A stretch of DNA of 38,962 bases from a virus, in IMG/VR virus record IMGVR_UViG_3300046000_006906, positions 1-38,962 of that record. One strand, written 5' to 3'. The notes beneath the pieces were generated by a model. It was not told the origin of the DNA, searched no databases, and saw only the letters and a list, made by a program, of their open reading frames with translations. A program made the translations under genes and the position numbers. The first letter of the stretch is position 1. Each line of letters opens with the position of its first letter. Below are positions 1-38,962 of this stretch, one piece after another.

Positions 1-1045
1 AGACCTCGGCCACCTTGTTGCCCTTGCGGTCGTTGTCAGCCTTGGCGATGGTTAGGTGGTCAACGATGATCGCGCCCGGATCAATGCCCTGACGTTGCCA
101 GTCACGGATTGCCTTGCGGGCACAGGCTTCCATTGCGGAAGTGGTCAGGCCGGGGCGGGTGTCAAACAGCAGCGGCCATCCGGCCATCTGGCGTTCGGCG
201 GCTTCGAGGGCTTGCCACTGGTGGCGCTCAAGCTGGCCACGGTCGGCATCGAAATAGGACGGGTTCTCGCTCTTGCCGCTGAACACCGGGGCTTCCGGGT
301 TGAAGGCCAGATCACAGGCCATGCGGAGGCCGAGCGCGACCTTCGGCATTTCCATCGAGAAGAACGCCACGCCCTTGCCTTGGGAAGCCAATGCGCGACC
401 GACAGCGAGGCCAGCGGACGACTTACCCATCGCAGGGCGACCCGCAATAATCGCCATTTCGCCACGACGCAGGCCACCCGTCAGGCGGTCCAGTTCGGTC
501 AGGCCGGTCGGCAGTTCAATCTTGCCCTTGCGTTCCTGGGCCGCACGAACGGCGCTTCCGATGATCGTGTCGGCGCGCGACCATGCGGAAGGCGAGGGGC
601 CGGTGTCTGCCAGATCGGAGACGGCCCGCTCGGCCTCGATCACCCGTTCCGCGCCGGACTTGTCAGGGTCTCGGGCGGCGTCGGAGATTTCACCGGCCAC
701 ACGGATGAGGCCCCGGCGCATCGCTGCGTCTTGAACGGCGCGGGCATATTCCGGCGCGTGTTTAGGGGCGGGAGCGCGGTCCACCATATCCGCCAGATAG
801 CGGATGCCGCCGTATTGCTCCCACGCGGGGGATGACTTCAGGCGGTCGGACAGAATGGTCGGCTCGGCCAAGCGACCGGCGCGCACCAGGTCCGTCATGG
901 CGGTCCAGATCAGGCCGTGGAACGGCTCGTGAAAGTCACAGGCCCGCACGTCGTCGGGCATGGCGTCGTTGTCGAACAGGACAGCGCCAATCAGCGCCTG
1001 TTCTGCGTCGAGGTTAGACGGCAGGGGCGAGCTAAGACCGATCAC
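1..1045 (-). CDS. dnaB: Replicative DNA helicase DnaB, N-terminal part (cut by window edge)
   Basis: DnaB-family hexameric helicase that unwinds DNA at the phage fork. The start is GTG at 1045 with GGAGG six bases upstream; an ATG at 1063 in the same frame has no ribosome site. The N-terminus reads LPSNLDAEQALIGAVL, the usual DnaB opening. Walker A (GRPAMGKSS) is near residue 202 and Walker B (IIVDHL) near residue 325. The frame runs off the left edge and continues at 38834-38454. Joined through the terminal repeat the gene is 1,425 nt (474 aa), normal for DnaB. It overlaps the end of the upstream 85-aa gene by 14 bases, so it belongs to the leftward early operon. No DnaC-type loader is recognised nearby. 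Confidence 0.95.
   Translation of the reverse strand, partial: MIGLSSPLPSNLDAEQALIGAVLFDNDAMPDDVRACDFHEPFHGLIWTAMTDLVRAGRLAEPTILSDRLKSSPAWEQYGGIRYLADMVDRAPAPKHAPEYARAVQDAAMRRGLIRVAGEISDAARDPDKSGAERVIEAERAVSDLADTGPSPSAWSRADTIIGSAVRAAQERKGKIELPTGLTELDRLTGGLRRGEMAIIAGRPAMGKSSAGLAVGRALASQGKGVAFFSMEMPKVALGLRMACDLAFNPEAPVFSGKSENPSYFDADRGQLERHQWQALEAAERQMAGWPLLFDTRPGLTTSAMEACARKAIRDWQRQGIDPGAIIVDHLTIAKADNDRKGNKVAEV
2..126. repeat. Terminal direct repeat, left copy
   Basis: These 125 bases are identical to 38835-38959. The bases just outside differ (a at position 1 against c at 38834; c at 127 against t at 38960). The repeat lies inside dnaB, and joining the copies restores one uninterrupted dnaB frame, so it is best read as the overlap of a circular or circularly permuted molecule cut at an arbitrary point, not as a biological terminal repeat. 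Confidence 0.93.
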
Positions 1046-1289
1046 GAACAGCCTCCAGTTCATCCGCAATCGGACGGAGTTTCGGGCTGGCGTGAACCGG
1101 CAAACGCAGGGCCGAGATCAGTGCATCAACCACCTTCACGGGCTGTGCGTAAGTCTGGGGATAACGTGCCGGGTGAGTGGTCATGAAAAGACCATGCGAC
1201 CGTTCGTTTCCGGTGTAAGGGCCGGACGCGGCAGGGGTCGGGGACGCTTTCACGGGCCTGTGGATAAGTGGGGAAAAGGCAGCGTTCAT
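1032..1289 (-). CDS. Hypothetical protein, 85 aa, upstream of dnaB
   Basis: Not recognised. The chosen ATG (1289) overlaps the stop of the GcrA-like gene as ATGA, which favours it over an in-frame start further upstream inside that gene. The first half is rich in Pro, Ser and Ala and probably disordered; the second half (VKVVDALISALRLP, then PIADELEAVRDRS) looks helical. The position between a regulator and dnaB could suit a helicase-associated role, but nothing in the sequence shows it. Confidence 0.7.
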   Translation of the reverse strand: MNAAFSPLIHRPVKASPTPAASGPYTGNERSHGLFMTTHPARYPQTYAQPVKVVDALISALRLPVHASPKLRPIADELEAVRDRS

Positions 1290-1963
1290 GCCGCCCTCGC
1301 CACGTTGCGGAAGTCTCTCGGAGACCACGCCTTGCGCTTGCCACCCATCGCCTGCCGGTGAGCCGCGCAATAGGTCTCGTCGGTCGGGAAGCAGCAGGAC
1401 ATCACGGACCCGCGCTCACCGAGGGGGAAGGCGCATTGACGGGGTCCGCGCTCCAGCCAAGGACGGGCATACGACACGTCAGCGAGGATGGGCTTGGCGG
1501 CTTCGGCCCGCTCTAGATGGCGGCGGTCGCGCTTTGCTGCTTTCTCGCGCGCGGCCATCTTGCCACGGACGCGAGCGGCTTCCCGGTCCTTGTTGCCATC
1601 GCGGGGAAACTCATGGGCCAACCCGAGGCGGTGCGCCTTGCCGATGACGGCGTTGCGGCTGACCTTGTGCTTGAACTTGGCGCTGATCCGGCTGGCCATC
1701 AGCGTGACCGGGACGCCCGCAATCCACAGCTCCCGGAGCATCGCCAGCGGCTCGGGCAAGTCCCAGAACTTCGGCGGCTGGGGCTTCTTCAGACGCCGTC
1801 CAGTCAGCGTCACGCCAATGCGGAGGCAGCGCCCGAGGATTGCGTCACGGGTGCGAGGCTCAAGGCCAAGCTCTGCAAAGGCGGCGACAATCTTGGACGC
1901 GGAGAGTTCCATACCGGCGAGGCGGACCAGTTCGGCGTCGTCTGTTGCGGACCATTCGGCCAT
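1286..1963 (-). CDS. GcrA-family transcription regulator with tandem DNA-binding domains
   Basis: In Caulobacter, GcrA binds sigma70 holoenzyme and DNA methylated at GANTC to activate cell-cycle genes. This 225-aa protein has the GcrA signature SRNAVIGKAHRLGL at residues 102-115 after a helix with ELWIAGV (78-84). A second, diverged copy lies N-terminal: W4, SATDDAELVRL, LSASKI (20-25), then RDAILGRCLRIGV (39-51). After a basic linker (about 120-155) the C-terminal Cys/His cluster (QCAFPLGERG, CC, YCAAHR, about 177-203) resembles the GcrA sigma-interacting domain. Ordinary GcrA has one N-terminal domain; the duplication is what is odd. It lies two bases after rusA and two genes after a DNA methyltransferase in the same operon, with AGAGGG before its ATG. 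Inferred role: redirecting host transcription. Confidence 0.87.
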   Translation of the reverse strand: MAEWSATDDAELVRLAGMELSASKIVAAFAELGLEPRTRDAILGRCLRIGVTLTGRRLKKPQPPKFWDLPEPLAMLRELWIAGVPVTLMASRISAKFKHKVSRNAVIGKAHRLGLAHEFPRDGNKDREAARVRGKMAAREKAAKRDRRHLERAEAAKPILADVSYARPWLERGPRQCAFPLGERGSVMSCCFPTDETYCAAHRQAMGGKRKAWSPRDFRNVARAA

Positions 1964-1965
1964 GG

Positions 1966-2337
1966 CTAATCCCTCTTTTGTGTGTAGGTCAGGGTCACAG
2001 TCAGAAGACCGCCCTTGATCGGTTCAGCGAAGTCGATGGACGGGGTGTCGAAGATCCGGTCATCCACACCGAGGGCGTCAGCGATGCCGTCCGCGTAGGA
2101 CTTCAGGCTGGCGACGCAGTTGTCCCGGTCGATGGCGTTGCGGGTTCTCGGGTGCACCGTCACGGCAATGGAGACAGGGGCGTCGGGGTCGGCTTTCGTG
2201 ACGCCGGCCTCCAGAGCGCAGGCCCACGCGCTCGCCCGGTGAGACTTCACGGCACGGGCTTTCGCGGCCCAATGCGCCCGGCCATTCGGCCACAGGGCCT
2301 TAGCTGGGAACGGCAGATCGAATGTCGTGACCCTCAT
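1966..2337 (-). CDS. rusA: RusA-like Holliday junction resolvase
   Basis: RusA-family endonucleases resolve branched DNA before packaging. The 123-aa protein opens with FDLPFPAKALWPNGRAHW, typical of the family. It has the acidic metal-binding pattern DRDNCVASLKSYADGIADAL followed by GVDD (about residues 70-93): Asp70, Asp72 and the Asp92-Asp93 pair are all present. The ATG at 2337 overlaps the previous stop as ATGA and is preferred over an upstream in-frame start. It fits with the Rad52-type annealing protein, SSB and NinB of the rightward operon as the phage recombination set. Confidence 0.92.
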   Translation of the reverse strand: MRVTTFDLPFPAKALWPNGRAHWAAKARAVKSHRASAWACALEAGVTKADPDAPVSIAVTVHPRTRNAIDRDNCVASLKSYADGIADALGVDDRIFDTPSIDFAEPIKGGLLTVTLTYTQKRD

Positions 2338-2519
2338 GCGAACAAGTCCCGCTGTGCCAGTTGAGCGAGGGCCGATGCACGGTCGCGAGCGTTTGCGGCC
2401 CACCGATCCAGGATCACAGCAAACGCGCGTTGATGGGCCAGCGGAGAGGCCCGGCGAACGTCAGCCTCGGTCGCGCAGACGGCTGCGGTGTGGTTGTGGC
2501 TTTCGGGGGTGTGGGTCAT
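2334..2519 (-). CDS. Hypothetical protein, 61 aa
   Basis: Small unrecognised protein joined on both sides by 4-bp ATGA overlaps (methyltransferase before, rusA after), so it is probably translated as part of the operon. The sequence is Ala-rich and helical, with His residues near the N-terminus and a pattern [24 protein letters not shown] that would form amphipathic helices. No motif assigns a function. Confidence 0.72.
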
Positions 2520-3190
2520 GCGGCGTCATCCAGCAATGAAGTCTGGACGGGCTTGGCGACAGGTTCAGCAAAGAGGCGGGGCTGCTTGTAGGCTTCCTCG
2601 ATCCGGCGGCACGCGATGTCGAAATAGGAAGGCTCGCGCTCAATGCCGATGAAGCAGCGGTCAGTCCGGGCGCAGGCAACGCCGGTCGTGCCGGAGCCCA
2701 TGAACGGGTCGAGAACTGTGTCGCCCTCCGGCAAGAACCCTAAACACCACTGAATGAGCGCCACGGGCTTCTGGGTCGGGTGTTCCATTTCGGCGTTCGT
2801 TTTGCGAACCGAAAACTCCTTCAGGGCACGGTCCCGGCTGGTCCACGCCAACTCTCCGTCAGAGAAGTCGCCGCCGATCAGTTTTTGCCAGTAGAGCCAG
2901 CCCATCTTCGGAGGCAGAAGGTCCGCGAAATAGTTTCCGCCCCAGATGATCTGCTCGCGCGTGACCTGCAGCATGAGCCGGAAAACATCATCAGCCGGGC
3001 GCTCTGAGTCCCAGCCACGCTTCTCTTGAACCTTGGCGCGTGATGACAACCGATGCCCGCGCCCGCCGTCTTGGCCGATGCCATAGGGAGGGTCGGTCAA
3101 AAGGCTCAGGGAGCCGCCAAGCGTCGGCAGAATGTCCCGGCAGTCGCCCAGATACAGGGTGCAGTCACCAATGACCTCGACCCGGCTCAC
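2516..3190 (-). CDS. Site-specific DNA methyltransferase, beta-class amino type
   Basis: The protein (224 aa, GTG start overlapping the previous stop) has catalytic motif IV DPPYGIG at residues 33-39 ahead of motif [11 protein letters not shown] at 161-170, preceded by HPTQKP. This permuted order and DPPY mark the N6-adenine/N4-cytosine group, most likely adenine. S-adenosylmethionine is the methyl donor. CcrM, the GANTC enzyme of the Alphaproteobacteria, has the same order but is longer, with a C-terminal DNA-recognition domain that is absent here, so the target cannot be named. No restriction partner is seen, so this is a solitary enzyme, probably protecting phage DNA or altering methyl-dependent control. 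The GcrA-like gene two positions downstream makes the second role worth considering. Confidence 0.93.
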
Positions 3191-3330
3191 GACGCCACCG
3201 CCCGGCGCAGAGCATCGTGCAGGGCTTCCCGCTTGGCGTTCACCGGCTTTGCGCGAACGTGCGAGCGGACGATGACGGGGCCGCGCGTCTCAGGCGTCAG
3301 GGCCTCGCGGATGGTGCGTTCCCCGATCAT
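3187..3330 (-). CDS. Hypothetical small basic protein, 47 aa
   Basis: A short frame from ATG 3330 to a stop overlapping the GTG of the methyltransferase; its own start overlaps the preceding stop as ATGA. The protein begins [16 protein letters not shown] and ends [10 protein letters not shown], with many Arg and Lys. The double overlap inside an operon with no other candidate for this interval is the main support. Function unknown. Confidence 0.6.
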
Positions 3331-3542
3331 CGCGTGTTGCCCGGTTCATGGGGCGACCACGGGCGGAAAGCCTGGTGGGCCTCACACGCTGCTTTCAGAT
3401 CAGCCGCGAGAATGGATGCCCGCTTGTCGAGCGCCATCACGGCGTAATCCGTAAGGGTCGCGCCACCGGCAATCAGGGCAGCGCGTTCACAGACAGCAGC
3501 GGCCAGTTGCGGAGCGAGCTTGATGGTGGGATTCAGGTCCAT
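3327..3542 (-). CDS. Hypothetical protein, 71 aa
   Basis: Unrecognised, Ala-rich and mostly helical (LAPQLAAAVCERAALIAGGATL, then DKRASILAADLKAACEAH). It shares start/stop overlaps with its neighbours on both sides, which supports operon translation. No DNA-binding or catalytic motif is visible. Confidence 0.72.
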   Translation of the reverse strand: MDLNPTIKLAPQLAAAVCERAALIAGGATLTDYAVMALDKRASILAADLKAACEAHQAFRPWSPHEPGNTR

Positions 3543-3862
3543 CAGACGCGCTCCCGCTTCTTGGCAGGGGCACGGCGAGGCTCTTCAAAGCCCGGCTTGA
3601 TCGTCAGGAAGGCTTCAATCGACAGGCTGTCGTTGCGGCGCTCTATCTTGCGGAAGCGCAGCGGAGACCAGCCGACAGTCAATCCGTCAAAATCATGGCT
3701 CCAGCCAAGGCCCGCGATTATCAGGCCGATTCCGTCTATACGAGACTCGTCGTAGCCTTCAACCACATAGACAGCACCCTTAACGGGCCTGCCAGCGGCG
3801 ACCCTAAATGACGGTGACGCATCTACGCACACCACTTCATCGCCCGGCTTGAAATCGCACAT
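3542..3862 (-). CDS. Hypothetical protein with SH3-like beta domain, 106 aa
   Basis: The start is the ATG at 3862 (MCDFKPGDEVVCVDAS), which overlaps the stop of the membrane-protein gene as ATGA; an upstream in-frame start would extend it by 13 residues into that gene. The pattern F-x-x-GDEVVCVDA followed by G-x-VY-V-x-GY is common in small phage proteins of unknown function and suggests a small beta-barrel. The C-terminus is basic (RRAPAKKRERV). Confidence 0.75.
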   Translation of the reverse strand: MCDFKPGDEVVCVDASPSFRVAAGRPVKGAVYVVEGYDESRIDGIGLIIAGLGWSHDFDGLTVGWSPLRFRKIERRNDSLSIEAFLTIKPGFEEPRRAPAKKRERV

Positions 3863-4032
3863 CACGCACCCCGCAGGCGAATGATGCAGCCGAGCGACCA
3901 CAGGCGAACGTCGAGCGCGACGTTACCCAGCCAAGCGATCAGGCCCATCGAGTGATAGACGGCCCACAGCGCGAAGATCGCGAGCCATTTCCACCAAGCG
4001 GTTTTCCCGCTCCTCGAACGATTGTCTCTCAT
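3862..4032 (-). CDS. Small membrane protein, 56 aa, overlapping the upstream gene
   Basis: Starts MRDNRSRSGKTAWWKW with a positively charged N-terminus, then a hydrophobic stretch LAIFALWAVYHSMGLIAWL (about residues 17-35) long enough for one membrane segment, then a short amphipathic tail. Its stop overlaps the next ATG. The start lies 110 bases inside the 144-aa gene, in another frame. The charge pattern (basic end inside, one transmembrane helix) looks real rather than random. Function unknown; small phage membrane proteins of this size can act in exclusion or lysis control, but nothing shows that here. Confidence 0.6.
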   Translation of the reverse strand: MRDNRSRSGKTAWWKWLAIFALWAVYHSMGLIAWLGNVALDVRLWSLGCIIRLRGA

Positions 4033-4357
4033 GGGACAGCCTCTGTTTTTCAGCGATGATGAAGGCGTCGGCGGTTTGGCCCACGACCGCGCCCATGACG
4101 GGCAAGATCACGCGCCATCCGCCGTTCGGATGCTTGAAGATGCGATCCAGGGTCGCCTTGGACGGACGGCCCTCAATCACGGTGCGGGCTTCCTCAGTGC
4201 CGAGGCCCCATTCCTTCGCGACGGCCTTGCGGCGTCCGAGCGCGGGAAAGGATTGCTGGACGTAAACCGCCAGCGCGTCGGCAATGGATCGGTCGAGGCC
4301 GAGCCGGGGGAGAAAGTCCCCATCGTTGGAATAGATCGTCATCGCGGAAGCCCTCAT
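3923..4357 (-). CDS. Hypothetical early protein with possible helix-turn-helix, 144 aa
   Basis: First gene of the long leftward operon. The middle part (ALGRRKAVAKEWGLGTEEARTVI, then RPSKATLDRIFKHPNGGW, about residues 38-80) could be a helix-turn-helix, and the C-terminal third (EKQRLSHERQSFEERENRLVE) is a charged helix likely to form a coiled coil. A possible alternative start is the ATG at 4342. Its start is only 45 bases from the divergent GTG at 4402. First place in the leftward operon would suit an early regulator, but this is inference. Confidence 0.65.
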   Translation of the reverse strand: MRASAMTIYSNDGDFLPRLGLDRSIADALAVYVQQSFPALGRRKAVAKEWGLGTEEARTVIEGRPSKATLDRIFKHPNGGWRVILPVMGAVVGQTADAFIIAEKQRLSHERQSFEERENRLVEMARDLRAVGRLSLDGPDRLAG

Positions 4358-4401
4358 GTTGAACAGGCCTCCACAGAGGGGCGCGACTTGAGGACGACGA
4401 C

Positions 4402-4584
4402 GTGGCCCAGATCATCACCGTGGATTTCCCGGCAAGGAAGGTGATCGACTGGGGGACTGACAGGTTTGCGGAGGCGGCTAGGCGATGCGAGGCCGAAGCC
4501 CTCCGGCAGCCGAGCGAGATTGCGGACACGCTCAGGCGATGCGCCGCCCGATACCGAGCAGCAGAGGGAGGGGTCGGGTTCTAG
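4402..4584 (+). CDS. Hypothetical protein, 60 aa, plus-strand gene in the immunity region
   Basis: Starts at GTG 4402 with GAGG eight bases upstream. The sequence opens AQIITVDFPARKVIDWG and continues with helices rich in Arg, Glu and Ala. It points toward the Cro-like gene, against the expected leftward transcript, so it would be read from a separate promoter. Unrecognised. The good ribosome site and a sensible composition favour it over the frame on the opposite strand. Confidence 0.55.
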   Translation: MAQIITVDFPARKVIDWGTDRFAEAARRCEAEALRQPSEIADTLRRCAARYRAAEGGVGF

Positions 4585-4634
4585 CCCGGCCTTTTCCCGT
4601 TTGTGGACAACGTAGTTAACGCTTACCGTGCGGC

Positions 4635-4661
4635 AAGTTTTCCCCTTGCGCGGGAAAGCTT
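4635..4661. promoter_or_regulatory. Imperfect 10-bp inverted repeat upstream of the 93-aa gene
   Basis: Arms AAGTTTTCCC (4635-4644) and GGGAAAGCTT (4652-4661) pair at nine of ten positions across a 7-base loop. It lies 39 bases before the TTG start at 4700. It could be a regulator site, a hairpin in the 5' leader, or an attenuator for the opposing leftward transcript; no T-run supports a simple terminator. Confidence 0.4.
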
Positions 4662-4699
4662 GGCCGTATTGACTGACCTCCTGTCGTCGGGAGGCACTG

Positions 4700-4981
4700 T
4701 TGCAGTCACAGAAAAACCCGCAGCCCGACTTGACGATCTCGGAAGAGTCCGCCGCCGAAATGGTCGCGGCGCTCATCTTCGCGCTGTCAGACGGGAAACC
4801 GCAGAAGATCGCCCGGCGCGTCGCTGTGATGCGGAAGGTGCTGGACACGCGAGCGGCAGAGCAGAAGGTCGTGGCCTTGCGGGCGCTGCTATGTCCGAAC
4901 GGGACAAAGGCGCGAGCAGGCGAAGCCGCCGCCCGGATGGAGCGGGTCGAGATCATCCTGAAAGAAATCGCCCGGCTGTAG
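4700..4981 (+). CDS. Hypothetical helical protein, 93 aa
   Basis: Begins at TTG 4700, preceded by CGGGAGG at a good distance. Hydrophobic helix AAEMVAALIFAL near residues 18-29, then basic helices (KIARRVAVMRKVLDTRAAEQKVV) and a C-terminal helix ending ILKEIARL. It converges with the Cro-like gene, with 1 base between the stops. Unrecognised; the location beside the repressor region suggests a lysogeny-related or prophage-expressed protein, which is inference only. Confidence 0.65.
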   Translation: MQSQKNPQPDLTISEESAAEMVAALIFALSDGKPQKIARRVAVMRKVLDTRAAEQKVVALRALLCPNGTKARAGEAAARMERVEIILKEIARL

Positions 4982-4982
4982 G

Positions 4983-5168
4983 TCACTGGCCTTCGCCTGC
5001 CTTCAGCTTCTCAAGGGTCACGCTGGGGAAGGCGTCGATCAGTTCAGCCCACGCCGAGCGCGGGATGACGTTTCGGAACTTCCAGACCCGGACACGGCCA
5101 GCCGGAACAGCGATGCGTTCCGCGATGGTCTTTGCGCCGAGGGTGCCTACGATTTCGGAGTGCGTCAT
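4983..5168 (-). CDS. Cro-like DNA-binding protein of the carph-isopro type, 61 aa
   Basis: Small helix-turn-helix protein: EIVGTLGAKTIAERIAVPAGRVRVWKFRN followed by IPRSAWAELIDAF. This is the pattern of the short Cro/C1-type proteins of Alphaproteobacteria in which the recognition helix is followed by WK-x-RN-x-IP. It is transcribed away from the repressor, with the operator-like sites 5178-5224 between the two genes. By analogy with lambdoid phages it would act as the early repressor favouring lytic growth. Its transcript would run antisense through the two plus-strand genes at 4402-4981. Confidence 0.8.
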   Translation of the reverse strand: MTHSEIVGTLGAKTIAERIAVPAGRVRVWKFRNVIPRSAWAELIDAFPSVTLEKLKAGEGQ

Positions 5169-5177
5169 GTGTCAACG

Positions 5178-5224
5178 TTACTCGCAGTAATAGGGACGCG
5201 CAAGCACAATATCACTCGCGGTCA
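5178..5224. promoter_or_regulatory. Operator pair between Cro-like and repressor genes
   Basis: TTACTCGCAGTAA (5178-5190) is an inverted repeat with five-base arms. TCACTCGCGGTCA (5212-5224) matches it at 10 of 13 positions. The two start 34 bp apart, about three helical turns. A leftward -10-like TATTAC (complement of 5187-5192) overlaps the first site, so binding would block Cro-like transcription. A weaker half-site GGTAA lies at 5235-5239. The same palindrome recurs beyond the repressor gene (5682-5727). Confidence 0.72.
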
Positions 5225-5249
5225 CAGAACCGGCGGTAACGTCTGGCGT

Positions 5250-5633
5250 ATGAAAGCGCGCTGGCAGGACACCGAGGGGACGTGGGACCGGCTGCGCTGG
5301 TCGCGGATGAGCTGGCAGGAAACCAACGGCCTATCCCCGAACGCGGAAGCCGCCGCCGAAAGCCTCGGCATTAAGGCCGGGACATATCGCGCCTATGAGC
5401 GCCGACCAGGCTCCTCAAAGCACATTCCTCTCGACCACCAGACAGCCGCTCGGTTTGCCAAGAAGTTCGCCGTCAACTGGACGTGGCTGCTGACAGGGGA
5501 GGGAAGCCCCGACGCCAGCGATGACCACCTGACGCCGACAGAGCGCCGGATGATCGACGCCTTGCGAGAGGCCCCGGAGGCCCGGCAGGCCGCAGCCGCC
5601 GATGCGATCATCCAGCTTCTAAAGATAGCCTGA
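5250..5633 (+). CDS. XRE-family C1-type repressor, 127 aa
   Basis: Likely lysogeny repressor. The start taken is ATG 5250; longer in-frame starts would run through the operator sites. Residues about 10-50 form a helix-turn-helix (LRWSRMSWQETNGL, AEAAAESLGIKAGTYRAYER), followed by DHQTAARFAKKFAVNWTWLLTGEGSPD, the WLLTGEG ending typical of XRE repressors. The C-terminal helix (PTERRMIDALREAPEARQAAAADAI) may mediate oligomerisation. There is no S24 peptidase domain, so RecA-triggered self-cleavage is not expected and induction must work another way. Flanked on both sides by paired operators. Confidence 0.85.
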   Translation: MKARWQDTEGTWDRLRWSRMSWQETNGLSPNAEAAAESLGIKAGTYRAYERRPGSSKHIPLDHQTAARFAKKFAVNWTWLLTGEGSPDASDDHLTPTERRMIDALREAPEARQAAAADAIIQLLKIA

Positions 5634-5681
5634 CACCTACGTCAGAAACGGTCGCACCGATTCCGTCGTGACGATTATCCG

Positions 5682-5727
5682 TTACCAGCGGTGATTTTCC
5701 TCTGGACATAGCCGTTACTCCGCGTAA
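5682..5727. promoter_or_regulatory. Operator pair before the rightward operon
   Basis: TTACCAGCGGTGA (5682-5694) and TTACTCCGCGTAA (5715-5727) match the sites at 5178-5224 (TYAC at the left end, GTnA at the right) and begin 33 bp apart, the same spacing. The second lies between and overlaps the -35 and -10 boxes of the rightward promoter. A GATTC (GANTC-type) site is at 5659-5663 just upstream. Confidence 0.72.
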
Positions 5728-5730
5728 TAT
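5703..5730 (+). promoter_or_regulatory. Rightward early promoter
   Basis: TGGACA (5703-5708), 16 bases, then TAATAT (5725-5730) is a good sigma70-type promoter. It precedes the AGGGAG ribosome site and ATG 5757. The operator 5715-5727 covers the spacer and the start of the -10 box, so repressor binding should silence the whole rightward operon in the lysogen. Confidence 0.65.
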
Positions 5731-5756
5731 CTCCCTACGAACAAGGGAGACGCCCG

Positions 5757-6047
5757 ATGGCTACCGCATTTCAAAAACTGGAATCCGCCCGCGCCGATTA
5801 CGCCCGTGAGGGTGGCGACGGTTTCGGGGACTACGACTGGACCGGCGCGAACGACTACGCCGCCGAGGGCTATGCGCTGGCCGAGGCCGCGTTTGATATG
5901 CCCGCCGAGGACCGTGACGACTGGATTGACGGTCAGACCTACGCCTTCCCCGGTTCGGCCCGGTATCTGGTGGCGGTCGCCGCTGACTACCGGCTGGCCG
6001 AGTTGGTCGCCGCCGATGCCTATCCGTTCCGTGCGGAGGCCGCGTGA
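5757..6047 (+). CDS. Hypothetical acidic early protein, 96 aa
   Basis: First gene after the repressible rightward promoter, with AGGGAG before the ATG. Very acidic and rich in Ala, Asp and Tyr (DGFGDYDWTGANDYAAEGYA, AEDRDDWIDGQTYAFPG). Unrecognised. Acidic, small, immediate-early phage proteins often bind and inhibit host proteins or mimic DNA; this is only a possibility here. Confidence 0.78.
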   Translation: MATAFQKLESARADYAREGGDGFGDYDWTGANDYAAEGYALAEAAFDMPAEDRDDWIDGQTYAFPGSARYLVAVAADYRLAELVAADAYPFRAEAA

Positions 6048-6286
6048 TGGGTGCGGTCAAGAACCACTTTCACGACGAGATTTGCGCGACGGCTGACGGC
6101 TACGACCAGACCTATCGCGGCTATCGCATCTATCCAGCCTGCTTCTCACCCGCGCCCCAGTTCGATTGGGAGTTTCACCACGAGGACTACGACGGCGCTC
6201 CCGACAGCAACGACAATCGCTGCGGACGCGGCGCGTCTGCCGCCGACTGCATCGATCAGATTAACGATCTGGAGGACGACGCATGA
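6047..6286 (+). CDS. Hypothetical acidic protein, 79 aa
   Basis: ATG 6047 overlaps the preceding TGA; a GTG three bases earlier is an alternative. Rich in aromatic and acidic residues (GYDQTYRGYRIYPACF, FDWEFHHEDYDGAPDSNDN) and ending DQINDLEDDA. The YRGYRIY-P pattern is seen in small phage proteins without known role. Confidence 0.72.
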   Translation: MGAVKNHFHDEICATADGYDQTYRGYRIYPACFSPAPQFDWEFHHEDYDGAPDSNDNRCGRGASAADCIDQINDLEDDA

Positions 6287-6528
6287 CCGCCCCGATGTAC
6301 CTCGCCAGCGGCTCCGTGATCTTCGTCCGCGAGCATCAGCCGATCACGCTGCAAAAGGCCCGGCTGATCGAGAACATCCACCGGATGAACGCGGCCTACC
6401 AACTCAGCCAGAACGACGAACGCTCGCTCACCGCGCGTCTCGGTCTGGCGAAGATCGAAACAGCCCTCGCTGACGAAATGGCAGCTGCCATTCGTGAGGC
6501 GACCGAACCGCAGGAGATCGCAGCATGA
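6283..6528 (+). CDS. Hypothetical protein, 81 aa
   Basis: ATGA overlaps at both ends place it firmly in the operon. Mostly helical after a short beta-like N-terminus (MYLASGSVIFV); KARLIENIHRMNAAYQLSQ and ARLGLAKIETALADEMAAAI are amphipathic. No recognised domain. Confidence 0.72.
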   Translation: MTAPMYLASGSVIFVREHQPITLQKARLIENIHRMNAAYQLSQNDERSLTARLGLAKIETALADEMAAAIREATEPQEIAA

Positions 6529-6737
6529 CGATGTTTCAGGACGACCGCCCGCACCCGCTGGGCCTGACGAACAACCCCGAGTGGGACTTGGTGCTCACCC
6601 GCCGAGCTGAACTCTACCTTGAGGACCGTGCGCGTAGGGAAGACCCGGAGCGGGAACCGAATAATTTCCATATCGCGCTGGCCATCCTCGGCTGCATCTT
6701 TGTTGCGGCGAGCCTGTTCTCGGCGGTGCTGCTGTGA
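6525..6737 (+). CDS. Small tail-anchored membrane protein, 70 aa
   Basis: A soluble N-terminal part rich in Arg, Glu and Pro (LTRRAELYLEDRARREDPER) is followed by one C-terminal transmembrane segment IALAILGCIFVAASLFSAVLL (about residues 50-70). Overlaps its neighbours by 4 bp. Early phage membrane proteins can act in superinfection exclusion; no direct evidence. Confidence 0.68.
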   Translation: MTMFQDDRPHPLGLTNNPEWDLVLTRRAELYLEDRARREDPEREPNNFHIALAILGCIFVAASLFSAVLL

Positions 6738-6991
6738 CGCCCGCCACTCAATCACCCACCGTCAGGACCTCCGCGACCGCTAAAAACGGCGCGGAGGGGA
6801 CGGTCCACGCCTACGCCTCGAACGGCGACCTCTTCATCCTAGACGGTGGCGTTTACTGGCGCTTCGACAGCCTCTCCGCGTGGAGCCGCTGGTTTGACGC
6901 CGTCCAATCCTCAATCCCCTCGACCCAGGAACGCGCCCGGCAAATCCGCGCCGCGATGGACGAGGCTTTCCCGCAGGAACAAGCAGCATGA
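6734..6991 (+). CDS. Hypothetical protein, 85 aa
   Basis: GTG start overlapping the previous TGA. The centre EGTVHAYASNGDLFILDGGVYWRFDSLSAW reads as a small beta-sheet, followed by helices (STQERARQIRAAMDEAF). Unrecognised. It ends in a 4-bp overlap with the Rad52-type gene, so may be a recombination accessory protein. Confidence 0.7.
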   Translation: MTPATQSPTVRTSATAKNGAEGTVHAYASNGDLFILDGGVYWRFDSLSAWSRWFDAVQSSIPSTQERARQIRAAMDEAFPQEQAA

Positions 6992-7644
6992 CGTTCTCAA
7001 CCGATCAACACGAAATGCTGACAGCCCCGCTCGACAAGGCGCGCGTCGCCACCCGCGAGCAAGGCGGCAAGACCCTGTCCTATATCGAGGCGTGGCACGC
7101 CATCGCGGAGGCCAACCGCATCTTTGGCTTCGGCCAGTGGGACCGCGAGACGGTGGAACTGCGCCAGCTTGGCGAGCCGCGCGTGACGCAGGACAAATAC
7201 GGCAAGGACCAGATGCGTGTCGGCTATTCCGCCCGCGTCCGCATCACCGTCAGGGCAGGGGACAGCGTCATCGTCCGCGAGGGCTGCGGCTTCGGCTCCG
7301 GCATCGACAAGGACACGGACCAGGCTCACGAAAGCGCACTGAAGGAAGCCGAGTCCGACGCCATGAAGCGGGCGCTGATGACGTTCGGCAATCCCTTCGG
7401 TCTGGCCCTCTACGACAAGACGCAGGCCAACGTCGCCGCCGTGGTTTCCGCCGTCGTCCAGACCGCGACCGCCTCCCTCGCCATGTGCCGGGATGAAGCC
7501 GACCTGAAGGAGTGGACGGCCAGCAACGGCGCGATGATTGACGGCCTCTCCGAAGCCGAAAAGCAGGGCGTCCGCAAAGCCTACGCCGCCCGGCAGACGG
7601 CTATCAAATCCGCCTCGAACCCCTTTGAACAGAAAGCCGCCTAG
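6988..7644 (+). CDS. Rad52/Rad22-family single-strand annealing protein
   Basis: Phage annealing protein (218 aa) that pairs complementary single strands for recombination and replication restart. The conserved Rad52 core is visible: LSYIEAWHAIAEANRIFGFGQWDRE (about residues 31-56), YSARVRITV, then GCGFG...AHESALKEAESDAMKRALMTFGNPFGLALYDK (about 98-152). The C-terminal tail is Ala-rich and variable. It sits directly before an SSB gene and two genes before NinB, the usual phage recombination cluster. No 5'-3' exonuclease partner is recognised nearby. Confidence 0.9.
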   Translation: MTFSTDQHEMLTAPLDKARVATREQGGKTLSYIEAWHAIAEANRIFGFGQWDRETVELRQLGEPRVTQDKYGKDQMRVGYSARVRITVRAGDSVIVREGCGFGSGIDKDTDQAHESALKEAESDAMKRALMTFGNPFGLALYDKTQANVAAVVSAVVQTATASLAMCRDEADLKEWTASNGAMIDGLSEAEKQGVRKAYAARQTAIKSASNPFEQKAA

Positions 7645-8034
7645 ATGAAAAACCTGACGATTGCCGGTCGCCTGACCAAAGACGCCACCACCCGCGAGGC
7701 CGGGTCCGACAAGGTGACCGGGTTCTCCGTCGCCGTGGATGACCGGCAGGGCAAGGAGAAGTCTACCCTGTTCTTCGACTGCTCCATGTGGGGCAAGCGC
7801 GGCGAAACGCTGGCGCAGTATCTCGTCAAAGGCTCGCAAGTCACCGTGTCGGGCGACCTTGGAACGCGGGAGTACGAGGGCAAGACGTACCTCACCCTTC
7901 GCGTTGCCGACGTGTCTTTGCAAGGCGGGAAAGCGGCTGCGAGCGGCGGCGATGACGGCGCATCTGGCGTTGCGTTCAAGCAGGCTGACGGGTCGGTCGG
8001 ACGTTACGACCTCTCCGACGATATTCCCTTTTAG
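7645..8034 (+). CDS. ssb: Single-stranded DNA-binding protein
   Basis: OB-fold SSB of 129 aa: LTIAGRLTKDATTRE at the start, VTGFSVAVDD, FFDCSMWGKRGETLAQYL and GSQVTVSGDLGTREYEGK match bacterial SSB strand by strand. The last residues DLSDDIPF form the acidic, Phe-terminated tail that recruits partner proteins, so host repair enzymes may be recruited to phage DNA. It starts directly after the annealing gene, without overlap. Confidence 0.95.
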   Translation: MKNLTIAGRLTKDATTREAGSDKVTGFSVAVDDRQGKEKSTLFFDCSMWGKRGETLAQYLVKGSQVTVSGDLGTREYEGKTYLTLRVADVSLQGGKAAASGGDDGASGVAFKQADGSVGRYDLSDDIPF

Positions 8035-8045
8035 GAGCGCGGACG

Positions 8046-8780
8046 ATGACCGCCGAACCCATCCAACTCCGCAACTCGACGCCCTTCGACCTGATCGTTG
8101 AGAGCATCGAAGACCTGATCGGTGAAGCCCGCAACTACGCGGACGGCTCCCCTGTGGAAACGCAGGGGCAAGCCGACGACGTGTCCCGCATCATCGACGG
8201 CCTGAACCTGAACGCCAAGGCGCTGGACGCTGAACGGGTTGTGGAGAAGGCTCCGCTCGATAAGCAGATCGCGGCAATCCAGGACCGCTACAACATCTGG
8301 ATTGCCGACCGGAAGAACAAGACGCCGGGCAAGGTCTTCAAGGCCGTGGACGCGCTCAAGGCGTCCCTGCAACCGTATCTCGCCAAGCTGGACGCGGAGA
8401 AGCGCGAGGCCGAACGGGTCGCCCGTGAAGCCGCCGACAAGGCCGCTCGCGACGCAGCCGAGGCCATGCGCGCCGCTGCCGCCAACGATCTGCAAGCCCG
8501 CGAGGATGCCGAGGCCCTGATTGCCGACGCGGAAGCCGCTCAGAGGCTCGCCAAGGCCGCAGCCGGGGACAAGGCCCACGCTACGGGCGGAAGCCGTGCA
8601 ATGGGCCTCCGCAGCGTCTGGAAGGCCACCATGACGGACAGCCACGCCGCCGCCGCCCACTACTGGCGCACGAACCCCGACGCCTTCAGGGCCCTGCTGC
8701 AAAAGCTGGCTGACGACGACGTGCGGGCGGGCAAGCGAAGCGTACCAGGGTTTGACGTTATCGAGGAGCGCCGACTGTGA
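8046..8780 (+). CDS. Coiled-coil protein of the recombination cluster, 244 aa
   Basis: After an N-terminal segment (TPFDLIVESIEDLIGEARNYADG) the protein contains a long charged helix (about residues 110-180, AEKREAERVAREAADKAARD and on), then a conserved-looking end: GLRSVWKATMTD, AAAHYWRTNPDAFRALLQKLA, DDVRAGKRSVPGF. Proteins with this C-terminal pattern lie beside phage annealing proteins in other alphaproteobacterial phages, but I know of no established function. GGAG precedes the ATG. Confidence 0.78.
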   Translation: MTAEPIQLRNSTPFDLIVESIEDLIGEARNYADGSPVETQGQADDVSRIIDGLNLNAKALDAERVVEKAPLDKQIAAIQDRYNIWIADRKNKTPGKVFKAVDALKASLQPYLAKLDAEKREAERVAREAADKAARDAAEAMRAAAANDLQAREDAEALIADAEAAQRLAKAAAGDKAHATGGSRAMGLRSVWKATMTDSHAAAAHYWRTNPDAFRALLQKLADDDVRAGKRSVPGFDVIEERRL

Positions 8781-9190
8781 CCGACCGTCCGTGTGTCATC
8801 ATTCGCTCGCCGCAAGACCGAGGCCGCGCCCTGCGATGGGTCGAGCAAGCCCCGTTCGGAACTGTCGTTGAGTTTAAGCAGAAGGGCCGGAGCGGGGACC
8901 AGAACTCCGCGATGTGGTCAATCCTCACGCAGATTAACAAGCAGCGTCCGGTCCACAACGGCGTGAAGATGAGTGCAGTTCTCTGGAAGGCCGTGTTTAT
9001 GCAAGCCCTCGGGGCCGAGCTGGTGATGTTGCCGACCTTGGAAGGCGACGGCCTGTTCCCGTTCGGACATCGCTCGTCAAAACTGACCGTGTCGCAGATG
9101 TCGGACCTGATTGAACTTCTTCTGGCCTGGTCGGCTCAGCAGGGCCTCGTCATTGAGCATTTCGACGGCGATGAGAGGGCTGCCGCATGA
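8777..9190 (+). CDS. ninB: NinB-like recombination protein
   Basis: NinB (lambda Orf) is a recombination mediator that binds single-stranded DNA and SSB. The 137-aa protein shows the family pattern: RALRWVEQAPFGTVVEFKQ, then RSGDQNSAMWSILTQI (about residues 38-53), WKAVFMQALG, and a C-terminal FPFGHRSSKLTVSQMSDLIE. GTG start overlapping the previous TGA. Lies four bases into the next HNH gene; together with annealing protein and SSB it completes the recombination set. Confidence 0.88.
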   Translation: MTDRPCVIIRSPQDRGRALRWVEQAPFGTVVEFKQKGRSGDQNSAMWSILTQINKQRPVHNGVKMSAVLWKAVFMQALGAELVMLPTLEGDGLFPFGHRSSKLTVSQMSDLIELLLAWSAQQGLVIEHFDGDERAAA

Positions 9191-9546
9191 GCCGGGCTGT
9201 CCCCGAATGGGTTGGAGCAACCCCGGACTCGGCCATTCCGGCGCGGGTCAAGCTGCGGGTTTTCGAGGCCCACGGCGGCATCTGCTACCTGTCCAAGCGC
9301 AAGATCAGGGCGGGTGAGCCTTGGGACTGCGACCACGTCATCGCGATCATCAATGGCGGCGAGAACCGTGAGGCGAACCTCGCTCCGGCTCTCCGCGACA
9401 AGCACAAGATCAAGACGAAGGCCGACGTTGCGGAGAAGTCCCTAACGGCCCGGCGCAAGGTCAAGAACCTGGGGCTGAAGGCTCCGTCACGCCTGACACA
9501 TCCGACGCTGAAGCGCGGCTTCGACGGCAAGGTGAGGCCGCGATGA
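9187..9546 (+). CDS. HNH endonuclease, 119 aa
   Basis: Metal-dependent nuclease fold: IPARVKLRVFEAHGGICYL at residues 17-35, CDHVIAIINGGENREANLAPALRDKHKIK at about 48-76, carrying the His, Asn and His of the HNH motif. The C-terminus is strongly basic. In recombination clusters such proteins can act as nuclease partners; freestanding homing activity is the alternative. Overlaps ninB by 4 bp. Confidence 0.85.
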   Translation: MSRAVPEWVGATPDSAIPARVKLRVFEAHGGICYLSKRKIRAGEPWDCDHVIAIINGGENREANLAPALRDKHKIKTKADVAEKSLTARRKVKNLGLKAPSRLTHPTLKRGFDGKVRPR

Positions 9547-9941
9547 ACGCCGGACCTGACACCACAGACATTGCCGCACACGCGGTGGGTATCGGCGCAG
9601 CCGATGAACCAAAAGGACAAGCAATGACCAACCCTGATGAACTGGAAAGGCTGGCGAGGGCTGCGATTGCCGTTCACGGCGCGGAGTGGGTCGAGTTTTT
9701 CAACGAGTGGGAGGAAACGTCCGGTGCGTTCGGTCGTGCAGCCAATCCCGCGACCATCCTCGATCTCCTCGCAGCCAACCGGAAGATGCGGGAGGCCATC
9801 GAACGGCTGATGGATGCCGAGTTCGCGAAGGACTGGCGAACGTGGTCGGACGAGCGCGCGCGGCTTCTTCTCGGCGTTGGGCCTCGCTTCGACGCCTTCA
9901 TGGAAGCCCGCTCAGCCCTCTCTACGAAGGAGACAACCTAA
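9543..9941 (+). CDS. Hypothetical protein, 132 aa (or 105 aa)
   Basis: Two starts are possible: ATG 9543, overlapping the HNH stop, and ATG 9624, which has AGGA at a good spacing and begins TNPDELERLARAAIAVHGAEW. The second gives the more protein-like sequence; the first 27 residues are low in structure. Helical throughout. The gene ends exactly where the 43-bp repeat and the DNA modification cassette begin. Confidence 0.72.
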   Translation: MNAGPDTTDIAAHAVGIGAADEPKGQAMTNPDELERLARAAIAVHGAEWVEFFNEWEETSGAFGRAANPATILDLLAANRKMREAIERLMDAEFAKDWRTWSDERARLLLGVGPRFDAFMEARSALSTKETT

Positions 9942-9970
9942 TGTCTGATGCAGTTATGGTTCCGAGGGAG
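9928..9970. repeat. 43-bp direct repeat, copy 1 (left edge of queD-dpdA cassette)
   Basis: Identical to 11152-11194. It contains the ribosome site GGAGACAACCTA, the ATG (9941) and the first ten codons, encoding MSDAVMVPRE. Sequences diverge on both sides. The two copies bracket exactly the QueD-like and DpdA-like genes. Confidence 0.97.
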
Positions 9971-10372
9971 GTCCGGGAGGGATCGCTCACCAGTTTCACC
10001 AGCTCGTCGTTTGACGCTAGCCATCGCGGGCCGTTTGCCAATGAGATTCACGGCCACACTTGGTTCGTGGAAATCGGCTGGAAAGGTCCGGCGCATGGGC
10101 CGCGCGTGAATGCCATCGAGATGAAGGCGAAACTGGACGCCTGCCTTGACCAGTGGGACCACAAGGTTCTGGACGACATTATTGAGCCGACCAACGAGGG
10201 CGTTGCGCAAGCCGTTGGTGAACAGATTGCCGGGCTGTCCGAGGTGACGGTCTGGCGCAAGGGGCGTGTCCCGTGTCGGGCGCGTTGGATCAACAACAAT
10301 GAAAGGGGTCAGACGAACGCCCGAGCGCATAGACAAGAGATGGAAACTGATCGGGATGGGGGGTCGCAATGA
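9941..10372 (+). CDS. QueD-like 6-pyruvoyl/6-carboxytetrahydropterin synthase family protein
   Basis: QueD makes the pterin precursor of 7-deazaguanine (preQ0) bases. After ten residues copied from a neighbouring gene (MSDAVMVPRE), this 143-aa protein has the T-fold pattern FTSSSFDASHRG (first zinc His), then IHGHTWFVEIGW (two more zinc His), WDHKVLDDI (Asp-His pair of the active site) and PTNEGVA (pterin-binding Glu). The Cys normally four residues before HGH is Ala here (ANEIHGH), so the usual reaction is doubtful. The basic C-terminal tail (RGQTNARAHRQEME) is unusual. Its stop overlaps the start of the DpdA-like gene, which strongly supports a role in DNA deazaguanylation. No FolE, QueE or QueC gene is visible. 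Confidence 0.8.
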   Translation: MSDAVMVPREVREGSLTSFTSSSFDASHRGPFANEIHGHTWFVEIGWKGPAHGPRVNAIEMKAKLDACLDQWDHKVLDDIIEPTNEGVAQAVGEQIAGLSEVTVWRKGRVPCRARWINNNERGQTNARAHRQEMETDRDGGSQ

Positions 10373-11152
10373 CGGCTCCCCATGTCCTGAGCTTTTATCC
10401 CGGCCTGCACCAGCCGCACGATGCGGTTCACTTCGACCGCGCCTGTATTAGCATCCACCGGCTTGAGACGCGCCGGAAGCCCGTCCCGTGCCTTGATGTA
10501 ATGGTGGACAGCGGAGCCTTCACCAAGCTCGCCAAGCACGGCTGTTATCCCGAGCCGGTTGAGGTCTATGCGCGACAACTGCACCGCCTTTGGACCCAGG
10601 GCGTGGTCAACATCACCATTGCCGCCGCGCAAGACTATATGTGCGAGCCGTTCATGCTGGAAAAGACCGGCCTGACCGTTCTGGACCACCAGCGTCTGAC
10701 TATTGAGCGTTACGATGCTCTGGTCGAGGCGCTGGATGACTTGTTCCCCGGTGGCGTGCCGTTTGAGGTCATGCCCGTCCTTCAGGGCTTCCTGATCTCA
10801 GACTATCTCCGGCACATCGAAATGTACGGCGACCGCCTGACGCCCGGAATGTGGGTTGGCGTTGGCTCCGTCTGTAAGCGCCAAGGAAACGCAGCGGTCA
10901 TTGAAGACCTGTTGCTGGCGATTAAGGGGGCGCGGTCGGACCTCCGGCTGCATGGCTTTCGGCGTGAAACTGACAGCCCTTCAAAGCCCTATCGTGCGCC
11001 GCCTTCTGTTCAGCGCCGACAGTATGGCGTGGTCATTTGCAGCCCGGAAAGCCGGACGAGACTCAAACGACTGGCGCGAGGCCAAGGCCTTCGAGTTGCG
11101 CGCCCTAACCCCATCCAAAGAGCCGGAGCAGTTGAGACTGTTCGCGGCATGA
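10369..11152 (+). CDS. dpdA: DpdA-like DNA transglycosylase, split by a +1 frameshift
   Basis: DpdA proteins resemble tRNA-guanine transglycosylase and exchange guanine in DNA for a 7-deazaguanine. Frame one (10369-10959) gives VMVDSGAFTKLAKHG, IAAAQDYMCEPFM, FEVMPVLQGFLISDYLRH, MWVGVGSVCKRQGN and LRLHGF. The family sequence then continues in the next frame from 10961: GVKLTAL, then LLFSADSMAWSFAARKAGRDSNDW, carrying the SADS Asp expected in the active site, to the stop at 11150-11152. The break is at TTT-C (10957-10960); dropping one base restores a 260-aa protein. Without it, frame one continues as unrelated sequence to 11172. An ATG at 10952 opens the second frame but lacks a ribosome site. 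Sequencing error, mutation or +1 frameshifting are all possible. Confidence 0.8.
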
Positions 11153-11194
11153 GGAGACAACCTAATGTCTGATGCAGTTATGGTTCCGAGGGAG
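11152..11194. repeat. 43-bp direct repeat, copy 2 (right edge of queD-dpdA cassette)
   Basis: Identical to 9928-9970, spanning the ribosome site, ATG (11165) and first ten codons of the following gene. In this copy the ORF goes on as PTEAMIEAA, a very common phage sequence, so this is probably the original and the copy at 9928 the duplicate. Confidence 0.97.
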
Positions 11195-11944
11195 CCGACA
11201 GAAGCGATGATCGAGGCGGCGACCGGCTGCATGGACCCGATCATCTGCACCGAGCGATGGGATGACCCGTCTATCGACGTTCGAGAAATCTACCGCGACA
11301 TGGTCGCAGCGGCCCCAGCCCTCGCAGCTTCTACACCTGTAGGAGGTTGGGAGGACATCAGCACGGCTCCGAAGGATGGGACGCTGATCATGATCGGAGC
11401 GCCCGGCTGCGGCGTCTCGCTTGTGCGCTGGTTGGGCGGCGCTTGGATTGACGAGCAGGGATTTACGCAAGGTTCATGGCCGACCCATTGGCAACCAGCC
11501 CCTCCCCCACCCTCAGTCTCTATAGATAATGGTTCACGGCCCCAAGAGGCCGTACCCACCGAGCAAGCCGCGCCGCCGGTTTTAGCCTTGCTAGACCAGA
11601 TTTCGGCCCTCTGCACGGCGTTCAACGACCAAATCCACGACGCTGAAGACACGCTGGGGCAGATCAACCAACTGGCCTACGCCGGGATTGCGGCTTTGCG
11701 TCCTGACACCGTGAGGAAGGGCATCGGTGATCTGGCGGTGATCGACCTTCAAACGATCCGTATGTGGCTGGAAGGCTTGGCCGATTGCACCGATATGAAC
11801 GAGGTCTGTGCGGACGGCGGCGTCACTGTCGGGATGGCCTATCAGCAGGACGCGCGGGAGTTTTCAGCCCGCATCGCCCGGATGCTTCCCGCCACCCCCC
11901 AACCCGCTGACGGCTGTTCTAGCAATGAAGGAGCGGGGAAATGA
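11165..11944 (+). CDS. Hypothetical phage protein of the DUF551-like type, 259 aa
   Basis: Begins MSDAVMVPREPTEAMIEAA, a frequent opening in phages of Alphaproteobacteria. The centre WEDISTAPKDGTLIMIGAPG, GAWIDEQGF, SWPTHWQPAPPPP has the layout of DUF551-like proteins of unknown role. After a Pro/Ser-rich linker (about residues 115-135) comes a helical C-terminal part (LALLDQISALCTAFNDQIHDAEDTL, IDLQTIRMWLEGLADC). Possibly a fusion of two small proteins. It starts in the right-hand copy of the 43-bp repeat. Confidence 0.78.
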   Translation: MSDAVMVPREPTEAMIEAATGCMDPIICTERWDDPSIDVREIYRDMVAAAPALAASTPVGGWEDISTAPKDGTLIMIGAPGCGVSLVRWLGGAWIDEQGFTQGSWPTHWQPAPPPPSVSIDNGSRPQEAVPTEQAAPPVLALLDQISALCTAFNDQIHDAEDTLGQINQLAYAGIAALRPDTVRKGIGDLAVIDLQTIRMWLEGLADCTDMNEVCADGGVTVGMAYQQDAREFSARIARMLPATPQPADGCSSNEGAGK

Positions 11945-12195
11945 GCGCGGACCTTGGAATGGAAACCGCGCCGCTCGACGGAACGTGGATTATCGGCATC
12001 GACAAGGATGGGCGAGAAGCCCGCATCCAGTCGCGCCAAACGCATCCGGCGGTTCCGGGCCTCCGACACTGGGGCGAGGGCGAGACCGAGATGCAGGGCG
12101 GCGGAAACTGGGAGGTCAGCAAATGCTTCTACCCGGTCGCGTGGAAGCCAATCAATTACCAAACCATCCTCCCTCAGACGGAGAAGGGGTCATGA
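11941..12195 (+). CDS. Hypothetical DUF551-like small protein, 84 aa
   Basis: ATGA overlap with the previous gene. METAPLDGTWIIGIDKDG, then FYPVAWKPI repeats the TAP-DGT...W-P layout seen in the gene before, so the two may be related by duplication. The last residues come from a palindrome-like sequence that also supplies the next ribosome site. Function unknown. Confidence 0.72.
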   Translation: MSADLGMETAPLDGTWIIGIDKDGREARIQSRQTHPAVPGLRHWGEGETEMQGGGNWEVSKCFYPVAWKPINYQTILPQTEKGS

Positions 12196-12644
12196 GTATG
12201 GTTCATTCGCCTTCGGCTCATACCCAGAGTGCGATGGATGGGCCGGTTGTGTCAGGTCATATGCCGGGGCCATGGACGATCACCGGGCGTCACTTGCTCG
12301 GGACCGGTGTTATGGGGCCCGACATGGGCCTCAGCACCACCGGACCGATGGCGACCTGTTGGAGCGGCGGAGAAATCGGAGCCGACAGGGCCGAGGCCAA
12401 CGCTCGCCTGATGGCCACCGCGCCCGATTTGATGGAGACGCTTATCAGGCTCGCGGACGCTATTGAGCCGCTAGTCGCCACACCACCCATTGTCGGGCCG
12501 GTCACACAGCGTGTCCGTGAAGAGCTGAGCAATGCCCGCAACGTCGTCGCCAAGGCTACCACAGCCGCCGAAACGGTCTCGGTAGGTACGGAGGACGAAG
12601 GCCGTAGTGCACCCACCCCTCCCGTGAAGACCGGGGAGGGCTAG
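12192..12644 (+). CDS. Hypothetical protein, 150 aa
   Basis: ATG 12192 overlaps the previous stop. Contains MPGPWTITGRH and DRAEANARLMATAPDLMETLIRLADAIEPL, a layout found in many small phage proteins of unknown function. The last 25 residues are encoded by repeat-like DNA (12578-12641) and look less conserved in style, as if the end was replaced by a repeat insertion. Confidence 0.72.
   Translation: MSMVHSPSAHTQSAMDGPVVSGHMPGPWTITGRHLLGTGVMGPDMGLSTTGPMATCWSGGEIGADRAEANARLMATAPDLMETLIRLADAIEPLVATPPIVGPVTQRVREELSNARNVVAKATTAAETVSVGTEDEGRSAPTPPVKTGEG
12578..12612 (-). repeat. 35-bp dispersed repeat, copy in inverse orientation
   Basis: The reverse complement of this stretch matches 13149-13183 at 30 of 35 positions (begins GTGCACTACG, ends CCGTAC then ACCGAG). 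A shorter match, CCGTACCCACCGAG, is at 11550-11563. It lies within the coding frame of the 150-aa gene and is followed at 12617-12641 by a CCCTCCC...GGAGGG hairpin. Resembles a small dispersed palindromic element of host type. Confidence 0.6.
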
Positions 12645-13148
12645 ATGGCTGACAACCTTTTGCCTTGTCCATTCTGCGGGGGAGAAGCGCGCGTATGGAT
12701 GCCCGAGCACCCCCTGAACGCGGACTGCGGAGACGCCAAGGTGTCTTGCTCGGATTGCGATGCTGACGGCCCTGTAATCGGCCTCGATATGGACGTTCAC
12801 ACGCTTGCTGACTGGCCGGGCCTTGAGGCCGAAGCCATCGCCGCATGGAACCGCCGTCCCGCCCCGGAGACTGGTTTCCTCGGTCACCTTGTTGTGCCCA
12901 AGTCGGGCGTCGGAGCGGTCTTCATCGGCAAGGGCGAGCCGGTCCCGCTCATGGGCGACAAGGGCCGGGTCGTCCCGGTTTATGACGGGCCGCAGAACGT
13001 CACCGCGAATGACCCTATGGAGGCTGTGGCTTGGCGGTGGCGTTGGCCTGACACGAACAAATGGCATTATGCCGACTACAACCTTCATCCCGAAGCCGAG
13101 GAAGTCCAAGCCCTCGCAGTCATCCCCGTACAAGGGGGAGAAGGATGA
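12645..13148 (+). CDS. Lar-like restriction alleviation protein with zinc ribbon, 167 aa
   Basis: Residues 5-75 are Lar-like: LLPCPFCGGEARVW, VSCSDCDADGPVIG, and EAIAAWNRR, with the four zinc Cys in two CxxC pairs. The Lar protein of Rac moderates EcoKI-type restriction; many phage proteins carry this domain and few have been tested. The C-terminal half (LGHLVVPKSGVGAVFIGKGE, AVAWRWRWPDTNKWHYADYN) is of a separate, unknown type. A hairpin whose right arm holds the GGGGAGGG ribosome site lies just before the ATG. Confidence 0.75.
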   Translation: MADNLLPCPFCGGEARVWMPEHPLNADCGDAKVSCSDCDADGPVIGLDMDVHTLADWPGLEAEAIAAWNRRPAPETGFLGHLVVPKSGVGAVFIGKGEPVPLMGDKGRVVPVYDGPQNVTANDPMEAVAWRWRWPDTNKWHYADYNLHPEAEEVQALAVIPVQGGEG

Positions 13149-13303
13149 GTGCACTACGCGCTTCGCGCTCCGTACCCACCGAGGGCCAACCAATCAGCAA
13201 TGCTCGCCTTGCAGCAGAGTTGCAGGCCATCGCCCTGGCTCTGCGCATTGGAGGGCTGGAAGGCCTTCGGACTGGCGCGGTCAAGATCGGGGGGAAGCCG
13301 TGA
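13145..13303 (+). CDS. Hypothetical small protein, 52 aa
   Basis: ATGA overlap with the previous gene and GTGA overlap with the next. The first dozen residues are encoded by the 35-bp repeat; the rest (NARLAAELQAIALALRIGGLEGL) is an amphipathic helix. The repeat-made N-terminus suggests a recently changed start. Unrecognised. Confidence 0.6.
   Translation: MSALRASRSVPTEGQPISNARLAAELQAIALALRIGGLEGLRTGAVKIGGKP
13149..13183 (+). repeat. 35-bp dispersed repeat, direct copy
   Basis: Partner of 12578-12612 in inverse orientation (30 of 35 positions). It contains GCGCTTCGCGC, a perfect small palindrome, and starts inside the first codons of the 52-aa gene. Confidence 0.6.
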
Positions 13304-13575
13304 CCGAGTGGGAACGCTTCACGCTTGTTTTCGAGGGCGACCTTCGCTCGTTCAAAGACAACATCTTCCGCGCCGACACCACGTTCGGGAAGCCATGCGC
13401 GGCAGGAACTGGCGACGCCTTTGCACGACAAGACGAGGCCGAAGCAATCGCCAACGAACTGTTTGACGCGCTCGCTGACCTAATGGCCGTGATGCCGCCG
13501 AACGGACGAACGCGGGAACAGATGGACGCAATGGTAAGGGCGGGCAAAGCCTTGGCTCGGGGGAGGGACTTGTGA
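13300..13575 (+). CDS. Hypothetical protein, 91 aa
   Basis: GTG start at 13300 overlapping the previous TGA. FTLVFEGDLRSFKDNIFRADTTFGKPCAAGTGD suggests beta strands, followed by helices (EAEAIANELFDALADLMAV, REQMDAMVRAGKAL). Unrecognised. Confidence 0.72.
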   Translation: MTEWERFTLVFEGDLRSFKDNIFRADTTFGKPCAAGTGDAFARQDEAEAIANELFDALADLMAVMPPNGRTREQMDAMVRAGKALARGRDL

Positions 13576-13769
13576 CCGCCCGCGTCGTCAGGGCGACCGA
13601 GATAAACCGCATTCTCGACGTTCTCGCGGCGCGTGGCGTCAACCCCGCCGCATTTACCGTCTTGCCCGGCGGGGCTGTTCGGTTCCACATGGCCGAACCG
13701 GCGGCTAACGACAGGTCGCCCGATCTGGAGGCGGAAGGGCGAGCATGGGACGAAGCCTTGGGCGCATGA
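13572..13769 (+). CDS. Hypothetical protein preceding the integrase, 65 aa
   Basis: GTG start, overlapping neighbours at both ends. VVRATEINRILDVLAARGVNPAAFTVLPGGAVRFHMAE reads as helices plus a short hairpin. Its place directly before the integrase would suit an excisionase, but no winged-helix or MerR-like motif is clear, so the role is left open. Confidence 0.7.
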   Translation: MTARVVRATEINRILDVLAARGVNPAAFTVLPGGAVRFHMAEPAANDRSPDLEAEGRAWDEALGA

Positions 13770-14818
13770 CCGGCTTCGACAACGTCACCCTTATGCGCGA
13801 CCGCCATGGCAAGGCTCGCTACCGCTACCGGCGCAAAGGGCAGAAGACGGTATATCTGCCGGGCAAGCCGGGTTCGCCAGAGTTTGAGGCCGCGTATCAG
13901 GAAGCAACCGCTGGCGTGACAGGGCAGATCAAGCCCGGCGCATCCCGAACCGTCCCTGGTACGATCAACGCCCTCGCCGTGGCGATCTATCAATCCGCCG
14001 AATGGGCGATGCTGGCAAAGACGACACAGGGAACCTATCGCGGAATCATTGAGCGGCTTCGCAAGGACTACGGCTCGTTCACCGTCCGCAGCCTGACGCA
14101 AGAGCGCATCCGGGTGATGCGGGACAAGCGCAAGGAGACGCCCGCCGCCGCGAACAATATGCTCAAGGTGCTGCGGTGGGCGCTGGCCTTCGCCGTTGAC
14201 CGGAACCTTCGCCCCGACAATCCATGCATCGGGATAAAGCCGCTCAAGATCGTTAGCGACGGCTTCAAGCCGTGGACCGAGGACGAGGTCGCAATCTATG
14301 AGAAGTTCTGGCCTGTAGGAACGCGCCAGAGGCTCGCGTTCGACCTTTTGCTGGGTACGGTCCAGAGGTCCGGTGATGTGCGCCAGATGGGGCGACAGCA
14401 TCGAAAGGACGGACGGCTGGACTTCCGGCAGCAAAAGACGGGAGCGGGCTTGTCGCTCCCCGTGGTCCCCGGTCTGAAAGAATCCCTCGACACGGTTGAC
14501 CAGTCACAGATGCTCTACATCGTGACGCAGTTCGGCGTTGGCTATACCGCCAAGGGCTTTGGCAACTGGTTTAACGGCTCTGCCCGAAAGGCCGGGCTAG
14601 TCGGCTGCACCGCGCACGGCCTGAGAAAAACAGGCGCTACCAGGATTGCAGACGCGGGGCACTCGGAGGCCGTCATCATGTCGTGGACCGGCCACAAGTC
14701 CGCCAAGGAGGTCCAACGCTACACCCGCGCCCGCGACCAGAAGCGGCTTGCGGATAGCGCCGTGATCGGGCCGGAAAGTGAACAGACGATGGCTAACCCC
14801 AAAACTTCCGGTGGCTAA
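13766..14818 (+). CDS. int: Tyrosine-recombinase integrase
   Basis: Integrates and excises the prophage. The chosen ATG (13766) overlaps the previous stop as ATGA; an upstream in-frame ATG (13745) is possible. The 350-aa protein has an N-terminal DNA-binding region (DRHGKARYRYRRKGQKTVYL), a core-binding domain (TYRGIIERLRKDYGSF), and the catalytic domain with Arg in TVQRSGDVRQM (near residue 200), HGLRKTGAT (near 282), TGHKSAKEVQ and the nucleophile Tyr in RYTRA (near 318). The attP core lies 44 bases beyond its stop. As last gene of the rightward operon it is under repressor control. Confidence 0.95.
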   Translation: MTGFDNVTLMRDRHGKARYRYRRKGQKTVYLPGKPGSPEFEAAYQEATAGVTGQIKPGASRTVPGTINALAVAIYQSAEWAMLAKTTQGTYRGIIERLRKDYGSFTVRSLTQERIRVMRDKRKETPAAANNMLKVLRWALAFAVDRNLRPDNPCIGIKPLKIVSDGFKPWTEDEVAIYEKFWPVGTRQRLAFDLLLGTVQRSGDVRQMGRQHRKDGRLDFRQQKTGAGLSLPVVPGLKESLDTVDQSQMLYIVTQFGVGYTAKGFGNWFNGSARKAGLVGCTAHGLRKTGATRIADAGHSEAVIMSWTGHKSAKEVQRYTRARDQKRLADSAVIGPESEQTMANPKTSGG

Positions 14819-14836
14819 CCGTGGCCTAAACCTCTG

Positions 14837-14855
14837 AACCCGTTGAGGGTTTTTT
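14837..14855 (+). terminator. Rho-independent terminator of the rightward operon
   Basis: AACCC-GTTGA-GGGTT followed by four further T residues, 19 bases after the integrase stop. Short stem but a clear T-run; it would stop rightward transcription before attP. Confidence 0.65.
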
Positions 14856-14861
14856 GCATGG

Positions 14862-14878
14862 TGGCGGACAGAGAGGGA
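14862..14878. other. attP: attP core candidate (tRNA-Ser 3' end identity)
   Basis: TGGCGGACAGAGAGGGA is the complement of TCCCTCTCTGTCCGCCA, the usual 3' end of bacterial tRNA-Ser genes. It lies just beyond int, between pairs of TGGCTAACC repeats. This predicts integration into the 3' end of a tRNA-Ser gene, whose end the phage sequence restores. The tRNA match is from memory of tRNA-Ser sequences. Confidence 0.68.
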
Positions 14879-15135
14879 GCGCCACGGCTGAACGATTCCA
14901 ACGCCTTGCCGTGGCTAACCGGGTAAATCGACCCCGTTGACCACAAACGGTAATTCGGAGCGATGGCTAACCCATTTCCGGGTCGCCATCGTCCAACGTA
15001 CCAGGGTCAGGTCGCTGATCGGTAGCCGAGCGCGGGAACGGCCTTCCGGTGTAGGTCGCCCACCTTGCCCGCTTTGCGCTGGCCTTTCGGTTCAAGCCCC
15101 GGTTTGCCTCCACGAACAGGAGGTGTGCGAAGGGG

Positions 15136-16326
15136 TTAAGCTGCAAGGTCGTACACCCCGAGCATTTCCGGGCCAGCGCCGATCTCGCCCGCGAAGCCCG
15201 TCCGGTCGCTGTAGGTCGTCGCCAGCGCCAGCCGCTGCGAGTCATACCCGCCCCGCGCTGAGTGGCTGTCGTTCGGGGCCAGCGTGGGGTGCTGCCGCCA
15301 CTTCATGCCCGGTTCTTCCTTTACCGTCACCTCGTGGTGGTAGTGGCCGGAACTTCCGTACCGATAGAGGGTATCGCCCCACATCTTCGCGAACGCGGCG
15401 GCGAAATAGTGCGACAGGCTTTCCTTTTTGCGCGCGTGACCGTGGCTGAAGGCCAGCATGGTCCGCCCCCATTGGAACGCATAGTAGGGGGCGGGCGAGT
15501 CCATCACCTCGACGCGAGGCTCGTTCTCATAGAGCGTCTTCAGTAGCTCCCGCATCCAGACCGACGACGCTATGTCGTGGTTGCCTTCAGCAGCAAGGAT
15601 GACCACCCGTTCGTGCCGTGTCAGGGCGAAGTCCACCAGACGACGAAGGCACCGGATAGCGACCCGCACAATCTCTTGATAGTGGCCAGCGGCGTCCACA
15701 ACGTGACGGCTAGTCGGCGTAACCGGCGTCAGGCTGTCGAAGTGCATGAAGTCGCCAAGCTGGCAGATCAGCCCGACCTTTGACCGAGGCGCTGCCGTGG
15801 CTAGGTACTCGAAGCACCGGGTCAGCAGGTCTTCCGCAATCTTCAAATCCCAATCAGCCCCGCCCTCTTCGGCCCATGCCCTCATTCCGAGGTGATAGTC
15901 GGTGAAGGTGTATTGCGTCAGCAGGCTGTCGATTGTGTGCAGGGGCTTGGCGACGGGGGCTAGGCGCGGAATGGTCTCACAAGCCGCCTCGATAGCCGCT
16001 CGCATGATCTCTTCGCGCCGCGCGTCTTCCGGGGACTGGCGCTCCCAAGTGCGCTCTACGGACCCGTCAGCAGCGCGCTGGATAGTCACCTTGCCTACGG
16101 TGAAGCCCGGCGCGGCCCCGCTGACGAAATGTCCCGGCGCATAGCCACGGCGAGCCGCCTCCTTCTTGTAGCGGGTGATGGATTCCCACACCGAGTTTTT
16201 CACGACGCCAAGGGCGGCTGCGGCCTTGTCGTAGGAGCCGTGTTCTTTAACCGCCTCCAGATAGCGGACTTGGGTTGGTGTGACCCAATCGGGATATTCG
16301 TTGTCTTTGATGGGAACGAAGGACAA
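15136..16326 (-). CDS. Metallophosphoesterase with N-terminal helix-turn-helix, 396 aa
   Basis: The N-terminal 55 residues (VTPTQVRYLEAVKEHGSYDKAAAALGVVKNSVWESI) form a helix-turn-helix like that of sigma factors or LysR proteins. The rest is a calcineurin-like phosphoesterase: DYHLGM near residue 143, GDFMHFDS, EGNHDIASSVWM, SHGHARKKE and GHYHHEV supply the metal ligands. Such fused proteins are frequent in phages, with unknown substrate; nucleic acids or nucleotides are plausible. It is the last gene of the leftward late block, six bases after Rz1, next to attP, so it might also be expressed from the prophage. Confidence 0.85.
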   Translation of the reverse strand: MSFVPIKDNEYPDWVTPTQVRYLEAVKEHGSYDKAAAALGVVKNSVWESITRYKKEAARRGYAPGHFVSGAAPGFTVGKVTIQRAADGSVERTWERQSPEDARREEIMRAAIEAACETIPRLAPVAKPLHTIDSLLTQYTFTDYHLGMRAWAEEGGADWDLKIAEDLLTRCFEYLATAAPRSKVGLICQLGDFMHFDSLTPVTPTSRHVVDAAGHYQEIVRVAIRCLRRLVDFALTRHERVVILAAEGNHDIASSVWMRELLKTLYENEPRVEVMDSPAPYYAFQWGRTMLAFSHGHARKKESLSHYFAAAFAKMWGDTLYRYGSSGHYHHEVTVKEEPGMKWRQHPTLAPNDSHSARGGYDSQRLALATTYSDRTGFAGEIGAGPEMLGVYDLAA

Positions 16327-16331
16327 GGCCG

Positions 16332-16640
16332 TCAGCCACCCTTAAAGGTGCGCCACCAAGGGCGGGGGATTGGTTGGAGCGCCCGTTGCTGGGCGTCGAA
16401 GCTCTGGACCGCCAAGTCCCTACGCCCGTCGCACACGGCCAGCGCAGCGGCCCTTGCGGCGTAGGTGGCGTCTAGGTCGGCGTTCGTCGGGCTATCAGGC
16501 AGGACCGGCAGGCGGCACGGCTCCCGCGCCACTTCCGGCAGGGTCAGCAACGGCGCAGAGGGCGGGGGCGTTGTCGCACACCCGCTGATCGTTAAGGCGC
16601 AGGCGATCAGCCCGCTCTTGAGATAGAGGGGTGTTCGCAT
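16332..16640 (-). CDS. Outer-membrane spanin lipoprotein (Rz1-like)
   Basis: Starts inside the Rz-like gene in another frame, as in lambda. MRTPLYLKSGLIACALTISGC is a lipoprotein signal ending in a lipobox (LTISGC). The mature part is Pro-rich (ATTPPPSAPLLTLPEV), typical of outer-membrane spanins. At 102 aa it is longer than lambda Rz1. Together with the Rz-like protein it would fuse inner and outer membranes in the last step of lysis. Confidence 0.83.
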   Translation of the reverse strand: MRTPLYLKSGLIACALTISGCATTPPPSAPLLTLPEVAREPCRLPVLPDSPTNADLDATYAARAAALAVCDGRRDLAVQSFDAQQRALQPIPRPWWRTFKGG

Positions 16641-16935
16641 CGGGTGCGTTCCTCGCTTCGGTTTCAGCTTGTGCGGCGATCTCGCGAACGATGACCTCCC
16701 GCGTGTGGAAGGTCTCTGTCGCGGTGGCGATCTCCGCGTTTCCGGCGGCCTCGCGCTCAAGGGTGGATACCTGGGCCTCAAGAACCCCCACCTTCGCCAC
16801 GGCCCGCTTGGCGTTGAACTGCGGGGTGAACGGCACGAACGAGAGGCCGTAGTTCACGGCTGACAGCAGCGCGAAGAAGGCGACGGCGATCAGCAGCCAC
16901 TTGATCGCGGTCTTGCCGAGGGCTTGCAGGATCAC
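16495..16935 (-). CDS. Inner-membrane spanin (Rz-like), 146 aa
   Basis: N-terminal transmembrane helix (KWLLIAVAFFALLSAVNYGL, about residues 12-31), then a long periplasmic coiled coil (VAKVGVLEAQVSTLEREAAG, TETFHTREVIVREIAAQAE) and a C-terminal DRLRLNDQRVCDNA, the usual design of Rz-type proteins. Rz1 lies embedded in its 3' part in another frame. It overlaps the endolysin stop as ATGA, completing the lysis cassette. Confidence 0.85.
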   Translation of the reverse strand: MILQALGKTAIKWLLIAVAFFALLSAVNYGLSFVPFTPQFNAKRAVAKVGVLEAQVSTLEREAAGNAEIATATETFHTREVIVREIAAQAETEARNAPDANTPLSQERADRLRLNDQRVCDNAPALCAVADPAGSGAGAVPPAGPA

Positions 16936-17414
16936 AGGCCGACCGGGATTTCAAAATGCGGGCCGTCCGTGAAGGCCTTCTTGCCAGCCTTGCGACGCGC
17001 GGCCCCGTAGGCTTCGACAGCCCGCTCCATGTCAGCAGCGGTCGCGCCCTTGATCTGCGACATGACCTCCCAGCACCCGCCCCACCGGACCTGAACCCGC
17101 AACTCGGCAGCGGCGAACTTGACGGCGGCGGCGATGGGATAGATCGCGTCCCACTCCCACCGCAGCTTGCCGTTGATGTAGGGGACCAGATCGACCGCAT
17201 GGCCGAAACCGTCCGCCTGCTTGCGGTGCATCGAGTTCATGGTCTGCGATGCGCCCGCGCGGACGAGGGCGGTTTGCTCCGCTTCGGTGCGGAGGCCGTC
17301 ATGGACAGCGAAGTCCTGCGGGCTGATTTCGATGGCGCGCTTGACGACAGCGACAAGGCGCGGGTCAACGCCCGCCAGCTCGGCAAGCGACTTCGCTCCA
17401 AGGGCATATCCCAT
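16932..17414 (-). CDS. Endolysin, L-alanyl-D-glutamate peptidase type (M15 family)
   Basis: Cleaves peptidoglycan stem peptides at lysis. The 160-aa protein has the VanY-like zinc peptidase pattern: VHDGLRTEAEQTALV, SMHRKQADGFGHAVDLVPY (zinc His and Asp), RWGGCWE and TDGPHFEI (last zinc His). There is no signal peptide, so release through the holin is expected. A minus-strand start at 17414 places its promoter-proximal end against the divergent plus-strand moron at 17449. Confidence 0.92.
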   Translation of the reverse strand: MGYALGAKSLAELAGVDPRLVAVVKRAIEISPQDFAVHDGLRTEAEQTALVRAGASQTMNSMHRKQADGFGHAVDLVPYINGKLRWEWDAIYPIAAAVKFAAAELRVQVRWGGCWEVMSQIKGATAADMERAVEAYGAARRKAGKKAFTDGPHFEIPVGL

Positions 17415-17442
17415 TGGCGGACTCCGGTGTTTGTGCTAGGTT
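17414..17442 (+). promoter_or_regulatory. Moron promoter, Caulobacter-type
   Basis: TTGGCGG (17414-17420), 14 bases, then GCTAGGTT (17435-17442). This fits the Caulobacter sigma73 pattern TTGACGS-N10-14-GCTANAWC with few changes. Transcription would start at or beside the ATG at 17449. The ten bases TTGTGCTAGG recur at 20223 at the same distance from an ATG. A GANTC site (GACTC, 17420-17424) overlaps the -35 box. Confidence 0.58.
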
Positions 17443-17448
17443 TTGGGG

Positions 17449-17676
17449 ATGGAAACGCCGCTCTCTGACGACTTGCTGCCAATCGCCGGAGACGGCGTGA
17501 CAGATGACGGGCCTGCTATTCAGCAGCGTCTCAATATTCTGGCTGCGAAGGGTGCTGCTGGCGTCGTTTACGACATCGACACCCTTGCGCCGACGAACAA
17601 GGCCGCGACCTTCCGTGACCGCTCCGGGCTACGCATGGACGGGTTCTACCGCATCGAAAAGCCGCTACGGCTTTAG
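17449..17676 (+). CDS. Moron: short protein resembling the start of a tailspike beta-helix, 75 aa
   Basis: Plus-strand gene inside the minus-strand lysis block. IAGDGVTDDGPAIQQRLNIL, GVVYDIDT and LRMDGFYRIEKPL match the cap of pectate-lyase-like tailspikes; the phage tailspike itself has GVTGDGVTDDAAAI. The protein stops before the first coils, so it cannot form the enzyme domain. It overlaps the holin stop by four bases on the opposite strand. A TTG at 17443 is an alternative start. It could be a remnant or a separate small protein expressed in the lysogen. Confidence 0.58.
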   Translation: METPLSDDLLPIAGDGVTDDGPAIQQRLNILAAKGAAGVVYDIDTLAPTNKAATFRDRSGLRMDGFYRIEKPLRL

Positions 17677-17969
17677 CCCTCTGAGGTTGTCTCGGTGGCT
17701 GCCGGAGCCATCGTCGCAGAGGCCCGAGCGACACCCCGGTCCTTCAGGCTGATACCGGCACCGCCAAGCGCGAGGATGGTCGCTAGCCCGCCACCGAAGC
17801 CGGTCCCGAACTCAATCATGCTGAACGCCTGACCGTTGTGGACGGCGATGCCTTGGAACACCATTGCACCGATGATGAAGGCCACGGTTCCGACGACCCA
17901 GAGGATGCGCGCGGCGTCGAAGGAAGTGTGGCCCGGCCCCATCAGGGCGTTGCGGAGAAGGTTGTTCAT
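17673..17969 (-). CDS. Holin candidate with two transmembrane segments, 98 aa
   Basis: ATG 17969 overlaps the previous stop as ATGA; a longer in-frame start would lie in another gene. Two hydrophobic helices, ILWVVGTVAFIIGAMVFQGI (about 22-41) and FGTGFGGGLATILALGGAGI (about 54-73), with a short hydrophilic tail. The place next to the endolysin and spanins supports a holin that permeabilises the inner membrane. Confidence 0.75.
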   Translation of the reverse strand: MNNLLRNALMGPGHTSFDAARILWVVGTVAFIIGAMVFQGIAVHNGQAFSMIEFGTGFGGGLATILALGGAGISLKDRGVARASATMAPAATETTSEG

Positions 17970-18256
17970 TCGACAGGCTTTCGACGGTTCGCGGGGAGAA
18001 GCCGCTCGATCAGGTTTGTCAGGTGCTTGATCTGCTCTTGCAGGCGGATCACCTCGTCGCGGGTATTGTCGTGCGCGGCCTCTTTGGCCTGCAAGGTCGA
18101 GACGATGGCGGCGACCGTCCCGATCTGCGCCGCCACGGTCGAGACCTGATCCGCCGTCGCCTTGCCGTTGACGCGGCCCTCCAGCCGCACCAGCCACGCA
18201 ATAAAGGCCACGGCAGCAGCGCCGAGCGTCACAAGGGTTCCGGCGTCGAGGGTCAT
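17966..18256 (-). CDS. Membrane-anchored coiled-coil lysis protein, 96 aa
   Basis: One N-terminal transmembrane helix (TLVTLGAAAVAFIAWLVRL, residues 7-25) followed by a long coiled coil (TADQVSTVAAQIGTVAAIVSTLQAKEA, then VIRLQEQIKHLTNLIERLL). Proteins of this design lie beside holins in many phages and have been proposed as antiholins or holin partners. Four-base overlap with the holin. Exact role not shown. Confidence 0.75.
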   Translation of the reverse strand: MTLDAGTLVTLGAAAVAFIAWLVRLEGRVNGKATADQVSTVAAQIGTVAAIVSTLQAKEAAHDNTRDEVIRLQEQIKHLTNLIERLLPANRRKPVE

Positions 18257-18297
18257 AAGCGGGTCACTCGCTCTTAAGAATTAGTGGTGTCAGGGTG

Positions 18298-18317
18298 CCC
18301 GGGCCGCGCGGCCCGGG
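18298..18317. terminator. Strong GC-rich hairpin after the tailspike gene
   Basis: CCCGGGCC-GCGC-GGCCCGGG is a perfect 20-base palindrome in the 114-bp gap between tailspike and lysis genes. No T-run follows on the minus strand, so it may slow or partly stop transcription, or protect mRNA ends, instead of acting as a classical terminator. Confidence 0.5.
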
Positions 18318-18370
18318 TCGTCACTGGCCCGGGGCCGGGGGAGGTGTTCGCGCACCTTCTCCGGCTGCGG

Positions 18371-19804
18371 CTAGACGGTGTAGTTGAAGGAGATGTGGAT
18401 TTCGTCGCCCGTGGCCAGAGCAACCGGGCTGGTGTGGGTCATCACAACACCATCACACAGCAGCGTGATGTACCCACCCGAGCGGTCAACAATCCCGGTG
18501 ACTGTTGGATATGTCCCCGCAGACACATCCCTGACGTGCCCGCTGACCCCATACTGTGCGCTAAGGGAAATCGGAGCATCGGGCGGCATAGCAAAGCGAA
18601 GAAACCCGCCGCCTCCGGTGAACGCCGTTGACGAGCCAACAATGAAGTTCATCGTCCCCGAAACAATAGCGCCGGTGCGTTGCCAGGTTCCCGAGGCGTC
18701 ACCGTTGCCGATAGTGATAGCGCCCCCAGACGTGGCTATGACCGGGGCCGCGATAGCTTTGGACAGCGGCTCAAAGACAAGGTTTGATGTGGTCCCTGAA
18801 TTGTCCGTGATGCTGTTGTTTGCCGCAGCGGGCGCAATGTAGCAGGACTGGCAGCCGGACCCGAGGATGATCTGCGGGTTCACATCCCCGCCGATGATGC
18901 TCACGCCTGACCCGAGGATGGTCATGGTCGTAGCGTTGGCGATACGCCCGCCGACGATGTGAATCGACTGGTTGTTCACCGAAAACAGGCAGTCGGCCAA
19001 GGTGCAACCGATGACGAAGACGTTGTTGCCGCCGCCGAACTTGAAGGCGCATTTCCCGCCCGTCTCAAGGCCAAAGAAGTGCTTTGGTCCAAGTCCGCTG
19101 GCCAAGTCCTCGATGACGATGGCGTAGTTGCCCGATCCGGAAGCTCCGTCGCTGCGATAGGCTTCAAGGTTCAGCGCGTTGAAACCGGAGCCTGATTTGT
19201 ACCCGAAATAAAGACAGTCATTGGCGAAGTTGATCACCCGCACATTGTCCATGTGCTGGTTGCCTACATCGACCCCGATGATTTCGACGCCCTTGCAGGT
19301 TTTCGAGTTGCCGTTGATGTAGAGGACCGCCAACGACGCGCCGTCTGCCAGCGACATGAGTGAACCGCTGTTGAAGTTGGCACGGATTTGGGTCGAGCGT
19401 TTGCTCTCGCCGTAGAGCCTGGTCGAGTTTGGGATTTCCCCGAGGCTGGAGTTGCACAGGTAGAAGCCGCCCGAAGGGTTCGGGAAGTACAGCGACCGGC
19501 CTGCGGCCGCAGCAATCGCCACACGGATCGCAGCAGCGTCATCAGTTACCCCGTCGCCCGTCACGCCAAAGTCGAGAACGCAAAGCGAGTCATGAAGCCG
19601 CGTCTGCATATTGCGGGCAATCGCGCCCGTACCCGACGAAAGGTAGGTGACCGACGCCCCGCTCTGGACCTCGCCCGCCACATCAAAGATGGCCTGAACC
19701 GCCGCCTCAGACGCAGCAGCCGCGCGGGCAAACGCCGAGGCGCGAGCGATGCCAGACGACTGAACCTGAACCCAAACCCGCTGGCCACCGACTTGCACGA
19801 TCAT
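18371..19804 (-). CDS. Tailspike with pectate-lyase-like beta-helix, 477 aa
   Basis: Receptor-binding spike. The N-terminal ~80 residues (VQVGGQRVWVQVQSSGIARA, AAASEAAVQAIFDVAGEVQSG) likely attach it to the tail. The beta-helix begins at FGVTGDGVTDDAAAIRVAIAAA (about 79-100) and continues with repeating short strands rich in Asn, Gly and Val (VEIIGVDVGNQHMDNVRVIN and so on) to about 330. The C-terminal part (about 350-477; GFLRFAMPPDAPISL, GDEIHISFNYTV) is a separate beta domain, probably for trimerisation or receptor contact. Catalytic residues cannot be placed by eye. Overlaps its upstream neighbour by 4 bp. Confidence 0.85.
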   Translation of the reverse strand: MIVQVGGQRVWVQVQSSGIARASAFARAAAASEAAVQAIFDVAGEVQSGASVTYLSSGTGAIARNMQTRLHDSLCVLDFGVTGDGVTDDAAAIRVAIAAAAGRSLYFPNPSGGFYLCNSSLGEIPNSTRLYGESKRSTQIRANFNSGSLMSLADGASLAVLYINGNSKTCKGVEIIGVDVGNQHMDNVRVINFANDCLYFGYKSGSGFNALNLEAYRSDGASGSGNYAIVIEDLASGLGPKHFFGLETGGKCAFKFGGGNNVFVIGCTLADCLFSVNNQSIHIVGGRIANATTMTILGSGVSIIGGDVNPQIILGSGCQSCYIAPAAANNSITDNSGTTSNLVFEPLSKAIAAPVIATSGGAITIGNGDASGTWQRTGAIVSGTMNFIVGSSTAFTGGGGFLRFAMPPDAPISLSAQYGVSGHVRDVSAGTYPTVTGIVDRSGGYITLLCDGVVMTHTSPVALATGDEIHISFNYTV

Positions 19805-20184
19805 CGAACGACACCCTTTTCAGCGGTCAGGCTTCCGGCGCAGAACTGCGTAACAAGGCCGTCAGGGTCGGTAAGAACCCACTGGTAAACACCCACCCAC
19901 GGGTCATCCGTGTCGGTCGCGTCAGGAAGCGTTGCGAGGTCCGCTGCCTTGAGCAGCAGAGTGATGTTTGAGCCGTCGAAGGTGATGATCGAGTCGTTGC
20001 CGGTGCCGCTTTCGGTCACCGTCAGAAGCGCCGACGCAGCCCCCTCGCTCACACGGATTTGCAGCTCGCCGGAATAGCCGGTGAAGTCGTAGGTGGACGG
20101 AAGAGCGAAGGTCTCTTCGGTATCCTGGGATTTATTGACCCGGAGGTTCCCGTAGTCGTCAAAGCCGAGCGCATTACAGGTCAT
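19801..20184 (-). CDS. Tail-associated protein upstream of tailspike, 127 aa
   Basis: ATG 20184 with AGG nearby; a GTG six bases earlier is an alternative. TFALPSTYDFTGYSGELQIRVSEG and SNITLLLKAADLATL are typical of beta-rich baseplate or fibre-connector proteins of phages. Directly upstream of the tailspike and overlapping it, so probably an adaptor or spike partner. Confidence 0.72.
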   Translation of the reverse strand: MTCNALGFDDYGNLRVNKSQDTEETFALPSTYDFTGYSGELQIRVSEGAASALLTVTESGTGNDSIITFDGSNITLLLKAADLATLPDATDTDDPWVGVYQWVLTDPDGLVTQFCAGSLTAEKGVVR

Positions 20185-20195
20185 AGGCACCTACG

Positions 20196-20222
20196 AAAAA
20201 GGCCCTCCGCAAGGGAAGGCCG
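20196..20222 (-). terminator. Terminator between ejection genes and tailspike unit
   Basis: On the minus strand GGCCTTCC-CTTGC-GGAGGGCC (one G-T pair) is followed by TTTTTC. It lies after the stop of the 787-aa gene (20287) and before the 127-aa gene, so the tailspike unit would receive reduced read-through or need its own promoter. Confidence 0.68.
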
Positions 20223-20240
20223 TTGTGCTAGGAATGGGGG
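20223..20240 (+). promoter_or_regulatory. Second TTGTGCTAGG box, moron promoter candidate
   Basis: TTGTGCTAGG at 20223-20232 is identical to 17431-17440, and as there an eight-base G-rich stretch leads directly to the ATG (20241). GCTAGGAA fits the Caulobacter -10 box partly. No clear -35 box is seen. Confidence 0.5.
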
Positions 20241-20477
20241 ATGTGGAGAGCAGCCGTTATCGTTATCGCCGTAATCGGCTTGCCGTTTATGGGCCGGTGG
20301 GGGATAGCAGCCCTGCTGCTGCTGGCGTTTGCTCTTGTTCTGGACCTCCAAACGAGGCTTGAACGTGCCGAACGGCATCTTGATAGTAAGACTGAAGGGC
20401 CGGGTTTCGACCCGCAAAGCGTTGAAGCTCTGCAAGCGCCTGACCCGCGCTCAAGCGGTCCGTGGCGCGATAGATAG
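20241..20477 (+). CDS. Moron: small membrane protein antisense to the ejection protein gene, 78 aa
   Basis: Plus-strand gene overlapping the 3' end of the 787-aa minus-strand gene by 191 bp. Two hydrophobic stretches (AAVIVIAVIGLPFMG and GIAALLLLAFALVL, about 4-34) are followed by an amphipathic helix DLQTRLERAERHLD and a polar tail. The promoter-like box shared with the moron at 17449 supports it. Likely expressed in the lysogen; membrane location suggests exclusion of other phages, which is inference. Confidence 0.57.
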   Translation: MWRAAVIVIAVIGLPFMGRWGIAALLLLAFALVLDLQTRLERAERHLDSKTEGPGFDPQSVEALQAPDPRSSGPWRDR

Positions 20478-22650
20478 TGTTGATCAGCAGTTGCGCGGGC
20501 TGCGAGTAGATCGCTGACACGCCAAGGATCGTAGGGATGGCAACAGCGGGGTTGACCACCGCGCCAGTTCCAGCCGCACCAGACGCCAAGCCAATCGTCG
20601 CAAGGCGCTCAGCCGACCCGCTGTTAGGCAGCGTTCCGGCCATAACGCCCTCAGCCGGGTCAGTCAGGTTTTGCAGGCGAGCCTCTCCGCGACCATAGGA
20701 GCGTCCCTCAGAGCGAGCCAAGACGCTGTTAAGGTTTGAAGCCGTGAACAGCCCATCATTGCGGCCCGTCGTCGGGTTGCTCGCGGCCCGGCGAATGAGT
20801 TGGAAGTTGCCATAAGCGTCATCGGTTTGACGGACGCGCGCCAGCGTCCCTGGCGATGCCTGTTCGAGCGCATCCCCCAGAACAACGCGAAGCTCGCGCA
20901 GCCCTTGAGCAAGCGGACGATCAGCAGGCCCGCCATTTGCGGCGCTATTGATCGCGGCGGAAAGCTCGGAGTCCAGTTGCTTCCACTCTTGGCCGGTGAT
21001 CGGCCCTTGCAGGCGCGTGACGACGTCCTGCGCTGAATCGCTCAGCCGCTCGCGAGCCGCCGCCGACATATTGCGCGGGTTGATCGCCGCTTGTACGCGA
21101 GCGTTGATCTGCGGGTCCGGCATGATGGTAACCGGGTTCAGGTCGGCTTTGTAACGACCAGAGATGATGTCGTCCCCGGCCCGAATGGCTTCCCGGCCCG
21201 ACACACCTTTAGGAAGACGCTCGCCAATGATGTCGAGAACCTGATTGATGGCCGCGCGACCGAAGCTCCTGACGCTCTCGCGTTCAGCAGACGCGGGCAC
21301 CGCGCCAACAAACGGAATAGAGGCCGCGCCTTGCTCAAGCGTCCGCGCGATCCGTCCGAGAATGGGAACGCCGCTCAGCAGTTGCCCCGGCGTCATATTC
21401 ACGCCAGCCCGCGAGAGTTGGCGAACAGGCCCAGCGTTAGCAACCGCTTGGCCTGCCCTTTGCGCTCCAAGGTCGAGCAGGCCAGCCGTGGCGGCTCCGA
21501 CGCCAGCACCGATGGCCGCGCCCTGTGCCTTCTCGGCAAGCCCACCCTCAGTGTTTAGCGCGCCGGACAAAAGCCCGTAGCCGCCACCAACGACAGCCGC
21601 GCGACCACCACGCGCCGCGCCAGATGCGCTTCCGATCCAGTCGCCCGTTCCTCTGACTCCGGGCGTAAACAGACCGCCGACCATCTGCATACCGACAGAC
21701 CCAGCCGGGTCTTTTGCCATCAGGGCGTCGAGTTGGTCACGGAACGCATCGCGGCCCGCCTGCGAGGCAAGCCCACGGTCAATCCCGCCTGTCATCGGAG
21801 ACAGCCAGTTGGACGCGCCGACCAGATACGGAAGACCGCCTAGTGTTTGCCCTTGAGACATATTCGCCACCCACGCGGGGACGTTCTCAGCGCCTTGGAG
21901 GGCGGCGGCGTATTCGGCCTGGTACTTCGGGTCAGCCTCGCGCTCGATGCGAGCCATGCGGCTTTTGCGCTCTCCCGCAATCTGGCCCTGATAGTCTTGG
22001 ACCTCGGCTTGCGACGCGGGATAATAAGCGCCCGAGTCTTGGTCGAAGATTTCAAACTGGCCGTTGCCGCGATTCAAAATGGCTGCGAAGCCGGAGGTGT
22101 CCTCTCCATCTAGCCCAATAGCCGAGCTGGCCCCAGCGTCGGGATAGCGCGGCTCGCGTCCCAGCCACGGTTGGAACTGGATGGTTCCCCCAGACTGCGG
22201 AGCGGCAAAAGCCCGCTCTGCATTGGCGCGGATTTGTTCGTTGTCCACGCCAGCAAGCGGCTGGACAGGGGCACCCACCGCACGGGTCGCATCCCGCCGC
22301 ATGAACCACTCATCGACGGCATCGGCGCGTTCCAAGGCTGGTTGCGCCGGAGCCATTCCGGGGTCGTAGTTGGGATCAGCCGCCATCCGCTGGCGCTGAT
22401 ACTCCATCGCCTCTTCGCGCGAGCCGTACTGCGCCGTCAGCGCGGCCAGTTCTTCCTCATCGGTAATGCCGAGGGAGTTGAGCGGCGCGGCTGCCATGCC
22501 AGACGCAGGAACGCGCGGTGCGGCCTGCGGGCGAGCGGGGGCCGGTTGACGGGCAGGGGCGGGGGCGGGAGCCTCAATCGCCGGAGCTTGTTGCCACGCC
22601 GGGGCGGACCCGCCGACTGCCGGGGCCTGCTGCCACGCCTGCTGCATCAA
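20287..22650 (-). CDS. Internal virion / DNA ejection protein, 787 aa
   Basis: Largest protein of the phage. Pro/Ala/Gln-rich disordered N-terminus (about 1-50), a middle region with Gly/Ala-rich hydrophobic stretches (AARGGRAAVVGGGYGLLSGAL, GAAIGAGVGAATAGLLDLG, about 345-400) that could insert in membranes, and a long helical C-terminus. Placed after two other ejection-type genes and before the tailspike, as in short-tailed phages whose internal proteins build the channel for DNA entry. No lysozyme-type motif is clear. Its 3' end is overlapped by the plus-strand moron. Confidence 0.75.
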   Translation of the reverse strand: MMQQAWQQAPAVGGSAPAWQQAPAIEAPAPAPARQPAPARPQAAPRVPASGMAAAPLNSLGITDEEELAALTAQYGSREEAMEYQRQRMAADPNYDPGMAPAQPALERADAVDEWFMRRDATRAVGAPVQPLAGVDNEQIRANAERAFAAPQSGGTIQFQPWLGREPRYPDAGASSAIGLDGEDTSGFAAILNRGNGQFEIFDQDSGAYYPASQAEVQDYQGQIAGERKSRMARIEREADPKYQAEYAAALQGAENVPAWVANMSQGQTLGGLPYLVGASNWLSPMTGGIDRGLASQAGRDAFRDQLDALMAKDPAGSVGMQMVGGLFTPGVRGTGDWIGSASGAARGGRAAVVGGGYGLLSGALNTEGGLAEKAQGAAIGAGVGAATAGLLDLGAQRAGQAVANAGPVRQLSRAGVNMTPGQLLSGVPILGRIARTLEQGAASIPFVGAVPASAERESVRSFGRAAINQVLDIIGERLPKGVSGREAIRAGDDIISGRYKADLNPVTIMPDPQINARVQAAINPRNMSAAARERLSDSAQDVVTRLQGPITGQEWKQLDSELSAAINSAANGGPADRPLAQGLRELRVVLGDALEQASPGTLARVRQTDDAYGNFQLIRRAASNPTTGRNDGLFTASNLNSVLARSEGRSYGRGEARLQNLTDPAEGVMAGTLPNSGSAERLATIGLASGAAGTGAVVNPAVAIPTILGVSAIYSQPAQLLINTIYRATDRLSAGQALAELQRFAGRNPALQSYYQDAVRHVQASFGGPEQEQTPAAAGLLSPTGP

Positions 22651-23897
22651 GGCTTCCTCCGGGTGACGCCGTCAGGACCTTGGAACGTGGCCCCGCTCGG
22701 CAGGCGCGCATAGTCGTCGTCGTTGTAGATGCGAACGGGCTGGCCTTGTGCCGGCGCAGCGGCGGGCGCGGGAGCCGCGCCACCGTTCGGGCGACGCTGA
22801 GCCAGAAGGTTCTCACGTCCAGCGCGAAGCCGGTCGTTGTTGGCCATAACGGTCGGAAGGCGACGCAGGACATAATCCCGGTTGTCGATGTTCGACAGCA
22901 GGGCGCGAGCCTCGCGGATGGCGTCCTGATCGGTTTGCGGGCCGACGTTCAAGCGCAGCGACTCAGACACCGCCGCCTCGATTTCCGAGACGTAATCACC
23001 GTAGGCAGCGGCTTCCGGCGTCATGCCGATGCCGGTCGCCAGCGCCGCCTTGTAACGAGCCGCATTGAACGGCGAGAGGTCGAACGCGGGCGGGGTTCCC
23101 GTTTGAGGGTCGCCACCAATGGCCGTCAACTGCCTGCGGAAACGCTCGTTTGAGGCATTAAAGCCCTCAATGGCCGCTCGGTCCTCATTGTCGCCCGGTC
23201 GCGGGGCATTCTGGGCCGCGAAGAACCTATCACGGTCAAGCGAAAGCAGGGCGGCACGATATTCTTCGTCGCTTCCGTATTTGTCGCGGTCAAGCTCAAG
23301 CCGCAGCGCGTCCAGCCGACGCCGCTCAGCGTCATCCGCCGCCTTTTGGACCGCGCTTGTTTGGTCGATGCCCTCTTGGATGGTCGGACCCCGCGTCATG
23401 AGCGTCTGGGGCTGCGGACTCATCGGGTCAAGCCTCACAAGGCTGTCTCCAAACTCCACGTCGCGAGGCGCACTGACGCGCTGGCCGGTTCCGATGAGGG
23501 ACTGAACGCCTCCCGCTCCGATGACTTGGGGCGAATACTGCGAGGCCAGGTTCTCCCCAAACTTCTCCGGGTTTAGGTCAAACGCCAGCATGGCAGCCGG
23601 ACCCATCGCTTCAGCCGCTTGACGCAGTTGAGCGCGGCGAGCCTCCATTTGCGGACGCATGGCCTCGGCTTGCAGGCGCTCGCGTTCAGCGTCCAGCCCC
23701 TCGGTCACCGTCTGGCCACCGAGAACGCGGTCAAACACACGCCAGCCGGACACGCGGGGGCGCTGCGGGGCAACCGGAGCCGGGGCAATGCGAGGCCCGC
23801 CCGACTGGATCAGGCTCATCACGTTGGGGTCGAGAAGGCCGTAGCGTTGAGGCTGGCCGGGGCGATTGTATTGGCCGGTGTCGAGCAAACCCATCAA
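22647..23897 (-). CDS. Internal virion protein, 416 aa
   Basis: Gln-, Arg- and Pro-rich protein: GLLDTGQYNRPGQPQRYGLL at the start, a long helix with ERERLQAEAMRPQMEARRAQLRQ, then a second helical region (AERRRLDALRLELDRDKYGS) and a Pro/Ala-rich end. No membrane segment. Order and style match ejection proteins of podoviruses. Four-base overlap with the following gene. Confidence 0.7.
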   Translation of the reverse strand: MMGLLDTGQYNRPGQPQRYGLLDPNVMSLIQSGGPRIAPAPVAPQRPRVSGWRVFDRVLGGQTVTEGLDAERERLQAEAMRPQMEARRAQLRQAAEAMGPAAMLAFDLNPEKFGENLASQYSPQVIGAGGVQSLIGTGQRVSAPRDVEFGDSLVRLDPMSPQPQTLMTRGPTIQEGIDQTSAVQKAADDAERRRLDALRLELDRDKYGSDEEYRAALLSLDRDRFFAAQNAPRPGDNEDRAAIEGFNASNERFRRQLTAIGGDPQTGTPPAFDLSPFNAARYKAALATGIGMTPEAAAYGDYVSEIEAAVSESLRLNVGPQTDQDAIREARALLSNIDNRDYVLRRLPTVMANNDRLRAGRENLLAQRRPNGGAAPAPAAAPAQGQPVRIYNDDDYARLPSGATFQGPDGVTRRKP

Positions 23898-24473
23898 TCA
23901 ACCTCCGTAGGTGAAGCCGAGGTTCATCCCCGTGGTTGTTCCGCGCGTCTGGCCTCGCGAGTTGCCTTGCGTGTTGGTCACAGTCTCCTGACCCAGCAGG
24001 GCAAGAAGCTGGTTGATCTGGTTCTGCGTGTTGGCGTCGAACTGATTGCGGTTGGCGTTCTCGCCTTGCGCCACGCCTTGAGCTTCCGAGAAGCCGCGCG
24101 AACGAAGCCCGCCGAGGGTCGTTGCGAGCGTCCGGTCATACTGGCCGGCCAGTTCAGCTTCAGCGATGCCGCGCCGCTTGTCCCCGAACGCGCCAGCGCC
24201 CGCGATGTCCGACCGTTGCTGATTGGCGGCAAGGTCGCGGTTGGCGTTGATGTCAGCCGTGGTCGCGTCGATGACCTCCTGCTGATAAGGGTTCATGTAG
24301 GTCTGGTAATCGTTGGCACCGAGAGCCTGGTATCGCTGTCCCCCAAGCTCACCCAAGCGACCGGACAGCATATCGAACGAGCGATCCGACAGCCGCGTGG
24401 ATGCGGTCTGGTCGAAGCTCTGGTTCGAGGAACCTTTGGACTTCTGCTTGCTCGCACCAGCACTGATTGCCAT
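23898..24473 (-). CDS. Internal virion protein, 191 aa
   Basis: ATG 24473 (AISAGASKQKSKGSS) is preferred over an upstream in-frame start. YQTYMNPYQQEVIDATTADINANRDLAANQQRSD and GAGAFGDKRRGIAEAEL are the marks of a family of small ejection-associated proteins in podoviruses. Gln- and Asn-rich C-terminus. First of the three ejection genes. Confidence 0.75.
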   Translation of the reverse strand: MAISAGASKQKSKGSSNQSFDQTASTRLSDRSFDMLSGRLGELGGQRYQALGANDYQTYMNPYQQEVIDATTADINANRDLAANQQRSDIAGAGAFGDKRRGIAEAELAGQYDRTLATTLGGLRSRGFSEAQGVAQGENANRNQFDANTQNQINQLLALLGQETVTNTQGNSRGQTRGTTTGMNLGFTYGG

Positions 24474-24477
24474 TGTC

Positions 24478-24822
24478 TTACAGTTCCTTTTCGATAGCAG
24501 GGTCGGGCAGTCGGTAGCCGTGCCGAAGCGCGTACCGTTGCCAGCCTTTGCGGCCCGTCGCCGCCGCGTAATCACAGCCGTGTTGTCGTCCGAACGCCTC
24601 GATCACCGGGCCAAGTTCGGACATCGCCTTGAGCGTCCCGCCCGCCGCGAAAATGTGCATCACCTTGTGGCGGGGTGACGTAATGAACTCCCCGACCATG
24701 CAACCCTCTTTGTGCATGAACAGGTGGAAAGCGCCCGCTTGAACGCCGTGCCAAATCTCGTCCGGCGTCCACCCCGACCCGTCTAGGGCCGAGGCGATCC
24801 AGCCCCTAACTCTTGAGTCCAA
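24478..24822 (-). CDS. GNAT-like internal virion or tail accessory protein, 114 aa
   Basis: Starts at TTG 24822, slightly inside the previous gene. The end GRKGWQRYALRHGYRL and the core FITSPRHKVMHIFAAGG resemble the acetyltransferase-like proteins found among podovirus structural genes (T7 gp13 type). Whether it has enzyme activity is unknown. Confidence 0.7.
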   Translation of the reverse strand: MDSRVRGWIASALDGSGWTPDEIWHGVQAGAFHLFMHKEGCMVGEFITSPRHKVMHIFAAGGTLKAMSELGPVIEAFGRQHGCDYAAATGRKGWQRYALRHGYRLPDPAIEKEL

Positions 24823-25000
24823 GAGCCTTCGCCAAGTCTTCTTGCTTGTAGGAACGGTCAGGAAACAGGATCAGGTCCGTCCCGTCCGTGGCCACAGAAA
24901 TGACCGTAGGGGCCTCGGGGTCGCCGTAACTGACAACGGCCCGCTTTCCTTCGACTTGCGCCTCCACGCCGTCCGGAAGGGCATCCAGAGCGATCCTCAC
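24806..25000 (-). CDS. Hypothetical protein, 64 aa
   Basis: Short beta-rich protein (AQVEGKRAVVSYGDP, PTVISVATDGTDLILFP) with a helical end (EDLAKALGLKS). Start overlaps the previous stop by 4 bp; end overlaps the next gene by 17. Located in the tail block. Unrecognised. Confidence 0.68.
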   Translation of the reverse strand: MRIALDALPDGVEAQVEGKRAVVSYGDPEAPTVISVATDGTDLILFPDRSYKQEDLAKALGLKS

Positions 25001-25206
25001 AGCGCCACCGCCGACAATGCGCCCGCGTTGCTCACTACGACCGACCAGCGCGAGCCGTTCGGGGATGACAGGATCAGTTTTTCGGACCCTGCGACCTCCA
25101 CGTCCTGCTGCTTCTTGCGGTTTTCCCCGTCGCGTTGGTCGAGCGTCTTGCGGAAGCGGTCCTGATCGTCTTTCGAGTAGGCCCCTGGTGCGCGCGGAAG
25201 GCTCAT
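24997..25206 (-). CDS. Hypothetical virion-region protein, 69 aa
   Basis: MSLPRAPGAYSKDDQDRFR at the start and SEKLILSSPNGSRWSVVVSN near the end form a pattern common in short-tailed phages of Proteobacteria just downstream of the tail stabilisation gene. Function not known. Overlaps neighbours by 4 bp. Confidence 0.75.
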   Translation of the reverse strand: MSLPRAPGAYSKDDQDRFRKTLDQRDGENRKKQQDVEVAGSEKLILSSPNGSRWSVVVSNAGALSAVAL

Positions 25207-26669
25207 CGTCCGCTCCCTTGCTTCACATCAAACCGGGGCTTGCCGAGGCGGAAATCGACATCTGCGTCGCCCGTGTAGGTCACCGAGACCATGCGACCGG
25301 AGAAGCGCAGATCGGTCTTCGTCGCAGCCGACACAGCCGCAACCGAAACAGGCGAGTCGAGCGGGTAGTCACGCACCGAGAACGACGCCGCGACGCTGCC
25401 CAAGGTGTTTTCGTCGGGGATGTAGGCGTGAACCTCCATCGTCGTGTCGCCTTGGCCAATCTCCACCGGACCCGAGGTCGCGAAGGGCTGGCGAGCGTCC
25501 TTTAGGTTCCCGGTTTCGTGCGAATAGACGTAGCCGTTCGCGCCGACCAGTTGCGGGTATTGCAGGACTTCCCGGTCAACACCGCAGAGCCGGGCAAGCG
25601 AGCCGATGCCCCAATGGTTTTCGTGGTAGTTGTAGAACACATAGCGGTCGCACTCTTCGGAGTCCGCCGAGGGGTAGTGCCACCAGACTTCGCCCCAGAG
25701 CGAGTTGTGCCACGCCGAGACCTTCGACACCTGCACCGTGTTGATGTCGGAGAAGACATAATCCGACACCTCGCAGGGTAGGTCGTCAACGTAGCCGTTG
25801 TAGGTCCAGAAGCCGTTGGTCCCCATCCAATAGGCTTTGTCGTCAACGGTCGCGACGCAGTTCTTGGAGATCACCCCGCAGCCCGTGGCGAGCTGGTCGA
25901 ACGAATAGACGAAGGGAAGGCCCTCGTACTTCATGAAATACACGTCCACGTCGGTGAAAATCAGGTTCCCGCCGCGCACCCGATGCCCGCTCTGAAGCGA
26001 GCCGTTCGTCTGAAGCCGCTTGCCACCCGCAAGGTTGGTGGCGGAAGGCGTCCAATCGGTGTTGTCCTCCGCATCGCACCAATCGACCGCGCGAGGGTCT
26101 TCGTCCGACCCAAGGGCAACCATGATGCGTTCAGCGGTGACGAAGATCGACTCCGCAGTCGGGGCACCAGAGATAGGCGCGGCAAGGCTGGAGGTGTTCA
26201 GTTGCCATTCGTAGACGGTCGAGCCTGCGGTGCCGACCAGATACTCGCCCCAGGTATCCAACGCCCACACCGTCGCGGGGATGATGTTGGTCGAGCCGAG
26301 GCGGGGCGTTCCGTAAAGCCCGCGTCCGTAAAGCCCCTCACCATAGCCACCGCCGAACACCGCATCAGGCCTGCCAGCCGTAAAGCCGGTGGGCGTGATG
26401 TCATTTACCGAACCCGAGCGCGAGACGGCATACAGATGCGAGTGGGTACCTACGCCGGTCCAAGCCGCGTTGGAGTTGCTGACCCAAGTGATAGCGCAAC
26501 GGGCCTTGCCGGAGACAGCCGACGACGACCGCGCGACCCAGCCGCCAACGGGGCGAGCCGTGCCCTCATGCCAGCGCCACAGGTCGGAGTCGTAGAAGCG
26601 ACCCGAGGACTCGTACCGCGTTCCGTTACGGTAAACGCCCGGCGGAATATCGAGCGTGATAAGGCCCAT
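25203..26669 (-). CDS. Tail hub / packaged-DNA stabilisation protein, 488 aa
   Basis: Beta-propeller-like protein similar in layout to P22 gp10-type plugs: ITLDIPPGVYRNGTRYESSGRFYDSDLWRWHEG at the start, then repeated WD-type strands (WVSNSNAAWTGVGTHSHLYAV, YLVGTAGSTVYEW, VYFMKYEGLPFVYSFDQLATGCGV). It would close the portal channel and carry the tailspikes. Located after connector genes, as expected for the short tail. Confidence 0.82.
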   Translation of the reverse strand: MGLITLDIPPGVYRNGTRYESSGRFYDSDLWRWHEGTARPVGGWVARSSSAVSGKARCAITWVSNSNAAWTGVGTHSHLYAVSRSGSVNDITPTGFTAGRPDAVFGGGYGEGLYGRGLYGTPRLGSTNIIPATVWALDTWGEYLVGTAGSTVYEWQLNTSSLAAPISGAPTAESIFVTAERIMVALGSDEDPRAVDWCDAEDNTDWTPSATNLAGGKRLQTNGSLQSGHRVRGGNLIFTDVDVYFMKYEGLPFVYSFDQLATGCGVISKNCVATVDDKAYWMGTNGFWTYNGYVDDLPCEVSDYVFSDINTVQVSKVSAWHNSLWGEVWWHYPSADSEECDRYVFYNYHENHWGIGSLARLCGVDREVLQYPQLVGANGYVYSHETGNLKDARQPFATSGPVEIGQGDTTMEVHAYIPDENTLGSVAASFSVRDYPLDSPVSVAAVSAATKTDLRFSGRMVSVTYTGDADVDFRLGKPRFDVKQGSGR

Positions 26670-27280
26670 CAGATGAAGCCAGACACCGAGACGACGATGG
26701 GGTTTTGCGTGGACCAGTAAATGCGAACTGAGCCGGTCGCGGTGTTGTCGTAACCCTGAAGCGACCCAATAGGATTCTTGATGCTGACGTGGACCGCGTA
26801 GGAAGTTGACGGCAACGCATCCGTAAAGGTCAAATCGGCATACGCCACGCCCGCAGACTCGGTGACGTTGGAGATGCTGGCCACGTTCATCGCGGCAGCA
26901 ATCGTCGGTGTCGAGCCGTTCACGCTAGTCGAGTTGATGATGCAGCCAAAGGCACGGCCATAGCCCGCCTGCCACGTCCCCGCGCCGGTCAGAACCTTGC
27001 GCTTGTCACCCGCTACCGTGGCCGGGGCCAAGCCCTTGACGCCGCCCGAGCCTGAATCGCCAACAACGGCATTCAGCATGGCCGTAGCCTCAGTGGCCGT
27101 CAGCCGCTCAACCTCGCCGGTCGTGCCCTCGTTGCGCCCGAGAATGGTGTTGGCCGTGGTCGTGTTTAGCATCGACAGATCAGCAGCGATCTGGCCCAGC
27201 GAGACGTTGAGTTCAGTGCCCCATGTGTCTTCGTCAGCGCCAACCGTGGGGGTTGCGCCCGTGTAGGTAATAGCGGTCAA
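26669..27280 (-). CDS. Tail or fibre protein, 203 aa
   Basis: N-terminal part ITYTGATPTVGADEDTWGTELNVSLGQIAADLSMLNTTTANTILGR is typical of podovirus tail-fibre-like proteins; the C-terminal half is beta-rich with aromatic ends (ALPSTSYAVHVSIKNPIGSL, YWSTQNPIVVSVSGFI). Lies between connector and tail hub. Likely a structural tail protein. Confidence 0.72.
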   Translation of the reverse strand: MTAITYTGATPTVGADEDTWGTELNVSLGQIAADLSMLNTTTANTILGRNEGTTGEVERLTATEATAMLNAVVGDSGSGGVKGLAPATVAGDKRKVLTGAGTWQAGYGRAFGCIINSTSVNGSTPTIAAAMNVASISNVTESAGVAYADLTFTDALPSTSYAVHVSIKNPIGSLQGYDNTATGSVRIYWSTQNPIVVSVSGFI

Positions 27281-27885
27281 AACGACCTCCCGGCTCTGGC
27301 GTTAACGGTGGAGGGGTAGGCCGTGCGCTTTTCGTCAGCCTCAATCGCGCTCAGAGCCTCCGCATAGGCGTTGCGAATGGTCTGCCGGTCATCGTCGCGG
27401 AAATAGATCAGGGCTTGCGAGAGAGCGCCGTAGAGGTACGCATCGGGATGCTTCCGCAGCAGCCAGTTGGTCGCCACGCTCGCGCTCAGCGCGGGGATGC
27501 GGCGGCGGTAGCGAAGCCGGGCCTCGTATTCACTGTCAGGCACCGGGTCGAACACGAAAGAATCCGTAACCGTGTAGCGAACCGGCTTACCCGTGCCAAA
27601 AGCGCCGTCAAACTCATCCGGCTTGGCATATTCCAGGGGGTAGGCAGGCGAGCCTTCAATGCGGAACGACCGGACGCCCGCAAAGTCGCAGGGCAGGGCC
27701 ATCTCCTCGTTGGAAATGGTCACCGTGGTAGTCGCGGTCATCTCGCGCACGTCAAGCTCGCGGTTGGCCTGCGCTTCAAACAGCGCGATCCATTCCGCAG
27801 CCTTGTCTCCGACGCTCGCCAGCCCGGCCTTGTTCGCCCAATCGGCCAGTGCGGTCTTGAGGTTGGCGTAGCTGTCGAGGGCCAT
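27277..27885 (-). CDS. Head-to-tail adaptor protein, 202 aa
   Basis: MALDSYANLKTALADWANKAGL, FEAQANRELDVREM, and VFDPVPDSEYEARLRYRRRIPAL are marks of the gp4/gp6-type adaptor family that binds under the portal in podoviruses. Helical ends (HPDAYLYGALSQALIYF) agree. Overlaps the next gene by 4 bp. Confidence 0.8.
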   Translation of the reverse strand: MALDSYANLKTALADWANKAGLASVGDKAAEWIALFEAQANRELDVREMTATTTVTISNEEMALPCDFAGVRSFRIEGSPAYPLEYAKPDEFDGAFGTGKPVRYTVTDSFVFDPVPDSEYEARLRYRRRIPALSASVATNWLLRKHPDAYLYGALSQALIYFRDDDRQTIRNAYAEALSAIEADEKRTAYPSTVNARAGRSF

Positions 27886-28211
27886 CAGACATTCCCCGGA
27901 CGTGTGCGGAAGGCAAAGTTGTCGGGATCGTTAAGCCAGCGCTTCATCGCCACGGGATCATCCGCAACGCCGCGCTTCTTGAGGTCCATCCAGATATTGA
28001 GCGGGATCGAGGCGACCTTGGTCTTGTGGTCGTAGCCGTCGCCCCACTTGTCCTTGCCGTTGGAAAACTGGCGTTGGTGGACCTTGTTTAGTTCAATGAT
28101 GCCGGTCACGTCCTGCGCTGTGCGGATCGTGGACACGCCGGTCATTTCGTCGGTGTCGATGTATTGACGGATGCCCGTCAGCGGATCGAAGTCCAGAAGA
28201 CGTTCGGACAT
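27885..28211 (-). CDS. Hypothetical virion-region protein, 108 aa
   Basis: LLDFDPLTGIRQYIDTDEMTG, KDKWGDGYDHKTKVASIPL and RWLNDPDNFAFRTRPGNV. Proteins of this layout lie between capsid and adaptor genes in podoviruses of this type; a head-completion role is likely but not shown. First gene after the capsid terminator. Confidence 0.75.
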   Translation of the reverse strand: MSERLLDFDPLTGIRQYIDTDEMTGVSTIRTAQDVTGIIELNKVHQRQFSNGKDKWGDGYDHKTKVASIPLNIWMDLKKRGVADDPVAMKRWLNDPDNFAFRTRPGNV

Positions 28212-28224
28212 TCAGCCTCCTGTG

Positions 28225-28253
28225 AAAAAGGGGGCAGCCGAAGCCACCCCCTT
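28225..28253 (-). terminator. Terminator after the major capsid gene
   Basis: On the minus strand GGGGGTGGC-TTCG-GCTGCCCCC (two G-T pairs, UUCG loop) is followed by TTTTT. A strong Rho-independent terminator in the 65-bp gap after the capsid gene, suited to make capsid mRNA more abundant than the tail genes. Confidence 0.85.
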
Positions 28254-28276
28254 CTCAGTCGTTAGTGACGCCAGAC

Positions 28277-29230
28277 CTACAGGAGGTCGCGGACGACCGC
28301 GTGAGCAGCCTCGTTGGTCACTTCGAGGCCGCATTCCTCGATCATGTGGTACTTCACAGCGTCGCCGGTCTTGGCCAGCTCTTCCACGAAGTACGGACGC
28401 AGGACGCGCTTCTTCGCCTGCGACGGGTCGATCAGATACGCCAGGTCGGTCGGCATGAAGCGGTTCGGAACCACGTTCAGATTGCCGAAGTCGGACACGT
28501 ACACGTCCACGGCACCGATGATGGTGGCCTGTTGAGCGCCAGCGACGGCAGAGCGGATTTCCGCAATACCGGCGAAGGCCGAGGTCTCTTGCTTCTTGGC
28601 CGGGGAGACCATGAGCATCGAGACTTCGCCGCCCGCGTTGTACTGGAGCAGCAGAGCCGCCTTCAGCAGAGCCTCCGACCAGGCGCGGTCAGTGCCATCG
28701 GTACGGGCCGTCACGGGGACGCCGCCGGTGATGGTGTAGGCGGTGCCCGACGTGCCGTTGGTGTCGTTGGTGAACAGCCACGAGTCCAGACCAGCGGTCA
28801 CGCGGGCCGTGGTCGAGTTGCCAGCGACGGCGACGTTGCCCGAGGTGAACGCCTTCTCCTGATCGCGCTTGATTTCCTTGCCGCGCTTGGCGGTTTGGTA
28901 CGCGATTTCGGACTTGCGGCCCGCCTTCTTCACCCGTTCAGCCGTTCCCGAGATGGTGAACGACTTCTTGAAAATCTGGGTGTAGTTGACGTAGCGCGTG
29001 GTCGCGGCCACCGCGTCAGCCGTGGTGTCGTCGCCTTCGATGGCGGCGTTGGCGGCGGCAGCGGCGAGGCTGTCGGTCTGCCAGTCGAACTGCGTGTTAT
29101 CGCAGGACGACTTACCGATGTTCGACAGGAACGGCGTGTCGGTCGGGCTGATGTTGGAGATCACGTCCGACAGGTCTTCGCGGACACCGATCAGATCGTA
29201 TTTGTCGTAGGTATTGGTGGGTTGGGCCAT
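28277..29230 (-). CDS. Major capsid protein, SU10 type (DUF5309)
   Basis: Forms the head shell. 317 aa: NTYDKYDLIGVREDLSDVIS then ISPTDTPFLSNIGKSS is the start of the SU10/DUF5309 capsid family with HK97 fold; RYVNYTQIFKKSFTISGTAERVKKAGR and ALLKAALLLQYNAGGEVSMLMVSP follow, and DVYVSDFGNLNVVPNRFMP near residue 245. Located after the scaffold gene, stop followed by a strong terminator. Confidence 0.92.
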   Translation of the reverse strand: MAQPTNTYDKYDLIGVREDLSDVISNISPTDTPFLSNIGKSSCDNTQFDWQTDSLAAAAANAAIEGDDTTADAVAATTRYVNYTQIFKKSFTISGTAERVKKAGRKSEIAYQTAKRGKEIKRDQEKAFTSGNVAVAGNSTTARVTAGLDSWLFTNDTNGTSGTAYTITGGVPVTARTDGTDRAWSEALLKAALLLQYNAGGEVSMLMVSPAKKQETSAFAGIAEIRSAVAGAQQATIIGAVDVYVSDFGNLNVVPNRFMPTDLAYLIDPSQAKKRVLRPYFVEELAKTGDAVKYHMIEECGLEVTNEAAHAVVRDLL

Positions 29231-30180
29231 TAGCCTAGCATCCTCAGAATGGCGGCTTCAGCGTCATCGACGGAGCCTGATTGACGGAGACGTTGTTTGG
29301 CGCGCTGGAGGTCTTGGGCCTTCGACGGAGGGGCAGAGGCTGCGCCGGGTTTGGCGACCCTCTTTGCCTCCACAGCCGACCGGACCTGACCGCTCTTGGC
29401 CTTCAAATCCCGGTAGGCCATCGCATCCCGAAGGACGCGGACTGCTCTGTGATCGAGAACGTCATCCAGTTCCGCATCCGTGAAGCCGATAGACTGGCCA
29501 TATTCACGAAGGGCGGCGGTTTCAGCCTTGGCGATGGCGGGGTCTTTCCATTCCGGCAGGGCCGTCAGGAGGGCTTCCGCTTCACGCGACGCGAGGGTTT
29601 TTCGCTCGCGGGCGTCTTCCATTGACCGTTCAGCGTTGAGCCGCTCAGTCTCCGCAGACACCGCCCGGCGCTGTTCGGCCCACTGTTGATGCTGGAGCAT
29701 CTGAGCGGACCATTCAGCCGGGTTGGAATAGCGGAGGGATTGATCGACACGGGGCTGGTTGGCCTCGATGATCTTCTCGACGGTCTGGAGCTTGCCCAGA
29801 TACTCGTCACGCGCCGCCGCAATAGCCGCTTTCTCTGCCTTGGATTCCTCAGCGAGCGCCTGCGTCTTGCGGGTGTAGTCCTGTTCGCGGGAGTAGCCTT
29901 TCAGCGCCTCGTCAAGCGTCACCTGGACCTCTTCGCCCGCCACTTTGACGGTGTAGAGTTCCGGCTGCTCTTCGGGGGCCTCGGCGTCTTCCTCGGCTTC
30001 GGACTGTTCGCCTTCCTCAGGCTCGTCGGATTGCTCCGGCTCATCTTCGGGGGCGTCGGACGCTTCCGCGTCCTGCGTCTCGTCAGTCTCGCTGTCGGCA
30101 GGGCCTAGCAGACTTTCGATCCGTTCGGCGGCGTCAGCCACCGTCGCACCAGTGGCTTGCGCCGTGCTGGAGTCGTTCAT
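29230..30180 (-). CDS. Scaffold protein, 316 aa
   Basis: Very acidic N-terminal third (EPEQSDEPEEGEQSEAEEDA, about 45-72), then YTVKVAGEEVQVTLDEALKGYSREQDYTRKTQ, a motif of capsid scaffolds, followed by long charged coiled-coil helices and a basic C-terminus (QDLQRAKQRLRQSG) that would bind the capsid protein. Lies directly before the capsid gene, sharing one base at the junction. Confidence 0.88.
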   Translation of the reverse strand: MNDSSTAQATGATVADAAERIESLLGPADSETDETQDAEASDAPEDEPEQSDEPEEGEQSEAEEDAEAPEEQPELYTVKVAGEEVQVTLDEALKGYSREQDYTRKTQALAEESKAEKAAIAAARDEYLGKLQTVEKIIEANQPRVDQSLRYSNPAEWSAQMLQHQQWAEQRRAVSAETERLNAERSMEDARERKTLASREAEALLTALPEWKDPAIAKAETAALREYGQSIGFTDAELDDVLDHRAVRVLRDAMAYRDLKAKSGQVRSAVEAKRVAKPGAASAPPSKAQDLQRAKQRLRQSGSVDDAEAAILRMLG

Positions 30181-30231
30181 GAAGTGCTCTTGGGGTGCGC
30201 CGCTGGCCGGTTGGCCGTCACGGCTGGTGAC

Positions 30232-30504
30232 CTAGCGCTTGTTGGCCTTGGCCAGTTTGGCGCGTAGGAAGGCTGCGTCCTCAACGTCCCGCTTCCACAG
30301 CGAGACAAGGGCGTCGATTGCGGCGACCTGAGCGTGTTGCTCGTCGCGAAGGGTAGGGGCCGAACGGGCGGCGTTGCGCCAGTCAGCAATGATCCGCTCC
30401 GACATCCGCCGAAGCCCGTCCATCACACCGGCGCTGTCGAGAAGGGCCTGCGCCTCTTCACCGCGCCGATAAACGGCGGAAACCTCGTCGTCAGTCAGCG
30501 ACAA
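30232..30504 (-). CDS. Hypothetical protein, 90 aa
   Basis: TTG start at 30504 inside the preceding gene's end. Entirely helical (RRGEEAQALLDSAGVMDGLR, EQHAQVAAIDALVSLWKRD) with a basic tail. In the block between portal and scaffold. Unrecognised. Confidence 0.72.
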   Translation of the reverse strand: MSLTDDEVSAVYRRGEEAQALLDSAGVMDGLRRMSERIIADWRNAARSAPTLRDEQHAQVAAIDALVSLWKRDVEDAAFLRAKLAKANKR

Positions 30505-30691
30505 CGGACACCTTGCGGGGCTTGGGGGCGGGCGGAACCATCACGGCCTCAATCGGGGCATGAAGGGCCTCGTTCGGCACCCGCAGATGGGTCACGGCCT
30601 GCGTTCCGACACGGGCGAACCGCACCACGCAGAAGCCGTCACAGACCTGGGTGACCTCACCCTCGGCCAGAACCTTGTCACCGATATTCAT
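30491..30691 (-). CDS. Hypothetical SH3-like small protein, 66 aa
   Basis: MNIGDKVLAEGEVTQVCDGFCVVRFARVG reads as a small beta-barrel. The start overlaps the portal stop as ATGA. Followed by a Pro-rich stretch (VPPAPKPRK). Unrecognised; found between portal and scaffold genes. Confidence 0.72.
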   Translation of the reverse strand: MNIGDKVLAEGEVTQVCDGFCVVRFARVGTQAVTHLRVPNEALHAPIEAVMVPPAPKPRKVSVVAD

Positions 30692-32814
30692 CCGGCCACC
30701 CCGCCCTGATCTGGGCCGTTGATTGAGTACGATTGCGCGGCGCTCATGCGGTTGGCCTCGCTTTTCAGGGCGAACTCCATCTGCATTTCCTCACGCTTCA
30801 GCGTCAGTTCCGCGTTGGCCAGTTCGCGCTTGAAGGCCAGATCAGCGGCCTGCTCCTCGCGGCGCTGCTGCATTTCCAGCGCGTGTTTCTCGCGGGCAAG
30901 CTGGAGGTCGCCAGCCGCCTTCTGTTCGTCTCGCTGCGCCTGAGCTTGTGCCTTCGCCGCCTCAAGCTCAATCCGGGCCTGCGCCTCTTGAACTTTGGGA
31001 TCGACCGGGGGCGGCTCTTGCCCCCTCGCAGCCATCCGCTCTTGCGCTTCCGGGCTGTCAGGGTCGGTAAAGAACGCGCTCGGGTCTTTGAACCCGCCCG
31101 TTTCGATCAGCTTGGCCAGCGTGTTGAAGTATTGTTTCGGCGTGACCAGCGGATTGTCCGGGCCAACCGTCGTCATAATCATTTCCTGCTTGGCCAGCAT
31201 CATCGACAGCAGTTGGACCTTCTCAGCGTTCGTCCCGCCACCCAGGGCGACGTTTGGCACCACGTCCATGTTGACGCGCCACGCACGGGGATCGACCGGC
31301 ACCCACTGATTGCGGAGCTTGACCATGCGCGACTGGCGCTGGTTCTCAATCGTCAGCTTCAGCAGGCCACGGAACAGGCGACGGACGCCCGAGGCCATCA
31401 CCCGCGCGATCAGCTCAATCCGCTCCTGCGACCGCGAGAACTGCCCGTTAGCCGCCGTCGCCGTCGTGTTCTGCAATGCCTCGGCATCCAGACCCATCGA
31501 CACCTTGGACATACCCGTCCGGTTCTCGCGAAGCTCGTCCATGTAGGACAGCATCGGGAACGCCTCACGACCCACGAACGGGGCGGCGGCGAAGTAGTAG
31601 GCCGACGACGCATCACCCTCAGCGCGGAGGATTGCCCCGACCTCGGTGTTCATGGCGTCTTCCATGTTGCCGCCACGACCGACAACGGTGCGGGGGAACA
31701 CGGACTGCGAAAGGCTGTCGAGCGAGGCGCGGAGCACCCGCGTCTTCACCTTCTGGATGTCAACGACCTTGTCAGCGATGGACTCACCGAAGAAGGCGTG
31801 TGGTTCCGGGTCGCATTGCAGATCGGCAAAGGGCCGCTCATCCACCGGATCGTTGCCGACCACCTTGTGCGCCGGGCCAAGCGTACAAATCCGGCGAAGT
31901 TCGGCAATGCCGTCGCCGTCGAAGTCCACGTTGATGTAGCTCTCGACATACAGCACCAGCCTGGCGCTATCGTCCGAGGTCGAGCCGCCGATGCTGTCCC
32001 GGTACGGCTGGCGAGCAAGGCGCTCATCCGAGGTGTCAAGTTCAGAGCCGTCTGTAGAACACGACAACACCAGATCGCGGTCGTAGCCCATCGCCACCAG
32101 TTCGGAGACGCGCTTCTCGGTGCGGTGACCGACGTAGCCCTCGTCGTCCAGCGTCCGCATCCGGCGACCGATCAGAAGCTCATCAGGCGGGACAGCAGCG
32201 ATGCGAACCCGGTCCACGCGCTTCTTGAGCCGCAGCGTGACGTTCAGACCCTCTTCACCCTCCGACGACTCGACAATCTCGGCATCAACGCTCTTCTGGA
32301 GGTCTTCCAGAATCTGCGTCAGGGCCATCTCATCGAGGCCGGTGTATTTCGTGGTCGTGACCGTGAAGCTGTCGTCCCACCACCACTTGATGAAGCCGAC
32401 CTTCTCACGCAGCGCGTTCTTGATCGCGGCGAGGAAGACCTCGAACCCGTCGTTATCGACCGTCACCACGTAGTTGATGTAGTCGGTAGCCTGCTCGGCG
32501 GTCTCAACGTCCTCTTCGCTCTCAGGAGCGAACTCGACCACGTTCTCCGATCCGAAGAACACGCGCATGAGGCTCGGCAGGATGGCGTTGATCGTGTCGT
32601 GCACGTCTCGGCTGACGACCGTAGACCGGCCCTCTTCCTCGTCGCCATACGGACGCCCGAAATAGCGGTCCACCGCACCAGCCCGTTGAGGGCCGATGTC
32701 GGAGTCGATGAACGAAACCGCGTCCTCGATCTCAGCCGAGACGATGGAACCAAGCGTTCCCTCATCCATGCCGGTCGGCGCTTCGTCTTCCATTTCGAGA
32801 GCGTCGTCGTACAT
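30688..32814 (-). CDS. Portal protein, 708 aa
   Basis: Ring through which DNA enters and leaves the head. The length is like P22-type portals. SRDVHDTINAILPSLMRVFFGSENVVEF (about 66-95), FVTVDNDGFEVF region, KVGFIKWWWDDS and a helical C-terminus of Gln/Glu/Lys (QEAQARIELEAAKAQAQAQRDEQK) forming a barrel, with Asn/Gln end MSAAQSYSING. Start ATG three bases after the terminase stop region. Followed by scaffold and capsid genes, the standard head order. Confidence 0.9.
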   Translation of the reverse strand: MYDDALEMEDEAPTGMDEGTLGSIVSAEIEDAVSFIDSDIGPQRAGAVDRYFGRPYGDEEEGRSTVVSRDVHDTINAILPSLMRVFFGSENVVEFAPESEEDVETAEQATDYINYVVTVDNDGFEVFLAAIKNALREKVGFIKWWWDDSFTVTTTKYTGLDEMALTQILEDLQKSVDAEIVESSEGEEGLNVTLRLKKRVDRVRIAAVPPDELLIGRRMRTLDDEGYVGHRTEKRVSELVAMGYDRDLVLSCSTDGSELDTSDERLARQPYRDSIGGSTSDDSARLVLYVESYINVDFDGDGIAELRRICTLGPAHKVVGNDPVDERPFADLQCDPEPHAFFGESIADKVVDIQKVKTRVLRASLDSLSQSVFPRTVVGRGGNMEDAMNTEVGAILRAEGDASSAYYFAAAPFVGREAFPMLSYMDELRENRTGMSKVSMGLDAEALQNTTATAANGQFSRSQERIELIARVMASGVRRLFRGLLKLTIENQRQSRMVKLRNQWVPVDPRAWRVNMDVVPNVALGGGTNAEKVQLLSMMLAKQEMIMTTVGPDNPLVTPKQYFNTLAKLIETGGFKDPSAFFTDPDSPEAQERMAARGQEPPPVDPKVQEAQARIELEAAKAQAQAQRDEQKAAGDLQLAREKHALEMQQRREEQAADLAFKRELANAELTLKREEMQMEFALKSEANRMSAAQSYSINGPDQGGVAG

Positions 32815-32817
32815 AAG

Positions 32818-34143
32818 CTATGACACTCCCTTGATGTTGCGTCGGACTGGACCGTCGTGCGCGTTGGTGTCGCGGGGCTTACCGATGGCAAAGGTTCGGA
32901 AGGCGTCAGCCGGATCGCTTGCCCAATCGTGGAGGGGCGTGTCCCGATAGGCTTTCAGCTTCTCATCCCAGACACGGCGATATGACCGCAGCGCATCCAG
33001 GCCCTTCTCGCACTTGTCTTTGTCAAACCGGCAGATCGGAATGATCTGGCGGACCTCGTTGATGTCGTTAGCGACTGACTTGGTGCGCGGGACCACCCGA
33101 ACACCCTTCAAGCCTAACCCCTTCAACGTGTCTTCAATCGAGCCGATGTCGCCGGTTCCGATTAGCTGCTCGTTCTCGGCGTCATGGGGAAGCAAATGCT
33201 CCCCGTAGATGTAGGGCTTGTCGAGAACGAGTTTGGCGTAATGGTCGATCCCGACGCTGGTGTTGGCGTAGTAGTCCACCACGTCCCAGCCCGCGCCGTT
33301 GGACTGCACAAACCATATCACCGTCGCGTCGTTGCGGCCCAAGTCCCAAGCCGTATGGACCTGTTTTTGTGGGTTGTAGGGAACGAACCCGACCCGCCCA
33401 TCCGACTCTGCCTTGTCGATCAGCTTGGCGTAGTAAGCGCCAGGCAAGGCCGCCGACCACGATGTCATGTATTCCTGCTGGAAGATGGCCTCGCCATCCT
33501 CTTCGCCACGCTCGGCTATTAGTTCGGCCCTTTCAGTGGCCAGCGACTCCGGCGTAAAAACCCCCGTGTCGTCCGAGGTCAGCCGCTCCGCAAACCAATC
33601 GCCAGAGGCTTCTGCCATCTGAAACATTCGGTGTGCGTGGTTGCGACCGCGCGGCGTGGTGATGAAAACAGCCCAGCCACCGTTTTCCAACAGGATCGGG
33701 CGGATCAGCGACCACGCTTGCGGATTGCTCAACGCCCACTCAGAGAACACCACCCCGATGGGCGGCGTCCCCACCAGAGCGTCGTAGTTGTCAGACCCGA
33801 TCACCTGCCATGTGCTTCCGGTCTTGAACCGGATGAGCATATCCTGCTCGCGGGTCGTCTCTCTCAAAGCCTGCGGGAAAGCATCGTCAATCCGACGCCT
33901 GCCGGTGTGCGGGTTCACCGCGTCCCAGATCGCCTTACGGGCCTGGTTCTGCTGCGGGAGCAAATGCCAATAGACGCCGACCCGTTCATGGGCGGCGCAG
34001 GCCGTGAAGTGAAGCGCCAGATCATCTTTGCCGTGGCGACGAGGCCATATGGCAATCGCCCGCTTGCCGCCACCGTGCATGTGCTTCCAAAGCGGTTCCT
34101 GGTACGCCCGAGGCGTCCAGAGGTTCGGCAGCTCGACCTTCAC
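32818..34143 (-). CDS. Terminase large subunit
   Basis: Motor and nuclease of DNA packaging, 441 aa. Walker A AIWPRRHGKDDLA at about residues 31-43, Walker B GVVFSEWALSN near 129, coupling motif FITTPRGRN near 156, and the nuclease part with TAWDLGRNDATVIWF near 242 and DPADAFRTF near the end. The start overlaps the small-subunit stop as ATGA. Packaging mode (cos or headful) cannot be told from sequence alone. Confidence 0.93.
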   Translation of the reverse strand: MKVELPNLWTPRAYQEPLWKHMHGGGKRAIAIWPRRHGKDDLALHFTACAAHERVGVYWHLLPQQNQARKAIWDAVNPHTGRRRIDDAFPQALRETTREQDMLIRFKTGSTWQVIGSDNYDALVGTPPIGVVFSEWALSNPQAWSLIRPILLENGGWAVFITTPRGRNHAHRMFQMAEASGDWFAERLTSDDTGVFTPESLATERAELIAERGEEDGEAIFQQEYMTSWSAALPGAYYAKLIDKAESDGRVGFVPYNPQKQVHTAWDLGRNDATVIWFVQSNGAGWDVVDYYANTSVGIDHYAKLVLDKPYIYGEHLLPHDAENEQLIGTGDIGSIEDTLKGLGLKGVRVVPRTKSVANDINEVRQIIPICRFDKDKCEKGLDALRSYRRVWDEKLKAYRDTPLHDWASDPADAFRTFAIGKPRDTNAHDGPVRRNIKGVS

Positions 34144-34418
34144 GCGGGCTTATTGATGATGATTTGGAGAGCGCCGCCATCAGGGCCGCTGGCCTCAATG
34201 CTCGACAGCTTGGCGTGGATGTAGGGGGCCGCAGCCTTCGCCATATCCAGCCGCTCGGCTATCGGAGCGATCTCGTCCCTCATGTGATTGAGCATGAAGT
34301 CCAGCGGAAGGATGCCGCTTTCCGCCGCCTTGGCTTGGGCCGCAGCCGTTGCTTTGCGAATGGAACCCGGCTTTCTTCCAGCGCCCTCACGAGCGCCTCC
34401 GTGCGTCTTCTCGTTCAT
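34140..34418 (-). CDS. Terminase small subunit candidate, 92 aa
   Basis: ATG 34418 (MNEKTHGGAREGAGRKPGS). The Gly/Arg/Lys-rich N-terminus is a DNA-binding type found in many small subunits; helices follow (LPLDFMLNHMRDEIAPIAERL, AAPYIHAKLSSI). Its place right before terL and the direct repeats 34445-34478 just upstream support a packaging recognition role. No experimental family link is claimed. Confidence 0.72.
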   Translation of the reverse strand: MNEKTHGGAREGAGRKPGSIRKATAAAQAKAAESGILPLDFMLNHMRDEIAPIAERLDMAKAAAPYIHAKLSSIEASGPDGGALQIIINKPA

Positions 34419-34444
34419 TTTGAAATGCGGCTCTAAAATCAAGC

Positions 34445-34478
34445 CGTCCTGACGTCAGACCCTTTCGGGCGTCCTGAC
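34445..34478. promoter_or_regulatory. Repeat cluster upstream of the small terminase gene
   Basis: CGTCCTGAC occurs at 34445-34453 and 34470-34478, 25 bp apart, and the perfect palindrome CTGACGTCAG lies at 34449-34458. They are in the 80-bp gap before the small subunit. Could be a terminase recognition site or a regulator site. Confidence 0.4.
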
Positions 34479-34498
34479 TGAATGTGTTGTCCGGCTCG

Positions 34499-34948
34499 TT
34501 AGATGCGGAAGCCGTGGATGACGATGCCTGCGTAGAGGTTACCCGCACCCAAGGCGGGCAAGGTCGCCACAATGGCCACGTTCGCGGCGCTGGCGGGGAT
34601 GGGTGGGCTGAAGGTCAGTTGCAGGCCCGGCATAGGAACCACAGCGCCAGCGGGAGCCACGACAGGGAAGAAGATGGAGCCTCCAATCGTGCCCGCGACC
34701 GTGACACTCACACCGAGGCCCGCCGTACTGCCGCCGCCGCTGACCGTCAGGCCGCAAATGTAGTTGGTCTTGCCCGACACCGCCGCCAGCGACGCCTGCG
34801 CCTGGTTGTTGGTGACGTTGCCACTGGCGCTTGTAAGGGGCGTTGCGCCAACCGGATAGACCGCTGCCGTCACCGGAAGCGGGTTGTCAGCGCCAACCGG
34901 CGTCTGGTTAACCAGATCAGCGTCGCGCGTGTAGATCAGTCCAGCCAT
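34499..34948 (-). CDS. Head decoration-type protein, 149 aa
   Basis: Beta-rich, Gly/Ala/Thr-rich, low in charge: GLIYTRDADLVNQTPVGADNPLPV, GKTNYICGLTVSGGGS, GSIFFPVVAPAG, YAGIVIHGFRI. The layout suits small virion surface proteins. Located between 131-aa protein and terminase genes. Function is inferred from composition and place. Confidence 0.68.
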   Translation of the reverse strand: MAGLIYTRDADLVNQTPVGADNPLPVTAAVYPVGATPLTSASGNVTNNQAQASLAAVSGKTNYICGLTVSGGGSTAGLGVSVTVAGTIGGSIFFPVVAPAGAVVPMPGLQLTFSPPIPASAANVAIVATLPALGAGNLYAGIVIHGFRI

Positions 34949-34969
34949 GATGCGGCTCCGGTGCGTCGG

Positions 34970-35365
34970 TTAGGGGACGATGGTGTAGTTGACGAACAGG
35001 ATGATCGAGCCGTCCTGCGACGCAGCCGTGCCGCCCGAGCTGGCAACCGTGTAGTGGAAGGTCGCCGGAGCATCGGCAGCGGCATTGCGGGCCGCGTACA
35101 CCACGGTCAGAGCCGAAAAGCCTTGAGCCTTCAGGTCCACGTCAGCGACGTATTGCTGGCCATTGGCAGCGGAGCCGATGCGAAGGTTCGTGTTGGTCGG
35201 AGTGCCAGGGATGGCAACCGGGGTGTCGCGGTCGATGTTGCGGACCACAGCGCCCTTGGGGATCGAGAAGGTGCCAGCGGCAGCGCCGTCAACGACGGGA
35301 ACGACGACACGGAGGACGCGGTCAACAAGACCATTCGCCTCCAGCTTTTGAAGAACGTTAGCCAT
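34970..35365 (-). CDS. Virion structural protein, 131 aa
   Basis: MANVLQKLEANGLVDRVLRVVVPVVDGAAAG, GAVVRNIDRDTPVA and FHYTVASSGG...SIILFVNYTIVP. Beta-rich with few charges near the end, as in head decoration or fibre proteins. Ribosome site AGGAGGG before ATG 35365 is strong, so high expression is likely. Confidence 0.68.
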   Translation of the reverse strand: MANVLQKLEANGLVDRVLRVVVPVVDGAAAGTFSIPKGAVVRNIDRDTPVAIPGTPTNTNLRIGSAANGQQYVADVDLKAQGFSALTVVYAARNAAADAPATFHYTVASSGGTAASQDGSIILFVNYTIVP

Positions 35366-35393
35366 GAGGCCCTCCTATGGATTGTGGGGTGGG

Positions 35394-35621
35394 TTACGCT
35401 TCGAAGAAATACTGGAGCTTCGCGCTCTCATGCAGGGCGACAGCTTCGATCTCCGTCCCGTTGGTCTCGCGGAACACGTTGCCGTCTTCGTCCACGCCAA
35501 TGATCGCGATCTTGACCAGGTTGGCATTCGAGGCTTGGCCCAGCAGGACCATGACCTCAGCCTCTCCGCTGTCCTTGCCGCCCTGGACCGTGGGAAAGCG
35601 GATGACCTTGTCGTCTGACAT
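35394..35621 (-). CDS. Hypothetical protein, 75 aa, first of the late block
   Basis: MSDDKVIRFPTVQGGKDSGEAEVMVLLGQ then NLVKIAIIGVDEDGNVFRET and a short helix (ALHESAKLQYFFEA). Unrecognised. It is the first gene after the 318-bp gap, so the late promoter should lie just upstream. Confidence 0.72.
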   Translation of the reverse strand: MSDDKVIRFPTVQGGKDSGEAEVMVLLGQASNANLVKIAIIGVDEDGNVFRETNGTEIEAVALHESAKLQYFFEA

Positions 35622-35939
35622 TCAGGCCATCCTGTTGTGATGGGGTCCACGCCTCACCGCTCTTACGTCGAATGCCTCGGGCTTGCCGGGCCGTGTGTGC
35701 GTTGTCGGGGGCGTGGATGTCGTTTGCCGCTAGGGCAGATTGGCCGGGGGTTTTGTGGCGCTCGACTGGACGGTGCGCTTTTGTCCCTACCGCTGCGACC
35801 GCCCGTAGGTTGGGCCGCGTCCGAGGAGTGGGTCGTCCCGCATGGGGAGCGGCGCAAAGCGCCTCAATACAGATGAGACTGACATAGACTTAATCGGGGC
35901 GCAAGGGGTGGTGCGAACAAAATCGCAACCCCACTAAAT
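35622..35939. other. 318-bp gap between early and late leftward genes
   Basis: No convincing gene: frames on both strands have shadow-like composition. It holds a GGCGC-TTT-GCGCC hairpin on the minus strand (35853-35865) and an interrupted hairpin GGGG...GCGA/TCGC...CCCC just after the 53-aa gene (about 35904-35933), a possible terminator for the early operon. Inverted CCACGCC (35647) and GGCGTGG near 35712 could pair. A late promoter is expected here but no box stands out. Confidence 0.5.
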
Positions 35940-36101
35940 CTAGTTCACGCCCCACGCTTTCGCCTGCTCGCGTGTGAATCCCCACCTCGGGTGTGGTCGG
36001 TTGTCGGGCGGTCCATAGAACCCCTTGGCAAAGAGCCACGCATGGGGCGGGTCAAACTTGGTCCCCGCATAGCCGGGCAACGGAACAGGCGGCCCCTTCA
36101 T
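35940..36101 (-). CDS. Hypothetical small protein, 53 aa, end of early operon
   Basis: MKGPPVPLPGYAGTKFDPPH, then WLFAKGFYGPPDN and the ending WGFTREQAKAWGVN. Pro-, Gly- and Trp-rich. ATGA overlap with the preceding gene's stop. The composition is protein-like and the end pattern is seen in other phage small proteins. Function unknown. Confidence 0.65.
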   Translation of the reverse strand: MKGPPVPLPGYAGTKFDPPHAWLFAKGFYGPPDNRPHPRWGFTREQAKAWGVN

Positions 36102-36667
36102 GCCGCCATCCTCCTATCCCGCCGCTCTCTCACCAGCCGGGTGATGTTGGTCTGCACCCACCGAAGCTGACCACACGCCATCCGCACCGCCGCGCCCTGT
36201 GCGACCGGGTTTGTCTCTCCGGTGCAACGCTCGACAATCGGACGCCAGCGGGTGAGCAGGGCCTCATCCGGCTTCAGGAGGTCAAACAGCATCCGGGCGC
36301 ATTGCGGGGGCAGGGCCTCGGTAGCCGTCACCAGATACAGGTCGGCGTCGATCATGGACTGTGACACGTTCTGACCTGGTGCGCCCTCGGCTGAACCCCG
36401 GATGTAGTCAGGGCGGCGGTCGGAACCGTTCTCGCCGGATGCCGTGCGGATAAGCTCCTCCAGCCATTGCACCGCCGCTTGATCGTCTGGACGGCCCTTG
36501 AGAAGCAGGGTGAAGCAATCGGGGCGGAAGCGGGCCAGTATCTCCTCGTTCTTAGGGTCCACGTTGACGGCAATGCCCCGGCTTTCCAGTTCGCGGCGTT
36601 CAGCCCGGCGCTCGGCAATCGAGGCCATGTCTTGCGGTGCAGTCGGCTTTTGCTTGCGGCGGGCCAT
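36098..36667 (-). CDS. Hypothetical protein, 189 aa, near the end of the early operon
   Basis: ATG 36667 (ARRKQKPTAPQDMASIAERR) touches the previous stop; a longer in-frame start lies upstream. Basic N-terminus, then helices; DCFTLLLKGRPDDQAAVQWLEELI and MLFDLLKPDEALLTRWRPIVERCTGETNPVAQGAAVRMACGQL. The position just before the late gap is where a late regulator is often found, but no motif supports it. Confidence 0.7.
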   Translation of the reverse strand: MARRKQKPTAPQDMASIAERRAERRELESRGIAVNVDPKNEEILARFRPDCFTLLLKGRPDDQAAVQWLEELIRTASGENGSDRRPDYIRGSAEGAPGQNVSQSMIDADLYLVTATEALPPQCARMLFDLLKPDEALLTRWRPIVERCTGETNPVAQGAAVRMACGQLRWVQTNITRLVRERRDRRMAA

Positions 36668-36900
36668 CAGGCTTCTCCCGAGAGAATAGCGTCGATCACC
36701 GATGACCATGTCGCGGAAATTTCGTCGTTTTCTTTCCACCCCATGTCAGGGTGAGCGAGGACCCCTGGGGTCAGCTCCCTTATGGCTTGAAGGGCAGCGC
36801 GCATCCGTGCCCGAGCCGCGTCGTGGGCGGGCGTTGCGGTGTCGGTCGCGTCCCACAAGAATGGCCACGCAGCCGCAGCGGCCTTATCCAGCATGGTCAT
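36667..36900 (-). CDS. Hypothetical protein, 77 aa
   Basis: ATG 36900 (TMLDKAAAAAWPFLWDATDT) overlaps the stop of the zinc protein gene; another ATG is two codons in. Helical (AHDAARARMRAALQAIRELT) with the end WKENDEISATWSSVIDAILSG. Unrecognised. Confidence 0.65.
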   Translation of the reverse strand: MTMLDKAAAAAWPFLWDATDTATPAHDAARARMRAALQAIRELTPGVLAHPDMGWKENDEISATWSSVIDAILSGEA

Positions 36901-37034
36901 TAGGCTTCTCCCTCGCCGTACTCGGCACACTCCGGGCAAACCCTACGGCCCTCAACCTCGACCAGTTCGTTGTGGTCCGCGACGTAGTGGCCGCAGTCGG
37001 CCTTGATCGGCTTGTCTTCGGTATATTCGCTCAT
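36900..37034 (-). CDS. Small zinc-binding protein, 44 aa
   Basis: MSEYTEDKPIKADCGHYVADHNELVEVEGRRVCPECAEYGEGEA-type sequence split here by motif: CGH near residue 14 and CPEC near 33 give four likely zinc ligands. ATGA overlap with the replication gene and TAATG overlap with the next gene. Function unknown. Confidence 0.7.
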   Translation of the reverse strand: MSEYTEDKPIKADCGHYVADHNELVEVEGRRVCPECAEYGEGEA

Positions 37035-37879
37035 GCGGCTTTCCTCTCGATCAGATGGGCAGGGACTTGGCATCCGGGCTGACCTGGGGGCGGGCCGAGG
37101 TCGGCAGTCCACCAGCCTTCCTCGCGGTTCAGAGCCACGACAGCAGCCCAACGCTCATCGCTCCAGCCACCGGCAGACGACGACTCCGCATCCGGCATCC
37201 AGTCCGAGAAGCGGGCCTCCGAAAGCCACCGCTGCATCGCAGGCGCACCACAGTCGGCCTTGGGCTCACGTCCGTCGCGGGCATAGCGGGCGACAGCGGA
37301 GGGCAGGGCTTCACGGGTGGCGGGCGACAGGCGACGCCAGTAGCCGAGGGCTTTGGGCTTGCTGGAGCGGCCCTTGACGTGAGGGTAGGCTTTCCAAGCG
37401 GCCTCAAAGGGCTCGGGATAGGTCATCGGGGACGCCGGAGGCGGGGCCGACGACAAAGAAGCTTTAGCTTCTATAGTCTTCTCTGGTTCTGGTTCTGGAG
37501 AATGCTTAGGCGAACGTAAAGCATTTGCTGACGCCGCCTTGTTAGCTTTCAATGCCTTAGCTCGCGCACCGGCCTTTCCAGACTGCGATCTTTTTTCCGA
37601 CTTTTCGTCAGCGATTGTGAGTTCCGCAGCCAAACGGCCCTGCGTAATGCCGCCCTCGCACGGCGTGAAAAAGTCCATCACGTCGTCACAGATGCGGGTC
37701 CAGCGAGCGACGGTCAGACCGGCGATGCGGGCAAGTTTCGCAGGGTTGTTCGGCAGCACCCCGTCTGACCGCCACATGGTCATGAGCAGGAGCAAATAGG
37801 CCCCGTGTTGCTCCGTGGTCAGGTGCCGGGTGTCGCCCAGGTAGTCAGCGACATAGAGCTGCATGAAGGGGGCGCTCAT
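37031..37879 (-). CDS. YdaU/DUF1376-type replication protein, 282 aa
   Basis: ATG 37879. N-terminal DUF1376 domain: FMQLYVADYLGDTRHLTTEQHGAY, LLMTMWRSDGVLPNNPAKLARIAG and RWTRICDDVMDFF (about 5-75). A charged linker (KKAL, SPEPEPEKT, about 100-150) leads to a C-terminal domain with PEPFEAAWKAYPHVKGRSSK and ALGYWRRLSPATREALPSAVARYARD, like the C-terminal part of phage replication proteins. With DnaB two genes downstream it probably marks the origin and loads helicase, like lambda O. An origin may lie inside this gene; no iterons stand out. Confidence 0.78.
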   Translation of the reverse strand: MSAPFMQLYVADYLGDTRHLTTEQHGAYLLLLMTMWRSDGVLPNNPAKLARIAGLTVARWTRICDDVMDFFTPCEGGITQGRLAAELTIADEKSEKRSQSGKAGARAKALKANKAASANALRSPKHSPEPEPEKTIEAKASLSSAPPPASPMTYPEPFEAAWKAYPHVKGRSSKPKALGYWRRLSPATREALPSAVARYARDGREPKADCGAPAMQRWLSEARFSDWMPDAESSSAGGWSDERWAAVVALNREEGWWTADLGPPPGQPGCQVPAHLIERKAA

Positions 37880-38457
37880 GCGGACGCCCCCCCGGCGAGC
37901 GGCATATCGGGCCACCAATAGTTCTTCTTGGAGGCGTTCTCGGAAGCCGTCAGAACCTGAAGGTTCGCTTCACAATGAAGGCCGCAAACGATCTTGCTTT
38001 GCAGCGGAACGATGTGATCGACCTGGTGCTTCTTGCCCGTCTCCCGCTCGATCTCCATCGCCCGCTTGTAGATCGCAGCTATCTTGTCAGGGCTCGCCCA
38101 TGCCGGAATGGCTTGCAGCAGGGCTGCGCGATAGCGAGAGCCGACAGCGCGCCTCCGGTCTCTATTGGCTTCAGCCCACGCCTTGTGAAAAGCGGCATGG
38201 GCCTCTTTGTTGGCCTCTCTATGCTTTCGGAGGATAGCCTTCACGCTTTCAGGGTTCGCGGCCCGCCAAGCCTTCGCTTTCGCAGCGTGCCTGAGCCGGT
38301 CTTTCGCAATGCGCACCCGCGCGTATTCGCGGTGGCAGTCCCGACACCATCCATCCACGCCGCCTCGGCATCTGGGGTTCTTGTGGAAGGCCGACAGCGG
38401 CTTGACCGCGTCACAGCGCGAGCACTCTTTCTCGGTGTCGGTGACGAGGCGGCTCAA
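37876..38457 (-). CDS. HNH endonuclease with N-terminal zinc finger, 193 aa
   Basis: N-terminal CSRC...CRGGVDGWCRDCHREY (about 12-45) is a zinc-binding module; basic helices follow; the HNH motif QVDHIVPLQSKIVCGLHCEANLQVL then NASKKN is at about 144-180. Located between the YdaU-type gene and dnaB, overlapping both by 4 bp. A freestanding homing nuclease is possible, but the overlaps suggest an established part of the operon. Confidence 0.85.
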   Translation of the reverse strand: MSRLVTDTEKECSRCDAVKPLSAFHKNPRCRGGVDGWCRDCHREYARVRIAKDRLRHAAKAKAWRAANPESVKAILRKHREANKEAHAAFHKAWAEANRDRRRAVGSRYRAALLQAIPAWASPDKIAAIYKRAMEIERETGKKHQVDHIVPLQSKIVCGLHCEANLQVLTASENASKKNYWWPDMPLAGGASA

Positions 38458-38962
38458 AGTCCCACCCCCAACCTGTCACGGATTGCGCTGCAAGAAATCT
38501 CGCAATAGGTCTCAACCTCGCCGGTCGGCCCGTTGTTGTTCTTCTCGACCAGCCAATAGAGCTTCTTGCGGACCTTATCGAGCCGGGCCTTCCATTCGCC
38601 CATCGCCTCGAAGTCGGAGTCGTCTTCCGGGCGGCGGCAGTAGTATTCCGGGCGATACAGGAACATCACCAACCGGGCGTCCTGTTCGATCTCGCCAGAC
38701 CAGCGGAGGTCCGACAGGCCGGGGCGCTTGTCCTTGTTGTCGCGCTTCTCCACGTCGCGGGAAAGCTGGCACAGGGCCACCACAGGCACGTCCAGCCGCT
38801 TGGCCATTTCGGCAAGCCCACGGGAAATGTCCCCGACCTCGGCCACCTTGTTGCCCTTGCGGTCGTTGTCAGCCTTGGCGATGGTTAGGTGGTCAACGAT
38901 GATCGCGCCCGGATCAATGCCCTGACGTTGCCAGTCACGGATTGCCTTGCGGGCACAGGTCC
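38454..38962 (-). CDS. dnaB: Replicative DNA helicase DnaB, C-terminal part (cut by window edge)
   Basis: Continuation of the gene at 1-1045. From the joint onward: VAEVGDISRGLAEMAKRLDVPVVALCQLSRDVEKR (DnaB motif 3 with the QLSR sensor), RPGLSDLRWSGEIEQDARLVMFLYRPEYY (motif 4 with Arg finger region) and the end LYWLVEKNNNGPTGEVETY. Overlaps the HNH gene by 4 bp. The last three bases (38960-38962) deviate from the left-hand copy and are probably contig-end noise. Confidence 0.95.
   Translation of the reverse strand, partial: TCARKAIRDWQRQGIDPGAIIVDHLTIAKADNDRKGNKVAEVGDISRGLAEMAKRLDVPVVALCQLSRDVEKRDNKDKRPGLSDLRWSGEIEQDARLVMFLYRPEYYCRRPEDDSDFEAMGEWKARLDKVRKKLYWLVEKNNNGPTGEVETYCEISCSAIRDRLGVGL
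38835..38959. repeat. Terminal direct repeat, right copy
   Basis: Same 125 bases as 2-126. Removing one copy gives a unit of about 38,833 bp and a continuous dnaB of 1,425 nt. Confidence 0.93.

Follow-up and report, generated by a model that had tools for sequence, protein, structure and literature searches.

How could a phage gene that changes reading frame part-way along yield a complete DNA-modifying enzyme, and how did it come to lie, with a partner gene, between two exact repeats? DpdA is a transglycosylase that swaps guanine in DNA for a 7-deazaguanine. The insertion of 7-deazaguanines into phage DNA is established for relatives of DpdA (PMC6884629). In the phage examined here, dpdA and a queD-like gene form a cassette at the start of an early gene. 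The explanation we consider probable, from sequence comparison, is that this dpdA is decoded by programmed +1 frameshifting, which is probably assisted by a hairpin in the mRNA.

The window, which is the whole stretch of DNA that was analysed (38,962 nucleotides of the IMG/VR record IMGVR_UViG_3300046000_006906), carries a 125-bp direct repeat at both ends (2-126 and 38835-38959). Judging by this repeat, the genome is probably complete, and circular or circularly permuted. The phage is of the temperate type. Its terminase and portal region gave only partial matches to named phages, mostly those of Rhizobiales, Acetobacter, and Stenotrophomonas, and no tRNA genes were found in the window. A second IMG/VR record, L002, is identical to the window over 6,386 bp, both 43-nt repeats included. 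This twin possibly comes from a related sample and may not be independent of the window, so that it provides weak replication. The features of the locus are as follows, with the strand given where it was recorded.

6988-9546: recombination block directly upstream of the repeats (recombinase/DNA repair, exonuclease, NinB/Orf, HNH nuclease)
9543-9941, plus strand: upstream early gene, weakly Ead/Ea22-like, with its stop TAA inside the left repeat
9928-9970, plus strand: left repeat, with the last codons and stop of the upstream gene, a ribosome site, ATG, and ten codons fused to the queD-like gene
9941-10372, plus strand: QueD-like (PTPS-fold) gene, by PF01242 and fold match
10369-10959, plus strand: frame-0 part of dpdA, residues 1-197, the last codon being the putative slip codon TTT
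10924-10930, plus strand: Shine-Dalgarno-like run AAGGGGG at the 5' edge of the hairpin
10932-10951, plus strand: predicted mRNA hairpin with an 8-bp core, -14.0 kcal/mol
10957-10960, plus strand: candidate +1 shift site TTT-C (TTT CGG in frame 0, TTC GGC after the slip)
10960-11172, plus strand: frame-0 extension of dpdA read without a shift, stop TGA at 11170-11172
10961-11152, plus strand: +1-frame part of dpdA, residues 198-260 and stop TGA
11152-11194, plus strand: right repeat, with a ribosome site, ATG, and ten codons of the downstream gene
11165-11944, plus strand: downstream early gene; the repeat probably derives from its N-terminal codons MSDAVMVPRE-PTEAM
13745-14818: integrase gene

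The initial annotation had described a cassette bracketed by direct repeats, and the two copies (9928-9970 and 11152-11194) do match exactly, at 43 of 43 bases; within a 39-kb sequence, such identity cannot be due to chance. The ribosome site, ATG, and ten codons (MSDAVMVPRE) that had been reported are present in both copies; the site reads AGGAG and is separated from the ATG by 8 nt. The first base of the right copy is the last base of the dpdA stop TGA. The queD-like and dpdA genes are indeed the only genes between the repeats, and they are joined by an ATGA overlap (stop TGA at 10370-10372, start ATG at 10369). However, dpdA proved not to be the single open reading frame that had been assumed.

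The change of reading frame within dpdA

The assignment of the second gene to DpdA is borne out by a match of the frame-0 part to PF23859 (98.5 bits, cut-off 27), by a match to PHROG 1279 (phrog_1279, 1.7e-56), and by a predicted fold that matches TGTs and 7ui4. A phmmer search against the PDB gave nothing useful, whereas the fold comparison did match. Frame 0 (10369-11172) covers only residues 1-197 of the DpdA family. The next part of the profile matches the +1 frame, which ends LFAA-TGA with the stop at 11150-11152, and the two parts are joined when TTTC is read as one Phe. The last 63 residues of DpdA, which include the last strand of the barrel and an invariant Asp, thus need a +1 shift.

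The shift-joined protein is predicted to form a TGT-type barrel (pLDDT 92), with its last strand at residues 215-218, and its closest folds are TGTs and the DNA preQ0 insertase DpdA 7ui4 (E 1.8e-7). The invariant Asp residues are D47, D89, and D217; the invariants G198, K200, D217, S218, and W221 all lie after the shift. Since the last strand and these five residues follow the shift, the model indicates that the unshifted product should be inactive. The window protein has the profile, the TGT-type barrel, and the invariant residues in common with phage DpdA (PF23859, PHROG 1279, 7ui4). It differs in needing a +1 frameshift, which none of the aligned homologues does besides those few that share the shift.

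The shift site was compared across 80 homologues from IMG/VR. The frame is broken in only three of them, namely the twin record, L004, and L032, in each case by +1 at an identical codon position, while about 70 other aligned DpdA homologues are in frame. The site reads GGC TTT CGG in the window and L004, GGC TTT TGG in L032, and GGN TTY GGN in the others. L004 and L032 come from other metagenomes than the window. Over the N-terminal part of DpdA, L004 is 69% and L032 57% identical to the window; over the C-terminal part, the values are 87% and 76%. There are only three distinct shifted sequences, and they are related to each other: the window, L003, L004, and L032 form one clade (support 98/95), in which L003, the nearest relative of the window DpdA, is in frame. 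Given this in-frame member inside a shifted clade, the shift would either be old and have been lost in L003, or have been gained more than once.

The sequence beyond the site also bears the mark of selection in the new frame. Between the window and L004, the downstream changes fall 10, 8, and 31 times on positions 1, 2, and 3 of the +1-frame codons (chi-square p 5e-5), and upstream, in frame 0, the numbers are 19, 16, and 60, which is the same codon-position pattern. The downstream pattern is that expected for translation in the +1 frame, and not that expected for decay or error. A scan of a genome collection for the shifted motif returned four matches, none with detectable similarity to DpdA, and a second scan, of viral sequences with a relaxed Gly codon, returned only the shifted genes that were already known. 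In a further homologue (L102, 4001-4666 and 5183-5347), a second match to the DpdA C-terminus lies about 500 nt downstream of the gene and is possibly a duplicated or interrupted C-terminus.

These comparisons fit a slip of the ribosome, in which the peptidyl-tRNA-Phe on GGC-UUU-C would move one base forward, from UUU to UUC. Re-pairing one base on is possible at both forms of the site (UUU-C to UUC, UUU-U to UUU). The full barrel with the invariant pair D217-S218 would then come from shifted ribosomes only.

A candidate stimulator and the unshifted frame

The predicted hairpin ends 2 nt before the E-site codon GGC in the window and directly adjoins this codon in L004 and L032. Its stem has 10 bp in the latter two, while one pair near the stem base is broken in the window. 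The hairpins of the three shifted sequences rank first, second, and fourth in stability among 73 distinct homologues. When the three were recoded synonymously with phage codon usage, 3, 15, and 52 of 5000 recodings were equally stable; among the unshifted homologues, 2 of 69 reached p<=0.01 in this test. Wobble conservation around the shift site (p 0.07) is suggestive only. RNA structure downstream of the site was no better than in shuffled sequences, and for this reason no downstream stimulator is proposed. The purine run at the edge of the hairpin reads GCAGGAG in L004 and AAGGGGG in L032. An unshifted homologue, L058 (around 5640-6329), has a hairpin as stable as the shifted ones at this position, which may be an element that was lost or is latent.

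Its position and stability, together with the designed precedent below, make the trio's hairpin a likely stimulator of +1 shifting. As the trio consists of related sequences, the hairpin may instead reflect shared ancestry and codon use. A designed hairpin set right against the E-site codon has been shown to promote +1 shifting in an E. coli 70S extract, and it acts like the internal Shine-Dalgarno duplex of prfB (PMC6321510). The synthetic elements and the dpdA element have in common a stable GC-rich hairpin that abuts the E-site codon and is followed by the slip codon, but the former were designed and were tested without RF2, whereas the latter is natural and lies in a phage gene. The effect of the designed hairpin needed a starved A-site, that is, no RF2 (PMC6321510), and the A-site codon of the window is the sense codon CGG, which is not rare in the phage (17 per 1000).

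The +1 frameshift of prfB, the gene for RF2, offers a second comparison. Both genes have a UU-type P-site codon for the +1 slip, a stimulator (in dpdA a candidate one) directly 5' of the E-site codon, and a purine-rich Shine-Dalgarno-like run. However, the frame-0 A-site codon is UGA in prfB and a sense codon (CGG or UGG) in the dpdA trio, the dpdA stimulator appears to be a hairpin, unlike that of prfB, and the frame-0 product of dpdA continues for 70-102 codons. In dpdA, the slip would thus probably be aided by the hairpin just 5' of the E-site codon.

Two other explanations of the frame change have to be weighed against a programmed shift. The two parts of dpdA might be made as separate polypeptides that assemble, with the C-terminal piece started internally at residue 199. 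A possible start codon is present there in all three sequences (GTG in the window and L004, TTG in L032, with an ATG as well in the window), and ahead of the hairpin lies a Shine-Dalgarno-like purine run, which on such an arrangement the hairpin would bring near the internal start. Yet codons of the GTG/TTG type are common here in unshifted homologues too, and L004 and L032 have ACG in place of the window's ATG. Furthermore, the C-terminal piece, at about 60 residues, would cover no more of a TIM barrel than its last strand and helices, and the frame changes at the exact codon where a TTT-to-TTY slip restores it; separate polypeptides are therefore considered improbable. It is very improbable that dpdA is a decayed pseudogene, or that the extra T arose by mistake in sequencing or assembly. 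One-base errors are common in assemblies, and the in-frame state of L003 could be taken in the same sense, but the same +1 offset occurs at the same codon in three separate assemblies, where just three or four T stand in a row. About 80 homologues showed no further disruption, and the +1 frame evolves as a coding sequence.

Under programmed frameshifting, translation by those ribosomes that do not shift would end where the next gene begins and give an incomplete protein; the efficiency of the shift would thus ration the DpdA enzyme. In the window, the frame-0 stop (TGA, 11170-11172) lies 2 nt beyond the ATG codon of that gene (11165-11167). In each of the three shifted sequences, frame 0 runs open from the site up to the start of the following gene, where stop and start meet as ATGA in L004 and L032 and as ATGTCTGA in the window. 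This is weak evidence alone, since 16 of 70 unshifted homologues likewise have frame 0 open beyond the DpdA stop; nevertheless, it suggests coupling to the next gene. It is tentatively proposed that a natural, hairpin-driven +1 element splits the ribosomes, the shifted ones making DpdA and terminating ahead of the next gene, the unshifted ones making a truncated protein, stopping at the next start, and feeding translation from it. In L004, the gene after dpdA (7013 onwards) resembles a DNA cytosine methyltransferase by eye (MKPKLLDLFSGIGGFSLG), and it starts at the ATGA where unshifted dpdA would stop.

The QueD-like partner and the origin of the cassette

The first gene of the cassette had been read as QueD-like, and this holds for the family and the fold, but the catalytic Cys of QueD is missing. 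The protein matches PF01242 (35 bits, cut-off 22.4), and its predicted fold matches QueD/PTPS structures; a comparison with named phage genomes gave no match at E 1e-5. The zinc histidines H28/H37/H39 and Arg106 are invariant in 12 relatives adjoining transglycosylase-like genes. Eleven of the 12 aligned members, the window included, have an HGH motif without Cys at the preceding catalytic place, while the twelfth, L043, has an HDH motif and a Cys elsewhere. The catalytic Cys is absent from the window, L003, L004, L062, and L134-L142, and in an alignment to E. coli QueD it falls in a segment that is missing from the window protein. The fold and the three zinc histidines are thus common to this family and to QueD/PTPS proteins (PF01242; 4ntk, 2dj6); the window family differs in lacking the catalytic Cys, in being paired with DpdA genes, and, by eye, in having an invariant Arg at the position of the catalytic Glu of QueD. 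Because the zinc histidines are kept and the catalytic Cys is not, the activity is unlikely to be that of QueD.

The pairing of such genes with dpdA is not confined to one family. The QueD-like gene stands beside a PHROG 1279 DpdA in the window, L003, L004, and L062. Cys-less QueD-like genes overlap or abut a PHROG 887 DpdA-like gene in L134 (508-1730), L135 (3989-4989), and L142 (3914-5013), and in L139 the neighbour belongs to PHROG 15826. As the pairing recurs with two different DpdA families, the partnership is probably functional. Cui et al. reportedly proposed in 2023 that DpdL is a phage 7-carboxy-7-deazaguanine decarboxylase. DpdL presumably acts on 7-deazaguanine before insertion by DpdA, which would fit a Cys-less QueD-like protein. 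In phiLM21 (L082, 4771-5298), a Vut_1 gene, of the queuosine-precursor transporter type, follows dpdA; this suggests that the base is imported there rather than synthesised.

It had been proposed that the pair entered as a unit and that its first gene borrowed an N-terminus from the resident gene; both proposals are supported. L003 has the same pair in another gene context, with about 70% nucleotide identity over 9987-11095 and without the MSDAVMVPRE extension, and the queD-like and dpdA genes look like a travelling unit. The L003 QueD-like protein begins MITSF, and the window protein has SLTSF after a 15-residue extension. Protein homology to L003 starts at about 9986 and nucleotide homology at 9987, 17 nt past the repeat, so that the first 15 codons of the window gene are an add-on, ten of them from the repeat. 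The motif VPREPTEAM of the downstream gene is also found in L135 and phrog_5913, and the phrog_5913 match of the downstream gene begins inside the repeat. By this comparison, the codons within the repeat originally belonged to the downstream gene, and the N-terminus of the QueD-like protein therefore looks borrowed.

The flanks, when joined in silico, restore the upstream stop and the downstream gene, as a clean removal would require. Given these clean flanks, the native repeat codons, and the point at which homology to L003 starts, an insertion with duplication of the gene start, in the direction that the initial annotation proposed, is the simplest reading. The entry of the cassette at the start of the early gene would have caused the 43-bp duplication, which would have given the QueD-like protein a borrowed ribosome site and N-terminus. 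Another route is possible, though we lean away from it: the downstream gene may have been duplicated in tandem, after which queD-dpdA took the place of the first copy's body. The early genes of the region are mosaic and Ea22-like, and L004, with the same upstream recombination genes, carries the pair directly after the HNH gene, flanked differently and lacking the repeat. Nothing left over from a duplicated gene body is found between the repeats; the final sequence predicted by this route is identical to that predicted by direct insertion.

A further explanation concerns the repeats themselves and is compatible with frameshifting. The repeats could serve as a deletion switch, through which recombination, perhaps by the phage's own upstream genes, removes the cassette in a fraction of the population. 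The 43 exact bases are 1.2 kb apart, recombinase/DNA-repair, exonuclease, and NinB/Orf genes lie at 6988-9190, and the joined flanks are clean. However, no cassette-free form was found in IMG/VR, the cassette is kept in both assemblies, and a reversal of the loss would require a new acquisition; such a switch is thus unlikely. The reversible on/off modification that had been envisaged is likewise not supported, since a direct-repeat deletion is one-way and no cassette-free relative was found in IMG/VR. Nor was any repeat-bearing relative found there except the twin; when relatives of the downstream gene were sought, only the twin and two distant contigs came up. A one-way loss of the cassette by recombination between the repeats is plausible. 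The recombination block at 6988-9546 could act on the 43-nt repeats.

Implications for phage DNA modification

To our knowledge, few cases of +1 programmed frameshifting have been confirmed in bacteria and phages. No description of frameshifting in DpdA was found in the literature searched, of which the coverage is incomplete. Both +1 programmed frameshifting and the DpdA family are known; the conserved +1 shift in dpdA with its likely hairpin appears to be new. If the explanation is correct, the hairpin beside the E site would, as far as we have found, be a new instance in nature of an element that was known from designed constructs.

For the annotation of phage genomes, shifted dpdA genes will appear in automated pipelines as a truncated protein with the wrong C-terminus. 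The association of a Cys-less QueD-like protein with two DpdA families hints at a step of DNA modification that is yet to be characterised. If frameshifting is confirmed, the dose of a restriction-evading, DNA-modifying enzyme would be under translational recoding control, and, if ribosomes are split as tentatively proposed above, the efficiency of the shift would couple the dose of DNA modification to the next gene.
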